Assembly: GCA_029834535.1 (NCBI GenBank)
Contig: JAQMWT010000406.1
Coordinates: 62,001 to 126,000, forward strand
Direction: 5' to 3'
Origin: Chrysophaeum taylorii
Taxonomy: Eukaryota; Sar; Pelagophyceae; Pelagomonadales; Pelagomonadaceae
DNA: 64,000 nucleotides
In this document: piece by piece, positions 1-64,000 of the stretch
How positions within the stretch are numbered: the stretch's first letter is position 1
Layout: the number at the start of each line of letters is the position of its first letter
Position numbers and translations under genes: made by a program
Notes under the pieces: generated by a model
Database searches by the model: none
The model's input: the letters and a program-made list of their open reading frames with translations, nothing else
What the model was told of the DNA's origin: nothing

Positions 1-1071
1 GGGATCAGAGTCACCAGGCGTTCAGAGAGAGAGAGATGAGTGTTTGTCGCCTACGGTCTTGGAGTACCAACGTGGTCCAATATGACGTTCGTTTTTTCTA
101 CCGCAGATAATCTGACTCACTATCAACTTCGTCTTCAACTTGTATCAGCGCCCCAAAGGACAGATGCCCTCGCAGAGGCGGGAGGAGTTTTCTCTATATT
201 ATTCAAAAAAAAGAAAGCTCAAAAAAAAGAAAGCACTGCGTGTAGTCCATCCACAAGCAGTGCAGAATGAGGGTAAGGGTTTGAGTTGAATAGAAGGGAA
301 AAGACCAGAACAACAACTCAAAAATTTTTAGAAAGGAATGGTTTGTTTTCCGAGGGAGAAGAAAATACACATTTTTGATCGGAGAACCAGAAAATAGGCA
401 GAAAGTACGTGAAGGGATATATCCGGTTGATTTGAAAAAAGTGACGTTGGGGTTTTCCCTGACTTTCGGCAAATTTAAATGTTTATCGGAAGAATTTCTG
501 GCATTTTTTTCGTCTAAGAGTAGGAGATTGGGTTTAAGTACTGTACCCAGAATCTTATTCCTCGAATCAAAAACGGTGAAGTTTACGACGAAGATTCTGC
601 AGAACGTGCCCCCGAGGAAGAAGGGTGTTGTCCGGGGCAGAGGCTGTCTTTGGTTGTTGACCCAGAAGAGGAAAGAGACGGGTCGTCGTCGGGTGGTGAG
701 TTTTCGCGCGCGGATGCTATATTATGTCCAACTGGAGGAGGAGGAGGATTGGTGTGTTGTGACGAAGATGACAGGAGGGAGCAGGGCGGCACTGACCACG
801 AGGCGGTGGCCGGGTCAGTGCGACGCCGTGATGTGGATAGATGTGTTCGTGTGCAACAAGGGCGGGATGAGATGTCATGTGGGTGGTGGTGGTGCTGGGG
901 GCGGCATCAATGGCAGCGAGGACGGACGTTCATGAGAAAGAATAAACGCGAGGGGCGACGTCGGCGTGCTCCGCAGACACGACGAGGACGTCGCCCCTTT
1001 TTCGTTTTCTTTTCTTTCTTTCTTTTCCTTCCTTCTTTCCAGATTGAACCGCGGTAGCGCGTCGGCAATAT
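1..1071. other. Gap with no recognisable gene
   Basis: No reading frame here shows a family motif or the GC-rich third-position pattern of the host genes. The first 14 bases (gggatcagagtcac) recur at 14435-14448 in another gap, which hints at a dispersed degenerate repeat. A pyrimidine-rich tract lies at about 1005-1040, just beyond the 3' end of the HSF gene. Confidence 0.5.
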
Positions 1072-1605
1072 CTAGCCGAGCTGCTCGACGAGGCGGTCGC
1101 CCGGGCGCGCGAGGTGCGGGAAGTAAGGGCGAATAGGTTCGTCTTTGTGTTCTGCGAAGGCGGCGAGCTCGTACCGGAGTCTGGTCGCGTCGTCGCGCGC
1201 GGCCCGGCGGTCGCGCTCGGCCGCGGCGAGTTTGCTGCGGAGGAGGTCGATGGTCAGGTTGGCGCGGTCGATGACCGTGGCAGCGTCGTAGCCGTCCTGC
1301 GGCAGCGGCTGCGGCGGGGTTTCTTCATGGTGGTGGTGGTGGTGCTGCTGCTGCTGCTGCTGCCAGGTCTCGGGCCGCATCGCCTTGCGCGGGCGCTCTG
1401 GCAACGGTATAATGCTCCGCGCGTCGTCGACCGCGTTCCCCAACTGCTCGGGCGGCGGCTGCTGCTGCTCGAGCGCGCGCTTCTGCTGCTGTTGTTGCTG
1501 CTGCTGGGACAACCGGACGTGCTTGAGGTTGAGGAGGTTGTCCACCGCTTCGAGCGCGCTCGTCTCCTGGGGTGGCTTGGAGGCGGCTGCCGCGGGCGGG
1601 GACGA

Positions 1606-1637
<32 letters not shown>

Positions 1638-2370
1638 GCTGCTGCTGGTGCTTGGGGGGCGGCGCCACCACCGGCGGCCTCGGGGCGGCGGGAGGGACGC
1701 GCGGGTGGGGCGGCGGAGCGACCGGGGCGTCCCAGGCGACGGCGCGCGGGCCGGGAAACGCGGCGGCGGCGGCGGCGGCCGCAAAGAGGGGCGGCCCCCC
1801 CGAACAAGACGTCGACGCGGGAAATTGGGGCTGGTCCGGCGGCGGCGCCACCGCCGGCATGGGTGCGGGGAGGGGCGCCGCGTTGGGGTAAAACGCGGGC
1901 TGGCGCGGCTTGCGCGGGGATACGTGGTAAGCCCCCGTCGTACGCGGACGTTGGGCGGCGGGTTGCTGCTGGTCGTCGTCGTCGTCGTCGTCGTCGTCCG
2001 CAGGGACCCGACGAAACGAGTGGCGGAGCATCAGGAGATCCTGAAAACACGAGACTGGCGGGCCCTTCGCTTTGACGTAGACGGACTGGAGCGGTCCCGC
2101 GGACTTGTCGAATTTCGTATACCCGAAATTATTTAACTGCCGCTGGAAGCTCGTGTACTTCCCGTGGCGAAAGTAGGCCGGGAGCACGAGCTCGAGGCGC
2201 TTCGGGTTGGGAATGACGATCGTCCCTTTGTCGAACTTGATGAGGTCAGGATGATCTTCGAAGAGAGATATTAACTTTTGGAGAAACGGAACCGTCTTTC
2301 GCTCGCGCGGCTTGTACCGCCGCTTCTTGTACGACGGCATCTCGAGCGTCCGGTCCCCCGCGGGGACCAT
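1072..2370 (-). CDS. HSF-type DNA-binding transcription factor
   Basis: Single-exon protein of about 432 aa. Residues ~25-105 form a heat-shock-factor winged-helix DNA-binding domain: VPFLQKLISLF opens it, and the recognition-helix signature SFQRQLNNFGYTKF lies near residues 73-86. The rest is low complexity: poly-Asp near 125, Ala/Pro-rich stretches, several poly-Gln runs and a poly-His run. A short Leu-rich, charged segment near the C terminus (LTIDLLRSKLAAAERDRR) could be a coiled coil. The ATG at 2370 is used because the codon just upstream is GTG. HSF-domain proteins are greatly expanded in ochrophytes, so a general DNA-binding regulator is as likely as a true heat-shock factor. Confidence 0.9.
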
Positions 2371-5300
2371 CACGCTCCCGTTATACGTCTGGATACACCG
2401 CCACTGGGGAACGAGGAAGGGGACATCATCATGACACCTCCAGTCGGAAATGTATGAGCAGAAAACGCGGACCCGCGGCGAGTGCGAGTACGGAAATTAC
2501 CAAAAAATACTTGCACGGGAACGTGCACTCACGTCATCACTTCTTGATGGATGATGATGACCCTGGGTAGGGGGGGACTTCAGTGTGCTGGGGTCGGACT
2601 CTCTCTCTCTCTTCTTGTGCGACACACAGACAGACCGGGAGACAGACAGACATCTCGAGCTGCAAGGAGCACCGAAAAGAACGAACTCACTCCCGATGGC
2701 CCTCCGAGTGCCCTCGCGAGCTTCGCGGCGGCCCGCCGTTTTTTTTTAAGTTCCCTATTGAACTAGGATGATGCACACGTCAAAAGTCCAACCAAGGTGG
2801 GTGCGTCGGTCGCTTTGACGAGAGGCTTGCTGCACTCGACGAGCAGCGAGGACATGTCTTCAGATATAGACCTCGGCGTGCCGCGACGCGACAACCCCCC
2901 GGTTCCTTTCGCCGTCCTGAGTCGACGACGATCGCGATCCGTCGTAAGCTTGGCGAACGTTGAATGATGCGCCACGACGACCTCCTTCGTCGTCAACAGG
3001 GTGGGCGACCGCGCCGCAATCCCGACAACGGCCTATTTGACATTTGGGCGACCTCAGTCAGTCCTAAGCGCGCGACCTTCTCTTATCCCCCGCGAATTTC
3101 GACTCGAATTTCACCACGAGCATCGATCGAACTCCCAGTGGAGATCGAAATTCGCGGCACGTCGCGCACGCCCGCACCTGCTCCCCGGGCCCATTTTAAG
3201 CGCGCGAACACACCACTCGACACGCGCTGAAAAAGGAAAAAGGCAAGTAGAAATCTTCTTGTGTGAAACGGACAACAAAAAAATAAATCTTTTGCTTCCT
3301 TCGGAAAGAAGAATAATTTGTTTCTTTATTTTCATGTTCATTATGAAACTCAAGTACTTAGGCCTTAAAATTTCTAGAACGTGCCATGATACACATTTCT
3401 TGCAACGAAGCGAGCAACCTCCCGCAAAGGCACCGTTCAAATTGTCGGCATGGCCACCGCGGATGCCGACGTGGTCCAAACGTCCGCAAGGCTCAGCAGG
3501 AAGAACTGCGTTCTAATGTGCCGAGCGTGGGCGCGATGCCCCGCCCTTTCTCGCGGCGACAACACCCTAGCTCCGGTGCGACCGGTGGTGCCTGCGCAGA
3601 CTGCAGGACATTTTTGAGTGAGAGGACTACGAACTGTCGACGGAGAACTAAGCATTCGCGCGAGGCCATTCGGCCGGGCGGGCTTAAGCACGAAAACACG
3701 GTGTCTTTCGGCCGTTTCGCGTGGGTTCTCAAAAGCCTTATGGCGAGCGTCGAGAGCAACGTGCAGTCGAAGCAGTGCAAAACGGCTTGCGCCGTGCGTC
3801 CACTTCGATGTCTTCGATCCTGAAGCAGCTTCTTTCTATCTTCCTATTAGTCTGATACTCTAAAATACCGCGGCGATTGCGACGCAGTGCGTGGAGGTTC
3901 AACGTCGAGGAGCGGGTGTTGGGCTGCTGCTACAGCGTGGGGCTATCGCGGCCGGTGCCTTCGTCGTCTCGATTTTCCCATTCTAGATCTGTCTCTATTT
4001 CCCCGGACGAGACGAGACGAGACGAGTATGGCGGACCGAATCGCCGCAAAAGAGCACCTTCTTGATTGTTTAGGCGCGCTGGGGGATATATGCGTGCGCC
4101 CGAAGTGGGCACCACAACAACAACAACACGCTGTGGTTGAAGAGCAGTCGCTACTGTTGTGGGCTCCAGTCGCCTACTGCGCGCACGCGCCAGAGTGTAC
4201 CCGGGGACCACGAAGGTTATCTAGCTCTGTTCGAAGGAGACGGAGAAGCGCGAGACCACCAAACGCGAACTGAGTTATCTTGGTCGCCGAACATTTGTCG
4301 ATTCTATCTTCCAGTCGTCGAAGTATAAAATAAATGAATAAATAAATCCTTTGGTTGAAAAGCAAGCTCTTCGGCTGATTAATGCGTGCGCGAAACCGTC
4401 GTCGCCAGATCAGTATATCAGTACATTGCATTCTAAACGGATCGCAAAAAACGGAAAGTTCAATGTGCGTCACGTCTGTCTGTGCGGTGTGTGCAGTCTT
4501 CCGTAATTTCTTTTTACGTGCTAGAAAGAGAAATATTCTATAGGACGCAAGACTGCTTCCATACCATGAAAGAAAGAAGATAAAGAAAAAAGATAAGCCG
4601 TACCTAATAATTGTCACAAGACTGACTCCTTAGGACGTCTTCCGGTTTTTCTCGCGGTAAACGGCGTCGTGGCTCGCCCCTTCGTGAAGAGCGACGGCGG
4701 ACCGCCGCGCGGCCCGGGATGACGAGACAAACCGTCCGGCGCTCGGCGAGGCGGGAGATCGTGCGGGAAAACGAAAGAGGCGCAAGTTCCTTTGAAAAGG
4801 AACTGGTACTCGAGTGGGCGAAGAGAAAGTGTACAAGCGCGCTGTTGATGCGTTGAAGCGCTTGTGGCGTCTTCGAGACGATCGCTTTTCTCGAGCGCGA
4901 AGAACGTGCGGCCCGTCGCGACAAGATGGGCCGATTACGGACCGCTCGTCGTCGTGAAGCTCTTGCCGCCGGCGACGAGGATTCGGCGATACTGCTTGAG
5001 CGTCAACGCGAGGCCAAGCGTATTGCAAATGCAGAGCGGCGTGATGATCGTCTAGAAGAAGCGCACGCCGGCGACGAGGACGCGATGCGCGCGCTCGATG
5101 ACGAACGCGAGGCTCTTCGTCTGCGCCACGTTGCAAGGCGCGACAAACGTTTAGAAGAAGCGCGCTCGAGGACGAACCCGAGAGTGATCGTCTGCGCCTC
5201 GCCGTATGCCGCGAGAGTCGCAGAGAAGCTAAACGAGCTGGTCGTAGTCACCAGCAGCACTCCTTCCCCCCCACCGCCCTTTCTAACTCTTTTTTTTTTT

Positions 5301-5720
5301 TTTAACCAAAGCCCTGCCGCGCCGGCCCTAATACGCTGTAAAGCCTTCGCCGCGACGAAATCGGTTGAAAGCCTGGCGAGGCTGTTGGGGCCGCCAGACG
5401 TCACAACAAAATCCGCCGAGGAGGACATCCATCGACTATGTTTTTTTTCCCGAACTCCACGCACTCACTCATTCTTTCTCATGGTGCCGTCGTTATCAAA
5501 ATAAGCGGCGATAATTCCACGGCGTCCCGCCACCAAAGCTTAAAATAACCGCAGGCCATTATCGAACGATATGATGGATCCTATAATAAAAATTCCGTTG
5601 GTTGAAGTGCGAGACGCCGGGAGTCGTCGTCGAGGACTCGCCGATGCACAAGCTTCACAGTGAGTGCCAAGTCCTCGACCTTTTCTCATCCAGAGAAAGT
5701 GACTGAGGTATATAATTTGA
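2371..5720. other. Gap with no intact gene; possible transposon remnant
   Basis: About 3.3 kb between the HSF gene and the next recognised gene. It holds a CT microsatellite (~2595-2613), a GACGA tandem run (~4008-4028), a T12 tract (~5290-5301) and a coding-repeat remnant at 4881-5200, annotated separately. Nothing else is recognisable on either strand. Confidence 0.5.
4881..5200 (+). pseudogene. Remnant of a protein with ~34-aa charged tandem repeats, possibly Helitron-derived
   Basis: One plus frame encodes about three diverged copies of a ~34-residue unit. The shared pattern is L-x-E-R-E..R.A.RRD.RLEEA followed by AGDEDA; the recurring pieces are ARRDKM, ERRDDRLEEAHAGDEDA and ARRDKRLEEA. 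The frame loses the pattern on both sides, and no start codon or second domain is apparent. Arg/Glu-rich ~30-aa repeats of this style occur near the N termini of some Helitron and helicase-associated proteins. Assignment to Helitrons is inference, helped by a Helitron helicase fragment elsewhere in this window. Confidence 0.4.
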
Positions 5721-6317
5721 TTATTTCGCGGGCGAATAGAGGAGGCGGAAGGCGGGGAAGGGCGCTCCTTGGGCTTGGCGGTAACCCTGGACCTCGATGC
5801 GGTCGGTACCATAGCCGAGGGCGTCAAGGGGAGCGACGATCTCCTCGTCGACGTAGCGCATGGCGTCCCCCACGTAGTTGGGCATGGCCACCAGGAGGCC
5901 GGTTTGCGGGCGGTCGTCCGCGAGAAGGCCCGCGATGCCTCTCCAGACGTCGTCGGCGAGCGCGTCTTCGTCCTCGCCGTAGCAGACGCGGCTCTCGGAA
6001 ATCGCGAGCATCTTGCGGCCCTCCTGGATAAACTCGAACATATCTTCGTCGTCGTCGTCGTCGTCGTCGTCGTTCGCGGTGAGGTCCTCGTCTGCCGAGA
6101 GCTTGAGAAGCTCGAGGTAGAGATAGTCCACCATCTCGCTCAACCTCTTCTTGTCCTGGTCCGAGGGTGCGCGCGACGGTCCGAGATCGAGATCGCCGAC
6201 AACGCACCCCTCGGAGGTGCAGTCCTTGAGATGCGCGGCGATTCGTCGGCCCTCGAACCACGACGATGAGAAGGCAAGACCGTCGACCACCGCCAGGACG
6301 AAAAGACGTCTCATCAT
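5721..6317 (-). CDS. Unknown protein with signal/plastid-type presequence
   Basis: Predicted 198 aa from the ATG at 6317. Two ATGs further upstream (6365, 6362) would add a short Gly-rich stretch. The chosen start begins a hydrophobic segment (RRLFVLAVVDGLA) followed by FSSSW, a signal peptide with Phe after the likely cleavage point, as in ASAFAP-type plastid signals. The mature part has a nine-residue Asp/Glu tract in the middle. Its C-terminal third is globular in character (GLLVAMPNYVGDAMRYVDEE). I do not recognise the family. It diverges from the Ero1-like gene with about 75 bp between starts, so the two probably share a promoter region. Confidence 0.65.
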   Translation of the reverse strand: MMRRLFVLAVVDGLAFSSSWFEGRRIAAHLKDCTSEGCVVGDLDLGPSRAPSDQDKKRLSEMVDYLYLELLKLSADEDLTANDDDDDDDDEDMFEFIQEGRKMLAISESRVCYGEDEDALADDVWRGIAGLLADDRPQTGLLVAMPNYVGDAMRYVDEEIVAPLDALGYGTDRIEVQGYRQAQGAPFPAFRLLYSPAK

Positions 6318-6376
6318 CCTTAACCCCTTTCTTACTCCTCCTAAACCCCCAACGAGTCCCATCATCCTTAACCCCT
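6312..6376. promoter_or_regulatory. Divergent intergenic region with 17-bp direct repeat and telomere-like motif
   Basis: Between the divergent starts at 6317 and 6392, the 17-mer catcatccttaacccct occurs twice, at 6312-6328 and 6360-6376. Just after the second copy is ctaaaccct, one unit of the CCCTAAA telomere-type repeat, also known as a telo-box in plant promoters. The first copy overlaps the start codon of the minus-strand gene. A regulatory role is inference from position and duplication only. Confidence 0.35.
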
Positions 6377-6391
6377 AAACCCTCACTAGAA

Positions 6392-7525
6392 ATGATGCTC
6401 GTTTTGGGTGTCGCCACCGCCTTCGCGCCGGCCAAGCCGGTCGCGGTGCCGCATTTGTGCGCGGCCCACGACGACGACCTGTCAAAGATCGCCTCGGCCG
6501 TCGCGACGCGGGGAGCCAACGAGCTCGAGCTCCTGAGCGCCCTCGACCAGGCGCGGGGGCTCCCCTTCTTCAGCCAGTTCTCGATCGACATGCTGGCGAA
6601 CTGCGCGTACATCGACGAGCAGCCCGACGAGTGCGAGTTCGACACCTGCGAGATCCTGCCGCTAGACCCTCCGCCCGCAGCCCTTCTCGCACGGGACGCG
6701 AGCGAACGCAGGTTCGAGCTCGACTGTTGGGCACGGATGGACCCGCCCTCGCCCGACTACTACGATCTCGCCGAGTACCCCGAGGGCTTCACGGGCTACA
6801 ACGGGTCCCACATCTGGCGGTTCATCTACGACAATCTCGCATTTGGCCGCTACGAAGATGATCCCGACGGCTGGCGCGCGGTCTTCGACCGGACCGTGTC
6901 CGGCATGCACGCCTCGGTCTCCTGCCACGTCGCCGACGGCATGGAGGACGACGACACCTGCGCGCGCGAGTTCCAACAGCGCCTCGGAAACTTCCCGGAA
7001 AGGATAGCCAACCTCCATTTCGCCTTTGCGGTCGTTCTCGCAGCCGTCGGAGAGGCTCGGGGGATCCTTCAAACCTACGACTACGACGTCGGCGACAAGG
7101 CACACGCCGCCGAGGCATCCGCCCTCGTCAACTCCATCGTTTCCCAGGACATCCTCGCCGAGCCGGGACTCGAACAGGCGGCGGACCTCCTCCGCGAGGC
7201 CGGCGCCGCCGCCAACGAGTGCGTCCTCGTGGCCAACGACGACTCGCGCTACATCGAGGAGACCGGGATTTGGCAAATGCGTCAGCGGAGCCGCGCCATG
7301 CTCCGCGCGATGGACTGCGTCCAGTGCGGCGTCTGCCGCCTCCACGGCAAAGTCTGTTGGCTCGGCCTCGCGACCGCGCTCAAGCTCATCTACACGCACG
7401 AGGGCGTCTCCAAGCCCCTCGCCCGCCTCGAGGTCGCCGCCCTCGTCGTTGCATTGGAGAAACTCGCCTCCTCGGTCCGATTCTGCTTCGAGATGTCTGG
7501 CGAAAACCCCGCCGATATCACCTAA
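6392..7525 (+). CDS. ERO1: Ero1-type thiol oxidase
   Basis: Single-exon protein of 377 aa from the ATG at 6392. Ero1 uses FAD and O2 to reoxidise protein disulfide isomerase during disulfide formation in the ER. Visible hallmarks: an N-terminal shuttle pair C81-x4-C86 (CEFDTC); the segment YYDLAEYPEGFTGYNG matching the conserved Ero1 DL-PE-FTGY region; SGMHASVSCH; and the active-site C309-x2-C312-x2-C315 followed by RLHGK and a WLGLATALK helix. The N terminus is a signal peptide ending ATA then FAPAKP, very like the ochrophyte ASAFAP plastid-import signal. Compartment is therefore open: ER lumen, chloroplast ER or plastid. It diverges from the unknown gene at 5721-6317. Confidence 0.88.
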   Translation: MMLVLGVATAFAPAKPVAVPHLCAAHDDDLSKIASAVATRGANELELLSALDQARGLPFFSQFSIDMLANCAYIDEQPDECEFDTCEILPLDPPPAALLARDASERRFELDCWARMDPPSPDYYDLAEYPEGFTGYNGSHIWRFIYDNLAFGRYEDDPDGWRAVFDRTVSGMHASVSCHVADGMEDDDTCAREFQQRLGNFPERIANLHFAFAVVLAAVGEARGILQTYDYDVGDKAHAAEASALVNSIVSQDILAEPGLEQAADLLREAGAAANECVLVANDDSRYIEETGIWQMRQRSRAMLRAMDCVQCGVCRLHGKVCWLGLATALKLIYTHEGVSKPLARLEVAALVVALEKLASSVRFCFEMSGENPADIT

Positions 7526-7614
7526 GCGAACGAACGAACGAACGGGCCTTTCTCTCGTTCTCTAGAAGAAGCATCCTCCCGCTCCAGGCCTCCACTGGAG
7601 CCGGAGGACTCTGG

Positions 7615-7666
7615 CGTCCGTCCGTCCGTCCGTCCGTCCGTCCGTCCGTCCGTCCGTCCGTCCGTC
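7615..7666. repeat. (GTCC)n microsatellite
   Basis: About 13 perfect tandem copies of a tetranucleotide between the Ero1 and NEK-IFT57 genes. A shorter (CGAA)n run lies at about 7528-7542, directly after the Ero1 stop codon. Confidence 0.95.
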
Positions 7667-7803
7667 CTCCAGATCTAAAAAATCCGAGGGGGCGGTTAGG
7701 AAATGGGAGGGAGGGATGAACGCGCGACACCGCTCGTCGCAAGCTGTAGTACATACAAAAAAAGTAAAAGTAGTATTTTGGAGAGACAAAAATGCGATGG
7801 TAG

Positions 7804-9687
7804 ATGGAAAGAAAGTACGAGGTGCTCAAGGCGGTCGGCAAGGGCAAGTTTGCCGTGGTATATCGGGCCAAGCGGTTGGAGGATGGGGAGATCGTGGCTT
7901 TAAAGAAGATTGGCGTGGATTCGATGGACGTCCGCGCGCGGGAGAAGTGCTTGAAGGAGGTGCGACTGTTAGAATCGCTGGAGCATCCAAACATCATCCG
8001 GTACCTCGATTCCCTGCTCGAGGGAGACGAGCTGGTGATCGCGTTCGAGTGGGCCGCGGCGGGGGATCTGAAGCGACAGATCCGCAAGAGCTCTGGATTC
8101 GAGGAGAGAGTGATATGGAAGTACTTCGCGCAGATCTCGGAAGCAATCGTCCACATGCACGATCGGCGCATTCTTCATCGCGACCTCAAGCCGGCCAACG
8201 TGTTTTTGACGGTCGACGGGACGGTGAAGGTGGGGGATCTTGGGCTGGGACGAATGCTCTCGGAACAGACGTTGGAAGCGCACAGCAAGGTCGGAACGCC
8301 GCTGTACATGTCGCCCGAAGTGCTGCGCGGCGACGGGTACGACTGGAAGAGCGACGTCTGGTCGCTTGGGTGCATCTTGTACGAGCTGGCGATCCTGAAA
8401 TCCCCCTTCAAGGCCGAGGGCTTGAATTTGTACTCGCTGTTCAAAAAGATATCCGCCGGCGACTTCGCGAGGATTCGGGATTGTTTTTCGCCGCAACTAC
8501 GGGATCTCGCGCACCGGATGCTTTCGGTGGAGCCCTCGGAGCGGCCCCAATCCAAGCAAGTCCGCGATGTCGCCCAGATGATGCGGAAGCGGAGCGTCGA
8601 GAAGAAGGGGGCGCCCGAGCACGCTCTTCTGACGGCGAGCGAGCTCGTCGTCGAGAAGCTCGGAGTGTTAGGGTACGCCGCTCGCCGGCGGTCCGAGGGG
8701 CTTCGACCGTTGGTGAGGATGCAGTTCGCGCTCGACGGCGGCGGGTTTGGGCTCCCGCGGGCCGCGCAGCTGGCCGACGCGATGTCGGCGGCCGCGTTTC
8801 TCGTCGAGCTTTTAGGCGGCAGCGGCGGCGGCGGCTGCGGAAGCTCGCCGATCGACGACGACGGCCCGAGGGGTCTGTTGAATGCTGTCGCTGCCGTCGG
8901 TTTCCCCGGTGCCCATCGAATAACGCCGCACGAGATCGCCCGCGGATACGGCGAGGCGGTGTGCGAAGTTTTGACTTGGCTTTCCGACGCGCAGATGGCT
9001 CGGACGACGTTCCTACCCCCTGACTACTCCCGAGTTGAGGCGAGCGATGACGACGTCGAGGATCTCGATGGCGACGATCTTATTCTCGAGATGGGTGTCG
9101 TTGATCACGACGAGTGCGACCCACTGTTCACCGAGCCGGTGGAGTTCTCTTTGGGGCAAAAAAAACAGCTCGCTCCCCTCTTATCCTCGATCGACCCTGG
9201 CGAATGGGAACTCGAGGTGACGAGAGTCGCGCCACGCCTCCGCAGACCACCGCCGCCGCGGGAAAATCCATTGGACGCGACACTCGCAGCCTACCGCGCG
9301 AGCCTCGCGACGTGGAGTCGCGGCGCGGAAGGCGCGACGCGGGACGCGGGGAAGCGAGCAGCTGCCGAAGCGGAAGCGATCGCCAGAGGCGAGGTAGCCC
9401 TCGCACCGATCTACGCCTCGGGCGAATACGAGGCCGAATCGGCCGCGATTTCCGACGCCCAAAAAAGAGCGCTCGACCTCGCGGATTCTATCGCCTCGAA
9501 AACCAATCGCCTCGCTTCCGTCGACGCCCAAGTCCGGATCAGGAGGAGGGAAACTGACCAGAATGCCTCCAGGCTGCCTCGCATCCGCGAGGCAATTGCC
9601 GCCCTCGAGGCTGACATCCGAGACCTCGACCTCCAGCTCGGCGCGGTCCGGCACTACCTTCTCCGAAGAACGGCAAAAAATATTTAA
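7804..9687 (+). CDS. NEK6/7-like protein kinase fused to full-length IFT57
   Basis: Single-exon 627-aa fusion. Residues ~5-265 are a complete kinase: Gly-loop GKGKF, VALKK lysine, HRDLKPAN catalytic loop, and GDLGLGR with DLG instead of DFG, as in NEK6/NEK7, then GTPLYMSPE and SDVWSLGC. From ~280 the sequence matches IFT57, an IFT-B subunit: the calponin-homology-like N-terminal part, ARGYGEAVCEVL (compare SGYGEHVCYVL in IFT57), the acidic linker, EWELEVTRVAPRL, then a long coiled coil ending DLDLQLGAVRHYLL. NEK kinases regulate cilia and mitosis, so the fusion would tether kinase activity to IFT trains. The stop codon overlaps that of the next gene, which is on the other strand. Confidence 0.88.
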   Translation: MERKYEVLKAVGKGKFAVVYRAKRLEDGEIVALKKIGVDSMDVRAREKCLKEVRLLESLEHPNIIRYLDSLLEGDELVIAFEWAAAGDLKRQIRKSSGFEERVIWKYFAQISEAIVHMHDRRILHRDLKPANVFLTVDGTVKVGDLGLGRMLSEQTLEAHSKVGTPLYMSPEVLRGDGYDWKSDVWSLGCILYELAILKSPFKAEGLNLYSLFKKISAGDFARIRDCFSPQLRDLAHRMLSVEPSERPQSKQVRDVAQMMRKRSVEKKGAPEHALLTASELVVEKLGVLGYAARRRSEGLRPLVRMQFALDGGGFGLPRAAQLADAMSAAAFLVELLGGSGGGGCGSSPIDDDGPRGLLNAVAAVGFPGAHRITPHEIARGYGEAVCEVLTWLSDAQMARTTFLPPDYSRVEASDDDVEDLDGDDLILEMGVVDHDECDPLFTEPVEFSLGQKKQLAPLLSSIDPGEWELEVTRVAPRLRRPPPPRENPLDATLAAYRASLATWSRGAEGATRDAGKRAAAEAEAIARGEVALAPIYASGEYEAESAAISDAQKRALDLADSIASKTNRLASVDAQVRIRRRETDQNASRLPRIREAIAALEADIRDLDLQLGAVRHYLLRRTAKNI

Positions 9688-10151
9688 CGGTAGATGAAGA
9701 GACTGTCGCAATCGACGAGCGAGCAGTAGTCTTGTGCTGTCTCGACGGCCTCCTCGAGCTCGCGTTCGACCTTGCCACCGGGGTAGGAATCGCCCGTCGT
9801 CTTGGATACGTAGGTCTCGAAGCCGTCCTTCGCCTCGAGGGCTTGGTCGAGCTCGAGCATGTGCCCCTTGAGCAACAGGGGCTGGAGGCTAGCCTTGTCG
9901 TTGTTCAGGGGGTTCTTTTCCATCGCGTTCCTGAGGGGCTCGATGATCTTCGCCGTGGCTGCCTCGACCTTCTTCGCATTTTTTATCTTCCCTGCTCGGA
10001 CATCGCCTCGCAACGTCACGAGCTCATCCACGAGCTGCGAGGCGGGGTACAATGCCGCCGCGTTGGCGGGCACCGCGACCAGGCCTTTAAACACATGGAG
10101 CCGCGACACCTCCAAGCCCGCAGCCGCCGTCAAGACGAGAGCAAACTTCAT
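9684..10151 (-). CDS. Small secreted or plastid-lumen-type protein, unknown family
   Basis: About 155 aa from the ATG at 10151; an upstream in-frame stretch is probably 5' UTR. The N terminus is a hydrophobic signal (KFALVLTAAAG). A second small hydrophobic patch follows (GLVAVPANAAA), with an AxA-type site that could be a thylakoid-lumen processing signal. The remainder is helical and charged with two Cys near the C terminus (DYCSLVDCDS). Size, presequence and helical content recall small PsbQ-like lumen proteins, but no motif proves it. Its TAA overlaps the kinase gene's TAA within a TTAA palindrome. It diverges from the REV1-like gene with about 93 bp between starts. Confidence 0.65.
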   Translation of the reverse strand: MKFALVLTAAAGLEVSRLHVFKGLVAVPANAAALYPASQLVDELVTLRGDVRAGKIKNAKKVEAATAKIIEPLRNAMEKNPLNNDKASLQPLLLKGHMLELDQALEAKDGFETYVSKTTGDSYPGGKVERELEEAVETAQDYCSLVDCDSLFIYR

Positions 10152-10244
10152 CAACGCGAGGGTTATTATTATTTTCTTGCAGAACAAGCAACAACAACTC
10201 AGGTGGTACAAAAACGCGGCTCTTTAAGGGAGGGAGTAAGTAAT

Positions 10245-12416
10245 ATGGATGATGATGATGATGAGCAGGCCGCCATCACGGAGGCCAAAGCCCAGATCGC
10301 CGAGCAGCGCAGGGGGGAAAAGCTGCTGCAGATGGGTAAGAGGACGACCAGGGAGGACCCCGAGTACCTCTCGACCTTCTTCAAGGCCTCGCGGCTTCAC
10401 TTCATCGGTGCGTGGCGCGAACGGTGGCACGAGATCCTCGACGGTCGCGAAGAAGAAGAAGAAGAAGACGACGAGAGCCCGGAGCGCGTGATTTTCCACG
10501 TGGACCTTGACTGCTTCTTCGCGTCGGTCGCGACCCGGGACAAGCCCGAGCTCCGGAAGGTTCCGGTGGCGGTGTGCTGGGGCGACGGGGCCAAGGCATC
10601 TACGTCGGAAATATCGTCCGCAAACTACAAAGCGCGGGAGTTCGGGGTGCGCGCCGGCATGTTTCTGGGCGAGGCGCGGAAGATGTGCCCGTCCCTGGTG
10701 ACGATCCCGTTCGAATTTGAGAAGTACGCGGAAGCCGCCGCGGCAGCGTTCGGTCGCGTGCTCGACGCGACGCCGCGCGTCGTTGGTCTGTCGATAGACG
10801 AATGCGTCGCTGACGTGAGCAGGGCCGTGCGGGCGGCGGACGTCGCGAGCGTGGCGGCATCGCTGCGAAAGGCGATAGAAAACGCCACGGGCTGCACGGC
10901 CTCGATCGGCTCGGCCAAGAATCGAATGTTAGCCAAAATCGCGACGTCGTTCGCCAAGCCAGACGGCCACTTCCACCTCGCGTTTGAGGATGCCGAGGAC
11001 CTGTTGAGGACCATGCCGGTCTCGACGCTGCCGTCGATCGGGCCGAAGCGGAGCCGCGACCTCGCGGCTGTCGGAATTGAGACTTGCGGCGACCTCGCCG
11101 CCGATAGACCAAAGCTCGAGGCGACGCTCGGAGCGAAACTCGCTGGCGAGGCCTTGAAGAACGCAAGAGGCATCGACGACCGACCCTGGGAGCCCCGCCC
11201 CCCTCGGAAGTCCGTATCGGCGCAGTGCTCCTACGGTGTGCGGTGCGGCGACGAAGCGGACGCGTCTCGATTAATCGACCGATTGGTCGACGAGGTCGCG
11301 GTTCGGGCTAAACGCCTGCTCCCGCCCTCCGCCGGCCTCAAGGGCTGCGGCATCAAGATCTGGCGCTCGAAGACCGGGGCCGACCAGTCCTCTTGCAAGA
11401 GCGGGGTCGGCCACGGCCTCTGCGACGTCCTGACGCGCGTCGCGCCATTTTCCGACCAACAGCACCAGACCACCACCACCGTAGAAGCGCTCGACGATCG
11501 CGCGCGAGCCCTCGCCGCGCGACTCTTCAAGGACGCCGCCATCGCGCCCGCGGACGTCCGGGGGCTTGGCGTCTTCTTCACCCTCGCGAAGCCCCCGGAC
11601 CCCGACCCCTCCCAGGTCAAGATCACGACCCTATTTCAACAACAACAACAACAACAACAACAAAATCCCCGCAAGCGACGGCGATACGAAAGACCCCCCG
11701 TCGTAGTGCCCGTCGGCCTCCCCGGATGTGGCAAGTCGACCTTCTTTGCAGAGTACCTCGAGCCCCTCGGGGTCGTCCGCGCCTGCCAGGACCTCCTGCG
11801 CCGACGCGAGGCAGTCAAATTCGTCGTCGATAAGCACGCGGCGAGGCGTCGACGACCCGTCTTCGTCGATCGCACCAACTACGACAGGGACCAGCGCGCC
11901 GACTGGGTCGCCATCGCCAAGGCCCGCGGCGTCCCCTGCGTCGCCCTCGTCTTCGACGCGACCCCCGCCACCTGCGCGGCGCGCGCCAGAGCCCGCGTCG
12001 CGCACGAAGGCCGCCTCGACCGCTCCAACCCCGCGCAGTGCGACCGCGTCGTCCGTATCATCAACCAACGCCTCCGTCCCGTCGCCGACGACGAGGGCTT
12101 CGACCGCGTCATACATCTCCAACAAGACGCTGATGCCGATGTCAAACGTCGAATCGCGCAAGACCTCGCGCCACCCCAACAACAGCAACCACCACCACCA
12201 CCACCTTTAACCGTTGTTACGACGACTGGTCGCGATCAAACCGTGCCTCCCCCCCCCAAACAACAACAACCACCACCAATACCGGCGACCGACCATCCCC
12301 AGGAGGAAGCAACCACGACCACTTCCGAGGGCGCATGGACCTGCCGCGCCTGCACCTTTCTCAACCGCAACCCCACCTTCCTTTGCTGCGAGATCTGCCA
12401 AACCACCCGCGAATGA
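10245..12416 (+). CDS. REV1: REV1-like Y-family DNA polymerase fused to P-loop kinase and RanBP2 zinc finger
   Basis: 723 aa from the ATG at 10245. FFKASRLHFIGAWR (residues ~45-58) is the REV1 N-digit signature. The Y-family catalytic core follows: DLDCFF with D87 and D89, and SIDE with D185 and E186. Then come a helix-hairpin-helix (LPSIGPKRSRDL) and a little finger (SVSAQCSYGVR). No N-terminal BRCT is present, and no classical REV1 C-terminal domain is evident. QVKITTLF at 457-464 resembles a PCNA-binding box. After a poly-Gln linker, residues ~485-640 form a Walker-A kinase (GLPGCGKST, 491-499) of the AAA_33/PNKP-like type. The C terminus is a RanBP2 zinc finger (WTCRAC...CEIC, 698-718), a class that can bind ubiquitin or RNA. 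Expected role: lesion bypass coupled to end-processing, by inference. Confidence 0.85.
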   Translation: MDDDDDEQAAITEAKAQIAEQRRGEKLLQMGKRTTREDPEYLSTFFKASRLHFIGAWRERWHEILDGREEEEEEDDESPERVIFHVDLDCFFASVATRDKPELRKVPVAVCWGDGAKASTSEISSANYKAREFGVRAGMFLGEARKMCPSLVTIPFEFEKYAEAAAAAFGRVLDATPRVVGLSIDECVADVSRAVRAADVASVAASLRKAIENATGCTASIGSAKNRMLAKIATSFAKPDGHFHLAFEDAEDLLRTMPVSTLPSIGPKRSRDLAAVGIETCGDLAADRPKLEATLGAKLAGEALKNARGIDDRPWEPRPPRKSVSAQCSYGVRCGDEADASRLIDRLVDEVAVRAKRLLPPSAGLKGCGIKIWRSKTGADQSSCKSGVGHGLCDVLTRVAPFSDQQHQTTTTVEALDDRARALAARLFKDAAIAPADVRGLGVFFTLAKPPDPDPSQVKITTLFQQQQQQQQQNPRKRRRYERPPVVVPVGLPGCGKSTFFAEYLEPLGVVRACQDLLRRREAVKFVVDKHAARRRRPVFVDRTNYDRDQRADWVAIAKARGVPCVALVFDATPATCAARARARVAHEGRLDRSNPAQCDRVVRIINQRLRPVADDEGFDRVIHLQQDADADVKRRIAQDLAPPQQQQPPPPPPLTVVTTTGRDQTVPPPPKQQQPPPIPATDHPQEEATTTTSEGAWTCRACTFLNRNPTFLCCEICQTTRE

Positions 12417-14874
12417 ATTTGTTGAATGAGCAAATTAAGTCTCCGCGTCCACAATTAATCGAACATTCGTCTCTCTGGAAAACCGCCGCACATACGCCCG
12501 GCCTGGTGGATGGTGGTGGTGGTCATCATCACAGTGTGTTCGACCGTGCCCTCTCTCTCTTAATCCTCGGTATAATATCCGAACGCCCATATAGCCCCAG
12601 CTCCAAGTGCACACAACAAGCGGCTCGAGATAATTATTTGTCGTCCGGGTATTTCGGTCGAGGTCGCCGGCTCGCGTTGTTCTTTCGTCGTTTCGTGCTT
12701 TTGTTCATCGTGTGTTGGCGGTGTTTCGTGGGCGCCGGTCGTTGCGACGACTGGAAGCAGACTAAAATGAAGAGAAGAAATGCGCGAACGTGAGCGGCAC
12801 GGCACGCCTCGTGCGACTCTCCCGATCAAAATAACTCAAGATGATTCGTCATACGAGCATATCATCAACGAACAATATCAACGCAGATGCATAGCCGTAA
12901 CTCGAATTCTTTTTTTATAAGATTTTGGGCAACTTCTTCTTCTTTTTTTGCGTGTATTTGGGATCGATCCTCCTCCATGCGGCAGCGATGTTTTGACATA
13001 ATTTCGCACAGATCACTTGTAACAATTATACTTCAACATATTTGTTGTCGTCGGACATAATAAACTCTGGCGATGGCGTGGTACAATAATAATATGTATG
13101 CTCTCGTGGTTATTCGTTGGAAGCTGAATCGGTCGCGACTTTGAGACGCCACTATGGCGATGTATATGCCGTTCCATGCAATGGCTGACCTCGAGTTACT
13201 TAGTTCGTGTCTGCTGTTCGAGACGTCGCCTCGCCGAGTTTTGCTCGTTTGTGTGTCCGATCACGTATTTATCTTCGTATATAAAGTATGATTCGAGCCT
13301 CGAGCTTGGGCTTCCCGATTCTTCGAATTGGTGCGGCACGTCTTTCTTTACTGCGCTTAAACCCACCACAGTTTTTGTTTTCTCGAGTGAGCATTCACGT
13401 GTTCAACCCAACCTGTGTCGATGAGCTGCTGGCTTGCCTTCATCTCACATCGAGTCTCGAAATTTTGAGAGACTTTCCTTTGTGTGCGTCTTGCATAGAA
13501 ACGCGACTGACTTGCTACCTCGGAATTTGCATCGTGATTTATGTTTCTGACATATTTTTGTCAACGACCTCGTCAACGAACTCGCGCGCAGAATACCCGT
13601 AAGTTGCCGTTGTGCGACGCAACTGAGGAGCGGGCACGTCGTATTGCCATCGATGGTGGTCAACGCGGGCGACCAAACCGGGAAATAGCAAATGTTTAAC
13701 GACATCTTCTCATCATCGTTTACATGCTTCATTCAATGTGACTCGCAGTGTGGACTGTGATGGTCGATATAGCCATTCGACGAATGTAAAGCAATACGAT
13801 ATTATCACTTTTCGACCGCGTGAACATATCCTGACCGCAGAAGAGGAAGCACTCCGTGTTTCTCATCATTCTCATAGCGCGAAATGCGTAGTGGGCAGGA
13901 GATTCCGGGGGACCTGGAAGTTTGTGCTGGGTGGCGTATCGATCCAAATCGCCATACGATATTCCTCTCGGATTCACGACAGCAGTTTTTATCTTGTCTG
14001 AATCCGGGCCAATGATAACCTAAATCACCTTCGAGCCGCATAGACTCGATACCTGCCAGCAAAACACACCTCGCGACAAGCTGAGTTGTTACCGTCATCA
14101 CCCTGATTTTTTTTTTCGATTGGCAATATGCTTGCGAGTCACGCCACCCATCGCAACTTGGAATATTGTCCCCTTCTTCTTCTCTTGACGTCCAAGAGTG
14201 AATAACAATATGTGTGTGAAGGCAGGCTCTCTGATTCTCAACATCCTTCTTCCCCGGCGGCCACATCATTAGCCTCACCCGATGACTTACTTATTTTTTT
14301 CAGGCAGGACAAAGATATATAATTTGCTGTCGACGTATCGATTTCGCTGGGAAACGTTGTTCCATCGTGCTCGTAGACAACGCCTTAACTAACTATAGGC
14401 CATCCCAGTGGCTAATCCCAGCGCCGTGGCGCGTGGGATCAGAGTCACGGGGCCGAGAGACCTGTCTCCATGCGACGCGGAGACCACCGAGAATTGATTG
14501 ACCGCCAATCACCTCGTCGTCAACGTTTCCTTCTGCTTCCCCCGGCCACAACCCGTCCCACTGCGATCCTTCCGGTTTCAATCCGCCCCCGAGCAGGTGC
14601 CAACCTACGCCGGGAGGACGAATGCCCTCGCATTGCGCAGGTTCACGAAGACACCGCTTTAGTTAGTACCTTAGAAGAATAAGTCGAACTAGACAAGTCG
14701 CGGGCACAGATAGCGAATGCGTAGCGGGTGGGCAGGCGACGCCTGCAATCTCAGCTCCTCTCTCCGGGTTATTACGTCGCGCTCCAAAAAGAGCCCACCA
14801 ATAGATAAGGTAGTGGCACCCAACAAGTCAACGGATCGTCGTAAACTACACCAGTTAGTTGTCGCCGCCATCAA
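12417..14874. other. 2.4-kb gap with no recognisable gene
   Basis: AT-richer than the flanking genes, with only short frames lacking motifs. A short imperfect hairpin (atcccagcgcc / ggcgcgtgggat) lies at ~14416-14441. Its right arm leads into gggatcagagtcac, identical to bases 1-14 of the window. This may be a fragment of an old dispersed repeat. Confidence 0.5.
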
Positions 14875-15714
14875 TCAGGAGACGACGCGTTGAGACGCAA
14901 CCGAGATGGGTGGTCGGTAGATGGCGGGGAGACAGGCGATCTGGAATGCGTTGAAGGCGAAAACTGGCTTGCCGACGTTTTTTGCCGCGTTCTCGACGCG
15001 GGTACCGTGGAGGCGAGAGAGGTAGAGCGCGCGGTCGAAATTGTCGGCGGAGAGGCGGTGGTGGACGTTGAGGAGACGAGATTGCTCGAAGGTGACGCTC
15101 ATGCCCGTGCGGTCCTTGCCCGACTTGCAGCTGGTGACGCGGGCGCCGCCTATCGCGCGGACGAAGTCGGCGACGGCGGCGAGCATGCGCCAGTGTTTGC
15201 GTCGAAGGTGGGCGGCCTCGATGTTGTTGCGGATTGTGCGGAGGTCCTGGCGGAGGAGGGGCGGGGCGCGCTTGACGGCGGCGGCCTTGGCGTTGAGCTT
15301 GTCGAGGTGGTCGAAGTCGTCGAAGTAGGCCTCGAGGTCGGCGATGGACTCGCGGTTGATCGCATCTTGGATAGTGGTATTGCCGACGGCGTTGGCGACC
15401 GACTGCATCTCGTTGATGCCCTGGGTGAAGAGCACGGGGACGATCCGAAGGCTGCTGTTTCCGCCGAGGGCGTCGACGGCCGCTCGAGACGCAGGGAGAC
15501 GGAGCGTCGCCGCGACGCGAGCCGCGCGGTCGAATTTGACGTCGGGCGCTTGGAGGTCTGCGTCGAAGACGACAACGCAGTCGCGGAGCGCGGCGACGGC
15601 GTGGGAGTAGTCCTCGAGCATGGCCTTTTCGGCGCCGTGGGTCGACAAGAGCGACTCGAACTCTACGAGGAGTCCGAGGCGGGCGAGGGCCTCGGGGCTG
15701 TCTTTTGTCCGCCG

Positions 15715-15750
<36 letters not shown>

Positions 15751-18588
15751 GCGCGCGACGCGTCGCTCGAGTTCTAGAGAGGCGCAGGTCGCGATGGTCG
15801 CGAGGGCCTGGCACAATACCCTGTCGAATCTCTGCTGGATCTTGTGGTCGAGCTCGAGGAGTTTCGCGTCTAAGGGCATGCTTTCGAGGCTCTGCGGCCA
15901 CTCGAGAAACGGTTCGTCCTCCGGCGCCTCGTCCTCTGCGTCCTCCTCGTAGTCGTCCACGAAATAGTCCTCCTCGTCTTCGTCTTCGTCGTCGTCCCAC
16001 GATCGTTCCGCCCGCGACAACGCCGAGGATCTCCCCCAAAACCAGATTTTGCGCGACGACGACGACGACGACGACGATACGGCGCGCTCGACGACGCACG
16101 GCTCTGGTGGAGGAGGAGGTTCGTGCGTGAACATGGCGATGGCCTTGTCGCGTTGGGCGGCGCGCGCTCGGAGGGTCGCGAGGCGCGCGGCGTAGGCGCG
16201 CTTGAGGCGCGCGATGCCGCCCTTTTTGAACTCGAGGGCGTGCGCGGCGAAGCAGCCGATCGAGACGATGGCCTCGACGCGGCGGGTGTCGAAGACGAGA
16301 AACTGGACGTGGAGGTTGACGGGCTGGAAGGCGAGGGCCGGAACTTTTTTTCGCGTCGAGGCGAGGAACGCCGAGATCTGCGTGCCGTCCCCGTCCTCGC
16401 CGGCCGCGTAAGCCCGGGAGAGTCGCTCGTAGGTCGCGCTCGAGGTCGCGGTCAAATTTTGGAGGGAATCGAGCCACAAGAGGTCTTTTCCGCCGCCGGC
16501 GGTCTCGCGTCGCCTCGCCAGCAGCTCGGCGTCCTCGCGCCGCGCGGCAGCGAGGTCCGCGAGCGCTGCGGCTGGAACGGTCACTCCAAACCCCGACTCG
16601 ATCATCTCCTCGCAGAACAGGACCACCGCCTCGGCGGCGGCGGCGGCGGTGGTGGTGGTGGGGGGCGCCTCCGGGTCCTTTGGAGGATGCAACGCGTTCG
16701 GGACCTCCTCCAGCTCTGTATCTGTTCCATCATCACTGTTTTGGCCCACCAACAGGTTCCACAACGCCGCGAAGGCGTCCGGCTGCGGCTTTGCGTTTGG
16801 CGAGGTCTCGGGGGCGTCGTCGGTGTCGTCGTCCCGCGTCTCGACGACACCCACAAGAGATCCGCGAGATTCGTGTGGTGTCGGCAAGGCGTAGGAGCGG
16901 AGCGCGAGGTAGGCGTCCCGGGGGAAGGCGGGGCTTCGTCGCAAAACCCTCGCGGCGAGACGAACGTCGCCGCCGGCGCGAAAGGCGCGAGGTTCGCGGG
17001 GCGGGCGGGGGCGGAGGTCGGCGAGGATCCAGCTCACGCCAGGGTCGGGGGCGTACGGGAGGTACGAAGGAGGAGCCCAGGAGGAGGGGGGCGAAGGGTG
17101 GACTAGGGGTGAGACGCGGGCGTAGGCGACTACCGTATGGTCAGAAATCCGCTCGAGGTCGACGCGCGCGTGCTTGTCGCACGCCGCGTGCTTGTTGTTG
17201 CCCTCCGAGTAAGCCCGCCATTCGGGGGTCTCGTTTCGCCCCGCGTCCTTGAGATTGCAGACAACCAAGGCGAGGTCGATCTTGTCGCGAAATGGCACCC
17301 GGAACGCTCTCGCGAAACGAGGGTTCGTCTCGTTGCGCAGGATCTCCGAGCGTGCAACCTCGCGCCACCGGCCGCGCCACCACTCGAACGCGACGAAGAA
17401 CGAATCGCGACCCGCAAAGAGCGTCGCCACCGGCGCGGCGACGATGTCGTCGATCACGAACGCCTCGGTCAACGACGCGTGGATCTCGACCATCCGGTCC
17501 TCGTCTCGCGGCGCCTCCCTCGACGGCCGGATTATCTCCAGCGCGGCGTCGCCGTCGCGGGGTGGCGGCTTCGTCCAGGGCTTTTCAGGCTTCCGGAGCC
17601 TGCCCGGCGGGTCGTCGAAGAGCGGCTGCATGAAGATGGCCCAGTACAAGGGGAGAGACGCGTCGTTGAAGAAATCGGCGTACTGCAGCCAGAGGACGTC
17701 GCAGCCCGAGTGGTCCCGGAGCTCGTGCCGGAGCTGGTGGGTCGTCGAGTGGGCCTCCGTGACATCGGATTCGGCGAGGTACAGTCCGACGCAGGCCGAC
17801 ACTACGAAAAATCCGCCGAGCCGCAGGAGGCACGCGTACGTCGCTTCGAGAGCGCAATACTCGAAGAATACTTCCCCCTCGGAGGATCGAGACGGATCCT
17901 CGAACATCGCGAGGGACCGGGCCGCGACGGCCATCTCCTTGCGGCGTATTGCCTCGGGCCCCAGTTTTCCATCGTAGCTCCCGACGGCGCGCGACACCAC
18001 CATCGTCGCGCGACCTACGAGCCGCGCAGAGACCAGCGCGACGAGCGCCGCGCTAATCTCCGCGCAAGCTCGCACGACCGACCGCGCTGAATGTATGTGC
18101 ATGAGATCAAGCACAAACGCGGCCGCGCCGGCGGCGCAAAACACGACCTTGACTCGCGGCGCAATCTCCAGACTATAATCGAGCGCCCTCACGCGCGACC
18201 CCGGGTCCAACGACCTCGACCACGTCAGCGCGACGTGCGCGCCCCACAGACCCAGCACGACGAGCCGGGGCGCGTTCACGACGTGGTGCGTGTGGTGCGC
18301 GTCGCACGTATCCACGCTATCAACCGTGCAAAGCACGAGGTACCCCACCAACAGCAGGGCGCCATGCCGCTCGCGGCACAGCTTCAAGGCTCCGACGCGG
18401 CTCATCCCGCTCTGGATCGACCGGACGATCCCCCACTTGAGCCGGGCCACCACGAGCCCGAAGACCACTACGCGCGCGAACGCCAGCCCGATGTTGTGCA
18501 GCCGCAGCACCCTCCTGATGTCGTGCGACGACGACGACGACGACGCCGCCTCGGGCGCCACCGTGGGAATAGGCGTTCGACCCAACAT
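14875..18588 (-). CDS. Membrane-anchored INPP4-type inositol polyphosphate 4-phosphatase with C2 domain
   Basis: Single-exon 1237 aa from the ATG at 18588; upstream in-frame codons are low complexity. The C-terminal catalytic part matches INPP4A/B: IVPVLFTQGINEMQSVAN upstream of the active-site loop CKSGKDRTGMSV (Cys near residue 1153), the CX5R motif with the Lys spacing of phosphoinositide 4-phosphatases. Residues ~365-450 look like a C2 domain (HASLTEAF..., ETNPRFARAFRVPF). The first ~220 residues hold several hydrophobic, probably transmembrane, helices, unlike animal INPP4. The middle has Asp/Glu- and Ser-rich linkers. The likely substrate is PI(3,4)P2, cut at the 4-position on a membrane where the protein is resident. 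The N-terminal membrane module is the unusual part. Confidence 0.85.
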
Positions 18589-20644
18589 TTGTTGTTTATT
18601 ATTCTTACTGTTTTTGCCACTACTACAAGTACTACTACTACTACTCAAAAGAAGAATAACGACGTTCTCACGACCGACCAACCAACCAACCAACCACCTG
18701 GGGTAGTAATCATTAGGGAGCTGGGCATAATATTATGAACATCATCTGCATACAACGGGTACGGCACCCCAGCAGCGCCGCCGCGTTTTGCATTGTGTCC
18801 ACGACGTCCAGTGAGTACATCATCCTGCTTCCCCTTGAAGACGCAAAAATGTCCACGTGTCAACGAAACTCATCGCCATGATAGATACTAATAATAAGGC
18901 AGTATTTCAAGTCGCCGCCAGAACGACGAAAAGAACCGAGGATATCACCTCGCTTAACGCCAATGATTGAATCAATCGAATTTATAGTGCCGGAAACGGA
19001 GACCCGCACTCCTATATATCCTGTGGAGCGAGCGGTATGACCACATACTCGCCGAGCTCCTTGCCGTAGTAGGGGCCGTGTCGAACGCAAGGACAAAGCA
19101 AATGAATAGGGCCCATGTGATCCAGGCCATTCTCACGACGTTTTCTCCAGTGCCATTTTAAGGTTGAAAGTGGCATCATCTTTCCACGTTCTGGCCAAAC
19201 TGCGATTCATGGTCGAGGTCAGCGAAATGAACTTCTAGACGTGCACGCACGATGATGTTGGAGACAATGTGTTGTGCGAGCATCATGATCCCGCCGTTAT
19301 TATTTGGCAGCTAAAGACCACCATCTTTTTGCTAGAATACCAAGAAGGCCGATGTACCACCACCATCACTCCGGTTTTTTCGCGAACACCCAGGTTTGTG
19401 TGGCGACATTCTCGAAGAGAGGTCGTCGGCAACATGAATCCGCGAAGTGTGCACGGACGGAACACGTCGGCGTTCACTTCGCTGGGATGACGAACGGCGA
19501 GTAGCGGCGTTGATCCAGCATTTTTGATGTAACGACCTCGCTCTCGAGACGACGGCCAAAAAATTACGGCGCAAGCCTCTGCTCATAAGCGACTCGCGGC
19601 CGGCACTTACTCTGTCGCGCATCGAGCAGATCCATTTGCCCATACTATCACGGCCGTAGAAGCGGCACGACAAGCAGACAAGCAAGTTTTAGCATGCGAT
19701 GCGCGGCAGCCGAGGATGCTGCTGCTGTGAAAGCGGAATTAGACGTTGAACAACTTGTGACAGAGTTTCTCTTGCTGCAGAGGCGAACCATCCCGGTGCG
19801 TCGGTTATCGTTGAGCGTGGCAGAAGCGGCTGTGCGCGTCGCACTCTCGACAGCCTGGAATACATGGAACTTGACTGGCCGCACCAGCGTGAGCCTTCAG
19901 CGCGGGTGGCAGACTGTTGTTAGACTGCGCGAGTCGCACCTGGATTCGGACGATACACTTGAGCGTACGGTGATCAGAATCAAAGATGTCAACGTAGGCC
20001 CCGTGTGGACCGCACACACGTCGGTCATCCATAACATCAGCCGAACCCCGACAATGACGGTCCCATGCACCCAAACAAGAACAGAATTTCGTGTTTCCAT
20101 CGCACGGAGGTGTCCGCGTACGTAAAGAGGCCCGCACCTCGGCAGAGGCATAATAAACACCAGCCTTTTCAACTTGCACTAGTGATGAGGATGACAAGCC
20201 AGTCAATACGACCTTTTATTTCGCGACGAGTCGTATAGAACCATGACGCGAGCCGAGGCCCGAAAAATCATCTCATTGAACACCATGGTCTCCCCGTAGG
20301 TTGGTAGGTAGGTAGGTAGGTAGGTACCCTTGCCGCGGACATTCTTTTCGACGCACAAGCAGCAACTTCGTCGTCGCCAATTTCCTTCTGCCCCCCTCGT
20401 CGGCCATAACCTTGGGGGGGGCGGGGTCCGTCCCGCTGCGAACCTGCCGAGATGTCGGCGGCCCGTGGACTGACTAAGAGGCAAGCCAGGTACCGCCAAC
20501 CCCTATGTGGCACCACCACCGCGAAATGGGCCGATGCCAGTGCGCCAAACTCTATCATATTTCAAAGCGCCGTCATCGATGAAACTGCGGTGCGCGATTG
20601 TTTTGTTTTTAAAAAAGTGGTATATTTCGCGGCACCCTCCTTCC
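18589..20644. other. 2-kb gap with no recognisable gene
   Basis: No supported coding region. It holds ACT/AAC-rich runs near 18620-18660 (5' flank of the phosphatase gene), a (GGTA)n microsatellite at about 20301-20326, and otherwise unremarkable sequence with many stops in all frames. Confidence 0.5.
20301..20326. repeat. (GGTA)n microsatellite
   Basis: Six tandem copies of a tetranucleotide in an intergenic gap. Confidence 0.9.
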
Positions 20645-21835
20645 CTAATGCGAGAGATGTTTACTATCGTGGGGTGGCGGCTGGACGGCGATGGCGAGGT
20701 GGTTGTGGGGAATCGGGAGGAAATTGACGTAGTAGGCGGCCAAGCAGAGTTGAGCGTTGCCGTCGAAGACGAGTTTAACGTTGCGTTGCCGGTGGATCGC
20801 GGGCGGGCGGTCCCCTCCCAGAGGGTGTAATCCGGCGTCGCGCGCGGCGTCGACGAGGGCGCGGCGAAGCTGCTCGGCTTCGGGGTCTTGGGTGTCGCCG
20901 TCGTAGTCTTTGAGGAGGAGGAACCTGTCCCCGCGGTTGACGTAAGCGAGATCGGGGTCGCTCGCCCAGCCGTTGTCTACGTACGAGGTATCGGAATGGG
21001 GGTCGAGATCGGGGAGGGCGTCGATGTCGGGAAAGCGCGAGGGTAAGGGGACGTCCCAGGAGACCTTCCTACGGACGGTCGGTTCGGTCTGGACGATGTC
21101 GATCTCGACTTCGAGGGGCGATACGGCGTAGTGCGTCGAGGCGTTTCTCGCGTCGAACTTGGCGCCAAAAGGGAAAAAAGGTACGGCCGAAGCGACCCTC
21201 ATCGACCTCGAGTTGGTGTCGTCGATGAGGCTCGCTCGCAGCGAGGGGTACGAAGGCACCTTGACGAGGCGGATACCCCCCGGAAAGCGCCGGAGGGTTT
21301 GTTCGAAGGCGATCTCCGAAGGGGGAGCAACGAAGAAATTCCAGATGTCCCAGAAGCGCGGCCATATTTGCGAGAAAAAAATCGCCAAGGGAGACGCGTC
21401 CCACGAGTCTTCGATGACATTGGGCGTAATTTTCGACGACCCCACGATGCGCGCGCGGGGCCGCCACGGCACGGGCCACGTTCCGGAAAACATCCACCGA
21501 ACCCGGTCTTCGCGCGCTTCCATCACGCGGAAGACGGGGTACTCAAAGAATGTTCCGGACGAGTTGAGGGCATCGACCAGGGAGTCGGCAAACCACGCGC
21601 CCGGGCTCCGCCAGGCGGCGCCGCGCGTTAGATCGGCGATGGCGTGGTTTTCGCCGCGGAGGCATTGGTTCACGGCAGCTTCGACCTCGATCCCCAACGG
21701 ACTCAGACTCCGCGGCGCCTCGTCGATGCGCGGTGTCGCTGCGCAGCGATGCTGGCGTCGTGTGTTTGTTGCTGGTGATAGGACAAAGGCCCTGGCCGAG
21801 AAGAGGCAGAACGACGACGAAAGCCGCCACCGCAT
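20645..21835 (-). CDS. Plastid-type unknown protein
   Basis: 396 aa from the ATG at 21835. The N terminus (RWRLSSSFCLFSARA then FVLSP, followed by an Arg-rich stretch) fits a bipartite signal plus transit peptide with Phe at the +1 position. The mature region has a segment ending TFFEYPVFRVMEAREDRVRW, then aromatic-rich WPRFWDIWNFF, then RRFPGGIRLVKVPSYPSL. The order of an NTF2-like part and a heme-binding SOUL-like part crossed my mind, but no decisive motif supports it. It diverges from the small gene at 21911 with 75 bp between starts. Confidence 0.7.
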   Translation of the reverse strand: MRWRLSSSFCLFSARAFVLSPATNTRRQHRCAATPRIDEAPRSLSPLGIEVEAAVNQCLRGENHAIADLTRGAAWRSPGAWFADSLVDALNSSGTFFEYPVFRVMEAREDRVRWMFSGTWPVPWRPRARIVGSSKITPNVIEDSWDASPLAIFFSQIWPRFWDIWNFFVAPPSEIAFEQTLRRFPGGIRLVKVPSYPSLRASLIDDTNSRSMRVASAVPFFPFGAKFDARNASTHYAVSPLEVEIDIVQTEPTVRRKVSWDVPLPSRFPDIDALPDLDPHSDTSYVDNGWASDPDLAYVNRGDRFLLLKDYDGDTQDPEAEQLRRALVDAARDAGLHPLGGDRPPAIHRQRNVKLVFDGNAQLCLAAYYVNFLPIPHNHLAIAVQPPPHDSKHLSH

Positions 21836-21910
21836 CGGCGACGTTGCACTTCAAGGCGAGGTCTAGGATTTATTTTGTTGTGTAACCCTAAATAACGCTC
21901 AATCAATATC

Positions 21911-22333
21911 ATGAGCTCGTCGGATGCGCTGCGGCGCATCCCCAACGGCTACGGCGTGAGGACGAGCCTCTACTCGGTGTCGAACATCGGGATATCGCGG
22001 GGCGACGAGATCGCGAGGGCCAAGGCGAGGGCCAAGCAGCTCGAGCCGCCAGGCACTATCTCCACCGAAACGCAGCTCGAGCTCGCCAAGCTCTTCCACA
22101 ACCCCAGCAGAAAGGGCTTCATGCAGTCCTCCTACCCCGAGACGATCAAGCGGCTCCAGCCCGTTTCTATTGCTCCAAGGTCCGAGGTGGAGAGGAAGAA
22201 GAGTGCGCGCGGCTTTTTGGCGGAAGAGTACACGGCCGAGCGTCGACGGAGGCTCGTCGCCGAGTGCCAAGAAGCCGAGCGGCGGTTCAACGCCAACAAA
22301 CTCAAGTCGACCCAGTGCCAAATTTCTTTTTAG
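21911..22333 (+). CDS. Small basic protein, unknown family
   Basis: 140 aa, intronless, starting at the ATG at 21911. No signal peptide or membrane segment. Rich in Arg, Lys and Glu with a helical C terminus (AEEYTAERRRRLVAECQEAERR). Short motifs such as IPNGYGVRTSLYS and LFHNPSRKGF look conserved in style but I cannot name a family. A (AATA)n run with AATAAA-like signals follows the stop. It converges with the SET gene, 57 bp between the two stops. The short promoter region shared with the plastid-type gene upstream supports a real gene. Confidence 0.65.
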   Translation: MSSSDALRRIPNGYGVRTSLYSVSNIGISRGDEIARAKARAKQLEPPGTISTETQLELAKLFHNPSRKGFMQSSYPETIKRLQPVSIAPRSEVERKKSARGFLAEEYTAERRRRLVAECQEAERRFNANKLKSTQCQISF

Positions 22334-22334
22334 A

Positions 22335-22362
22335 ACAAATAAACAAATAAATAAATAAATAG
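22335..22362. repeat. (AATA)n run and candidate polyadenylation region
   Basis: A run of AAATA/AATAAATA units between two convergent stop codons (22333 and 22391). It contains AATAAA-type hexamers and could serve as the shared 3' end region of both genes. Confidence 0.5.
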
Positions 22363-22390
22363 ATAGAACACACACACAGAAGAAAGAAGG

Positions 22391-23734
22391 CTACCAGGGA
22401 AATTCGGGGTCTTGGCCAAAGGAGAATTTGGTGCCGTCGCGCGCGGCGATGCCATCCTTGCAAAACTGATAGTGGAGAGCATTGAAGGGCGGGTCGAGGT
22501 ACTGGACGACCATGTTGATAAAGCCCGCCGTGTCGATGTGGTGAAAAGCTTGGAGATTTTTTTGGAGACCGGAAACGATGCCCGTTTCTAGTTTCGACGC
22601 GGGGAAGAAGGGGGCCTCGTAGACCTGGAGTGTTTTTGCGTAGGAAAGGCGGGTCTCGGGGGGCATCTGGAGCCAGAGCCAAGCCCCATAGCCGTCGTAG
22701 TGTTTGTGGTGGTACTCCTGGTGCCACGGGGCGAGTTCGGACTCGTCGAATTCGCCGATTTCGCGAAGTTCGTCGTATTCGGCTTCCATCGTATCGACGC
22801 GACGCGCGCAGCTGTCGAAGAGGTTGCGGGAGTGGTTCCGGAGCGCGAGCGCAATCTGCTCGACGAGACCCTTGGCGGTCAAGTTCCGCACGGCCGCCCA
22901 CTTGTTGTCCATCGACCAGTCGTCCTTGCCGTCAAAGTCCGGCAACTCCCGCCAGACCTGTTCGATGATGTGGTCCTCGGGCCTTGCGAGCGCGTGCGCA
23001 AACCCAGCCACCTGGCTCTCCACAAAGGCCGCGAGCAGCCTCAACTCGATCCTCGCGAAGTTCATCATGAACTGCATCGTGTATTCGAGCGGCCGCAGCC
23101 AGTAGCTCGCGCCGTAAAATCGAAAGAGCTCGTCCCCCTCTTCGATGTCGTGCAGCGCGACGATCCTCTGGGGCCCATAGGAGCTCTCCCCGGGCACCAT
23201 TGCGACGTTGGCGCGGTGAAGCGAGTCGCCGACGTACCTCACGACGGCCCCCGCGCCGTCCGCCATCAACCCGATCCCCGTCCATTCCACCGCATCGATC
23301 TTCGCGCCGTCGTTGATCAGATGACCAACCCCATGTTCGAGCGGACTCCGCCGCGATCGATCCGCGTCGTTGTACGCGCCGCGCTCGTCGTACCACTCGT
23401 AGTAATCTCTCTCGTACGGCTCGATCCCGACACTCTCCAAATCCGCCGACACCCACGTTACCGTTTCCCCTTTGCCGATGTGCCTCGTCGCGAACACGCC
23501 ATCCCCCGCGCCCTGGATCGTCGACGCCCCCACCCGCACCTTGGGTGACTGCAGGAGCTCACCCTGCCATTCGTACAGCTCCTCGGCCCCCGCTCGCGTC
23601 AGCCGCATCACCTTGTGCGAGAACAGCACGCTCTCATCCTGAACCAACCGCGGCCGCAAAGCGAACCGCCGCGTCGACGCCCCGGCTTCCCACAACAGCA
23701 CCACCCACCATCCTTCGAAGATCACGCCGAACAT
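22391..23734 (-). CDS. SET-domain protein
   Basis: 447 aa from the ATG at 23734. Residues ~65-215 carry a SET fold: VRVGASTIQGAGDGVFATRHIGKGE at the start, a central HLINDGAKID where histone SET enzymes have the RxxNHSC core, then ANVAM and RIVALHDIEEGDELFRFYG at the end (compare E-L-x-x-x-Y-G). There are no pre/post-SET Cys clusters. The C-terminal ~230 residues are a helical unknown region. Such stand-alone SET proteins methylate either histones or non-histone substrates, and the core has diverged from the NHS consensus, so activity is uncertain. The N-terminal hydrophobic stretch (FGVIFEGWWVVLLWEAGA) could be a signal or anchor. Confidence 0.78.
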   Translation of the reverse strand: MFGVIFEGWWVVLLWEAGASTRRFALRPRLVQDESVLFSHKVMRLTRAGAEELYEWQGELLQSPKVRVGASTIQGAGDGVFATRHIGKGETVTWVSADLESVGIEPYERDYYEWYDERGAYNDADRSRRSPLEHGVGHLINDGAKIDAVEWTGIGLMADGAGAVVRYVGDSLHRANVAMVPGESSYGPQRIVALHDIEEGDELFRFYGASYWLRPLEYTMQFMMNFARIELRLLAAFVESQVAGFAHALARPEDHIIEQVWRELPDFDGKDDWSMDNKWAAVRNLTAKGLVEQIALALRNHSRNLFDSCARRVDTMEAEYDELREIGEFDESELAPWHQEYHHKHYDGYGAWLWLQMPPETRLSYAKTLQVYEAPFFPASKLETGIVSGLQKNLQAFHHIDTAGFINMVVQYLDPPFNALHYQFCKDGIAARDGTKFSFGQDPEFPW

Positions 23735-23840
23735 ACGCCTAAACTCAACACTTCAAACTAGGGACACTCACGTCACTCGGCAACCCTGACGAGACTGACG
23801 CGACCACCTCACCACCCAGAACTCTCAACTTAATTAAGGG

Positions 23841-23877
23841 TTTTGTTTTGTTTTGTTTTGTTTTGTTTCGTTTCGTT
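23841..23877. repeat. (GTTTT)n microsatellite
   Basis: Tandem pentanucleotide upstream of the SET gene, degrading to GTTTC units at its right end. Confidence 0.9.
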
Positions 23878-24700
23878 TCCAGAGAGCCGTTTGCGAGCTC
23901 GCAGTGATCTGTGAAGCGTACGCCTTCTCGGGTACGCACGAGCCGACACCGACTCCCTCACCACGACGACGACGTGGCATTCGGGGTGGGAGTTCCAAGC
24001 ACGGAGCGCGCCAGCGAACGGGGTCTGTGGAGGCGAATGCCCTCTCGACAGATGCTATGATGGTTTTCGGTGACTAGTGGGGAGTTGTTGATACAAGAAG
24101 CTTCCGCTGGCACTTCAAGCGTGTCCGGGAGACGAGGAGCCAATCCCAGCAATTGGGGCCTCTTCCTTCCTTCCTTCAAAGGGGAAATGGGCATTGGACA
24201 AGGCGGAATACGACGAACCAGGTCCCCTGTCAAATCTTGATTCCGCCAGTGTATAATGGACGGACCGATAATGTGCCATTCCCTCTCGATTACAACGGGT
24301 TTTGACTGACCACCGGCCTTCACACGCTGCTTCTCTGCACGCCGACGACGCAACGAACTGGAGGATGTGCCGCCACGTCGACCGCCACGGCCCACTGCCC
24401 ATACGGCGAGGTAATCGGCCCGATCCCGAAATGCTCGGCGAACGGCGGGGCCTCGGGCCGTGCGGTCTCATCGGCACATTGCGCACGGAAAAAAAAAACA
24501 AAAAAATCGGGGATAGCGTGCAAAAAAAAAAAGTCGAGGCCTGTGGAATAGAGGCGAACTGTCATGGTGGAATCCCAGCATGGAAGCGGCGGAATGTTTC
24601 GTACTGAATATCCGCCGATTCTTGCGCTTAAAAATAACACACACAGGGGAATGCGGATGATTCTAAATTCCAAATAATGGGACCTCCTCTATCAAGTTGG

Positions 24701-24760
24701 GGCGCGCGCTGATAAAAGCAGCTTAGATTGGCGGGGGTCCGAGCGTCGAGCGGAAAGGAG
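24701..24760. repeat. Dispersed repeat, copy 1
   Basis: Shares an interrupted ~60-bp block with 56727-56786. The longest identical pieces are aaagcagctt and gattggcgggggt, with gagcg, cgagc and aaaggag in the same order and spacing. As the second copy lies in a Helitron fragment inside a retrotransposon, this copy may be the 3' end of another Helitron. Confidence 0.6.
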
Positions 24761-25643
24761 AAGAGGGGTGAGTGGAAGGGAGAACGTTGACGCAAGCCGA
24801 TTGTAGGGGAAGAAGTTGGGGCAGCGAGCCTAATGACTCTAGCCGATACGCAGCTTGGCGTTAAAATCTACCCAAGCTCATCGGCGCAAAGTTAGTAGCC
24901 GTGCGGTCGCCGCTCGGGAGCCGGTCGTGCAAAGTTAGAGCACATATGTCGCCGTTAGTGTGGTGGTGGCAAGTAGAGAAGACCTCGTATACGATTTTTA
25001 AATGGGAAGTTGTTGTCGCCACCGACAGCACACTCGGCCACTTCGCCGAGAGACACGGGAGTGTGGTTCGGCCGGAGCCTCCAGTGGTAGGTGTTCGATG
25101 ATCGCGTGGCGGCAGAACTAATTCGCCGTTCCGTGGTGACCGAACTCTGTTTCCGAGGGTTGGGATCGGCGATCGTCGCCTTGTGTCGGGGGGCTTATTT
25201 TGCGCAGCCCCGAAAGCTCGTTGCGTGTGCTGGTTGAAGCAGAAAGAACTCTCATGTTGTTGTTTCATTGTTTTCTTTCTCTCTCAGAAAGGAAGTATCA
25301 CGGCGATCGCAACTTTTTTTTCCAGAAAAAAATAGGATACTTTCTGGATGCTTTATGTTAACGGATCTCATTTCTATGCGGAACAACAACGATCGGCTCT
25401 CTGGTATCTCACCGACAAAAGAAATGAATGGAAAGATTAGTGACATGAATTTTTTTCTTCCTGGCGACGACCGACGGATTCGGATTCGGATTTGGAATCT
25501 TCGGATTTGAACTCGGATTCATATATTCGGGGACGGACGGGGGCAATGTGAGTCTTTGTGGTGTGGTGTGGGGTAGGAAATATTGGGGGTCTCGTCTCGT
25601 CTCGTCTCGTCGTCGTCGGAAGAGATGAGCACGATAGTCATCA

Positions 25644-26867
25644 TCATCTGGGCGCGGGGTGGTGGCGGTCGTCGTCGTCGGGGGGGAGTTTGAATTGTCT
25701 CTCGAGCTTGTCGATAGTGTGTGTTTTGATGTTGAGTTTCGAAGCGAGGGAGAAGACCCTGTCGACGTCGACGCGGTCAGGGAGGTCGCGGAGGAAGGTC
25801 ATGAGGCTCTCGAAGTCCTTGGCTCTTAGGTCTTTTTCGTATGCGGCGAGGATAGCGACGGCGACGCGATAAACGGGTTTCCAGCCTTCCAAAAAGAACT
25901 GATCCCAGACTCGGGCGACGAGGGCGAAGGGGAACTGTGCCGAGAAGACGGTAACGATCCAGTGGGTCGCGAACATGTCCGGAAAGCAGTTTTCGCGGCG
26001 CATGTGGGCGTGGAGCGCGGGATGGGAATCGGCGAGGAGCGCGTCGAAGACGGAGAGTGCTTCGCGCGAGCCGGGCATTCCCGGGCCGTAGAGGTCGCGG
26101 AGGCGGGTGCGGGGAGCCTTGAGGGCGGCGACGAAGAGCCAAAAGGCGTCCTCCTCGGCGGAGCCGTCGAGGGTTAGGAGATGCTCCCTCGATCGCATCC
26201 TGGTTATGGACCTGGTGGGGTCGTTGACGCTGCGTCGGGCCGCGTCGATCGAGTCCTCCCCGCAGACGTGGATGATCAGGAGGGCGGCGACGTAGTTCAT
26301 GCCCTGGCAGTACTCGGTCTGGGGGTCGAACTCGGCGTAGGCCCTCAAGACTCGACGGAGGCTAGCGACGCCCGTAGACTCGGTTTTTGTTTCGAAGAGA
26401 CGATGCTTGGGGTAGGTGCGGCAGAGGTCGCGCTCGATGACGTCTCTGACCGAATCCCGAGGGGGGTCCCCGGCGGTCTTTTTGCAGAGTGCGGCGTAGG
26501 TAATGCCCTCGCGCGCAGCTTCTGCCCGGTAGCTCGCCGCGCCCCTCGCTTGGCTTCTCTCGGGCTTCACTGACACCTCCAGAAGAGCAGGCCAGATCGC
26601 CCTCCGCCAGGCCCTCGGGACGCCCTTCCGCACGCGCTCCTTGAGCTTCTTTTTTCGCGACGCCTTGGCGCAGAACACCTCTAACCCCCCCGCGTGGTGC
26701 GTCATCGCCGCCCACTTCCGATCGCGCTTCCGATCAAGGGCTTCCTGCCGCTCGAGGGTTTTCTCGGATGTCGGGATCTCGTACCAGGCCATCTCCAGCC
26801 GGAAGAACCCCCACGGATCGAAGACCTTGTTGTTGTCGTTGTTCTTGTTGTTGTTGTCCACCATCAT
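25644..26867 (-). CDS. TBC-domain Rab GTPase-activating protein
   Basis: 407 aa from the ATG at 26867. The TBC domain runs about residues 80-340: GVPRAWRRAIW (82-92) matches GVPxxxRxxxW; VIERDLCRTYP carries the catalytic Arg (R150) of IxxDxxRT; EYCQGMNY carries the catalytic Gln finger (Q188) of YxQGMN; and FALVARVWDQFFLEGW is the C-terminal signature. Both catalytic fingers are present, so it should stimulate GTP hydrolysis by a Rab and so control membrane traffic. The N terminus is Asn-rich and the C terminus acidic; neither contains another domain. Confidence 0.92.
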   Translation of the reverse strand: MMVDNNNKNNDNNKVFDPWGFFRLEMAWYEIPTSEKTLERQEALDRKRDRKWAAMTHHAGGLEVFCAKASRKKKLKERVRKGVPRAWRRAIWPALLEVSVKPERSQARGAASYRAEAAREGITYAALCKKTAGDPPRDSVRDVIERDLCRTYPKHRLFETKTESTGVASLRRVLRAYAEFDPQTEYCQGMNYVAALLIIHVCGEDSIDAARRSVNDPTRSITRMRSREHLLTLDGSAEEDAFWLFVAALKAPRTRLRDLYGPGMPGSREALSVFDALLADSHPALHAHMRRENCFPDMFATHWIVTVFSAQFPFALVARVWDQFFLEGWKPVYRVAVAILAAYEKDLRAKDFESLMTFLRDLPDRVDVDRVFSLASKLNIKTHTIDKLERQFKLPPDDDDRHHPAPR

Positions 26868-27028
26868 CGCGCGGGAGGGGGGTTAGGGAGGAAACTCAAA
26901 GAAGCTGAAGTAGGGTTCTTCGTCGTCATCCCTGGTGGTAAGGTACGTCTTGTAAAGTCTATCTAGCAGCAGCAGCAGGCTGGCTGGCTGCAACCCCGCT
27001 TGAGAACCAAGGGTAAGAAGAAGGGTTA

Positions 27029-28348
27029 ATGATATTGTTCGTCGGGTGGGTTGTCGTAGTTGATGCGCTCCTGGTGCCGCGGCAGGCGGTCCACCAGCCC
27101 CCAAAGGCCGTCAAGGAGGGGTTCGAGGAGCTCCAGCTGTTCACTTTCCCGACGAGCCCGGAGGAGGTGGAAATTCTCGAGTCGACCGAGGAGGCGTTGC
27201 GCGCGGTATCTTCGGCGACGCAATCCGAGGCGAAGAACTACGACGCCCTGTGGGACGCCATGTTCTGGAGCGAGTTCGGGGACGAATCCCAGCTGCCACC
27301 ACGCGTCCAGCACTTCTTGCGGGCGCACCGGATCGTTTCGCTTGCGCTGAGCGGCCGGAACCGGAGCGAACTCGCGTGCCGGCCGTCGCGGAACGCGCCC
27401 CTCGTCGAGACCGACATCCGTCGGGCCTCGGCCCTCGTGTTTTACGCGGGCCTCGGGTCGACACCACTCTGGGACCTCGAGCCTCCGGCCTGGGTGATGG
27501 CGGTAGCGGCGGCGATCAGACCGAGCGAACTTCCGTCGGAAGCGTTCGACCGCGACGCCCGCTCGGTCGTACCCGGCTACGAGTCCGACGAACGCCTCGA
27601 TGAATACCTCGCCGAGGACATGGCCCTCGATCAGGACCTCATGACCACGGCCTCGGGGCAGTACGGAGAACTGATCGAAGAACCCCCCGACGAAACCGCG
27701 GAGGACGACGACGACGCGATCGCGACGTCGTTTCGAGAGCTCGAGGAGCTGGACAGCGCTTTTTTCGGCGACCCCGTGGAGGAGGAGGTGGTTGTGGAGA
27801 TGCGGGGGGAAGAGCCGCCGGAAAAGGAGGCCCAGCCTGATCGCCACGGTCAGCAGCGCTTCGACCTCGCCGCCTATTTCAGGAAAGACCCGCACGCGCT
27901 CCGATTGGTGCCGGAAATCGTCGCCAAGATCCGCGAATCCCCGCGCCGCGTCAGCGTCGTCAAGCAGGCCCCCCACACCAGGACCCCCCTCTATTCGGAC
28001 CTCGACTCCCACGTCCTTACCTGCTACGTCAAGCTCGAGGGCACGCCCGACGCGGGCTTGGCGCTGTGCTGCGCGCGCGGCGAACCCGCGCGCGAGCTCG
28101 GAGACCAGACCGCCCTCGTGGTCGATACGACCTACCTCCACGCCCTCTACAACGACGCCGACACCGACGCCTTCTGGCTCGTGGTCGACCTCTGGCACCC
28201 CGATCTCACCCCCGCCGAAACCCAGGCCCTCGCCAGATTCTTCAAGCTCGACGAGCAGTTCGCGCTCCGCCGCCGCCTCTGCCCCGAGCTCGTCGACCAT
28301 CTCCTCGCCACCGAAACCCCCCTCGACTTTGTCGCGTCTGATATTTAA
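27029..28348 (+). CDS. Aspartyl/asparaginyl beta-hydroxylase-like protein
   Basis: 439 aa with an N-terminal hydrophobic signal (ILFVGWVVVVDALL). Residues ~314-400 resemble the 2-oxoglutarate/Fe(II) Asp/Asn beta-hydroxylase domain: PHTRTP (compare PHTGPT), a metal-ligand His in SHVLTCYVKL, the second metal His in VDTTYLHAL (compare FDDSFEHEV), and DLWHPDLTPAE (compare DVWHPELTP). The Arg that normally binds 2-oxoglutarate just before the WHP motif is not visible at the expected place, so catalysis is uncertain. The N-terminal ~250 residues are acidic and unrecognised. The stop is 20 bp from the convergent SWEET gene. Confidence 0.75.
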   Translation: MILFVGWVVVVDALLVPRQAVHQPPKAVKEGFEELQLFTFPTSPEEVEILESTEEALRAVSSATQSEAKNYDALWDAMFWSEFGDESQLPPRVQHFLRAHRIVSLALSGRNRSELACRPSRNAPLVETDIRRASALVFYAGLGSTPLWDLEPPAWVMAVAAAIRPSELPSEAFDRDARSVVPGYESDERLDEYLAEDMALDQDLMTTASGQYGELIEEPPDETAEDDDDAIATSFRELEELDSAFFGDPVEEEVVVEMRGEEPPEKEAQPDRHGQQRFDLAAYFRKDPHALRLVPEIVAKIRESPRRVSVVKQAPHTRTPLYSDLDSHVLTCYVKLEGTPDAGLALCCARGEPARELGDQTALVVDTTYLHALYNDADTDAFWLVVDLWHPDLTPAETQALARFFKLDEQFALRRRLCPELVDHLLATETPLDFVASDI

Positions 28349-28368
28349 AAAAAAAATATGTTTTATCT

Positions 28369-29061
28369 TCACACGGCCGGCGTCGGGGACTTGGAGTAGT
28401 GGTGGTGGTGATGGCCGTTCGTGTGGTGGTTCCGAAATCGGACGAAGAGGCCGACCTGGAAGAGGCTGAGGGCGATCCCGAGGACGTTCGGGAGCCAGAC
28501 GTAGAGGTCGTTGATGGCAGCACCGTAAATAAACCAGAGCGAGGACGATACCGTCGACGCGGCCGTGACGACCGGCGATATCGAGGCCGTCGATCGCGAG
28601 CGAAAGACCTCGCGCACGGTCACGAGGGGCGAGGCGAACATGCCGACCGAGACGCCGTCGCAGAACAACCCGAGGGCGTTCTGGGTGTTGGGGTAGGCGA
28701 CGGGCTCGAGAATCAACGACTGCGTCAAGCCTAAAGCCAAGAGCACGCCGACACAAAAAGCCGACAGCAGTCGCGCCGCGGCGGCCGCCGACTTAAGGTC
28801 GGCGTACACCCGGAACACCGCCAGCGCAAACAGCCCCGACACCACCCCGATCGAATTTGCCGCGACCACGGGAAACCAACTGCGAAGCACCACGCCGTAG
28901 ATCGACCACACGGCGCCGTTGAAGGCGACCATCGCGAAGGGAACGGGCGACCGCACGCCCACCGACCGCGACCGGTGCATCGCGAGCGACGCCTGGAACG
29001 GCGTCGCATTCAGGAGACCCCCCGCGGTCGTCGCCCCCAACTTGACGGCTTCGAGGAACAT
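28369..29061 (-). CDS. SWEET (MtN3) family sugar transporter
   Basis: 230 aa with seven predicted transmembrane segments in the two-MtN3-repeat layout of eukaryotic SWEETs. Repeat 1 includes SPVPFAMVAFNGAVWSIYG; repeat 2 includes GMFASPLVTVREVFRSRS, TASISP, SSLWFIYG and LPNVLGIALSLFQVGLF, all typical. SWEETs move mono- or disaccharides down their gradient across plasma or internal membranes. The C-terminal tail is His-rich. The convergent neighbour ends only 20 bp away, and the next gene upstream is on the same strand. Confidence 0.93.
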   Translation of the reverse strand: MFLEAVKLGATTAGGLLNATPFQASLAMHRSRSVGVRSPVPFAMVAFNGAVWSIYGVVLRSWFPVVAANSIGVVSGLFALAVFRVYADLKSAAAAARLLSAFCVGVLLALGLTQSLILEPVAYPNTQNALGLFCDGVSVGMFASPLVTVREVFRSRSTASISPVVTAASTVSSSLWFIYGAAINDLYVWLPNVLGIALSLFQVGLFVRFRNHHTNGHHHHHYSKSPTPAV

Positions 29062-29168
29062 AAAAACACGAACTTTCCTGACTCCTCGCTTTCTTCAACT
29101 TTTTTTGGATGGTACTATTACTATTCAACAACGGGATGGGCAGGGTAATCATTATTTCGTCGTCGTCG

Positions 29169-29738
29169 TCACTCTTCTACCACCCCAATCTCGTCGTAGA
29201 CACCCCCGGCCTCGCCATACCTCTGGCGCCCGGGCACAACGAGGGCCAGGAGGGTGCCGGCGTAGCTCGCGCACACGAGGTACATAAACACGGTGGCCCA
29301 GACGACCCGCGAGCAAAAGTAGCCACCCGCCATTGCGGTCCGCACCGAATGGCGGACGCGACACTGGGAACCGACCTTCTCGTCGAACGTGGTGTGGAGG
29401 TCGCTGCTCGTCGCCGACGCGGCGACAGCGGCGGTGTACGTCAACCACACCATCGCGCCGGACCCGTAGACTTCCAAGGCGCGTCTCGCCTCCTCAACCA
29501 CAAGGCTCATGTGCCGGGACAGCACGACGAACACCGAGTACACAAAGCCCGCGACACCCACGATCACGAATAAGGTCAGGCTCGCGTAGTAACTATAGTG
29601 GAACTCCGTGTGATGGGACGTCTCCGCAGACGCCATCACCGAGAAGGCCACCAGCGACAACACCACGTTCGACGCCTGGAGCACGACGATCGACTGCTCG
29701 CGGTCGAGCCGCGGGATCGACACCGACAACTCCTCCAT
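29169..29738 (-). CDS. Four-TM MARVEL/CASP-like membrane protein
   Basis: 189 aa with four hydrophobic helices (SNVVLSLVAFSVMASA, YASLTLFVIVGVAGFVYSVF, MVWLTYTAAVAASA, VVWATVFMYLVCASYAGTLLALV) and a loop with a single Cys between TM3 and TM4. Topology, size and the FAVMA-type end of TM1 fit the MARVEL/CASP-like superfamily, membrane scaffolds found across algae and plants. Sequence signals in this group are weak, so the family call is an inference from topology. It diverges from the DUF1499 gene with about 84 bp between starts. Confidence 0.65.
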   Translation of the reverse strand: MEELSVSIPRLDREQSIVVLQASNVVLSLVAFSVMASAETSHHTEFHYSYYASLTLFVIVGVAGFVYSVFVVLSRHMSLVVEEARRALEVYGSGAMVWLTYTAAVAASATSSDLHTTFDEKVGSQCRVRHSVRTAMAGGYFCSRVVWATVFMYLVCASYAGTLLALVVPGRQRYGEAGGVYDEIGVVEE

Positions 29739-29800
29739 CTTCGCTGCTGCTGCTCCTGCTGGTGTTATAGGGTAAGTGTTTTTTCTGTCTTTCTCAGGGT

Positions 29801-29822
29801 AATTAATTAATTAATTAATTAA
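29801..29822. repeat. (TTAA)n run in a divergent promoter
   Basis: Five tandem AATT/TTAA units immediately abutting the start codon at 29822, within the 84-bp divergent region between two genes. Confidence 0.8.
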
Positions 29823-30415
29823 TGGTGCTTGCACTCGGTCGACGTGCCTTGAGCCTCTGGCTGGCCGCCGGACCCTGCCGCACCGAGACCTCCGCGCTAT
29901 TCAAGACCCGGACCTGCGTGCGGACTGGGATTCAAGACGGTCGCCTCTTGAGCTGCACCCCCTCGGAGAACTGCGTCGCGACCTCGGCCGTCAAGAGTCC
30001 TTCGCAGTTCGGGCCCCCGTGGACCTACGGCCGCTCGAATGCTACAGAAGCGTTCCGCGACCTCGTGGGCGCCGTCGAAGACGAGGGTCTCACGATCGTC
30101 GAGGTCGACGAGGACAACTTTTATTTGCACGCGACGGCGCCGACCCAAGTGCGAGGCGGTCGAGCGCTCGACCTCGACGACGTCGAGTTCAAGCTCGCTC
30201 CCGCCGACGACCTCGTCTTCTATCGCTCTGCCTCTCGCGAGGCCATCTTCTTTTTCCCGGCCCAAAACATATACAGCGTCCCGCTCTCCGACGGCGGCTC
30301 CAACAGAGCGCGCCTCGAGGCTGTCCGGAAGAGGCTGGGCTGGGAGTCCCTCGGCGCCCTCTACGAAGAGGCCGACGACCCCAGCAAGTACCAGCCCCTC
30401 GATCTCCTCAGTTGA
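29822..30415 (+). CDS. DUF1499 protein
   Basis: 197 aa from the ATG at 29822. The DUF1499 pattern is clear: LLSCTPSENCVATSA (compare C-x-S-x-x-NCVSS), PPWTY, a central VEVDEDNFYLHAT strand pair, and DDVEFKLAPADDLVFYRSASREA (compare DDVEF...IRSASR). The DUF1499 Pfam domain occurs in bacteria, algae and plants, where some members are plastid proteins; biochemical role unknown. The short Arg-containing N terminus may be a targeting peptide. The stop is 18 bp from that of the giant helicase gene on the other strand. Confidence 0.85.
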   Translation: MVLALGRRALSLWLAAGPCRTETSALFKTRTCVRTGIQDGRLLSCTPSENCVATSAVKSPSQFGPPWTYGRSNATEAFRDLVGAVEDEGLTIVEVDEDNFYLHATAPTQVRGGRALDLDDVEFKLAPADDLVFYRSASREAIFFFPAQNIYSVPLSDGGSNRARLEAVRKRLGWESLGALYEEADDPSKYQPLDLLS

Positions 30416-30433
30416 CTTTGCATATTTCTACTA

Positions 30434-33400
30434 CTAGTAATCTGCCTCGATCACGACCCGGCGTCGACGAATCGTCGTCGTCGTCGTCGTCATGGGAACC
30501 TGTGACTTTGTTGTTGGGGTTCTAACCTCTTCCTCGTCCTCGATTGTTTCTCCCGCGCCCTTCTTCTCGCCCTCTTCGATCGCGACGTGCCGACTTGGAG
30601 TCGTCGTCGTCGTCGTCGTTGGAACCGGCTCGTGCTTTCCTTCTTCTTCGATTTCTTCTTCTGCTCGGGAATGGGGGTCGTCCTCCTCGTCGTCTTCTAT
30701 TAAAACTCGCCGGCGACGACGACGACGAGCCGTGGTGGGAATCGACTCGCGCATCGCAGCAGGAAATTCGGGCACACTTCCTTCTTCCTCCTCGGGGTCC
30801 CCCATGTCGCTATCGAGTCGCCGAACTGCGGGATGTGGCGACCGTAGAGAGCCCAATGATCGAGCGTCGTCCTCCGCCAGAGAGGACGCCTCGTCGTGGA
30901 TAAAGTCCTCGAGACTCCCGACAGAATCCTCGTCGGTGGGCACGTCGATCTCTGTCTCGGTTGGATGGATGCGATGAGGGTCCAACGCAACTGACGGTTT
31001 GATAAAAATTTGGACTTGGTCTGTGGGTGGGACGTGGTCTTCATTTTTTACATTTTGTTCTTCTGGGGCTGCCCGAGCGATCGCGCGTCGCGCCGTTGGG
31101 GGCTCGTTTGATGCGGGCACTGTCTTTTTGCGATACCTTCTCTCAGAAAACTCACTCAGAAACCACTCGAGGGCGCTCGCGGATTCATCGCTACATTTTT
31201 TTTCGGAGGAGGAGGAGGTGGTGTCTGCTCCAAAGAAGACTGAGCGCGCAAAAGCCTGCGCGCCGGCCGCGACGCGTTCGAACGCCTCGACGACGTCGTC
31301 GGCCTCCACGATCCACGAGATGACACTCGAGGGCTCCAGCCGGCAAACCCGGGTCCAGCCGAGCTTGGGGTGCAACAGTGCATTCGGAAAGGCATCTGCG
31401 GCGTCGAGAATCTCCTGCTGGTCCGCGGGCGATGGCGAGCACAAAACAGCGACGGCTCGACCCCGCGCGTCGAACGCCGCGGCGTCCACTGCGCCGGTCT
31501 GACTGCTCTGACGCGTTGGCGCGAGGCTCACGACGCGGCACGCCGCACTTTCGCGCGCTTCGCGCTCAAGCCATTCCACCGTACTCTGAGCGAACAAATC
31601 GCCGCGAGGCCCCGGCTGGACGCTCGCCGCTTCAAGGTCTTCTTCTTCATCTTCTTCTCCGTCTTCGCGACGAACCACGAGCTGCATCGCGCTCGGCTTG
31701 ATGTCACCTCCGGGCGACACGTTCTCCTTGCCCATGCAGCGAGGAGAAGCCGCGGTCGTCGCCTCGCGACGACGCCCTTGGCAGAGATGCGCGAGCTGGC
31801 CAGCGAGGTGCGCGCACGAGGCGCACGAACACGGCGACGCACGGCCGAGCAACGCCCTCACGAGCCAGCCAAAGGCACGTCGACCGCGCCGATCGTCGTG
31901 CGGAGACGGAGCCGGGCACTCGGGGTGCACGTAGCATCGCATCGTTCGAATAGCTCTAGTGATTCCTACGTTGAGGAGACGATGCCCGTGGGCGTGAGTG
32001 AGAGTCGAGTAGTGTCGTATAGCCGAGGCCCGCGATCGGTGCTGCGCTCGTCGATTGGATGTTGTCGTCGTCGCTTTTCGTCGCCGCTCGCCACCCTCCT
32101 CGTCGTCCGACGACGAAGATATTTCTTCGAGCGCGTCCCACGGTTCAGCGGTCGTTTCATCTTTCGTTCTTTGCTTTTTCCTCGTCGACGCCTGCACGGG
32201 GCCGCCGTTTCGCGGCGCAAGAAGCGTGGAAAAGAGGATCACGTCTCGCTCCTCGCCCTGGATGCGATCGATAGACTCGACGAAGAGTGGCGCGTCGCGT
32301 TCGAGAACGCTCGCGGCGCGGTCTTCGACGTCGGGGCGTCGCCGCAGCGCCCCGACGTACGTCGGATGCGGCTCGAGACGAGCGCGATTGTCCGCGAGCA
32401 GAAGCTTGGCAATAAGAGAGCGCTGCGGCCTGTTTAAGGTGATGATCCCGAGGGAGAGCGATTCGCCGCTCGAGTCTGCGGCAGCGATAATGTCGCGCGC
32501 ATCTTTCGCAACGGCAGCTGCTTGCGAGTAGTTGACGAGTCCGGCTGGCGGACCTCGGTCCGACTCCATGTCGCCTCCGACAAGAACCGCCATCAAGCCC
32601 TTCCTCGTGTGGTCGGTGGCTTGCGAGACGCGCGGCGCGGCGAAGGGCGCGACCAAACGCGAGTCGTAGAAAAGAGCGTTCGAGATCGCGATGAGCGTCG
32701 GATCGCCCGAGCGGTAGTGCCATTCGAGGGGTACCAGCGGCAAAATCCCGAGGTCCAGGACGTCGTCCAGGACACCACGACTTGCGGAGCAGTTGTTGCT
32801 CCTCGACGCTCGCGGGGGGAGTTGCTGATCGTCGCCGGCAATGACAAGCGACGTCCTCGCCGCCGCAGCCAACGGCACCGCGTCGCGCGTCCGCATCTGA
32901 GATGCCTCGTCGATGAACACAACGTCAAACACTCCGGCTCGATCGAGAAGTCCCAGTCGCCGCGCCGACGCGGGAGTCGCGCACACGATTGGCGCGAGTC
33001 CGAAACGATCCTTTTTCTTCCTCTTTAAGGAGGAGGAAGAGTCCTCGCCCGCGTCGTGCAAGCGCGCGAGCACCGCCGCATCCGCTCGCGTGCACGCAAC
33101 CCTCAGAGACGCAAGCGATCGGCATCGAGCGCTTCGCGCGAGCTGCTTCGATGCAGAAAAACCATCCGTCAACAACACGGACGATCGAGTGTTGTTCGAA
33201 AGCAAATACGTCATTTCGACGGCGCACCTCACCAAGTCGGCGAGGGAAGAACGTGCCGATGGAGAACGCGCGTCATAGAGGGCATCTGCTGTTGCTCGAG
33301 CCTCGGCCGACAAAGATAATGAGCATCGAATGCGCTCGAGAGAAGCGAGCGCTGCCGCGACTCCCAGCGACGAGGCATCGGTGGTGTCGTCGTCGTTGGA

Positions 33401-36400
33401 TGATGCCAAGAGTCGTACCAAAGCAAACAGGCGCGAATGCTCGAGATCGTTGTCGTTGTTGTGTAGGGCCTCTGCGAACGGCACCGCAACATCGGCGAAG
33501 AAGCCATCGGCAGGCCCGGCGTGCAAAAGCGCGGCTTTGAGACAATGCGCTGCGACAGCTTGTAGAGTCGGCTCTGCCGCCGCAACTGGACTTCTTCGCA
33601 TTGCACCGTTGAGGCGAGTGAGGCGCTCGAGCGCATCTTGCAAATTGCCCTCGTGTGCGGCCAAGTCTGCAGCGGCGGCATCGACGCGCTTCGCCGACGC
33701 ATTCACAACACGCTCGCCAAAGGCGGTGGCCGCGGCAGCCTGGGCGTCGCTGTCTTGCCACGCTTGCAGTTCATTGTACCGCGCGACCATCTCATCTCGG
33801 GCGTCCGCTTCTCGCTTGGTCACCCTTCGCTTTTTCTTTTGGCTTTCGATAGTATCGGGGCCGTCGATGGCAAGCGCGATCTTGTGCTTCGCCAAGTGAC
33901 GTCTGGCAGTCGCCGCCGATGCCCGTCGCTCGCCGCAGAGTTCGCATACGTAGCGCCACTCCCTCGGGGTTCCGTCGCGCATCCTGCCGCGATGCAGGAC
34001 AGCAACACACAAATCTTCCGAGAGAGCCTCGTCGCGCGGATCCTCCTCGTCGATATCATTTTGAGTCGCACGAGCCGATCGCGGCGTCTTCCAACCACCA
34101 GTCTTCTCCTCCGCCCACGCGCGAGCTGCGAGAGCACCCGGGCGGTAGGAATCTTCAGAAAGGCTCCACCGCGACGATGAGGGATCGGCATCATCAGGCA
34201 GCGATATATGCGACGCAGCGAAAGAGCGAGATGGCAAGCGCGCGTGATCTCTAAGGCGACGCCACTCGTCGGCAAGATAGTCGAGGCCGTATTGTAATTG
34301 CACCGCCTCGTCTCCGTCAGCATCGCTCGCCGAACGCACCTTTGGTTTCGTGGCAAGGATATCCTCTGCCGCAGCGCATAGAACCGTGTCTCGCGAAGAC
34401 GTTGACATCTTGGAGAGGGCGCGAATCTTGTGCGCAACTACGCGCGCCGCAGCTTCTTCCTGTCCGATGATGAGTACCGTCTTGCCCGTAGCAGCCAGCG
34501 CAACGGCAGCATTCGAAATCGTTGCGCTCTTTCCGGTTCCTGGCGGCCCGCGCATGACAAAGCTCTCACCAGCAACAACGCGCGCGATAGCCTTGCGCTG
34601 AGTGGCATCTGCGACGCCCGCAATTGGCGGCATGTGCTGGTCCCGCGCATCTATTACGAGTGGTCGTTGCTTATTGTTGTTGGAACACGATCCGAATATC
34701 GCGGCATAAGCGCTCGACACCCTAAGACGATGTTCGTGAAGCCGAAGCGTTTCGAGGGAAGTCGACCATAGCTCGCCGTTGGCCAGGAACACTTCGACGC
34801 GAGACCGCACGGGCGCAGCAGTATTCGAACGGCTGGCTGGATTGACGAATGCCGCGCCATCTCGCTCGACCAACAGCGAATCTCCACAACACTTGCTCGC
34901 GCGCACAGGGACTATTACATCAACAACATTATCGTTTTCAAAGAAGCAAACGGCCGCTTGTTGAGAACCATCAAATTCGTCAAGTGTTTCACCCACTCTG
35001 AATGCGTGGAGGCCGCTCAGCTCGCATTTGTTGCCTCGACCGGGAACGAGCGCGATCTGACCGCGTGATAAAAGTGCTGACGCGAGCGCGTCAACGACGA
35101 TCGGATCCGTTTTCAGAGCGAGCCACGATACCCACTTATCTTTGGCGGGTGACCACTCTTCGTCACGAGTGGCGTCTATCAGAAGCGAGCCTAGCGCCGG
35201 AAGGCCGTCAGAAACGTCAGCGAAAACATCCTCGAGGGAAGCCGTACGGGTCTCTGGCGCGAGTTCGTGGCGCATCAGCCACTCGACGTACGTGAACGCC
35301 GTTTTTTGTCGCGCTTCACTGCACGCAGCCGCCGCCGCCCTGAGCACATCTTGGGCAGCTGCCGACGCAGATCCGAACGGCGCCGAAGGCGGCGTAGTTT
35401 GTTGTTGTTCCCATTCCTCGACTAACGCGCGCGCGAGCTCGCGCTCGACGTCGTCGCAAGTATCAACAACTGTCGACTCCATCGCCGCGCGCTCGGCGCA
35501 AAGGCAAATTCGGCCGATTTCCGAGGCGACGGTAGCCACGTCGGCCACAGTCTCGAAGTCGCCGTCAAAGAGAGTCGTGCTTGCAACAGCAATCACGTGA
35601 AGAGGATTCGTCGCTGGCGGGTCCTCTAATGCCTCCAAGAATTCTGAAGCCCCGAGTTCGAAGACATCATCGCGCGCCGTTGAAACGCGAACGGCCTTGG
35701 CGACGACGAGTTGTTCCGCCGCAGCAGCAGCAGCTGCACAACGATACCAGACACGTCTCGCCTCTGAGGAGGCTGCAAGTTTCAGGTGCACCACCGACTT
35801 GTTGGAGGACGCGCGACCGGACGAGACGGCACACGGTAGGCGCTCATCAGACGACGATAGCACGATGTTTGCAGAAACGAACGAAGAGGCGTCGTTTGCT
35901 GACCAATAATCGGCGGCAGAATCGTCATCATAAAAGTCGAGGCGTATCGAGATGTGGAGAGTGCAGCCGCGCTGAAGCCCAGCCAGGAGAGTCTGCGTAG
36001 GATTTCCACCTCTTGGATGGTGCTTTTTAGAGTCATCGAGCCACGCGTCGACGACTCGAGGACACTTCTCGCGAATCAGGCTGCTAGGAGCATCCAGCCT
36101 CAACAGCACGGGCGACGTCCAGTCATCGTCTCCCCCGAGAAGGCGCGCGCGCACCTGAATCGCAATCGACCCAGGGGGCGCCTTAAATTTATGACGCAGG
36201 TCTCCTCCAAGGCAGCGCGACCCGTCGCTCGTCGTCTCGAGGTCCGAGCCTAGGACCGAGAAACGATGCCCTTGCTCTTCTGGGGCATCAGTTCGCCACC
36301 GACGCGCTTCGATCTCTAGAGTGGCGTCCGGCTCGACGACTCCGTGGAAGTTGACGGTACCTTCATCCTCTGTGCTGCTGAGCCACAGGCGCCCTCCTAT

Positions 36401-39400
36401 CTTGTCGTCGTCGTCCTGCAGCTCTTCGTCGGCGGCAGCAGCAAAACAACCATCTAACACGTCTGCTGGTTCGTCGTCGAAACAACAACAACAAGGTCCC
36501 GAGTCGTTGTCGTCTTCATCACAAAAAGCGCCGCCGCCGCCGTCAATACCGTCCTCTTCGGTCTCGAGAACGACGCGGTCGCGATCCTCGGGTGGTGTTT
36601 CGCGCGGGGGTAAGACTACGCCATCGGCAATAATTTTCTTCTCCGAGCTCCCGGCGGAGTTTTCGGCCCAAACACTGACACAGTACTCATCATCACCACC
36701 GTCGAGCTCGAGCACGAGCGAAACGAGTTTGGGGTCATCATCATCGTCGTCGATCGCCGGGGAGCAGCAGCAACGACGCGTCGCCGCGACAGACGCGGCG
36801 CCAGACGTCGTCGTCGTCGTCGCTACGCAATGGATTTCGAGGTGCTGGTCGTTCCACGGCGACGCTCTGGCACCGTAAGCGCGAATAAAGACGCTCAAAG
36901 ATGACGACGCGACCTCAATTTTCACGACGTTTGGCGGAAGGGGCGGGGTCGCTTCTCGGACGGCCGAGGCGCTCGCGAGCACGACAGACGTCCCATCGCA
37001 GAGCTCGAAGACGCAGGTCGTTCCGGGTGCTGCGAGGGTTTTGTGGCCTTCGGCTACAAAGCTGACAGCAAACGGGAAGTTGTCGTGATGCGTCGTCGTC
37101 GTCGTCGTCGTCGCCGAGATCTTGCGCAGCTCGACCACCCTCGTCGGCTTCGGTCGCTTTCGAAAACGACGACGAATCCACGGGGGGAGCTCGATTCGCG
37201 CTCGGACGCGCAACGCCCCGAGGACTCGCGCCGGGACGGGCCCGGAGACGCGAACCGTCCCAACAAGCTTGTTGCTGTTTTCGATGGCGACGGACTCGAA
37301 GTCGACGCAGCGGCGCCACGAGCAGAGGTCTGAAACGAGCGCGGCGGCGAGGGCCTCGGCGTCGGCGCTCTCGGGCGGCTCGCACAGGTGGAGGACCCGA
37401 CGCCAGGCAAATCGCCGCAGCGCGGCCGGCAGCGCCACGGCAACATCGGTAAGCAGCGATTCGTCGGTCTCCCGTTGTTTCGGGTGGCAAAGCACGAGGG
37501 AATCGTAGTTCGCGACGGCGTAGAGGTGTCGCACCGGCACGAGCCGCATAGGCATGTCTCGAAGCTCGCGAGCTCGCTCGACCAACGCGACTGCCCAGGG
37601 GGGCGGAGGGGGCGGTTCGGTCGCGGGTGGTACAGAAGCGAAATCATCGGAAGAATCACCCGACGCGAGGACGATCGCGGCGAGGCGAGCCCCCCGGATC
37701 GTGCGACGAAGAGCCTTCTCCTTCTTTGGAGCTGCTGTTGTCGCGCGTCTTCCTCCCGCCGAACACACGAGAGCGACGTCGCAGGCGCCGACGCCGCCCG
37801 AGACGGCGAGTGTCTTGAAGTCGCACGCGTAGACTCGACCCATCGCTTTGGCGACGTCGCCGTCGGGGTCCTCGGCAGCTAGGAGGACCCTGAGGCATCT
37901 CGCGTTCGCCGAGTCTGAGCACGCGGCGACGACCGAGAGCGTGCTGGTTAGTTGAAGGCGGATCTCCTTGGAGACGGCGCGCAAGGTCTCGACCGCAGCA
38001 GCCATCGCGCCGATGCAGACCGTGGCGCCGCGCAAGGCGCGGAAGTCCTCGGCGACGTCGCGTCGGCCGCCGTAGCAAGTTCTCGACATCGCGTCGCTCG
38101 GGAACTCCCGTTCGCCTCGACAGCGAGCGAGAGCGCTGGCCACGCCGCCGAGCGTCGAATCGACGCGGGTCGAGGGCCACCGGCCCTTGCGTACCGTCAA
38201 GCGCTGCTGCTGCTGCTGCTGCTGCTTGAAGAGGTGGTCCAAGCTCGCGGCAAACGGGAGAGCGTCGCCGCCGTATCGCTCCCGCAGCACGACGTTGGCT
38301 TCCGCGACGCGCTCGGCCGCGCTCCAGGCGCTGTGGCGTCCGGCGTCGTCGTCGTCGGTTCCGGCGACAAAGCAGACGGCGCGGACTTGGAGCCGCGCGA
38401 TCGCCGGGACGATCTCGTAGACGTCGAGGGCCGCGGCGTCGTCGACGGCGAGAACGTCGAACGCCGGGCGTAGGGCGAGCCATCGCGGCAGCGCGCGAGG
38501 GGTCGCGAGGACCACGGGACAGGACGCGCGCAGCAAGTCGGACCAGCCGTCGAGAGCCGCGAAGGCCGAGGCGAGGTGCTTTCGGCCGCCGGGTCGCTCC
38601 CCGCGCGCCGAGTAAGCGCGTAGCGAAACGAAGGCCGCGGTACGAGCGAGAGCGTCGATCGTCGCTTTTCGCGTCGCGTCTCGCGACGCCTCGACGCGTT
38701 CGAGACGAGAGCGCGCGCGAGATCGCGCTGCCTCGACGGCCTCCTCGGTCGCGTGAAGCGCCTCCTGCCGCGGTGTGGTCGTCGAGCACGAAACAATAAT
38801 AGCAGCCGCCTCCTCCCGGGGCTGCAAATCGTCCGACGAACGCAGGCGCGCGGCGTTCACGTTTGCCGCGACGAGCGAGAGGGTCTCGGCATCGTCGCAC
38901 TCGGACTCGGAGAGGATGACCGCCGCCGTGCGCGGGAGCCCGGCGTCTGCGAGCGTTGCGGCGATTTGCACGAGCGTTTCGCGGCAGGGCGCGACGACGA
39001 GAGCGGCCGTCGCGCCGCGCGAGCAGAGCCTGGAGGAGACGGCGTGCGCGAGCGCGCGCGTGCGACCAGAGCCGGGGCCGCCAGACACGCACGTGACGCT
39101 GCTGCTGCTGCTGCTCGTGGCCGCCGCGACAAAGCGGCGCTGCGCACTATCGAGCGCCGCGGCGACCGACGCGCCCTTCTCCTCCTCCTCAACGGCGGTG
39201 CCTCGCTGCTCGATCGTCGTCTCGGCGCTCGCCCAGAACTTTGCGGCTGCATCGGCCCCTCGCATCGCGTCGAGGAAAAGGCGCTCGGTGGGCTGGAGCT
39301 CTGGAATCGCGACGACGGAGACGACGGGAACACCCCCCTCGCCTCTCTGATCGGCGGCCAACGGGTTTCCGACGGGAGCGCCGGCGCGAACTCGCCGCAA

Positions 39401-40639
39401 GCGATCGTCCCGAGTCATCATCATCCCCTTATTTTGAGGTTTCGGCGCGTCGTGTGTCTTCTCGAGCGGTAAGAGCAAAAAAGGCGGCGCCGGTTCGTCG
39501 TCCTCATCCCGCGTGGTGCCGACGGCGAGGAAGGCGGCGCCGCCGGCGTCGAGGACGGCGAAAATCTCGTCGCAAACGCCGAAAAACGCTCGCGACTGGA
39601 CGACGGCGACGCCGGCTCTCTTCGCGAGCGTCCGACAGAGCGCGGGCGGCGGCGGCGCTTCCGAAATCACGACGTCGAGGCGACCGTCTCGCAGCGCAGC
39701 CATGATGTCGCGACAGGTGGTCCAGTCCGGCGAGACGACGTCCGCTCGAACCGGCGCGCGTCCCCGCAGCAACTTTCCCAAACCCCTGTCGCTCAACGCC
39801 GACCTCCCGGAGACCAGGAGCGGTGCCTCGGGGGGTACGTCGTCGTCGTCGTCGTCCACGGGCAACACGTCGGCGCCAACCTCGAGCGCCGCCGTCCAGG
39901 CATCGATGACGTCGGCGCGATGGCCGGGCGTCCACGTCGCGGCTCCCGCCTCGACTTTGACCTTCGTTCCCGAGACGTCAATCTTCGGCGCCCGCTCCCA
40001 GAGGCCGGCCGCCGCGGCCGCAGCAAACCGCCAGGACCGCGCCTCGCGGACCGGCCCGGGCGACACGCGTTCGATGAGGCGCGCGACGAGCCCCGGCGTC
40101 GGCTTGAGCGTCGCCGGGACGCGAGCGACGACTTCCGGTTTATCGGGCCTCGTCGCGACCAAGGCAACGCCGCGCGCCGCCGATACGGGCTTGTCGTCGA
40201 CGCCGAGGAGCGCGTCGAGAAAGACGAAAAACTCCTCAACTCCGCACGCGAGGCCCGCGAGCTCGAGCGGCTGCACGAGGCCGCCGACCATGTTGCCGTC
40301 GGACACTTCCACGCGCCATCGCACCTTCGTCGCGACCTCCAACGCGACCTCGAGCCTCGCGAGCGAGCCGTCATCGGCGTCGGCCACCGCCTCGATTTCG
40401 TACAGCGCCGCCCCGCGCCACGAGAGTCCTGTCGACCGCGGCGCGGCGCTCCACGCCACCTCGCACCCCACCCGCCATTCTCCCTCCCCAAAGCTCGACG
40501 CCGCGCACACCACGCCGTCCTCGACCGCCAGCCGCCGCGCCCATCGCTGCGCCTCCGGCTCGTCGCATCCCGCGAACGGACGGTGGACCACTACGCTCCC
40601 GGGCTCGGCGCGCGCGAGCAGCTTCGCCACGGTGCTCAT
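30434..40639 (-). CDS. Giant UPF1-like SF1 helicase with internal C2H2 finger and nuclease-like C-terminal domain
   Basis: A single 10.2-kb exon encoding 3401 aa. A complete SF1 helicase occupies ~2020-2910: Walker A GPPGTGKSATI (~2035), Walker B VVFIDEASQM (~2575), GDDQQLPPR, LEWHYRSGDP, RIQGEERDVILF (~2793) and NVGITRAIR (~2890). A C2H2 finger (CELCGERRASAATARRHLAKH, ~2230-2250) is inserted between motifs I and II. A second, degenerate P-loop (SGGPGSGRTRA, ~520; Lys replaced by Arg) with a VDDAAA box suggests an ancestral duplicated helicase. Residues ~3010-3115 have the outline of a Vsr/MTES_1575-type nuclease (WLEREA, AVDAAAFD, LGWTRVCRLE). The C terminus is acidic and disordered. Relatives act in RNA surveillance or antiviral roles; the role here is unknown. 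Confidence 0.85.
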   Translation of the reverse strand: MSTVAKLLARAEPGSVVVHRPFAGCDEPEAQRWARRLAVEDGVVCAASSFGEGEWRVGCEVAWSAAPRSTGLSWRGAALYEIEAVADADDGSLARLEVALEVATKVRWRVEVSDGNMVGGLVQPLELAGLACGVEEFFVFLDALLGVDDKPVSAARGVALVATRPDKPEVVARVPATLKPTPGLVARLIERVSPGPVREARSWRFAAAAAAGLWERAPKIDVSGTKVKVEAGAATWTPGHRADVIDAWTAALEVGADVLPVDDDDDDVPPEAPLLVSGRSALSDRGLGKLLRGRAPVRADVVSPDWTTCRDIMAALRDGRLDVVISEAPPPPALCRTLAKRAGVAVVQSRAFFGVCDEIFAVLDAGGAAFLAVGTTRDEDDEPAPPFLLLPLEKTHDAPKPQNKGMMMTRDDRLRRVRAGAPVGNPLAADQRGEGGVPVVSVVAIPELQPTERLFLDAMRGADAAAKFWASAETTIEQRGTAVEEEEKGASVAAALDSAQRRFVAAATSSSSSSVTCVSGGPGSGRTRALAHAVSSRLCSRGATAALVVAPCRETLVQIAATLADAGLPRTAAVILSESECDDAETLSLVAANVNAARLRSSDDLQPREEAAAIIVSCSTTTPRQEALHATEEAVEAARSRARSRLERVEASRDATRKATIDALARTAAFVSLRAYSARGERPGGRKHLASAFAALDGWSDLLRASCPVVLATPRALPRWLALRPAFDVLAVDDAAALDVYEIVPAIARLQVRAVCFVAGTDDDDAGRHSAWSAAERVAEANVVLRERYGGDALPFAASLDHLFKQQQQQQQRLTVRKGRWPSTRVDSTLGGVASALARCRGEREFPSDAMSRTCYGGRRDVAEDFRALRGATVCIGAMAAAVETLRAVSKEIRLQLTSTLSVVAACSDSANARCLRVLLAAEDPDGDVAKAMGRVYACDFKTLAVSGGVGACDVALVCSAGGRRATTAAPKKEKALRRTIRGARLAAIVLASGDSSDDFASVPPATEPPPPPPWAVALVERARELRDMPMRLVPVRHLYAVANYDSLVLCHPKQRETDESLLTDVAVALPAALRRFAWRRVLHLCEPPESADAEALAAALVSDLCSWRRCVDFESVAIENSNKLVGTVRVSGPVPARVLGALRVRARIELPPWIRRRFRKRPKPTRVVELRKISATTTTTTTHHDNFPFAVSFVAEGHKTLAAPGTTCVFELCDGTSVVLASASAVREATPPLPPNVVKIEVASSSLSVFIRAYGARASPWNDQHLEIHCVATTTTTSGAASVAATRRCCCSPAIDDDDDDPKLVSLVLELDGGDDEYCVSVWAENSAGSSEKKIIADGVVLPPRETPPEDRDRVVLETEEDGIDGGGGAFCDEDDNDSGPCCCCFDDEPADVLDGCFAAAADEELQDDDDKIGGRLWLSSTEDEGTVNFHGVVEPDATLEIEARRWRTDAPEEQGHRFSVLGSDLETTSDGSRCLGGDLRHKFKAPPGSIAIQVRARLLGGDDDWTSPVLLRLDAPSSLIREKCPRVVDAWLDDSKKHHPRGGNPTQTLLAGLQRGCTLHISIRLDFYDDDSAADYWSANDASSFVSANIVLSSSDERLPCAVSSGRASSNKSVVHLKLAASSEARRVWYRCAAAAAAAEQLVVAKAVRVSTARDDVFELGASEFLEALEDPPATNPLHVIAVASTTLFDGDFETVADVATVASEIGRICLCAERAAMESTVVDTCDDVERELARALVEEWEQQQTTPPSAPFGSASAAAQDVLRAAAAACSEARQKTAFTYVEWLMRHELAPETRTASLEDVFADVSDGLPALGSLLIDATRDEEWSPAKDKWVSWLALKTDPIVVDALASALLSRGQIALVPGRGNKCELSGLHAFRVGETLDEFDGSQQAAVCFFENDNVVDVIVPVRASKCCGDSLLVERDGAAFVNPASRSNTAAPVRSRVEVFLANGELWSTSLETLRLHEHRLRVSSAYAAIFGSCSNNNKQRPLVIDARDQHMPPIAGVADATQRKAIARVVAGESFVMRGPPGTGKSATISNAAVALAATGKTVLIIGQEEAAARVVAHKIRALSKMSTSSRDTVLCAAAEDILATKPKVRSASDADGDEAVQLQYGLDYLADEWRRLRDHARLPSRSFAASHISLPDDADPSSSRWSLSEDSYRPGALAARAWAEEKTGGWKTPRSARATQNDIDEEDPRDEALSEDLCVAVLHRGRMRDGTPREWRYVCELCGERRASAATARRHLAKHKIALAIDGPDTIESQKKKRRVTKREADARDEMVARYNELQAWQDSDAQAAAATAFGERVVNASAKRVDAAAADLAAHEGNLQDALERLTRLNGAMRRSPVAAAEPTLQAVAAHCLKAALLHAGPADGFFADVAVPFAEALHNNDNDLEHSRLFALVRLLASSNDDDTTDASSLGVAAALASLERIRCSLSLSAEARATADALYDARSPSARSSLADLVRCAVEMTYLLSNNTRSSVLLTDGFSASKQLARSARCRSLASLRVACTRADAAVLARLHDAGEDSSSSLKRKKKDRFGLAPIVCATPASARRLGLLDRAGVFDVVFIDEASQMRTRDAVPLAAAARTSLVIAGDDQQLPPRASRSNNCSASRGVLDDVLDLGILPLVPLEWHYRSGDPTLIAISNALFYDSRLVAPFAAPRVSQATDHTRKGLMAVLVGGDMESDRGPPAGLVNYSQAAAVAKDARDIIAAADSSGESLSLGIITLNRPQRSLIAKLLLADNRARLEPHPTYVGALRRRPDVEDRAASVLERDAPLFVESIDRIQGEERDVILFSTLLAPRNGGPVQASTRKKQRTKDETTAEPWDALEEISSSSDDEEGGERRRKATTTTSNRRAQHRSRASAIRHYSTLTHAHGHRLLNVGITRAIRTMRCYVHPECPAPSPHDDRRGRRAFGWLVRALLGRASPCSCASCAHLAGQLAHLCQGRRREATTAASPRCMGKENVSPGGDIKPSAMQLVVRREDGEEDEEEDLEAASVQPGPRGDLFAQSTVEWLEREARESAACRVVSLAPTRQSSQTGAVDAAAFDARGRAVAVLCSPSPADQQEILDAADAFPNALLHPKLGWTRVCRLEPSSVISWIVEADDVVEAFERVAAGAQAFARSVFFGADTTSSSSEKKCSDESASALEWFLSEFSERRYRKKTVPASNEPPTARRAIARAAPEEQNVKNEDHVPPTDQVQIFIKPSVALDPHRIHPTETEIDVPTDEDSVGSLEDFIHDEASSLAEDDARSLGSLRSPHPAVRRLDSDMGDPEEEEGSVPEFPAAMRESIPTTARRRRRRRVLIEDDEEDDPHSRAEEEIEEEGKHEPVPTTTTTTTPSRHVAIEEGEKKGAGETIEDEEEVRTPTTKSQVPMTTTTTTIRRRRVVIEADY

Positions 40640-40682
40640 TTTGATTCACAAATTCAAACGGTTATGCATATGAGGTCTACTC

Positions 40683-42848
40683 TCAGCGCGCGAGTGTTGT
40701 CATGTTGTTGACCTTCTTCCCCATGAGCACGACGACGTCCTCCTCCTCGTCGGGTTGGCGCATCACACGAGGGTCGTTGGTGCTGCCTACGTTGTTGGTC
40801 TCGGCGATGATCGCCGCCGCTGGTTCTTCTTCGGCAATGCCTTCATCGTCCTCAAAGCCTTGGTCGTTGTTGTTGTTGTCTTTTCCTTCTCTTTCGAATT
40901 GGATGATGATGTCGTCGTCCTTGGCCACGGTGGTGCTATTGGCGAGACACTCGACGACGATCTCGGAGGGCTTGTCGAGTTTGGCCGTCGCCACCTTCTT
41001 TTTGTGCTCGTGCCTCGTCGCATTCGTGAGGCACTCGAGGCCGGTCGCGGGCTCGTCGACGACGGTCGTAGTTGGGGGAACCTTGTGCATCGTGAAGTTT
41101 GTGAGCTTTTCCGCCAAAACGCTGGTGGCGTGGCTCAGGCCGATCATCGTAAGATTGGGGAGCACGCGGCCCGAAATGATGACAGGTCTGGTCCCGCCAA
41201 AGTGGCCCGAGGGCAGCAACTCGGGACATCGCAGGCTCAGCTCGAGCTCGGCGCCGCTGCTCAGGCGCCAGGTCGTGTGCGTCGAGAACGTCGGTGCAGT
41301 CTCGGCCGTCCCGTCCTCCGCGAGGACGATCTCGTACCCGAAGTAGTCGTTGTCGTCGTCGTCCAACCGCCAGGTGCCGACGACATCCGAGGACGAAATC
41401 TCGCGGGCGGCGGCGGCGGCGACGGCGATCTCGTCCTCCGCGCCGAGCGCGACCGCAATGTCCTCCTCGGCAGCTGGCACCACCATGTCCTCGTCGTCGG
41501 CAGCTGCGATGACGAGGTCCTCGACGGCGGCGGCTACTGGTGTAACAACGACGTCCTCGGCAGCCGCGACGACGAGGTCCTCCTCGGCGGCTGGCACGCC
41601 CGCAACGTCCTCGTCTGCCGCTGCTAATACGACGTCCTCCTCGGCAGCTGCCACAACCATGTCCTCCTCCTCCTCGTCGTCGGCAATTGCGATGAATTCT
41701 TCGGCAGCTCGCGCACCAGCCACATCCTCGTCGTCGGCAGCCGCGATGAGGTCGTAGGCAGCAGCCGCGTCCTCGTCCGCCGGGATTTCGGCGACCGCGG
41801 GTTCCACGGCGGCGGCCGCGATGGGGGGTTCGAGGACATCGACGAGCTCGTCGATCGGGGGTACGACGGTGCGCGGCTCGGCGGGAGCAAAGAGGTCGTC
41901 AACGCGGACGAGTTTTGGCTTGGCTGGCGGGTGTTGACGGGCAACGATGTCTGCGTGAACTCGGGGTGGCGATTCTTCGGCGGCAGGGGAGGGGGACAGA
42001 GGGTCGGTCGCCGCAGCCGGGGTTGGCACGAGGTCGTTGTTGTTGGCCGGCTCGAAGAGATCGTCAACACGGACGACCTTTTTCGAAACGACGACGACGC
42101 CATTGGTGAGGTTGACCTTGCTGGCGCGGTTGTCGACGACAAAGTCGTCGAGCTTCGCGTCAACCCCGAGCCGATCGCGGTGGTCGTCGACCTTGTGGAG
42201 AACGGTGCGTCCGGCGAGCGTTTGCGAGAGCCATCTTTCGTTGACTTCATCGTTGATGTCGTGGGGCGCGGCCCGCGCCGGCGGCGAGTAGAGCTTTACG
42301 GGCTCGGGCGAAGCTTCGCCGGTCATCATCACGCCGCGGGGCGTGTATGTCAGGGAAGTCGAGAACGTCGGCTTGGTGTCGGGCGGCGGTCGTTCTTCTT
42401 CGTGTGTGCGCTCGGGTGGCGGTTCGTGCCGGCGCCTCGGTTTCACCAACAACTCGACACCAATCGCGTAGAGAGCGCCGACTACGAAGCGCCAAGACGC
42501 GCCGCTGAAGGGAGCGAGCGTGACAAACGCGACGAGCCCGACGTAGTTCGCCGCCGTCATGGCCGGCGCCGCGCTCCCGAGCGACGCCAGAACGGCCACC
42601 GCCGCCGCGCCCACCCGCGACACCCCGTCTTCGCGCAACGCCGCGACGCACACGCTCGCCACACGAACGCAGGCGGCCCCTCGCCCGAGCACCATGCTCG
42701 GCTTGATCTCCCCGGCGGCGAGCACACCTCCAATCGCTTTTCGTCGCCCGCTCACTCTCGCGCGCGGTGCCACCACACTTCCGAACCCGGACGTCTCCGG
42801 GATCACAATCAGGATCCCTACCAGCAGCGCCCTCCACACCAACAACAT
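40683..42848 (-). CDS. Plastid-type protein with acidic AEED repeats and C-terminal beta domain
   Basis: 721 aa from the ATG at 42848. The start LLVWRALLVGILIVIPETSG then FGSVVAPRARVSGRR is a textbook signal peptide plus Phe-led basic transit peptide. Two to three hydrophobic segments follow (residues ~60-145). VRVDDLF-[EA]-PA occurs twice. Residues ~330-490 are a run of ~12-18-aa acidic, Ala/Val-rich units such as AAEEDVV and AAADDED. The C-terminal part opens with VVGTWRLDDDDNDYFGYEIVLAEDG, the style of a lipocalin or fibrillin-like beta-barrel (V-G-x-W...DG). I cannot assign a function; a plastid-membrane-associated protein is likely. The neighbouring helicase gene starts 44 bp from its stop. 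Confidence 0.7.
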   Translation of the reverse strand: MLLVWRALLVGILIVIPETSGFGSVVAPRARVSGRRKAIGGVLAAGEIKPSMVLGRGAACVRVASVCVAALREDGVSRVGAAAVAVLASLGSAAPAMTAANYVGLVAFVTLAPFSGASWRFVVGALYAIGVELLVKPRRRHEPPPERTHEEERPPPDTKPTFSTSLTYTPRGVMMTGEASPEPVKLYSPPARAAPHDINDEVNERWLSQTLAGRTVLHKVDDHRDRLGVDAKLDDFVVDNRASKVNLTNGVVVVSKKVVRVDDLFEPANNNDLVPTPAAATDPLSPSPAAEESPPRVHADIVARQHPPAKPKLVRVDDLFAPAEPRTVVPPIDELVDVLEPPIAAAAVEPAVAEIPADEDAAAAYDLIAAADDEDVAGARAAEEFIAIADDEEEEDMVVAAAEEDVVLAAADEDVAGVPAAEEDLVVAAAEDVVVTPVAAAVEDLVIAAADDEDMVVPAAEEDIAVALGAEDEIAVAAAAAREISSSDVVGTWRLDDDDNDYFGYEIVLAEDGTAETAPTFSTHTTWRLSSGAELELSLRCPELLPSGHFGGTRPVIISGRVLPNLTMIGLSHATSVLAEKLTNFTMHKVPPTTTVVDEPATGLECLTNATRHEHKKKVATAKLDKPSEIVVECLANSTTVAKDDDIIIQFEREGKDNNNNDQGFEDDEGIAEEEPAAAIIAETNNVGSTNDPRVMRQPDEEEDVVVLMGKKVNNMTTLAR

Positions 42849-43134
42849 TTTTTTTGTTCGCGAGCAATAATGATAAGTGGGGGGGGACACACGACCAACG
42901 CCAAACTAACTAACTTCAGACCTCTCCCGAGCATGGGAGCCAGGCCGGACCGACAGGGGCCAGTCCGGAATCACGGGCCTGTAGACGAGGAGCGCCGAAA
43001 GGTCGGTCGGCCCACGCCATAAGGATGAAAGTCATCATCATTTCGACATCGCATCGCACTCAGCAACAACCGAGCACGAAAAATCAGCCGTCACCGAACA
43101 CACCAAACCGCCACCTATCTAGAACATCCTATTA
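42849..43134. other. Intergenic spacer
   Basis: 286 bp between two minus-strand genes: promoter side of the acidic-repeat gene and 3' side of the cyclase gene. No coding signal or recognised site. Confidence 0.5.
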
Positions 43135-46100
43135 CTAGACGGCCGCCACGACGCTCGCTGGCCTGAGCTGGTCGCGGACGTGGTCCGACTTTTTGGCGAC
43201 GCACGGGTAGTCGGCGGAGGGCCCAGCGATGCGAAAGCGAATTCGAAAGGGATGGGAAGTGGTGGACTGGCGGTGAGCCGGCGAGGCGACGGACCTGGTG
43301 TCCGAGGACGCGGGCGCGGCCGCGTATGTCGCCAAGACGCGCGCGTGCTTCTTGGCGACGTAGGGCGACACGAGGTCGAGGAGCTGTGCTTTGTCGTCGC
43401 GCGAGACGGCCAGCGCGTCGAGTCGTCGGAAGACGGTCTCAACCTGGGGCTCGGAGAGCCTGGCAACGAGCGCGCGCTGGACGAGCGGCTCGGCAAACTC
43501 GAAAACTTCCCCCCTCATCGCGACGAGGAGGTCCGACTCGGACGGTCTCTCCCCAGATGTGAGCTGGTACGATTCGTCGGCCGCGTGTCTTCGGCTGCCG
43601 TACGCAACTTCGCCATCCTCGCGGAGCGAAACGTCGTCGTCGGCGGCGTCGCTCGCGCAGCGGTTGAACATGGTGCGGCCCGAATCCTGGGGGGTGCAGA
43701 GGTCCTGACACACGGTTGCGGCCGAGAGGAGGTCCATGCCCTCGAGCGCGATCCCCACGAGGAGCCGCGGCGTGAACTCGCGGCGAAAGATGGACGCCGC
43801 GATCATCACTTGCTGCTTCCACACCGACAGCTCGTCGACCATCGTGAGGAGCGGCGTCGCGTGGATTTGCGGAAGGTCGAGCGTCTCGAGGTCGTCAGAT
43901 ACCCGGAGCGTCGGGAGTCCGGGCCCGTGATGCTGGATCGCGACGCGGCCCGTCTCCTTGGCTTCGGAGAGCAACGCGTTGAGCACGTCGGGCTCGCCCA
44001 ACGCCATCGCGACGAATTCGTCGAGAAGCGGGCAATCCGCGACGAGGTTGAGGGCGCGCTCGCGATCAAAATCGCTCGCGCTCGCGTTGCACAGCTTGAG
44101 CCGTTCGGCCGCGTAGAGTCGCGCCTCCTGAGGGTGAAGCCGCGCCATCTCGATGTAGGTGTCGGACGCGAGCGCGAGTCTGCGCGTCTCGAGCCACTCG
44201 GCACGTTCGAGGCCCGTCGCGCTCGATCGCGGCGCGACGACAAACACCAAGAACTGGTTGTTCGACATGAGCTCGTTTGAGTATTGGAGCATGTCGATGC
44301 CGTCGGTTGGCGCCTCCGACTTGCGGTTCGGCGACGTCGCGTCCTCGACGGCCCCCGACGACGACGCCGCGCCCGCGCCGCTCGTGCTAGCACCGCCGCT
44401 GCTGCCGCCGCCCCCGCCGCCGCCTCCTCCTCCGGGGTTTGTCGTGCTCCCGAACAGCAGCGACGGCGATTTGATGAACTTGGTCATGCGTCGCTTAAGT
44501 TTTTTGCGCTGCTTGATTGGCAGCGTCCCGTTGACGGCCTTCTTCTGCCACTGCGTGATCTTGTAGAGGACGTCCCACGACGCGTCATCCATCTGGTCGA
44601 GGTTGTCAAGGAGGAGCGTAATGCGCGCCCGCTTCGACGCTTGGAGGACCACCATCACGACGAGCTGGACGAGCCTCGCGCGGCGCATCATGGGCGTCAC
44701 GCCGCGGAGATGGTCTTCGTTCAAAAGTTGCGGGTTGCGCTCCTCGGGCATGAACATGTCGTTGAGCACCGCCGCGTATTTGTGGAGCCTCGGCGGCAGC
44801 GCGGCGTGGATGGCGCTCGTGCGCCCGATGAGCGAGAGTTGTGTCCGGTGGGGATCGTTTTCCGAGGCCGCGCCGCGCTTGCCGCTCAGCAGGTGGCCGA
44901 GCGACCGGCCGCGGGCGAGAATTGGTTGGTTTGTCGACAGCGAAGGACGCTGGCGCTTTGAAGTCGACGGCGGCGGCGACTTGCTGCTGTACGAGCCCGG
45001 CCCCGGCTGCGCGCCCGACAACATGGACCGAAAAGACGAGGAGCTGCGCCAGGGACTTCCGACGGAGGACTGCTGCTGCGGGCTCAACGGAGGGTCGCTC
45101 AGGACGCCGTCGCCGCCCCCTCTGTTGTACGACGACGAGTTTGATGACGACGAGTTGTTGTCGCTGGACGGACCCCTCCGCGGCGACCGAATCATCCTGG
45201 ACGCGGCGGACTTGGTGCTTCCCGCGGCGGACTTTGTGGTACTTCGGTAGCCGAACGGCGTACGCCGACGAAGCGTGTAGGCTTCAATCACGTCGAGCGC
45301 CGTTACGACGGGCGCGCGCCACGCGCCGCACATCGTATTGAGCGCGAGCGATCCGTCGTCGCACGCCGACACCGACCGCTGCGTGCGCAACAACGTCATC
45401 TTGTGAAACCTCGACAAGATGGTGATCGTCTCTTCGATGAAGCTGTGGGTCGCGGCCGCACTACAAATGCCACCGATCGCGCACGTCACCTTGGTCTGGT
45501 GCTCGAAGATGTCGGCGACCATGCGGACCCTCGCCTTGTGCGCCGAGCTCGGGTTGCGAGAGAAGCCCATGGGCGTGTTTCGTTGTTTCCACCCGAGCGG
45601 AACGTACGCTCGGAGCGTCTTGCCGCCCGGCACCTCGACACGGCACTCCTCGAGATTCACCTCGAGTTTCGCTTGGCGCGCCGTCGTGCCGCACACCAGG
45701 AGGACGTGGCCCGGCTCTCTGGCGAGCACGCTCGGCGTGCCGCACGTCTCTTCGAGCGTTCTGGCCGCGTCGACCGCCTCCCCGGCGACCATGTATTCCA
45801 TTCGGAGGGCGTCCCCGACCACCCCGCAAAACGCCCAGTCCGTCGCGATGCCGATCCAGTACCGGAGCCCTTCGCCGACTTTCTCCGCGATGCGCTCCTT
45901 GAGCAGGTAGACGGCGGCGAGCGCTCGCAGGGGACTCTTTTCGTACACCGAGCCCGGAAGCCCAAAGCACAACAACACGTGCATGCCGAGCCCGTCGCAC
46001 CGCATCTTTAGCGTCGAGCCATGGAGCCGCTCGACCGTACTGTGCACGCAGTTCACTACCTCCTGAGCCAGCGCAAACGCGGCGTCGACAAAGTCAACGC

Positions 46101-47505
46101 CATAGATGCGCATGGCGCACACGGTGAGTTGACGCATTTCGCTGATCTTGGCGTGCTCGAGGTACGACGCGTACGCGTAACGAAACCTCAACGCGCGATC
46201 GAACGACCGCGGCACGAACATGATGAGCTTCCGAAGGTCGACACCCACCAGCGTTCGCGAGATGGCCGGCCGGAGTCGTGGCTGGTACGAGGGACAACTC
46301 TTGACCTCTTCGTCGTCCGTACCCGTCGACGCGACGACCACCTCGACGACGATCTGATCGCCGCCGGGATCGCTGTCCGCCCCGGCGCTAGCACCACGAA
46401 GGCGCACAAGTTCCCCCTCCTCGGTACCGTCGTAGGTGGTGCGCAGGAATGCCCACGCCACCTTGGAGCACACGACATCGGAGGTCGCCGCCAAGCTCGC
46501 GCGACGCATCTGCTCGAGCGGAGCCCCCGCGACGACGAACTCGGCATACGTCGACATCCCCTCCGTCCCGGTGAGCACGAGGTTCAGGCAGGACACCGTC
46601 CCACACCCCAGACCCGAGCTTACGCCGAGTTTGATGCCTTCCACAGCCTGTGAGAGAGAGCGTCGTCGTCGTCGTCGTCGTCGGGATAAAAGGGAAAGCG
46701 TCGCACCGGTCGAGTCGCGAGGTATTCGCGCGTCTGGTGCGCGAACCTCGCCGCCGCCTTGGTGGCGTCGCCCAAGTTCTTCGGCCCTTCGGGACCATCG
46801 ACGGACCACATGAACAGCACCGTGTCGCCTGCACGGAGGAAGAGGTCGTCACACATCATACCGTTTGGTGGCGCGTTCTCTTCTCTCACCGTCGATTTTA
46901 ACGGTGTCGCCACCGGCAGCATCGGCGGCGTGTGTGAGGTATCCGTAGAACTTGTCGAGCTCGACGCAAAGATTTCTTGGCCCCACAAACTGGTTGTGGA
47001 GCTTGTTGATGAGCGACGTGAGCCCCGCCACCCGCATGAGCAAGACCGCCGCGGGAGCGCGCGCCTCGAAACTAGGCGATCGGGCAACGAGCTCTTTGAG
47101 CCTTTTCAGAATGAAGACCGGCACGAATGCCGAGTAGAGGTGATTCGTCTTCTCCTTTGGTTTTCGACGGCGCATCGCCAGCTTGGCAGGCGCCGACTGA
47201 GTGTCATTTGTTCCGAGATCCCTTTCCGAATCGAGCTGCAAGCTATTCAATCGTTTTTGCTGCGCGCGCTTCCGTTCGACCATCGCCTTGGACAAGGTGT
47301 AAAAGTCGTGCGCACCCCCCTCGTCCGAAGACTCCCCGTCGTTATCCGGCAAGTGCAACGCGGGCGCTGACTCCTCCTCAGATGACTCCCCATCGTTGGC
47401 CGGAAGCCGGCCCCTCGAGCTCACCTCTGGCGAAAACGCGCTCACCTCGGGCGAAAGCGGCGACAAGGGACTGCTTGGATACTGTGGCTCCTCCATCGTT
47501 TCCAT
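43135..47505 (-). CDS. Soluble-adenylyl-cyclase (ADCY10)-like protein, three exons
   Basis: Exons 47505-46890, 46828-46707 and 46647-43135 join in frame to 1416 aa. C1 (~120-330): FVPVFILKRL, AAVLLMRVAGLTSL, then across intron 1 the core KIDGDTVLFMW (compare KFAGDALLALW in ADCY10), then across intron 2 GIKLGVSSGLG. C2 (~415-570): RQLTVCAMRI, GLGMHVLLCFGLPG, YWIGIATDWAFCGVVGDALRMEYMVAGEAV. A long NTPase-like region follows, with a degenerate P-loop and a Walker B-like ITLLLDNLDQMDDASW. The first metal-binding Asp of C1 (VDISGFT in typical enzymes) is Arg here, while the second Asp is kept, so cyclase activity is doubtful. Ser/Pro-rich linkers interrupt the middle. Expected role: bicarbonate/cAMP signalling, if active. 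Confidence 0.85.
46648..46706 (-). other. Intron 2 of the cyclase-like gene (59 nt)
   Basis: Minus-strand intron starting GTGCGAC and ending CTCTCACAG. Removing it joins TREYLATRP to AVEGIKLGVSSG at phase 0. With intron 1 removed as well, the coding length is divisible by three (4251 nt including stop). Confidence 0.82.
46829..46889 (-). other. Intron 1 of the cyclase-like gene (61 nt)
   Basis: Minus-strand intron starting GTGAGAG and ending CCGTGCAG. Removing it joins ..KIDG to DTVLFMW, restoring the conserved cyclase core across a phase-1 junction. Confidence 0.88.
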
Positions 47506-49449
47506 GATCCAAAGATGGCGTCGCTAGTGACCCCGCGATCCACCGATCGCTAAGACGCCCGCAGACAGACACCCTTTGGTCAGACCCATATCCCCCTCCG
47601 ACGACGAGGTTAAATGCGACACGGTAGCGCCCAACGTTTCCCAGTTCTCTGACTTGCACCTGGCCCGACATCAGTAAAATGCCTGTCAAAATACACGCTG
47701 CTTTCTGCCAAGTACATGTATCCTAAAAAATATTAACATTGGCTATTTAAGTATATCCTGAAGTATCCTATGATCACGTTTTTTGTTCTGTTGAATGTGA
47801 CACGCTTCTGAAAAAAAACTAAGCTTGACCGATAGATTTTTGTTGGACTATTCAGTTTTTGCTGCGTCTTGGACTTTATGGGCCTCTAGAAGAGAGGCCG
47901 TTACGTTACGCTAGTTGGGGACTGCTGCGCTACAGAGCACATCGTCGTGGGCGGCATTGTGTGGTTCGCTGGTCCAAGAGCTCACCGTCGTCGAAGTTGG
48001 CGACGGGGCAGTGCAAATCTGTCCGACCGCGTCCATCGGGCAGCCTCCGAGATCATAAACGAGATGCCATCAAGACGACCTTCCCACGGCGCTGCGCGCA
48101 ATGCGCCGCATTTCATCACCACACGGCCGCTCGAAAGGCTACGCTTGCAACTTTATTCATAGACACTATTGATGGAATGCTTACTTCTGCTTGGTGGGAG
48201 AAACACATCATTTCATTAAAAAGCGTCCCAAAAGGGACGCGGGCGATCTGCGAACATCATAAGGACGAACGAACGAGCTCTAATTAACTTTACTAAGAGA
48301 CTGATAAGGTGCACAGACTGTCCGCATTCCATCTGGTCTGTGCAATACAGGCCTAAGATTCACTCACCGCGACAACTCAGTTCGTCTGCCGAGACGAAGA
48401 TGTGAAGCTCGCTGGGGGGTTCCACTCCCCTCCCCGGTTCCGCAGCGGACTCTGATCGGACTTTTGTCGGGATCTCGCTCTCGCTGTTGGCTGGTAGGCC
48501 CCTGATATTATCACGTTGTAGCTAGCGGGTGTGCAACCAAAACGAGGTTTGGTGGTCTACGACATTCATCGAGGCCGACGACGGCCGTAGCTTCATGACG
48601 CGTGCACTTCTTCTTCGGCAGCGGGCTCGTCGCGACCTTGCCGATGTTTTTTCAATATTTACGATAAAAAGCTCCCTGGCCAAAAGAGAGCTAGAATGGA
48701 CATATGATCGTAGCTCGAAGAGGCAGAATGGATATGCTCGCAGAGGAAGAAGCAAAAGAACATCTGCCACAGGACAATAATTCAGATGGATGTTGCTGGC
48801 TTCGGCCACATCCAGCTGCCTGAAGTGCAGGACATGGATCGTGATAATGCTGCTGTTTGTGATTTGGAATGCCGGTCCTGTCGCCGGGGGCTGCTTCCAG
48901 GACCCGCAAACGGAAAAAAAAAACGACAGGGTTTTGTATGCCCGGCTGCTAAGACTTCAGCGAAACTAGCCTTGCTCCAGCGATCCTCCTCCTGCTTCGC
49001 TTCTCCCCCCCCCGCTCTGATGATGTGCCCCCTTCCGCGGGCGCCCTGCCCGTACCCTTAAAGAATACTCTCGAGCCCCGTCGTGTAGAGGGCGGCGGTG
49101 GCAATAACAGCTGTTGGTGTGGTTTCCGTATTATTGTTTTGGTTCCCGGTCCATGCGTGCTTCCGAGGCTTCATTCCGCATGGTGTCTGTCGTCTTCTCT
49201 TGGAGGAATCGAGCCGCGGCTTAGAATCGCACTATCAAGTACAAATACATGTCAGTGGGCGGAGGTGCGTGGGCGTTGGGGTGCCAGTCTTTTCTTCTTC
49301 AGGAGACATCGTCGAGAAGACGGACGGAAACCACCCCCTTTGGTTTGGAGACTAGGATCATGTGATACCCCCTCTGCTCCTACTCTGCTGCTGGAACCAG
49401 TTGCCCTCCTCGAGTCTGACCCAAGGTTCTGAGCAGAAGCTTGCGGAGA
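47506..49449. other. 1.9-kb gap with no recognisable gene
   Basis: AT-rich in its first 350 bp (upstream of the cyclase-like gene), then mixed composition. Small frames at 47859-48287 and 48529-48780 lack motifs. No tRNA, rRNA or transposase remnant was recognised. Confidence 0.5.
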
Positions 49450-51042
49450 TTATTCGGTGAGACTGAGGATACGCCGAGCGCGTCGGCTCCCGAGCTTGGG
49501 TCTGGGAGCTGGGGGGGGGGGAGTGGTGTTCCGGGATGGTTTTTTTAACTGGGCGGGGTGGCTGAGGGGAAGATGGCGGTTCGGGGGGGTAGAATGCTTG
49601 AGGGAAGTGTTGGAGGAGAGGTCGGGCCACGGAATGATGATCGGCGGCTTTTTTGGGGGAAGTGGGCGAGGGTGGGTGCTCGTCGGCGGCCTTTTGTCCT
49701 CGAAGCACGAAACTTTTGGTTTTTGGGGTTCCTCGGGGTCACCACCACTCGGGAAAGGGAGTGTTCTTTTGGGGGGTAAATTCACGGATCCAGCAGCAGC
49801 GAGAGGTCTTTTTTTGCTCATCAAAGAAGAAGAAGAAGAAGAATTAGAAGCAGAGGAGAATCGCGCGAGGAAGGAGCGCGCCCTTTGGCTCACGTCCTTC
49901 GCGTCAATCTCGGCAAGTCCAGAGTCGCGCACCCACTTCGGAAGTAATGACTTGTAGTGGGTCCGATACCGAAGGTCTGCGAGAACCAAAACCCCGAAAT
50001 CACTTTTGTGGCGAATGAGGCGTCCGAGAGCCTGGTTAACCGCGCGCATCGCGTCTGCGTCGCGAGAGCTACCACCCTCCGGCGCCAACGGAACTCCAAC
50101 GATCATAACACAGTCACACTTGAGATCGATGCCTTCGGCGAGTTTGCCGCGGCAGACGCCGAAGAGGAGGTGGGTCCAATTCTTTTGGTCGACGGCAGCG
50201 AAAGGCACGAGCTTCAAGGCCTGGTCGAGAAATTCGTAGGAAGGAAAGAAGACAACGGAGCGTCGCGGGAGAGTGGAGATGATGTATGTCACATCATCCA
50301 TCGGGCGATGGGCCTTTGTGAATTTCAAGTCTCGGCCCTCGATAGTCGGGACGATCAGCGCTTCGAGCTGACTCGGGCTGATGCAGTGATCGTTTTCGAG
50401 CCTCAGAGGATTCCTCCTCAGTTTTGGCGACACGCCAACCATGGTCCCCGACGCAAATAGGCGGCAGTACGCGTCGGGCACCTCCCCGGTGATGTGATGG
50501 GCTTCGTCGACGATGAGGATGGCGCTCTTGAAGCCATCCATGAGCGCGTGTGGCGCGAACGCGATCTCGGCTCCGGTCGCCTGCGCCCGCGCGGCGAAAA
50601 AACCGCAGGCACCCTTCGCCGCGTAGGCCTTCGCAAGGTCCTCGATGTCGGTGGCTCGAGCGTACGCGCGCGGCTTGGGACACTTGGCGGCCTTGCACGC
50701 TTTGGCCTGCGCCTCGCCTTTGAGCGATCGGACCTCGGGCACGTTGCACAGTTTGTCGCGCCCCGCAAGCCACGCCACCTTGAACCGCCCGATCAAGCCG
50801 AGTTGCCCGATCGCCTGACCGAGTTGGGCGTGCGTCCGCGACGCGTACACCACTTTGAGATTTCGCGGTTTCGCGAAAGACAGCGCCGCAGCGAGGAGAC
50901 ACAGTGTTTTTCCCGTGCCCGTCGGAGACTCGAGGATTGCGTCGCGCCGCTCGCGCAAAGCGCGCAACACGGCGCTCATCAGCCGCACTTGGCACTCGTA
51001 CGCCTCGAACGGAAACGGCACCTCGACGCCATCGATCAACAT
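49450..51042 (-). CDS. Compact RAD3/DDX11-type Fe-S DNA helicase
   Basis: 530 aa from the ATG at 51042; the upstream in-frame codons begin with TTG. SF2 DEAH helicase of the XPD/FANCJ/RTEL1/DDX11 class: Q-motif-like FPFEAYECQ, Walker A SPTGTGKT (39-46), YASRTHAQLGQ (motif Ia), four Cys (C99, C116, C121, C146) spaced as Fe-S ligands, DEAH (179-182), SVVFFPSYEFL, GKLAEGIDLK (motif V) and QALGRLIRHKSDFG (motif VI). It unwinds DNA 5'-3' in this class. It is much shorter than XPD (~760) or DDX11 (~900): the arch and early second RecA region are abridged. The ~140-aa Pro/Ser-rich tail is disordered. Confidence 0.88.
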   Translation of the reverse strand: MLIDGVEVPFPFEAYECQVRLMSAVLRALRERRDAILESPTGTGKTLCLLAAALSFAKPRNLKVVYASRTHAQLGQAIGQLGLIGRFKVAWLAGRDKLCNVPEVRSLKGEAQAKACKAAKCPKPRAYARATDIEDLAKAYAAKGACGFFAARAQATGAEIAFAPHALMDGFKSAILIVDEAHHITGEVPDAYCRLFASGTMVGVSPKLRRNPLRLENDHCISPSQLEALIVPTIEGRDLKFTKAHRPMDDVTYIISTLPRRSVVFFPSYEFLDQALKLVPFAAVDQKNWTHLLFGVCRGKLAEGIDLKCDCVMIVGVPLAPEGGSSRDADAMRAVNQALGRLIRHKSDFGVLVLADLRYRTHYKSLLPKWVRDSGLAEIDAKDVSQRARSFLARFSSASNSSSSSSLMSKKRPLAAAGSVNLPPKRTLPFPSGGDPEEPQKPKVSCFEDKRPPTSTHPRPLPPKKPPIIIPWPDLSSNTSLKHSTPPNRHLPLSHPAQLKKPSRNTTPPPPAPRPKLGSRRARRILSLTE

Positions 51043-51305
51043 CTCCACCACCACCAAACGGTTTTTTATTTCTAAGTCGTGAAAGAAAAGGGGCGGAAGG
51101 GTAAGGAAGAAGGAGAGAGGGAAAGCCGTATTACGGACAGAAAACCCTCGTGTAGAGATAGGTGTGAAATGTTCCAGTGTCGCATAGCTCTCTGGACCCC
51201 CTCGACGTGTGGAAACAGTTTGTGCATTTCAGACGTGTTCTTGAGGCGGAACTTGTGCAATATACATGACAATGGAACAAACAACAACAGAACAGGGCAA
51301 ATTAA
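51043..51305. other. Boundary between host helicase gene and retrotransposon
   Basis: Holds the 5' flank of the helicase gene and the 3' end of the retrotransposon. A purine run (GAGGGGG on the minus strand, 51197-51203) is a candidate 3' polypurine tract. No sequence here matches the right side of the element (63570-64000) well enough to call LTRs. Confidence 0.4.
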
Positions 51306-51890
51306 TTATGATGTCGAGCGTGTTGTAATGTTACGCAAAGAAGCTGTATCAGCATCCACGTCAGATGTATGGTCCAGTTCATCTTCACTATTATCACCCA
51401 GTTCCTTTGACTCTGGAGAAGGTGAGTTATGTACATCTGATGGTGGGTCGTTGGTAGTGTTAGTATTGTGCGTAGTCATTGCATCACTCAAGGTAACCAA
51501 GGGTGATATGACAGATGAAAGGAAAGACATAGCAGTGTCAGGAGTAAAAGCGTGTAGATCCAATGCAGGAATAACACGATCATTTGCATCAGACATAGCT
51601 GCATGGAGATGATGAGCTGCTGCGTCGATTTGAACTTGCTGAGCCTCATTATACGTATTTGGAGGGAGCTGTCCAATAGATGAGATCAGTGATCGAGAAA
51701 TAATATGGACAAATACAGCAGAAGACGGGATTATGATGTCCTGATGCATCTGAAGACTTGACAGGTTGTTGTCTAGTAGAGACACATGCTTGATGTTCTC
51801 AATCACTTGGGTGTTTAAATTTTCGTAAATTTCTTGCATCTGTGTGAGAGATGTTGATGCAAGCGATAGTTGTTCCTCTTGTGCCTTCAA
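51306..51890 (-). pseudogene. 3' ORF of the retrotransposon, coiled-coil C-terminal part
   Basis: About 194 codons. Starts with a Gln/Leu-rich coiled-coil-like stretch (LTQMQEIYENLNTQV) and ends with an acidic, Ser/Thr/Asn-rich tail. No family recognised. It continues, via a frameshift, the frame at 51887-52096 and shares the element's base composition. Confidence 0.5.
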
Positions 51891-52096
51891 TTCTGTTCGG
51901 TATTAGTGAGACGCAAGGATAAGGACCGAACCTCTTCTTTTAATTGATGTAAAGATTCAGCCATATTATCGTTAGTTTTATCCGGCGTAGGTTCAGCGGG
52001 TGGATTGTCGATCGGCGCTGGTGAAACATCTTCAGAAGAAGTATCATCTGAAAAGACATCATTTATGTCCGAAGGGTAGCCAACCTGGACTAGCAC
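51887..52096 (-). pseudogene. 3' ORF of the retrotransposon, acidic linker part
   Basis: 69 codons, rich in Asp/Ser/Pro/Thr and ending in a coiled-coil-like LHQLKEEVRSLSLRL. It overlaps the next fragment by four bases in another frame, which indicates a single broken ORF rather than separate genes. Confidence 0.45.
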
Positions 52097-52099
52097 ATT

Positions 52100-52517
52100 T
52101 TAAACGGCAGCTTGCTGTATGGGGGTTAGTTGACGAAAATAATTAAGCATTGGCGGTAACGTTTCCGAGGAGATTGTGTTAAGTTGGTGAGAAACATCAT
52201 CAACGAAGCGTTCAACAAGCACATTAAGCAGCTCGTCCGGGTTGGTTACTATGCATACTTTATCTTCAACAGAATGTAACAGAGACCAAGCTGCTACAAG
52301 AATCTCAAGATTTACACTCGAGATAAAGGGCAACCGAAGTAAGATCATGCTGCTTTCATCAGGGTTAACAATGATTTTGGAGACATCAACTTTAAGGGAT
52401 GTTGCAGTTTGCATGATTGCCTCTTTAAGCTGCTTATTAATAGCAATAGACTTTCCAAGGTGGAGGATTATAGCCCTGATGTGGGCCGCTGGATCGTTAA
52501 AACAAGAAAGTTGGAAG
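52100..52517 (-). pseudogene. 3' ORF of the retrotransposon, middle part (after TRIM insertion)
   Basis: The frame resumes directly beyond the TRIM insertion with QLSCFNDPAAHIRAIILHL and runs about 138 codons to a stop at 52100. Helical, no recognised motif. Before the insertion this and the 52961-53813 fragment were adjacent. Confidence 0.55.
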
Positions 52518-52584
52518 CAAAAGGTGAGGGTAGGAATGCCGGTCCTGGTGTGTGCGAGTGCCCGGGGCTGTATATACCCCTGTG
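52518..52584 (-). repeat. TRIM 3' terminal repeat
   Basis: 67-bp repeat, same orientation as 52894-52960, two mismatches. Preceded on the minus strand by the purine tract GATGGGGAAG and followed by the target duplication CTTCC. Confidence 0.8.
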
Positions 52585-52893
52585 CTTCCCCATCACAGTG
52601 AAACGTGAACATCTGGGGCGAGTCAAGCATGTATGCGAGACGGTGGGGACCCAGCAGACGACGACGCCATCTGCTTAAGATGAACATCTGCGTCGGAGAT
52701 GAACATCCGGTCCTGGTAAGTGAAAGCGCCCAGATGAGGGGGGTCTAGTGTGTGTGCTAGACGATGGGGCTCCAGCAGTTGGCGACGGCAGCTGCTTCGA
52801 AGGCACTCACACACTCCTTGCGGCGCAGCGGTGGGGCGGATTCGAACGCGCGAACCACCTCGAGCGCTTTAAGGGCCCATAACCAAAACTTGG

Positions 52894-52960
52894 CAAAAGG
52901 TGAGGGTAGGAATGCCGGTCCTGATGTGTGCTAGTGCCCGGGGCTGTATATACCCCTGTG
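52894..52960 (-). repeat. TRIM 5' terminal repeat
   Basis: 67-bp repeat matching 52518-52584. Preceded on the minus strand by target duplication CTTCC; the primer-binding-like GGTTATGGGCCC begins nine bases downstream. Confidence 0.8.
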
Positions 52961-53813
52961 GGAAGGGCTGCTGACTATTGCGGATTAAAGCTATCCCATG
53001 ATGTGACCGATCGCACAGCGCACAAATCAACAAGAAGAAAGGGCGCGGCACATCGAAACAGTGAGATGCATGTTGCGCAGACGCGAGATGATCCTCAATA
53101 ATTTGGCGAATCGCGTCAGTTTTAAGTTCGTCTTCATTGCAAATGGTGAGCACGACTGGTGTGCCTGGCGCTTTCACTTTGTTATAACACTTTGTACACA
53201 TCACGTGAACTTTGACAACCCCTTTAATGGGTGGGAAGCGATGAAGACGAATTCCCTCATTAGGAGATATAGCGGGGGCGTTTCGGATACGCTTAGTCTT
53301 GACACACAACAAAGAGCTGAGATATTGGACATTGTCTACAAACTCTGTCTGTTGTGCTTCCGTAAGTAGCTGCTGCAAAGACTCAAACCAGCACTGGGGG
53401 TCCTTGTGTTGCGGAATAAGGAAATTGGGTGGTGATGAGCCAAGGGCAGTAACGTTCCCGGACATCATCGCTAATACGTCAAATTTACAATGTTTGAGCA
53501 GGAAATACTCAGACTTTGTTGCTTGCAATTTAGACTGTTGTTGGGCAGCTGCTTTGGGAGTCGATTGATGTCCTTGTGCCACCGACAAATAGGTTTGATG
53601 TTTCCGTTTAGGGGAACTAGTCGGTGCAACGCTTGGAGTTAGAGCATTAAAAGGTGGAGACAGTGACAGTATACCACCACTACGACCCCGGTTCATGGTA
53701 GAGTGGCGTCGGCTCGCAGCATCTTTGTTTTTAGTGGGATTCATCATGAGAGGAATCTCCACATCACATTTTATGTAGCATTTCACATTTTTGCAAGCCA
53801 GTATCATGTGCAT
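52961..53813 (-). pseudogene. Extra ORF downstream of RNase H, unknown function
   Basis: About 284 codons up to the TRIM insertion. Lys/Ser/Gln-rich N terminus, then a helical middle (CWFESLQQLLTEAQQTEFV). A possible zinc-binding region follows: VMCTKCYNK with CxxC, ASHCFD, and LLICALCDRSHHG with another CxxC and two His. It lies where some LTR elements carry an envelope or accessory ORF, but there is no signal peptide or membrane helix. I do not recognise a family. Confidence 0.6.
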
Positions 53814-53863
53814 GGCAGGGTTAGTTTAAAGTCATTTCGGACATAATGGAGGGTAATGATTAA

Positions 53864-54715
53864 CTAACTATCTTGTTGAACTATGGGTTGTTGTAAGCCG
53901 AGTAACGTGCGAAATCTGCTGAAGAGTGGAGCTCCAAAGGGTTTGGTAAATCCATCGGCGATATTATGGGAGCCGGAAACATGATGTAGACGGATGCGTT
54001 TTAACTGTACGTAGTCGCGTACACGGAACCAACGTGTGCTGATAGCTTTAGCCTTAGTCGCACTGTCGGGATTATTAGATAGATGAATAGCAGAAGCAGA
54101 ATCTCCAAGTATAGGGCTGTTACGTATGAACGACATGTCCGACGGGAGGGGATTGTCGTGAGCATCATAGTCTAATAGCAAGTCTTTCCCTGGAGGTTGG
54201 TGGAAATAGAAGTGAGGATTTATAGCGAATGCCATTTCCGTTAGCAATTTGCGTAACCAGACCACATCATCGGCGCACATATTAAGGGCTATGAGCTCAC
54301 TTTCGTGCGTAGAAGTAGCTGTAATAGGTTGCAACTTGGACTTCCAAGTGATGAGAGAACCAAACAGAAGGATAGCGTAACCGGTCGTAGATTTGCGGTC
54401 TTGTTCATAAGAGGGTGCATTATCGGCATCAACGAACGCGACTAGTGGATCAAAATTACCTGAATTAACTAGTTCTTTAGTGTAGTCCAACATGGTAGCC
54501 ATGTCAGTACGATTACCGATAAGAAGTCGAAGATGGTCCATTAGAGCGGAAGAACCAGAGTAGTACCAGAGGCGAAGATTGCGATTTTCGGGCTTGCGCA
54601 AGTAGCAGAGCGTTCCTGTTAGTACTTGAACATGTAGAAATGCTGGATTATGCATTCCTCGAGAGCAACGACCTAAGGCTTTGGGATAAATCAGGACGAC
54701 AGGCCAATTGAACAA
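53864..54715 (-). pseudogene. Copia RNase H domain
   Basis: The copia RNase H signature is intact: VAFVDADNAPSYEQDRKSTTGY (first catalytic Asp and the RKSTTGY motif), ATSTHESELIAL (catalytic Glu), GDSASAIHLSNNP (second Asp), and HHVSGSHNIADGFTKP near the end. It overlaps the reverse transcriptase fragment in a different frame at its start, so one frameshift separates them. The opening codon is TTG, consistent with an internal piece of a polyprotein rather than an independent ORF. Confidence 0.88.
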
Positions 54716-55945
54716 ACGTGAGCTTGCCGAGTAGTGTAGAGAAAGTATGAAGGATGAACTTGTCCATATCAGAAGATGACTCTCCAGTTTTATACGTGGT
54801 TGATGGTGACATCGGTGTGGAAGTGGGGCGCAACTGCATTAAAACGGGGTACTCTTCGAACAATGCATCAAGTTTAGCCTGACAGTCCAGTGATATAGAA
54901 CCATCAGTTGTACGCGTTATGCGCATGCCTAAGAGAGTATGGACTTCCTCGAAGGTGTCGACTGAGTATTCCTTTTTCAGAGCGTGCTGGAACTCACGAC
55001 GTAGAGTTTCTGAAGTACAAGTAATGACGACGTCGTCTACTGAGAGCGTGCAAATTAGAAATGTAGCGTCAGCTTGGACTTTAGCGTAAATGCATGTGTC
55101 TGTTCGAAATCGTGTATAGCCTAATGAATCAAAGAAGCCGTTTATGGTTTGATTCCAAAGGGCAGGGCTCTGACGCAATCCATAGAGAGATTTAAGTAGC
55201 TTTGGAAGACGGCGGCCTTGGTATTTAGTATCTTCGGGATCGAGAAGGTAAATGCCTTGAGGCAGTTTGACGTAGACATGAGAATCGATGGGAGCTTGAA
55301 CAAAAGCGTTAGGGACGTCGACATGGTAGACGGGAAGTCGCAGGTGAGCTGCTAGCGCCAAAACACAACGGATGCCGGTAAGCTGTGCCATAGGACTGAA
55401 TGTGTTGAAGAAATCGGTGCCCAGAGAGGCTAAGAATCCTCGTAGGACCAGGCGTGCTTTATGTTTAATGTACTGACCAGCAGCGTTGGTTTTTATCCGT
55501 AGGACGAGACGGGTGTCAATAGGTTTTGAGTTGACCATTGGCAGCGCTAGTTTAAAGCAGCCAAACTTAACAATGTCAAAAATCTCTTTAGAGATGGCAG
55601 CAACATAAGCTTTGCGATCAGCGTCTGAGAGACCTTTGAGGCAGGTCAACTCATATTCATCAATTTTGATATCTTTGGCTTGAATCTTGTATTCGTCCGA
55701 ACCAACCGTGCTAGGGTCATGAGTCGTCGTCAGATGAGTAATCGAATAAGAAGCGATATTATCGTGCAGATGAGCATGATCGGGATCTTCGACGAGTTGA
55801 ACAACTAGTAGAGGAGCATCACCAAGGTGGGCTTCAATGTAATGCGATTGTACGGTGATATAGTCTTCGATGGCGGAGAGATGAGGCTCAGAAGCGCCGT
55901 AAGAAGCGTCATCCACAATCCTTACTACTAATCGACAGATGTTTG
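54648..55945 (-). pseudogene. Copia reverse transcriptase (RVT_2)
   Basis: Clear RVT_2 domain: KHKARLVLRGF, TFSPMAQLTGIRCVLALAA, VYHVDVPNAFVQAPI (first catalytic Asp), LPKLLKSLYGLRQSPALWNQ, the active site LSVDDVVI (usual YVDD), and LLGMRITR. The frame runs on upstream through GC-rich sequence to 56051, but that stretch belongs to the Helitron insertion, so the copia sequence is taken to begin near 55945. The frame is long and open, the best preserved part of the element. Confidence 0.9.
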
Positions 55946-56006
55946 TCTGTTTGTCTGTCCCCCGATTTAGGGTAAGGATCAGGTAGGCCCGCGAGCCAGG
56001 CAGGCA

Positions 56007-56530
56007 TTGATCCTCCAAGCCGTCTACGGCGACCTCGCAGACTATTTCCACGACCCGCGGCGGCTCTTTCAGCGCGCCATTCTCACGCCCCGTCGAAACG
56101 ATGTTGTCGATGCTGACAACGCGCGCATGACCGCGGCCTTTTTTCCCCGGAGACGAGGCGTCGGAGTTCTTTTTCGGGAGACTAGGTTGGGTCGGAAGAC
56201 GACGCCTCGCTCTTTACAGTCGAGTTTTCAACTCCCTGACAACCAACGGCATGCTGACTTTGAGCGCGAGCTTAAAGTCTTCGCAACCTCGACCAGTCGC
56301 ACGGCCACTGCAACGGTACCAGATACATGATCGATCGTGTCGTTGTCACCGAGGCTCCTCCAACCTGTATCCCTTAAGGCCCGCCTACGCCAACGATCAA
56401 CAAGAGCCAGGGCCAGACGCCCCGCGAGGTCGGCGTCCTCTTGCCCAAGCCCGTCTTCTGTCACGTCCAGCGCTACGTGGCTCACTGTCGATCGGCAGCC
56501 CCGAGAATATGCTCTTCTGAGTCGACGACT
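56007..56530 (+). pseudogene. Helitron/PIF1 helicase C-terminal remnant
   Basis: Contains RAILTPRRNDVVDADNARM, a NGTRYMIDR stretch and TINKSQGQT followed by PREVGVLLPKPVF, spread over at least three frames. The order and spacing match the C-terminal half of the PIF1-like helicase of Helitron transposons; host PIF1 shares these motifs but would not be expected as a broken fragment inside a retrotransposon. Confidence 0.75.
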
Positions 56531-56597
56531 CCACCCTACCCCACACGTGCTGCGCAATACCGACAAGCCCCCTCCCGGCGTCTACACGCGCACTGTA

Positions 56598-56936
56598 GGT
56601 GAACTTACTGGGACAAGATGAACTTACTGGGGTTAGAGATTGGGACTATGTGAATATAGTGACCACGTGAGCTTACTGAGACCAGGTGAACTTACTGGGT
56701 TTTCTAGAGTAAACTCAAGGATTGGCGGCGCGTGCGGATCAAAGCAGCTTGGATTGGCGGGGGTGAGAGCGACGAGCTCAAAGGAGTGGGTGTGAGCACG
56801 AGCGGGTTTACGCCGAACTTACTGGGGTTAGAGATTTGGACTAGGTGAACTTACTGACCAGGTGAACTTACTGGGACCAGGTGACCAGGTGAACTTACTG
56901 GGGTTAGAGATTCGGACTAGGTGAACTTACTGGCCT
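56598..56936. repeat. Tandem gaacttactgg repeats
   Basis: Around nine copies of a gtgaacttactgg(gg) core, some followed by ttagagatt(c/t/g)ggacta, irregularly spaced and interrupted at 56705-56810 by the dispersed repeat. Located at the 3' side of the Helitron fragment. Confidence 0.85.
56727..56786. repeat. Dispersed repeat, copy 2
   Basis: Partner of 24701-24760: aaagcagctt(a/g)gattggcgggggt and following gagcg/cgagc/aaaggag blocks in identical order. Here it lies inside the Helitron-derived insertion. Confidence 0.6.
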
Positions 56937-56939
56937 GCA

Positions 56940-58107
56940 CTTGTTATGATCCAAAATGGAGTGGGACGTGAACAAAGCATAAACATATTGAGCGGGAGGA
57001 ACTTGAATGGCGTGAGCATGTTCAGAGATTAAATGAACGAGAGCTTGAGGAAAGTGAAAGTCTGCAAGGTTGATGTTGTCGCAGAAGTGAACATGAGGAG
57101 TATCAGGTGATGGGTGGCTATGGCTCCTATGACACATAACTGAAGAGGACTGTGAAATCGCTTGGTGCACATGGTGTAAATCCCCCCTCTGGAGGTATAG
57201 CCGTCCAGTGGATGCCATGAGTGATATGAAGGGAGTGGAGGGTGGGGTCGCAGAAGGTTATGTACTGCTTGGAGAGGTCATACTTGAAGTCGGCAAGCGT
57301 ACCACCGGCTTGTTTATAAGCGGCAACAGTAGGCGAAGCAATACGAGTAAGAACATCCTTGAGATTGGTTTTGCGACGAGGCTGAGGATGATGAGGACCA
57401 CGGGTGAGACGGAGGACATCCTGGGAACAGAGAGACCGATAAGATGGTAAAAGTGGCAGAGTGTCGGGAGACACTTCGGATGTAGGTGTGGTGGTGGAAG
57501 TAGCGGGTGCAGGAGGAGCTGGAGCACATGCGGGAGCGGGAGAGGGAGCATGGAGATGAGAAGAAGGAGTCCCCCTCTCATGGTCAGTGTTGGTAGGCAT
57601 AGCATTCCCCCTCTGCGTCGCATCATTGGGGGTGCTGTGAACAGAGAAGGGAATGTCGGGTGAAGGTGCGGGAGGTGGATGCTGTTCATAATCAGGAGGA
57701 GATTTAGAAATAAGATGGGGAAAAGTCAGTTTAGAGGAAACACGGACTTGGCCGTTTTCAGGATTAAGGACAACATCGGCTAAATGATTAACGTGGGGTG
57801 TTATTAAAGGATTTATAACGTTAGCACCGCATAGGTAGATGTAGGGACGACATCGGGGCTCATATTTATGAAATTCGTTAGGTTCCAAATGCAAATAACA
57901 AACAGAGCCAAAAGGTTTGAGGTAGTCTTGTTGGGGAACATTACATTGGTCTAACAAAACTTGTTGGGGACTTAGGACTTTATTATAAATACGTTCGAGG
58001 GAAACGTTAGGGAGGAGATTATATGATTGGATAGCATGTATAACAGCCCACGGGTAGTGTGGTGCCGGATCTGTTAGGGGGTGACCTTTATAGGATACAT
58101 TAAGCAT
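56940..58107 (-). pseudogene. Copia integrase C-terminal region and linker
   Basis: Begins after the catalytic core. YPWAVIHAIQSYNLLPN, SPQQVLLDQCNVPQQDYLKPFGSVCYLHL and RPYIYLCGANVIN match the conserved copia region after the DDE core (W..A...A....N, the FG..CY.H box and the Y-I-x-L-G box). A long Pro/Thr-rich linker follows, then HITHGIHWTAIPPE. A frameshift near 57127-57218 moves the frame before the Helitron insertion cuts it. Confidence 0.8.
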
Positions 58108-58136
58108 ATGCCTGAGTCGTGTAGACGCGGCAGTGT

Positions 58137-58490
58137 CTATGTGACCAACATGGCTTCGACTTCATGATTAAATACATGTAAGTAAGGGGGGAACGCGGAC
58201 ATATTAATACCGTGTTCCACACGGAAGGGGGTTGTAACATGCTGGGATAAATAGGGTTTAAAGGAATCACAATAAATTTGTTTTAGTTGTACATGAACAT
58301 AAGTAGAGCAAAAATTGCGGACAAACTCAAGGGCGTTACAAAATTCGCTGGAGTTAGTGCTACGACAAAAGTACACTAACAGAAATTTAGAAATGAGACA
58401 CTTGAAGACAATAATATGTCGAAAGGATCCCCATTCCGAGAGAACAGTGACGTAACCACCGTCACATGCCCAAGCTTCACCAGGTTGAAA
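58137..58490 (-). pseudogene. Copia integrase catalytic core
   Basis: The DDE triad is visible over two frames: GEAWACDGGYVTV (first Asp, near 58470), QIYCDSFKPY (second Asp) and YLHVFNHEVEAM (Glu, matching the NG-x-AE-R-M position). The first Asp is in a different frame from the zinc-binding fragment upstream. The core therefore looks complete in residues but not in frame. Confidence 0.75.
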
Positions 58491-58814
58491 ATTTTTTTCG
58501 AATGATGGTTGCTTGATAAGATGGTGTGGATGAGGAAAGCTTTTTTATGAATTGTACAATCCACACAGAACTTACGGTAGGGTACGTCAGATGGGTGGTG
58601 TCCAGGACTGGCAGATGGGTGGTGTCCAGGACTGGCAATAACCTGAACAGCTTTTATAGCTTGAAAATCACTGGAATGGTGAATGTTGTGAAAGTTAGTA
58701 GCTCGTTGTTGCGCATCTCGAAATACAAGGGTGCCCCTGGCATGGACTTTCTTATCGAAGGGCGCATGCTTCTCGTGGAGCTGTCTTGGCGTTATAAGTG
58801 GTATTTGTTTTTCT
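58490..58814 (-). pseudogene. Integrase zinc-binding (pre-integrase) region
   Basis: HNIHHSSDF followed by FCVDCTIHKKAF resembles the H-H-C-C zinc-binding domain before copia integrase cores. It contains a tandem duplication of eight residues (ASPGHHPS twice), matching a 24-bp direct duplication at 58590-58636. The same frame runs into the end of the methyltransferase region upstream. Confidence 0.65.
58590..58636. repeat. 24-bp tandem duplication in integrase zinc-binding region
   Basis: agatgggtggtgtccaggac plus tggc is present twice head to tail, duplicating eight codons of the zinc-binding region. Confidence 0.85.
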
Positions 58815-59402
58815 TTAGTAGGAGAAAAATATATCTGCGGACAGGATGTTAGAGAGGAAAGCATGAGCTACTGAATCAGTATGAAAAGAGGTAAGTTCGT
58901 AGTTAGAAGTGATAGTATCACAACATAAGAGTTTTTTATTGGAAATGTAGAACATAGTAATGGAACTCTGGTGTAATGTTGAAGATGTATCTGTTGGGAA
59001 TATATTTGTGAAGGTTGGCCTATAGTTTTTAGTTAGAGGAGCGTGATCAGGGTTAAACGATGGTAATAGCGTTAATGTACGCAAGTCGTAAACAAGCTGA
59101 CACAAGTGTTTATAAATTGTATGATATGTTCCAGCTGGAATAGCATTTGCGATGATATCACAGCATAGGTCGGGGGACAAAGACGAAAGAAAATTGATTT
59201 GGTACGCTGTGAAGTTATTGGCGCGTGCCAATTCGCGAGTTGAGTAGTGTCGGATGCGATCGAGTCGTGGATCGTACACGGGCATATTAGCAAATCCACG
59301 AATGGTAGGAGTGGGAGTATATATAGAGTAAACTTTGGCCCCATCTTTCTGTCGCTTGATGTTATAAAGCCCAAATATCTGCTTTGGACAAGTGCATGTC
59401 AC
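58815..59402 (-). pseudogene. Retrotransposon methyltransferase, motifs IX-X
   Basis: Contains YTPTPTIRGFANMPVY, then RHYSTRELARANNF (motif IX, compare R-x-L-T-x-R-E-x-A-R-x-Q-x-F) and CDIIANAIPAGTYHTIYKHL (motif X, compare QIGNAVPPxLA). The remaining ~95 codons have no recognised motif and lead toward the integrase. The frame overlaps the previous fragment by about 40 bases (59362-59402), so one frameshift separates the target-recognition region from motifs IX-X. The listed start codon is GTG, in keeping with an internal polyprotein segment. Confidence 0.8.
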
Positions 59403-60045
59403 TTAAAGCAAATATTTTGTCGATAAATTCGAGGCGATTTTCCTGAGGGTAGAAGACAAAAGAATCATGAAATACATGAGAGGTGTAGGAAACCAGTGCT
59501 TGTACTAGACGACGTGTGTCTTGATTTTCATTATTATGATGGTATGCTTGGCGAAGCCAAAGAAAACCGGTGACTGGTTCGAGAGAAGCAGTCTTGTCGA
59601 TTCCGGCATCGTGTGTTAAAAGGGTGTAGGTTTCGCCAAAAGCATTTATGTGTACCTGGTATTTAGAAGAGGAGTTAGAAACTGTTATGTCTCCGCCTGT
59701 ATGTCTTCCACCGGTGATGTAAATGATGGAGGAAGTAGAGGGTTTATTTAAAAATAACCTATGAGATGGTTGGTTAGATTCGATAGTTGTAATACGAAAG
59801 GACACAGGTAATGTGATGGATTTAGGGAATAATCGTCCCATGATATTATAGAGGAGCACAAAAGCTTTGAGTTCAATAGGGGATCTCATGCAAACTAGTG
59901 GTATTCTTGAATTAGCCAAGAATCCCAGGCGAAAATTAGAAATGCCTTCCATTTCATCTTGACTGGGATGTTCGACTGTTTCATTAGAGTGCAGACGAAG
60001 GAACAGCATAGTTATGGTTTCGAGCTCAGTCACATTTAAGCGCAC
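59362..60045 (-). pseudogene. Retrotransposon methyltransferase, putative target-recognition region
   Basis: About 227 codons between motif VIII and motif IX, which is where C5-methyltransferases hold their variable target-recognition domain. Beta-rich stretches and GGRHTGGDITVSN, SLEPVTGFLWLRQAY are visible; no family signature, as expected for a TRD. It is joined to both neighbouring fragments by frameshifts. It could also contain unrelated retrotransposon sequence; position is the main argument. Confidence 0.55.
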
Positions 60046-60812
60046 GGATCCGGTACGACTAAATATGTTATAGGTTTGGGTGTGGACACAAATGGTAAGT
60101 CAGGAAAGACTTGTGTCCAAGGTTCGTCGACTATTAACTTGCGACTGATGGAATTAGCATGGTCTGCGATATCCAGAAAGGAGGTGACTCGTTTATTAGG
60201 CCATGAAAGCAAATCGAGACGGCCGGTGTTATATTTGCGTGCAACGAGGATCCATCTTTCTCTGGCTTGATAATCTCCACATAGATAGCATGGAAATCGG
60301 TCACATATGTCCGCCGTGTAGTGCATCGTTGAGAAGATGAGATTGGCAACTCGTATATGGTCTTCATACGATGCGGAGTGTGGTGGTGTCATTTCCATGA
60401 AAAGAACGAGCGGCTTTAAAAGCTCAAGTACACTTAGAGCACTTGGAAACAAGGAATCATCCATATCGCGCTCGAAGGTGGAAATGGATCTCCCATTGAT
60501 TATGTTGCGATTTGTGCATGGTGATGTCAATTCCACTATGTCAGTGTAATATCGTGCACGTTCAACGTCCGATGCTCGATGGAGATATGTCAAAACCTTA
60601 GGTAAGGATGGGAAAACTTCGATGGAGTTACCAAAACGTCTTCGTAGCATGTGCGTGATATTGTCGTCGCTCTCAACAAGAACTTTAACGTCGATGTTGA
60701 TTTGCAAGTCATTAGAAGCGCAAGCCAAGAATGCAGGAGTGGACATCCCAGAGCAAAGTAAAGTTACTGTAGGTATTCGTGGGCTAGGAGATGAAGTTAC
60801 TGTATGGAACAA
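60036..60812 (-). pseudogene. Retrotransposon methyltransferase, motifs I-VIII
   Basis: C5-DNA-methyltransferase catalytic half. Motif I: TVTLLCSGMSTPAF (SAM binding, ~residues 15-28). Motif II: VLVESDDNITHMLRRRF. Motif IV: DIVELTSPCTNRN with catalytic Cys 99 (near 60518), but PCT instead of PCQ/PCN. Motif VI: KPLVLFMEMTPPH, with E140 for the ENV Glu. Motifs VII-VIII: CYLCGDYQARERWILVARKY, with an exact QxRxR (182-186). Family role: transfer of methyl from SAM to cytosine C5. It lies directly after protease in the same orientation. The frame opens on TTG, so it was part of the polyprotein. Confidence 0.88.
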
Positions 60813-60830
60813 ACGTGTTGTAACCTTGCG

Positions 60831-63136
60831 TCATACTGGAGGTGAGAAATGCTTACGTATATAAGGCAGCTGTGAATGCATTGACTCCAAAATGGTTTTA
60901 AGCCATGGGACATAAATTACTCGTTCCATGAGGGTGGAGTATAGTTTGAGCATTTCGCGTTGTTCATTAAAAGCACATAGTCTGAACTGTAGTGAGCGAA
61001 GTTCCATTTTACGCGCTTTTGCTTGTTGTAGCGAGTAAATTGGTAGAGTTGGCAACAGGTTACTGAGTCTAAACAAAGTAATCTTGACATTATCATCAAT
61101 TTTACTCTGGATAGATGATTGTCCTTTAAATTCGACTCCATAAAGGTGTATACCAAGTTTATCTTCTCCCCATTGAGTCATACTGATGATGTGCAGATCG
61201 GGATCGTTATGGTCGTTTTGCTTGGGTAGAAAAAGCGCAACGTCTAGCTTTACATATCCCACATTTGGATGCTTTGGGAGAGCGGGAATGACGGTCCTTA
61301 TAATCATAGCATGTGTGATTCTCTGCGTATCCGTAGCAGTCTGGATAGCAGGTGATAAGGACTCGGGTAGCTTTGCGATGTGGATAGGATCAGCATAACG
61401 TTTAAAGTTAATTGCATGTTGAGAAGCACATGTGTCAGCATATCCTGGCGTAGTCATTAGCGGCAAATTGTACTCGTTGTACAATTTAAGCATTGTCGCA
61501 TAAAAGGCATGTGTTGAGCTTTGACCAAACACGTACTGTGTCATGAAACTTTGCGTTTGTTCGGAAGGCACAACGACGAGTGTAAAACCAGTATTTAGTT
61601 TTGGTAGCAACACAGGGGGATCTGTACCATCTTCGTTGGTTAAATTACTGGGGAGCTCAGAGTGCAAAGAAGTTTCCCGAGCTTGACGACGAACAATAGC
61701 ATTCTGAGCTTTAGCATTTATGTGCTGCAATAGCGGCTGAGGGATGTTATCGATTTCATCGTCTTTAATTGACAGGAAAGTGTGGAACATTTTCTCTGTA
61801 TCAGCAGTCCCCCTCTGCTCCGCATCACTGGGGGGCGCTTCAGGAGCAGATGTTTCAGTTTGATACTTTTCTTCTGAAACCAGAGATTCCTCATCGGCTT
61901 CCAAGAGGTTCGATATGGTATTGGACGTAATATCAACTCGAGATAAGTAGAGATGAACTTGGGTGGCTTCATCAGGATCCAAGGACTGTGTCGAAGCTTG
62001 AGAAGCGGTTGTCCAGAGGGTACTCAATAAGCTTTTCATTTCCTCCTGTACCATTTTAGAGTCGGTGGAAGGATTGGGATTCGCTTCCTGCAATTTACCA
62101 AACAGGTGGCGAAGACGATCAACTTGATAAGTAGCCCGGTCCATAAGAGACATATTCGAGCGTGCATTACGGTTAGAAGAAGATGAGTAGACAGGACGAT
62201 CGAAGCTGGTACCTTTGACGTTATAATTTGAAGGTGGACGATAGTACGACGTGTCACGGGGTGAGATTGTCGATGCTTTATCTTTAGCATTACGAAGCTT
62301 ACGAGCATTGAAGCCAGACTGTCCAGCTACAGTAGCTAACAACGAGTAAGCGTTGTTTAGAGAATCGTGGGATTGATGAATAGTGTCCATCAATAATACC
62401 TTAGGTGGCTTGGTAGCGGTAGTACCAGGGATGTAAGGGATCCAAGAAGCGGGTTTATCCAAGCGTCGGTTAGAAGAAAACTTTGTCTCATTATATATCT
62501 TTAACAAGAATTCCAATAGTGGACGAACGTCGTTGGGATCAACTAGCTTTAACAATTCGGGATCGTGACTCGAGTTGTTACTAGAGCGTGTCTCGTAGAG
62601 TTTACACCATTCCAATGAAGATTGAGAATAGCGCTCGTGATCCGATGGATTAGCATATAGACGGTAGATCTCCTCGTGAGCTTTAAGAGTGATTATGGAG
62701 TTATTAAATTGGATTGATGCTTCATCATTATTTAATTGCTTTGCCTGAGATTGAAAGGAAAGGAGTTGTTCGACAAATACATGGGCATACCAATTAACAT
62801 TTAGAGACATTCGATTAAACTGAGATTTAAGCTCAGTTGCATCTGTACAAGACACTGTCTCATAGTAATGATAGGCTAAAAGCATTACAGCAAGCATTAC
62901 AGCACGTAATTTATTAGGATGTGCAGGGGCTGCATAAATTTTCTTTAGTTGAGGCCACATAGCGAGAGCGGGCTTTTCCTGGGACTCGAGGTTAAAGAAT
63001 ATGTACAAAAAGCCAGCATAAGTTTCGCAGTGTTTGATCCAATCGGCATTAGAGAGACCTGTAAAGGATATGTTAGTTAAAGATGAATCATACACAATTG
63101 ATTTAGGAAATCGGGTATCTAATAAAGGACATTTTT
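60831..63136 (-). pseudogene. Copia gag and protease region
   Basis: About 760 codons. The first two thirds are gag-like: helical, Gln/Asn/Ser-rich, opening with LTNISFTGLSNADWIKHCETYAG; no CCHC knuckle was seen. The protease lies near 61430: TPGYADTCASQHAI corresponds to the retropepsin D-[ST]-G-A-S-x-H box of copia proteases, with Cys replacing the nearly invariant Gly. LDVALFLPK and LGIHLYG may be later strands. The frame is open from about 63136; a stop ends it at 60831, and the methyltransferase continues in another frame. Confidence 0.7.
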
Positions 63137-63212
63137 AACATCCTCATTTAATTCAGGACGGACAAGGTTGTACGACTCTTGGTAGTAAAGTCGTTCAAGG
63201 CTATTACGGGCA

Positions 63213-63569
63213 TCAACCGTTAGTTGAGAGGGAGTTGACGTGCCAAGTCTTTAAATATTCGGGCAGGGCATCTTCATCAGGTAAGTTTAAATCGTTAACT
63301 TGTTCAGCTTTCCATTGAGCGAAGATGATATCAGCTTCTTGTTCAAGGACTTGATTATATTCCGGAGCATTCCGGGTGTAAGCTTCATATGAATCATAGC
63401 AGAATAACGCGTCCACATATGGACTTGTCATATGCCTGTGAAGCGTTTCAATTTGTAAGCTCACCTTAGTTGAATTATCTTGGAAACGTAATCCTGCGTT
63501 AATCTTATCAACGAGGATCTGTTCTTGTTTGTAGATATCAGTGGTAGATATTGTTTTTTGTTTTGACAT
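63213..63569 (-). pseudogene. Start of gag
   Basis: 118 codons from an ATG at 63569 (SKQKTISTTDIYKQEQILVDK), with a helical, charged composition like the following gag region. After the stop at 63213 the same protein style continues in a second frame (LERLYYQESYNLVRPE, about 63120-63210) and then in the frame of the main gag fragment. Two indels therefore break gag near its start. Confidence 0.6.
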
Positions 63570-64000
63570 GATTGTGACCTATTAAGAGATAGGCTGGAGA
63601 ATTGATAGACAGATTCAACACACAAGAATGAAGGGCTTCTCAAGTGCGGGTTCTATGTACAGTACGCGATTTTTAAAACGTAGGCTTATTGACAAGACCA
63701 AACAAATCAACATGTTATTTAAAACAGGGTGACTTGAGACTGAAGAATGAATCAGTTCTCGAGCAGCCAGTCTTTTGTTGGGGAGTGGAAGGAAAATCCC
63801 ATACAAGTTTCCGCGGCTTGCATGGGAAAAATTTTAATTTTATTGGTTATGTGAGTGCATATGACCAGTGACCGACCCAACTCGGTCACAAACAGATTTA
63901 ACTGGATGGCACATACCGCCACACAACAAATATGTACAGTAGACCACCGCCAAACACATTGTCGCATTGTACTCGTGATCAGGCGCAAATTGATCATTCG
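63570..64000. other. 5' leader or LTR region of the retrotransposon, or flanking DNA
   Basis: No coding signal. Upstream of the gag ATG I looked for a tRNA-Met-type primer site (TGGTATCAGAGC or GGTTATGGGCCC on the minus strand) and did not find one. The 9-mer agagatagg is shared with 51140-51160 but is too short to call an LTR. The window ends before the element's right boundary can be settled. Confidence 0.4.

Follow-up and report, generated by a model that had tools for sequence, protein, structure and literature searches.

Ty1/copia retrotransposons of the pelagophyte Chrysophaeum taylorii encode a putative cytosine-5 methyltransferase between protease and integrase

Ty1/copia retrotransposons of Chrysophaeum taylorii (Pelagophyceae) very probably carry a cytosine-5 methyltransferase domain as a regular component of their Pol polyprotein, where it lies between the protease and the integrase. 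The evidence is the identity of the domain, its linkage to copia domains in uninterrupted frames and in many copies, its occurrence in three families (A, B, and C), purifying selection (families A and B), and an in-frame TGA codon kept before the enzyme in family A. The copy described first lies in a 64,000-nucleotide stretch of genomic DNA (C406:62001-126000), here called the window. An initial annotation of the window had proposed C5-methyltransferase motifs in correct order on the minus strand between a copia protease and a copia integrase, in an ochrophyte host. The motifs were seen there in three frame fragments, the placement at 58815-60812 was right to within about 170 bases, and the host, a pelagophyte, is an ochrophyte.

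The window element is a Ty1/copia-type LTR element of family A, on the minus strand, with terminal direct repeats. It occupies 51084-64000, and its 5' end lies beyond the window, reaching 64456 on the same contig (L033). The 3' LTR (51084-51196, minus strand) is short, about 110-130 bp, and is adjoined by a purine-rich GAGGGGG. The other terminal direct repeat is at 64325-64456, just outside the window. Similarity to the C242 copy (L032) ends at the same outer 5' base. The LTR search covered the window copy, for which no target-site duplication was resolved. Gag and aspartic protease occupy 60831-63578 on the minus strand, in ORFs at 63213-63578 and 60831-63134. The protease motif DTCAS was recognized by eye at about 61423-61437 (minus strand) and gag was assigned by position; a Pfam scan of the window gag and protease gave no match for either. 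Downstream of the methyltransferase are frame fragments of a copia integrase (57777-58867, minus strand, ends approximate) with a zinc-binding region, an rve core, and an SH3-like part. The rve (E = 5e-4) and SH3_retrovirus (E = 7.9e-6) matches were both under the Pfam curated cut-offs, as were the rve and SH3 matches in all frames scanned. The copia reverse transcriptase and RNase H region is at 53864-55685 (minus strand), with a Pfam RVT_2 match at 54849-55535 (E = 1.4e-42) and RNase H assigned by position and sequence only. The characters of Ty1/copia, namely an RVT_2-type reverse transcriptase, an integrase preceding it, and short direct LTRs, were all present in the window copy. The same order of integrase and reverse transcriptase was found in L029, L030, and, by sequence, L052. 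The window copy is decayed, with the methyltransferase and integrase split across several frames. GC content per 2 kb was 0.41-0.52 from 54001 on and was 0.44 for the whole element compared to 0.61 in window positions 1-48000, in keeping with the AT-rich composition described in the initial annotation. The observed/expected CpG ratio was 0.92 for the element compared to 1.37 in positions 1-48000, a lower value to which base composition may contribute no less than methylation.

Other sequences are associated with the element. A repeat unrelated to the element, about 1 kb long and with no strand assigned, is inserted between the integrase and the reverse transcriptase. Repeats of this kind, with CAGTAAGTTCACCT units, were located at 55969-56952 in the window, at 2003-2999 in L032, and at 940-1949 in L033, at differing sites in or near copia copies. 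Remnants of an extra 3' ORF (ORF3) containing CxxC pairs lie downstream of RNase H at 51309-53825 (minus strand). Two copies share it, the window element and the C242 copy, and it was located at about 8860-10000 in L032 and at 1-800 in L035. The ORF3 region of the window contains a 444-base insertion (52517-52960) that has no counterpart in the C242 copy and is bounded by direct terminal repeats of 68 bases, 97% alike. It looks like a tiny non-autonomous LTR-type element.

The methyltransferase of the window was read from three minus-strand frame fragments. The first (60075-60830) contains motifs I to VIII, with the motif register taken from relatives. The second (59380-60078) contains the middle part, a target-recognition-like region that matches L029 frame residues 252-484 at 80% identity, and the third (58983-59375, start approximate) contains motifs IX and X. 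The motifs in 58983-60830 occur in the order I (LLCSGMST), II (VESD), IV (ELTSPCTNRN), VI (FMEMTPPH), VIII (GDYQARERW), IX (TRELARANNF), and X (IANAIPAGT), and include the catalytic Cys (IV), Glu (VI), and Arg (VIII). All align in register with DNMT2, DNMT5, and phage enzymes. The motif names follow the C5-methyltransferase literature. The catalytic Cys and Glu and the QxRxR motif were invariant in six family A and six family C copies, and identity between the two families was 45-47%.

The initial annotation had proposed a search of the fragments against the DNA_methylase family. Pfam recognized none of the methyltransferase pieces of the window. Among full-length family A copies PF00145 matched one of 12, with an E-value of 0.2, and no match was significant; none was found for family C. 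All eight family B copies were above the curated cut-off. PHROG 116 ('DNA methyltransferase') matched all 12 full-length family A copies when matches were counted to an E-value of 10 (best 1.9e-4; L029 1.1e-3). In the set of six A and six C copies, nine of 12 matched it at an E-value of up to 1, and family C copy L055 reached 0.06 only. PADLOC assigned MTase_II to 10 of 12 copies (best E = 0.0062, matches to E = 10). A relative of the family A/C methyltransferase, P0121, was found as an MMETSP transcript protein of another marine eukaryote. It was 43% identical to the window fragment (2e-65) and matched PHROG 116 (3e-8), PHROG 363 (7.4e-5), and PF00145 (4.4e-4; 20.2 bits, cut-off 22). A profile of families A and C with P0121 scored 44.3 against a DNMT2 profile, a score reached by none of 200 column shuffles (maximum 24.4), and family B scored 43.3. 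Both matches span motifs I to VIII. Leaving P0121 out weakened the comparison: A and C together gave P = 0.0019 and A by itself P = 0.0095, and the reversed controls gave 0.42 (A and C) and 0.14 (B). These comparisons support a predicted cytosine-5 methyltransferase lineage missed by Pfam in families A and C, together with that of family B.

That the Pfam miss means that no methyltransferase is present was ruled out by the PHROG 116 matches, P0121, and the profile shuffles. Other searches returned little. AlphaFold models of the window fragment alone and with P0121 had mean pLDDT values of 33 and 35 and were unusable. PDB sequence searches gave one weak match to a cytosine methyltransferase (8yf3, E = 0.037), the rest being none or unrelated and weak, and NCBIfam gave one weak match only, which was unrelated. 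No relative was found in IMG/VR scans or in a phage search with P0121, and a family B homologue search found none at 0.001 among 7,997 candidates scored.

The genome searched comprised 70.8 Mb in 697 contigs; the published C. taylorii assembly is given as 71 Mbp and 702 contigs in the portion of PMC10366177 consulted. With the methyltransferase half of the window as query at least 145 family A matches were found, the window included (145 of 942 candidates scored, a few contigs being possible duplicates, as C25 and C521 give the same coordinates). Family C had at least 74 matches (69 of 1,604 candidates scored) and family B at least 83 (74 of 780 candidates scored), some matches in these two families being two pieces of one copy. 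Copies with open frames join the domains directly. L029 has an uninterrupted frame of 1,464 amino acids that covers methyltransferase, integrase, and the start of the reverse transcriptase, with weak integrase and reverse transcriptase matches (E = 9e-5 to 0.011). An uninterrupted frame of 1,691 amino acids in C42 covers methyltransferase, integrase, and reverse transcriptase. The family B locus L030 has one frame of 1,952 amino acids with matches to DNA_methylase (1.1e-7), rve (0.0061), and RVT_2 (1.6e-38), preceded by a protease-like DGGAS motif.

Of 26 family A rows, 21 had an integrase behind the methyltransferase end and on its strand, corresponding to 20 of 25 places as the window and L009 are one place; the remaining five rows had no integrase within the available DNA, and five further loci without a match to the methyltransferase end are left out of this count. 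Gag and protease were upstream in all 20 family A rows reaching far enough, and the other six begin within about 60 bases of the methyltransferase. In family B 12 of the 14 rows having downstream DNA had the integrase behind the methyltransferase, three further rows being without downstream DNA and L008 without a methyltransferase-end match. The three family C rows with more than 2 kb all had it, and five others have 120 bases only. Linkage of methyltransferase and copia domains in other copies, which the initial annotation had made the test of its proposal, was found, single uninterrupted frames included. Identity between A and C was 188/283 in the reverse transcriptase and 175/317 in the integrase, compared to 98/279 and 64/236 between A and B. 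Three families, A and C close and B remote, thus have the predicted methyltransferase ahead of the integrase. Many reverse transcriptase matches had an identical score (148.1 bits, positions 8-220), and some lie downstream of a family C methyltransferase match on the same strand (C331:34148 behind C331:30201). These were read as a probable recent burst of family C.

The broken state of the window copy and its lack of recognition by Pfam would suit a fragment of a host DNMT that had fallen into one copia copy, an origin under which the insertion would be found only here. This was refuted by the at least 145 matches, the integrase and reverse transcriptase in single frames, and the integrase link at 20 of 25 family A places, and we give it practically no chance.

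The methyltransferase is under purifying selection in families A and B, the families covered by the dN/dS analysis. In 12 full-length family A copies, drawn from 27 A frames, the median dN/dS was 0.093 over 66 pairs (range 0.031-0.224). In seven family B copies it was 0.196 over 21 pairs (range 0.124-0.620). For the pair L029 and L032 the methyltransferase had a dN of 0.060 and a dS of 0.86, and the integrase a dN of 0.031 and a dS of 0.849. Values of dS above 1 are saturated and rough. The choice of copies with open frames biases dN/dS somewhat low, which alone should not yield 0.09. By region, family A values were alike, at 0.075 for motifs I to VIII and 0.089 and 0.096 for the rest of the domain. 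The motifs depart in places from the usual form. Families A and C have EM instead of EN in motif VI and CTN instead of CQ in motif IV, and family B is without the Gln of motif VIII. Given these departures and the adjoining integrase, catalysis may have been lost and the domain retained next to the integrase as a module that binds DNA or targets integration. We consider this quite unlikely. Families A and C share the catalytic Cys and Glu as well as the residues of motif I, and selection in family A is as strong in motifs I to VIII as elsewhere in the domain.

The codon directly before the methyltransferase was TGA, in frame with gag and protease, in 30 of 31 family A rows (29 of 30 distinct places). 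In the window it is at 60831-60833 (minus strand), at the junction of gag-protease and methyltransferase (TGA CGC AAG), and is a proposed readthrough stop. L036 is the sole row without an in-frame TGA, being out of frame there, while L037 retains the TGA although its pairwise dS is 1.3-2.0. The next codon in the 30 rows is CGC (27), CAC (2), or CGA (1). Two family C copies were compared: the sequence is TGA CTA in L055, with one more stop upstream of it, and TGA ATG in L052. In plant viruses a TGA is leaky and allows readthrough when CTA or CG comes next, and many LTR elements produce integrase and reverse transcriptase by recoding. The keeping of the TGA before the enzyme suggests stop-codon readthrough. 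Ribosomes would sometimes pass the TGA, and the products would probably be Gag-protease plus a low amount of Gag-protease-methyltransferase-integrase-reverse transcriptase. It is rather unlikely that the TGA is a true stop and that the methyltransferase ORF has its own start or a separate RNA. The transcript-derived P0121 of another species starts with Met near this point and L052 has its ATG directly after the TGA, which would agree with a separate start. However, the codon after the TGA is never a start in the 30 family A rows, the reading frame does not change across the stop, the methyltransferase continues into integrase and reverse transcriptase, and the TGA of L055 stands in the leaky CTA context. 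Family B seems to be expressed differently from A, because in the one copy compared (L030) gag overlaps pol by 37 bases, pol uses the -1 frame, and its coding region includes the protease-like motif.

Being part of Pol, the enzyme would be produced at a low level and packaged with reverse transcriptase and integrase in a virus-like particle. It could methylate the newly made cDNA of the element before or at integration and so give the new copy host-like marks, a step that we put forward tentatively, as possible more than probable. Such a mode of action was proposed for DIRS elements by de Mendoza et al. (PMC5890265, in the sections available). C/T differences among the C. taylorii copies (190 pairs, 20 copies) were 0.104 at CG compared to 0.086 at CA, 0.093 at CT, and 0.071 at CC. 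The slight CG excess gives no sign of strong CpG methylation decay in the copies. Sites without marked decay would also be expected if a real element methyltransferase acted in a DNMT2-like manner on RNA, either element RNA or the tRNA primer, and not on DNA. The profile match is to DNMT2, which is a tRNA enzyme, and RNA methylation was raised for the SymbioLINE DNMTs in the available sections of de Mendoza et al. This we regard as unlikely. The match tells of fold and not of substrate, because DNMT2 was the only deep profile compared. The domain has a long stretch between motifs VIII and IX, where target-recognition domains are located, and family B shows the PCQ and ENV seen in DNA enzymes and also in DNMT2.

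Host DNMTs were identified apart from the elements. The DNMT2/TRDMT1 gene (C634, L001) encodes 360 amino acids, is 100% identical to CTAYLR_008533, and lies outside any element. A host DNMT5-like frame of more than 2,000 amino acids (L031, G000:C621) has DNA_methylase (8.3e-17) and SNF2 (3e-13) matches and long acidic runs. These two were the best of 57 PF00145 matches in the genome. Family B accounted for 36 of the other 55, assigned by overlap, nearness, or sequence, with 19 of the 57 falling outside the assignments. DNMT5 reportedly only maintains methylation, according to work in Cryptococcus. If so, the copia elements with their hundreds of methyltransferase copies might be the source of de novo cytosine methylation in this genome, and the parasite would write methylation which the host copies. 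We consider this improbable.

The element enzymes resemble DNMT2/TRDMT1 in the profile match over motifs I to VIII and differ from it in that DNMT2 is a host gene and is separated from them by a well-supported branch. A tree with 20 rows placed families A and C with P0121 on the same side of this branch as family B (97/97) and DNMT2 on the other, with long-branch warnings; the family B row L061 was dropped, and DNMT3 and published retrotransposon DNMT sequences were not among the rows. On the question of one or two captures, the full-profile comparison scored above all 200 shuffles, as did the core alone, and the middle region alone was reached by four of 200. The same comparisons were weak without P0121 (hhalign E = 0.23, then 0.025). 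The capture is likely to have been independent of those of the published element DNMTs, as the element superfamily is different.

Retrotransposon-borne DNMTs had been mentioned in the initial annotation for dinoflagellates and charophytes. That part stands, but the elements are LINE and DIRS in the dinoflagellate and Gypsy in the charophyte, not copia (PMC5890265, available sections). According to the same sections KnitGypsy-Dnmt3, an LTR Gypsy element of the charophyte Klebsormidium nitens, encodes a DNMT3-type enzyme with a Ka/Ks below 0.2. The C. taylorii elements are similar to it in having a cytosine methyltransferase within an LTR-type Pol polyprotein, several copies, and purifying selection. 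They differ in being Ty1/copia, in their ochrophyte host, in a divergent lineage missed by Pfam (A and C) in addition to family B, and in the TGA before the enzyme (A and C). SymbioDIRS-Dnmt3 and SymbioLINE-Dnmt of Symbiodinium have hundreds of copies, and the SymbioDIRS enzymes methylate CG in yeast; de novo methylation was detected for these and was inconclusive for the LINE and Gypsy enzymes (PMC5890265, as available). In both Symbiodinium and C. taylorii the DNMT is encoded by a multicopy retrotransposon, but the former elements are DIRS, with a tyrosine recombinase, and LINE. The features of the retrotransposon-borne DNMT kind (de Mendoza 2018), a DNMT in the coding frame, multiple copies, and purifying selection (measured in families A and B), were found here. 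In brown algae the DNA transposon Sola1-1_Ec32 of Ectocarpus encodes ParB and an N4-cytosine or N6-adenine type methyltransferase, according to the text available of PMC12477816. It is likewise a mobile element with its own DNA methyltransferase, but it is not a retrotransposon and its enzyme is neither C5 nor in Pol.

One ambiguous sentence apart, no Ty1/copia DNMT was described in the available portions of the open literature consulted (PMC5890265, PMC12344493, PMC9998398, PMC12477816, and PMC3145265), a scope that excluded Repbase and subscription papers. The Symbiodinium LTR Copia element 'lacks any DNMT domain' in the portion of PMC5890265 available. The ambiguous sentence, in the available portion of PMC12344493, cites PMC5890265 with the words 'as previously reported' for its statement that 'LTR Copia and DIRS' elements contain some DNMT3 members. 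PMC5890265 describes Gypsy, and the 'LTR Copia' wording was taken as a probable slip. The main text of the C. taylorii genome paper, in the form available (PMC10366177), contained no 'transpos', 'repeat', or 'copia'.

Three types of element, in two lineages, were already known in which a parasite of the silencing system has captured a silencing enzyme. The ochrophyte Ty1/copia elements would extend this to a further superfamily and host group, with a methyltransferase lineage missed by Pfam and an expression layout that is unusual. Such an element may mark its own DNA as hosts mark and silence mobile elements. With copy numbers, divergent families, and selection at hand, and with the assembly public, what an element gains from a DNMT becomes testable by comparison.
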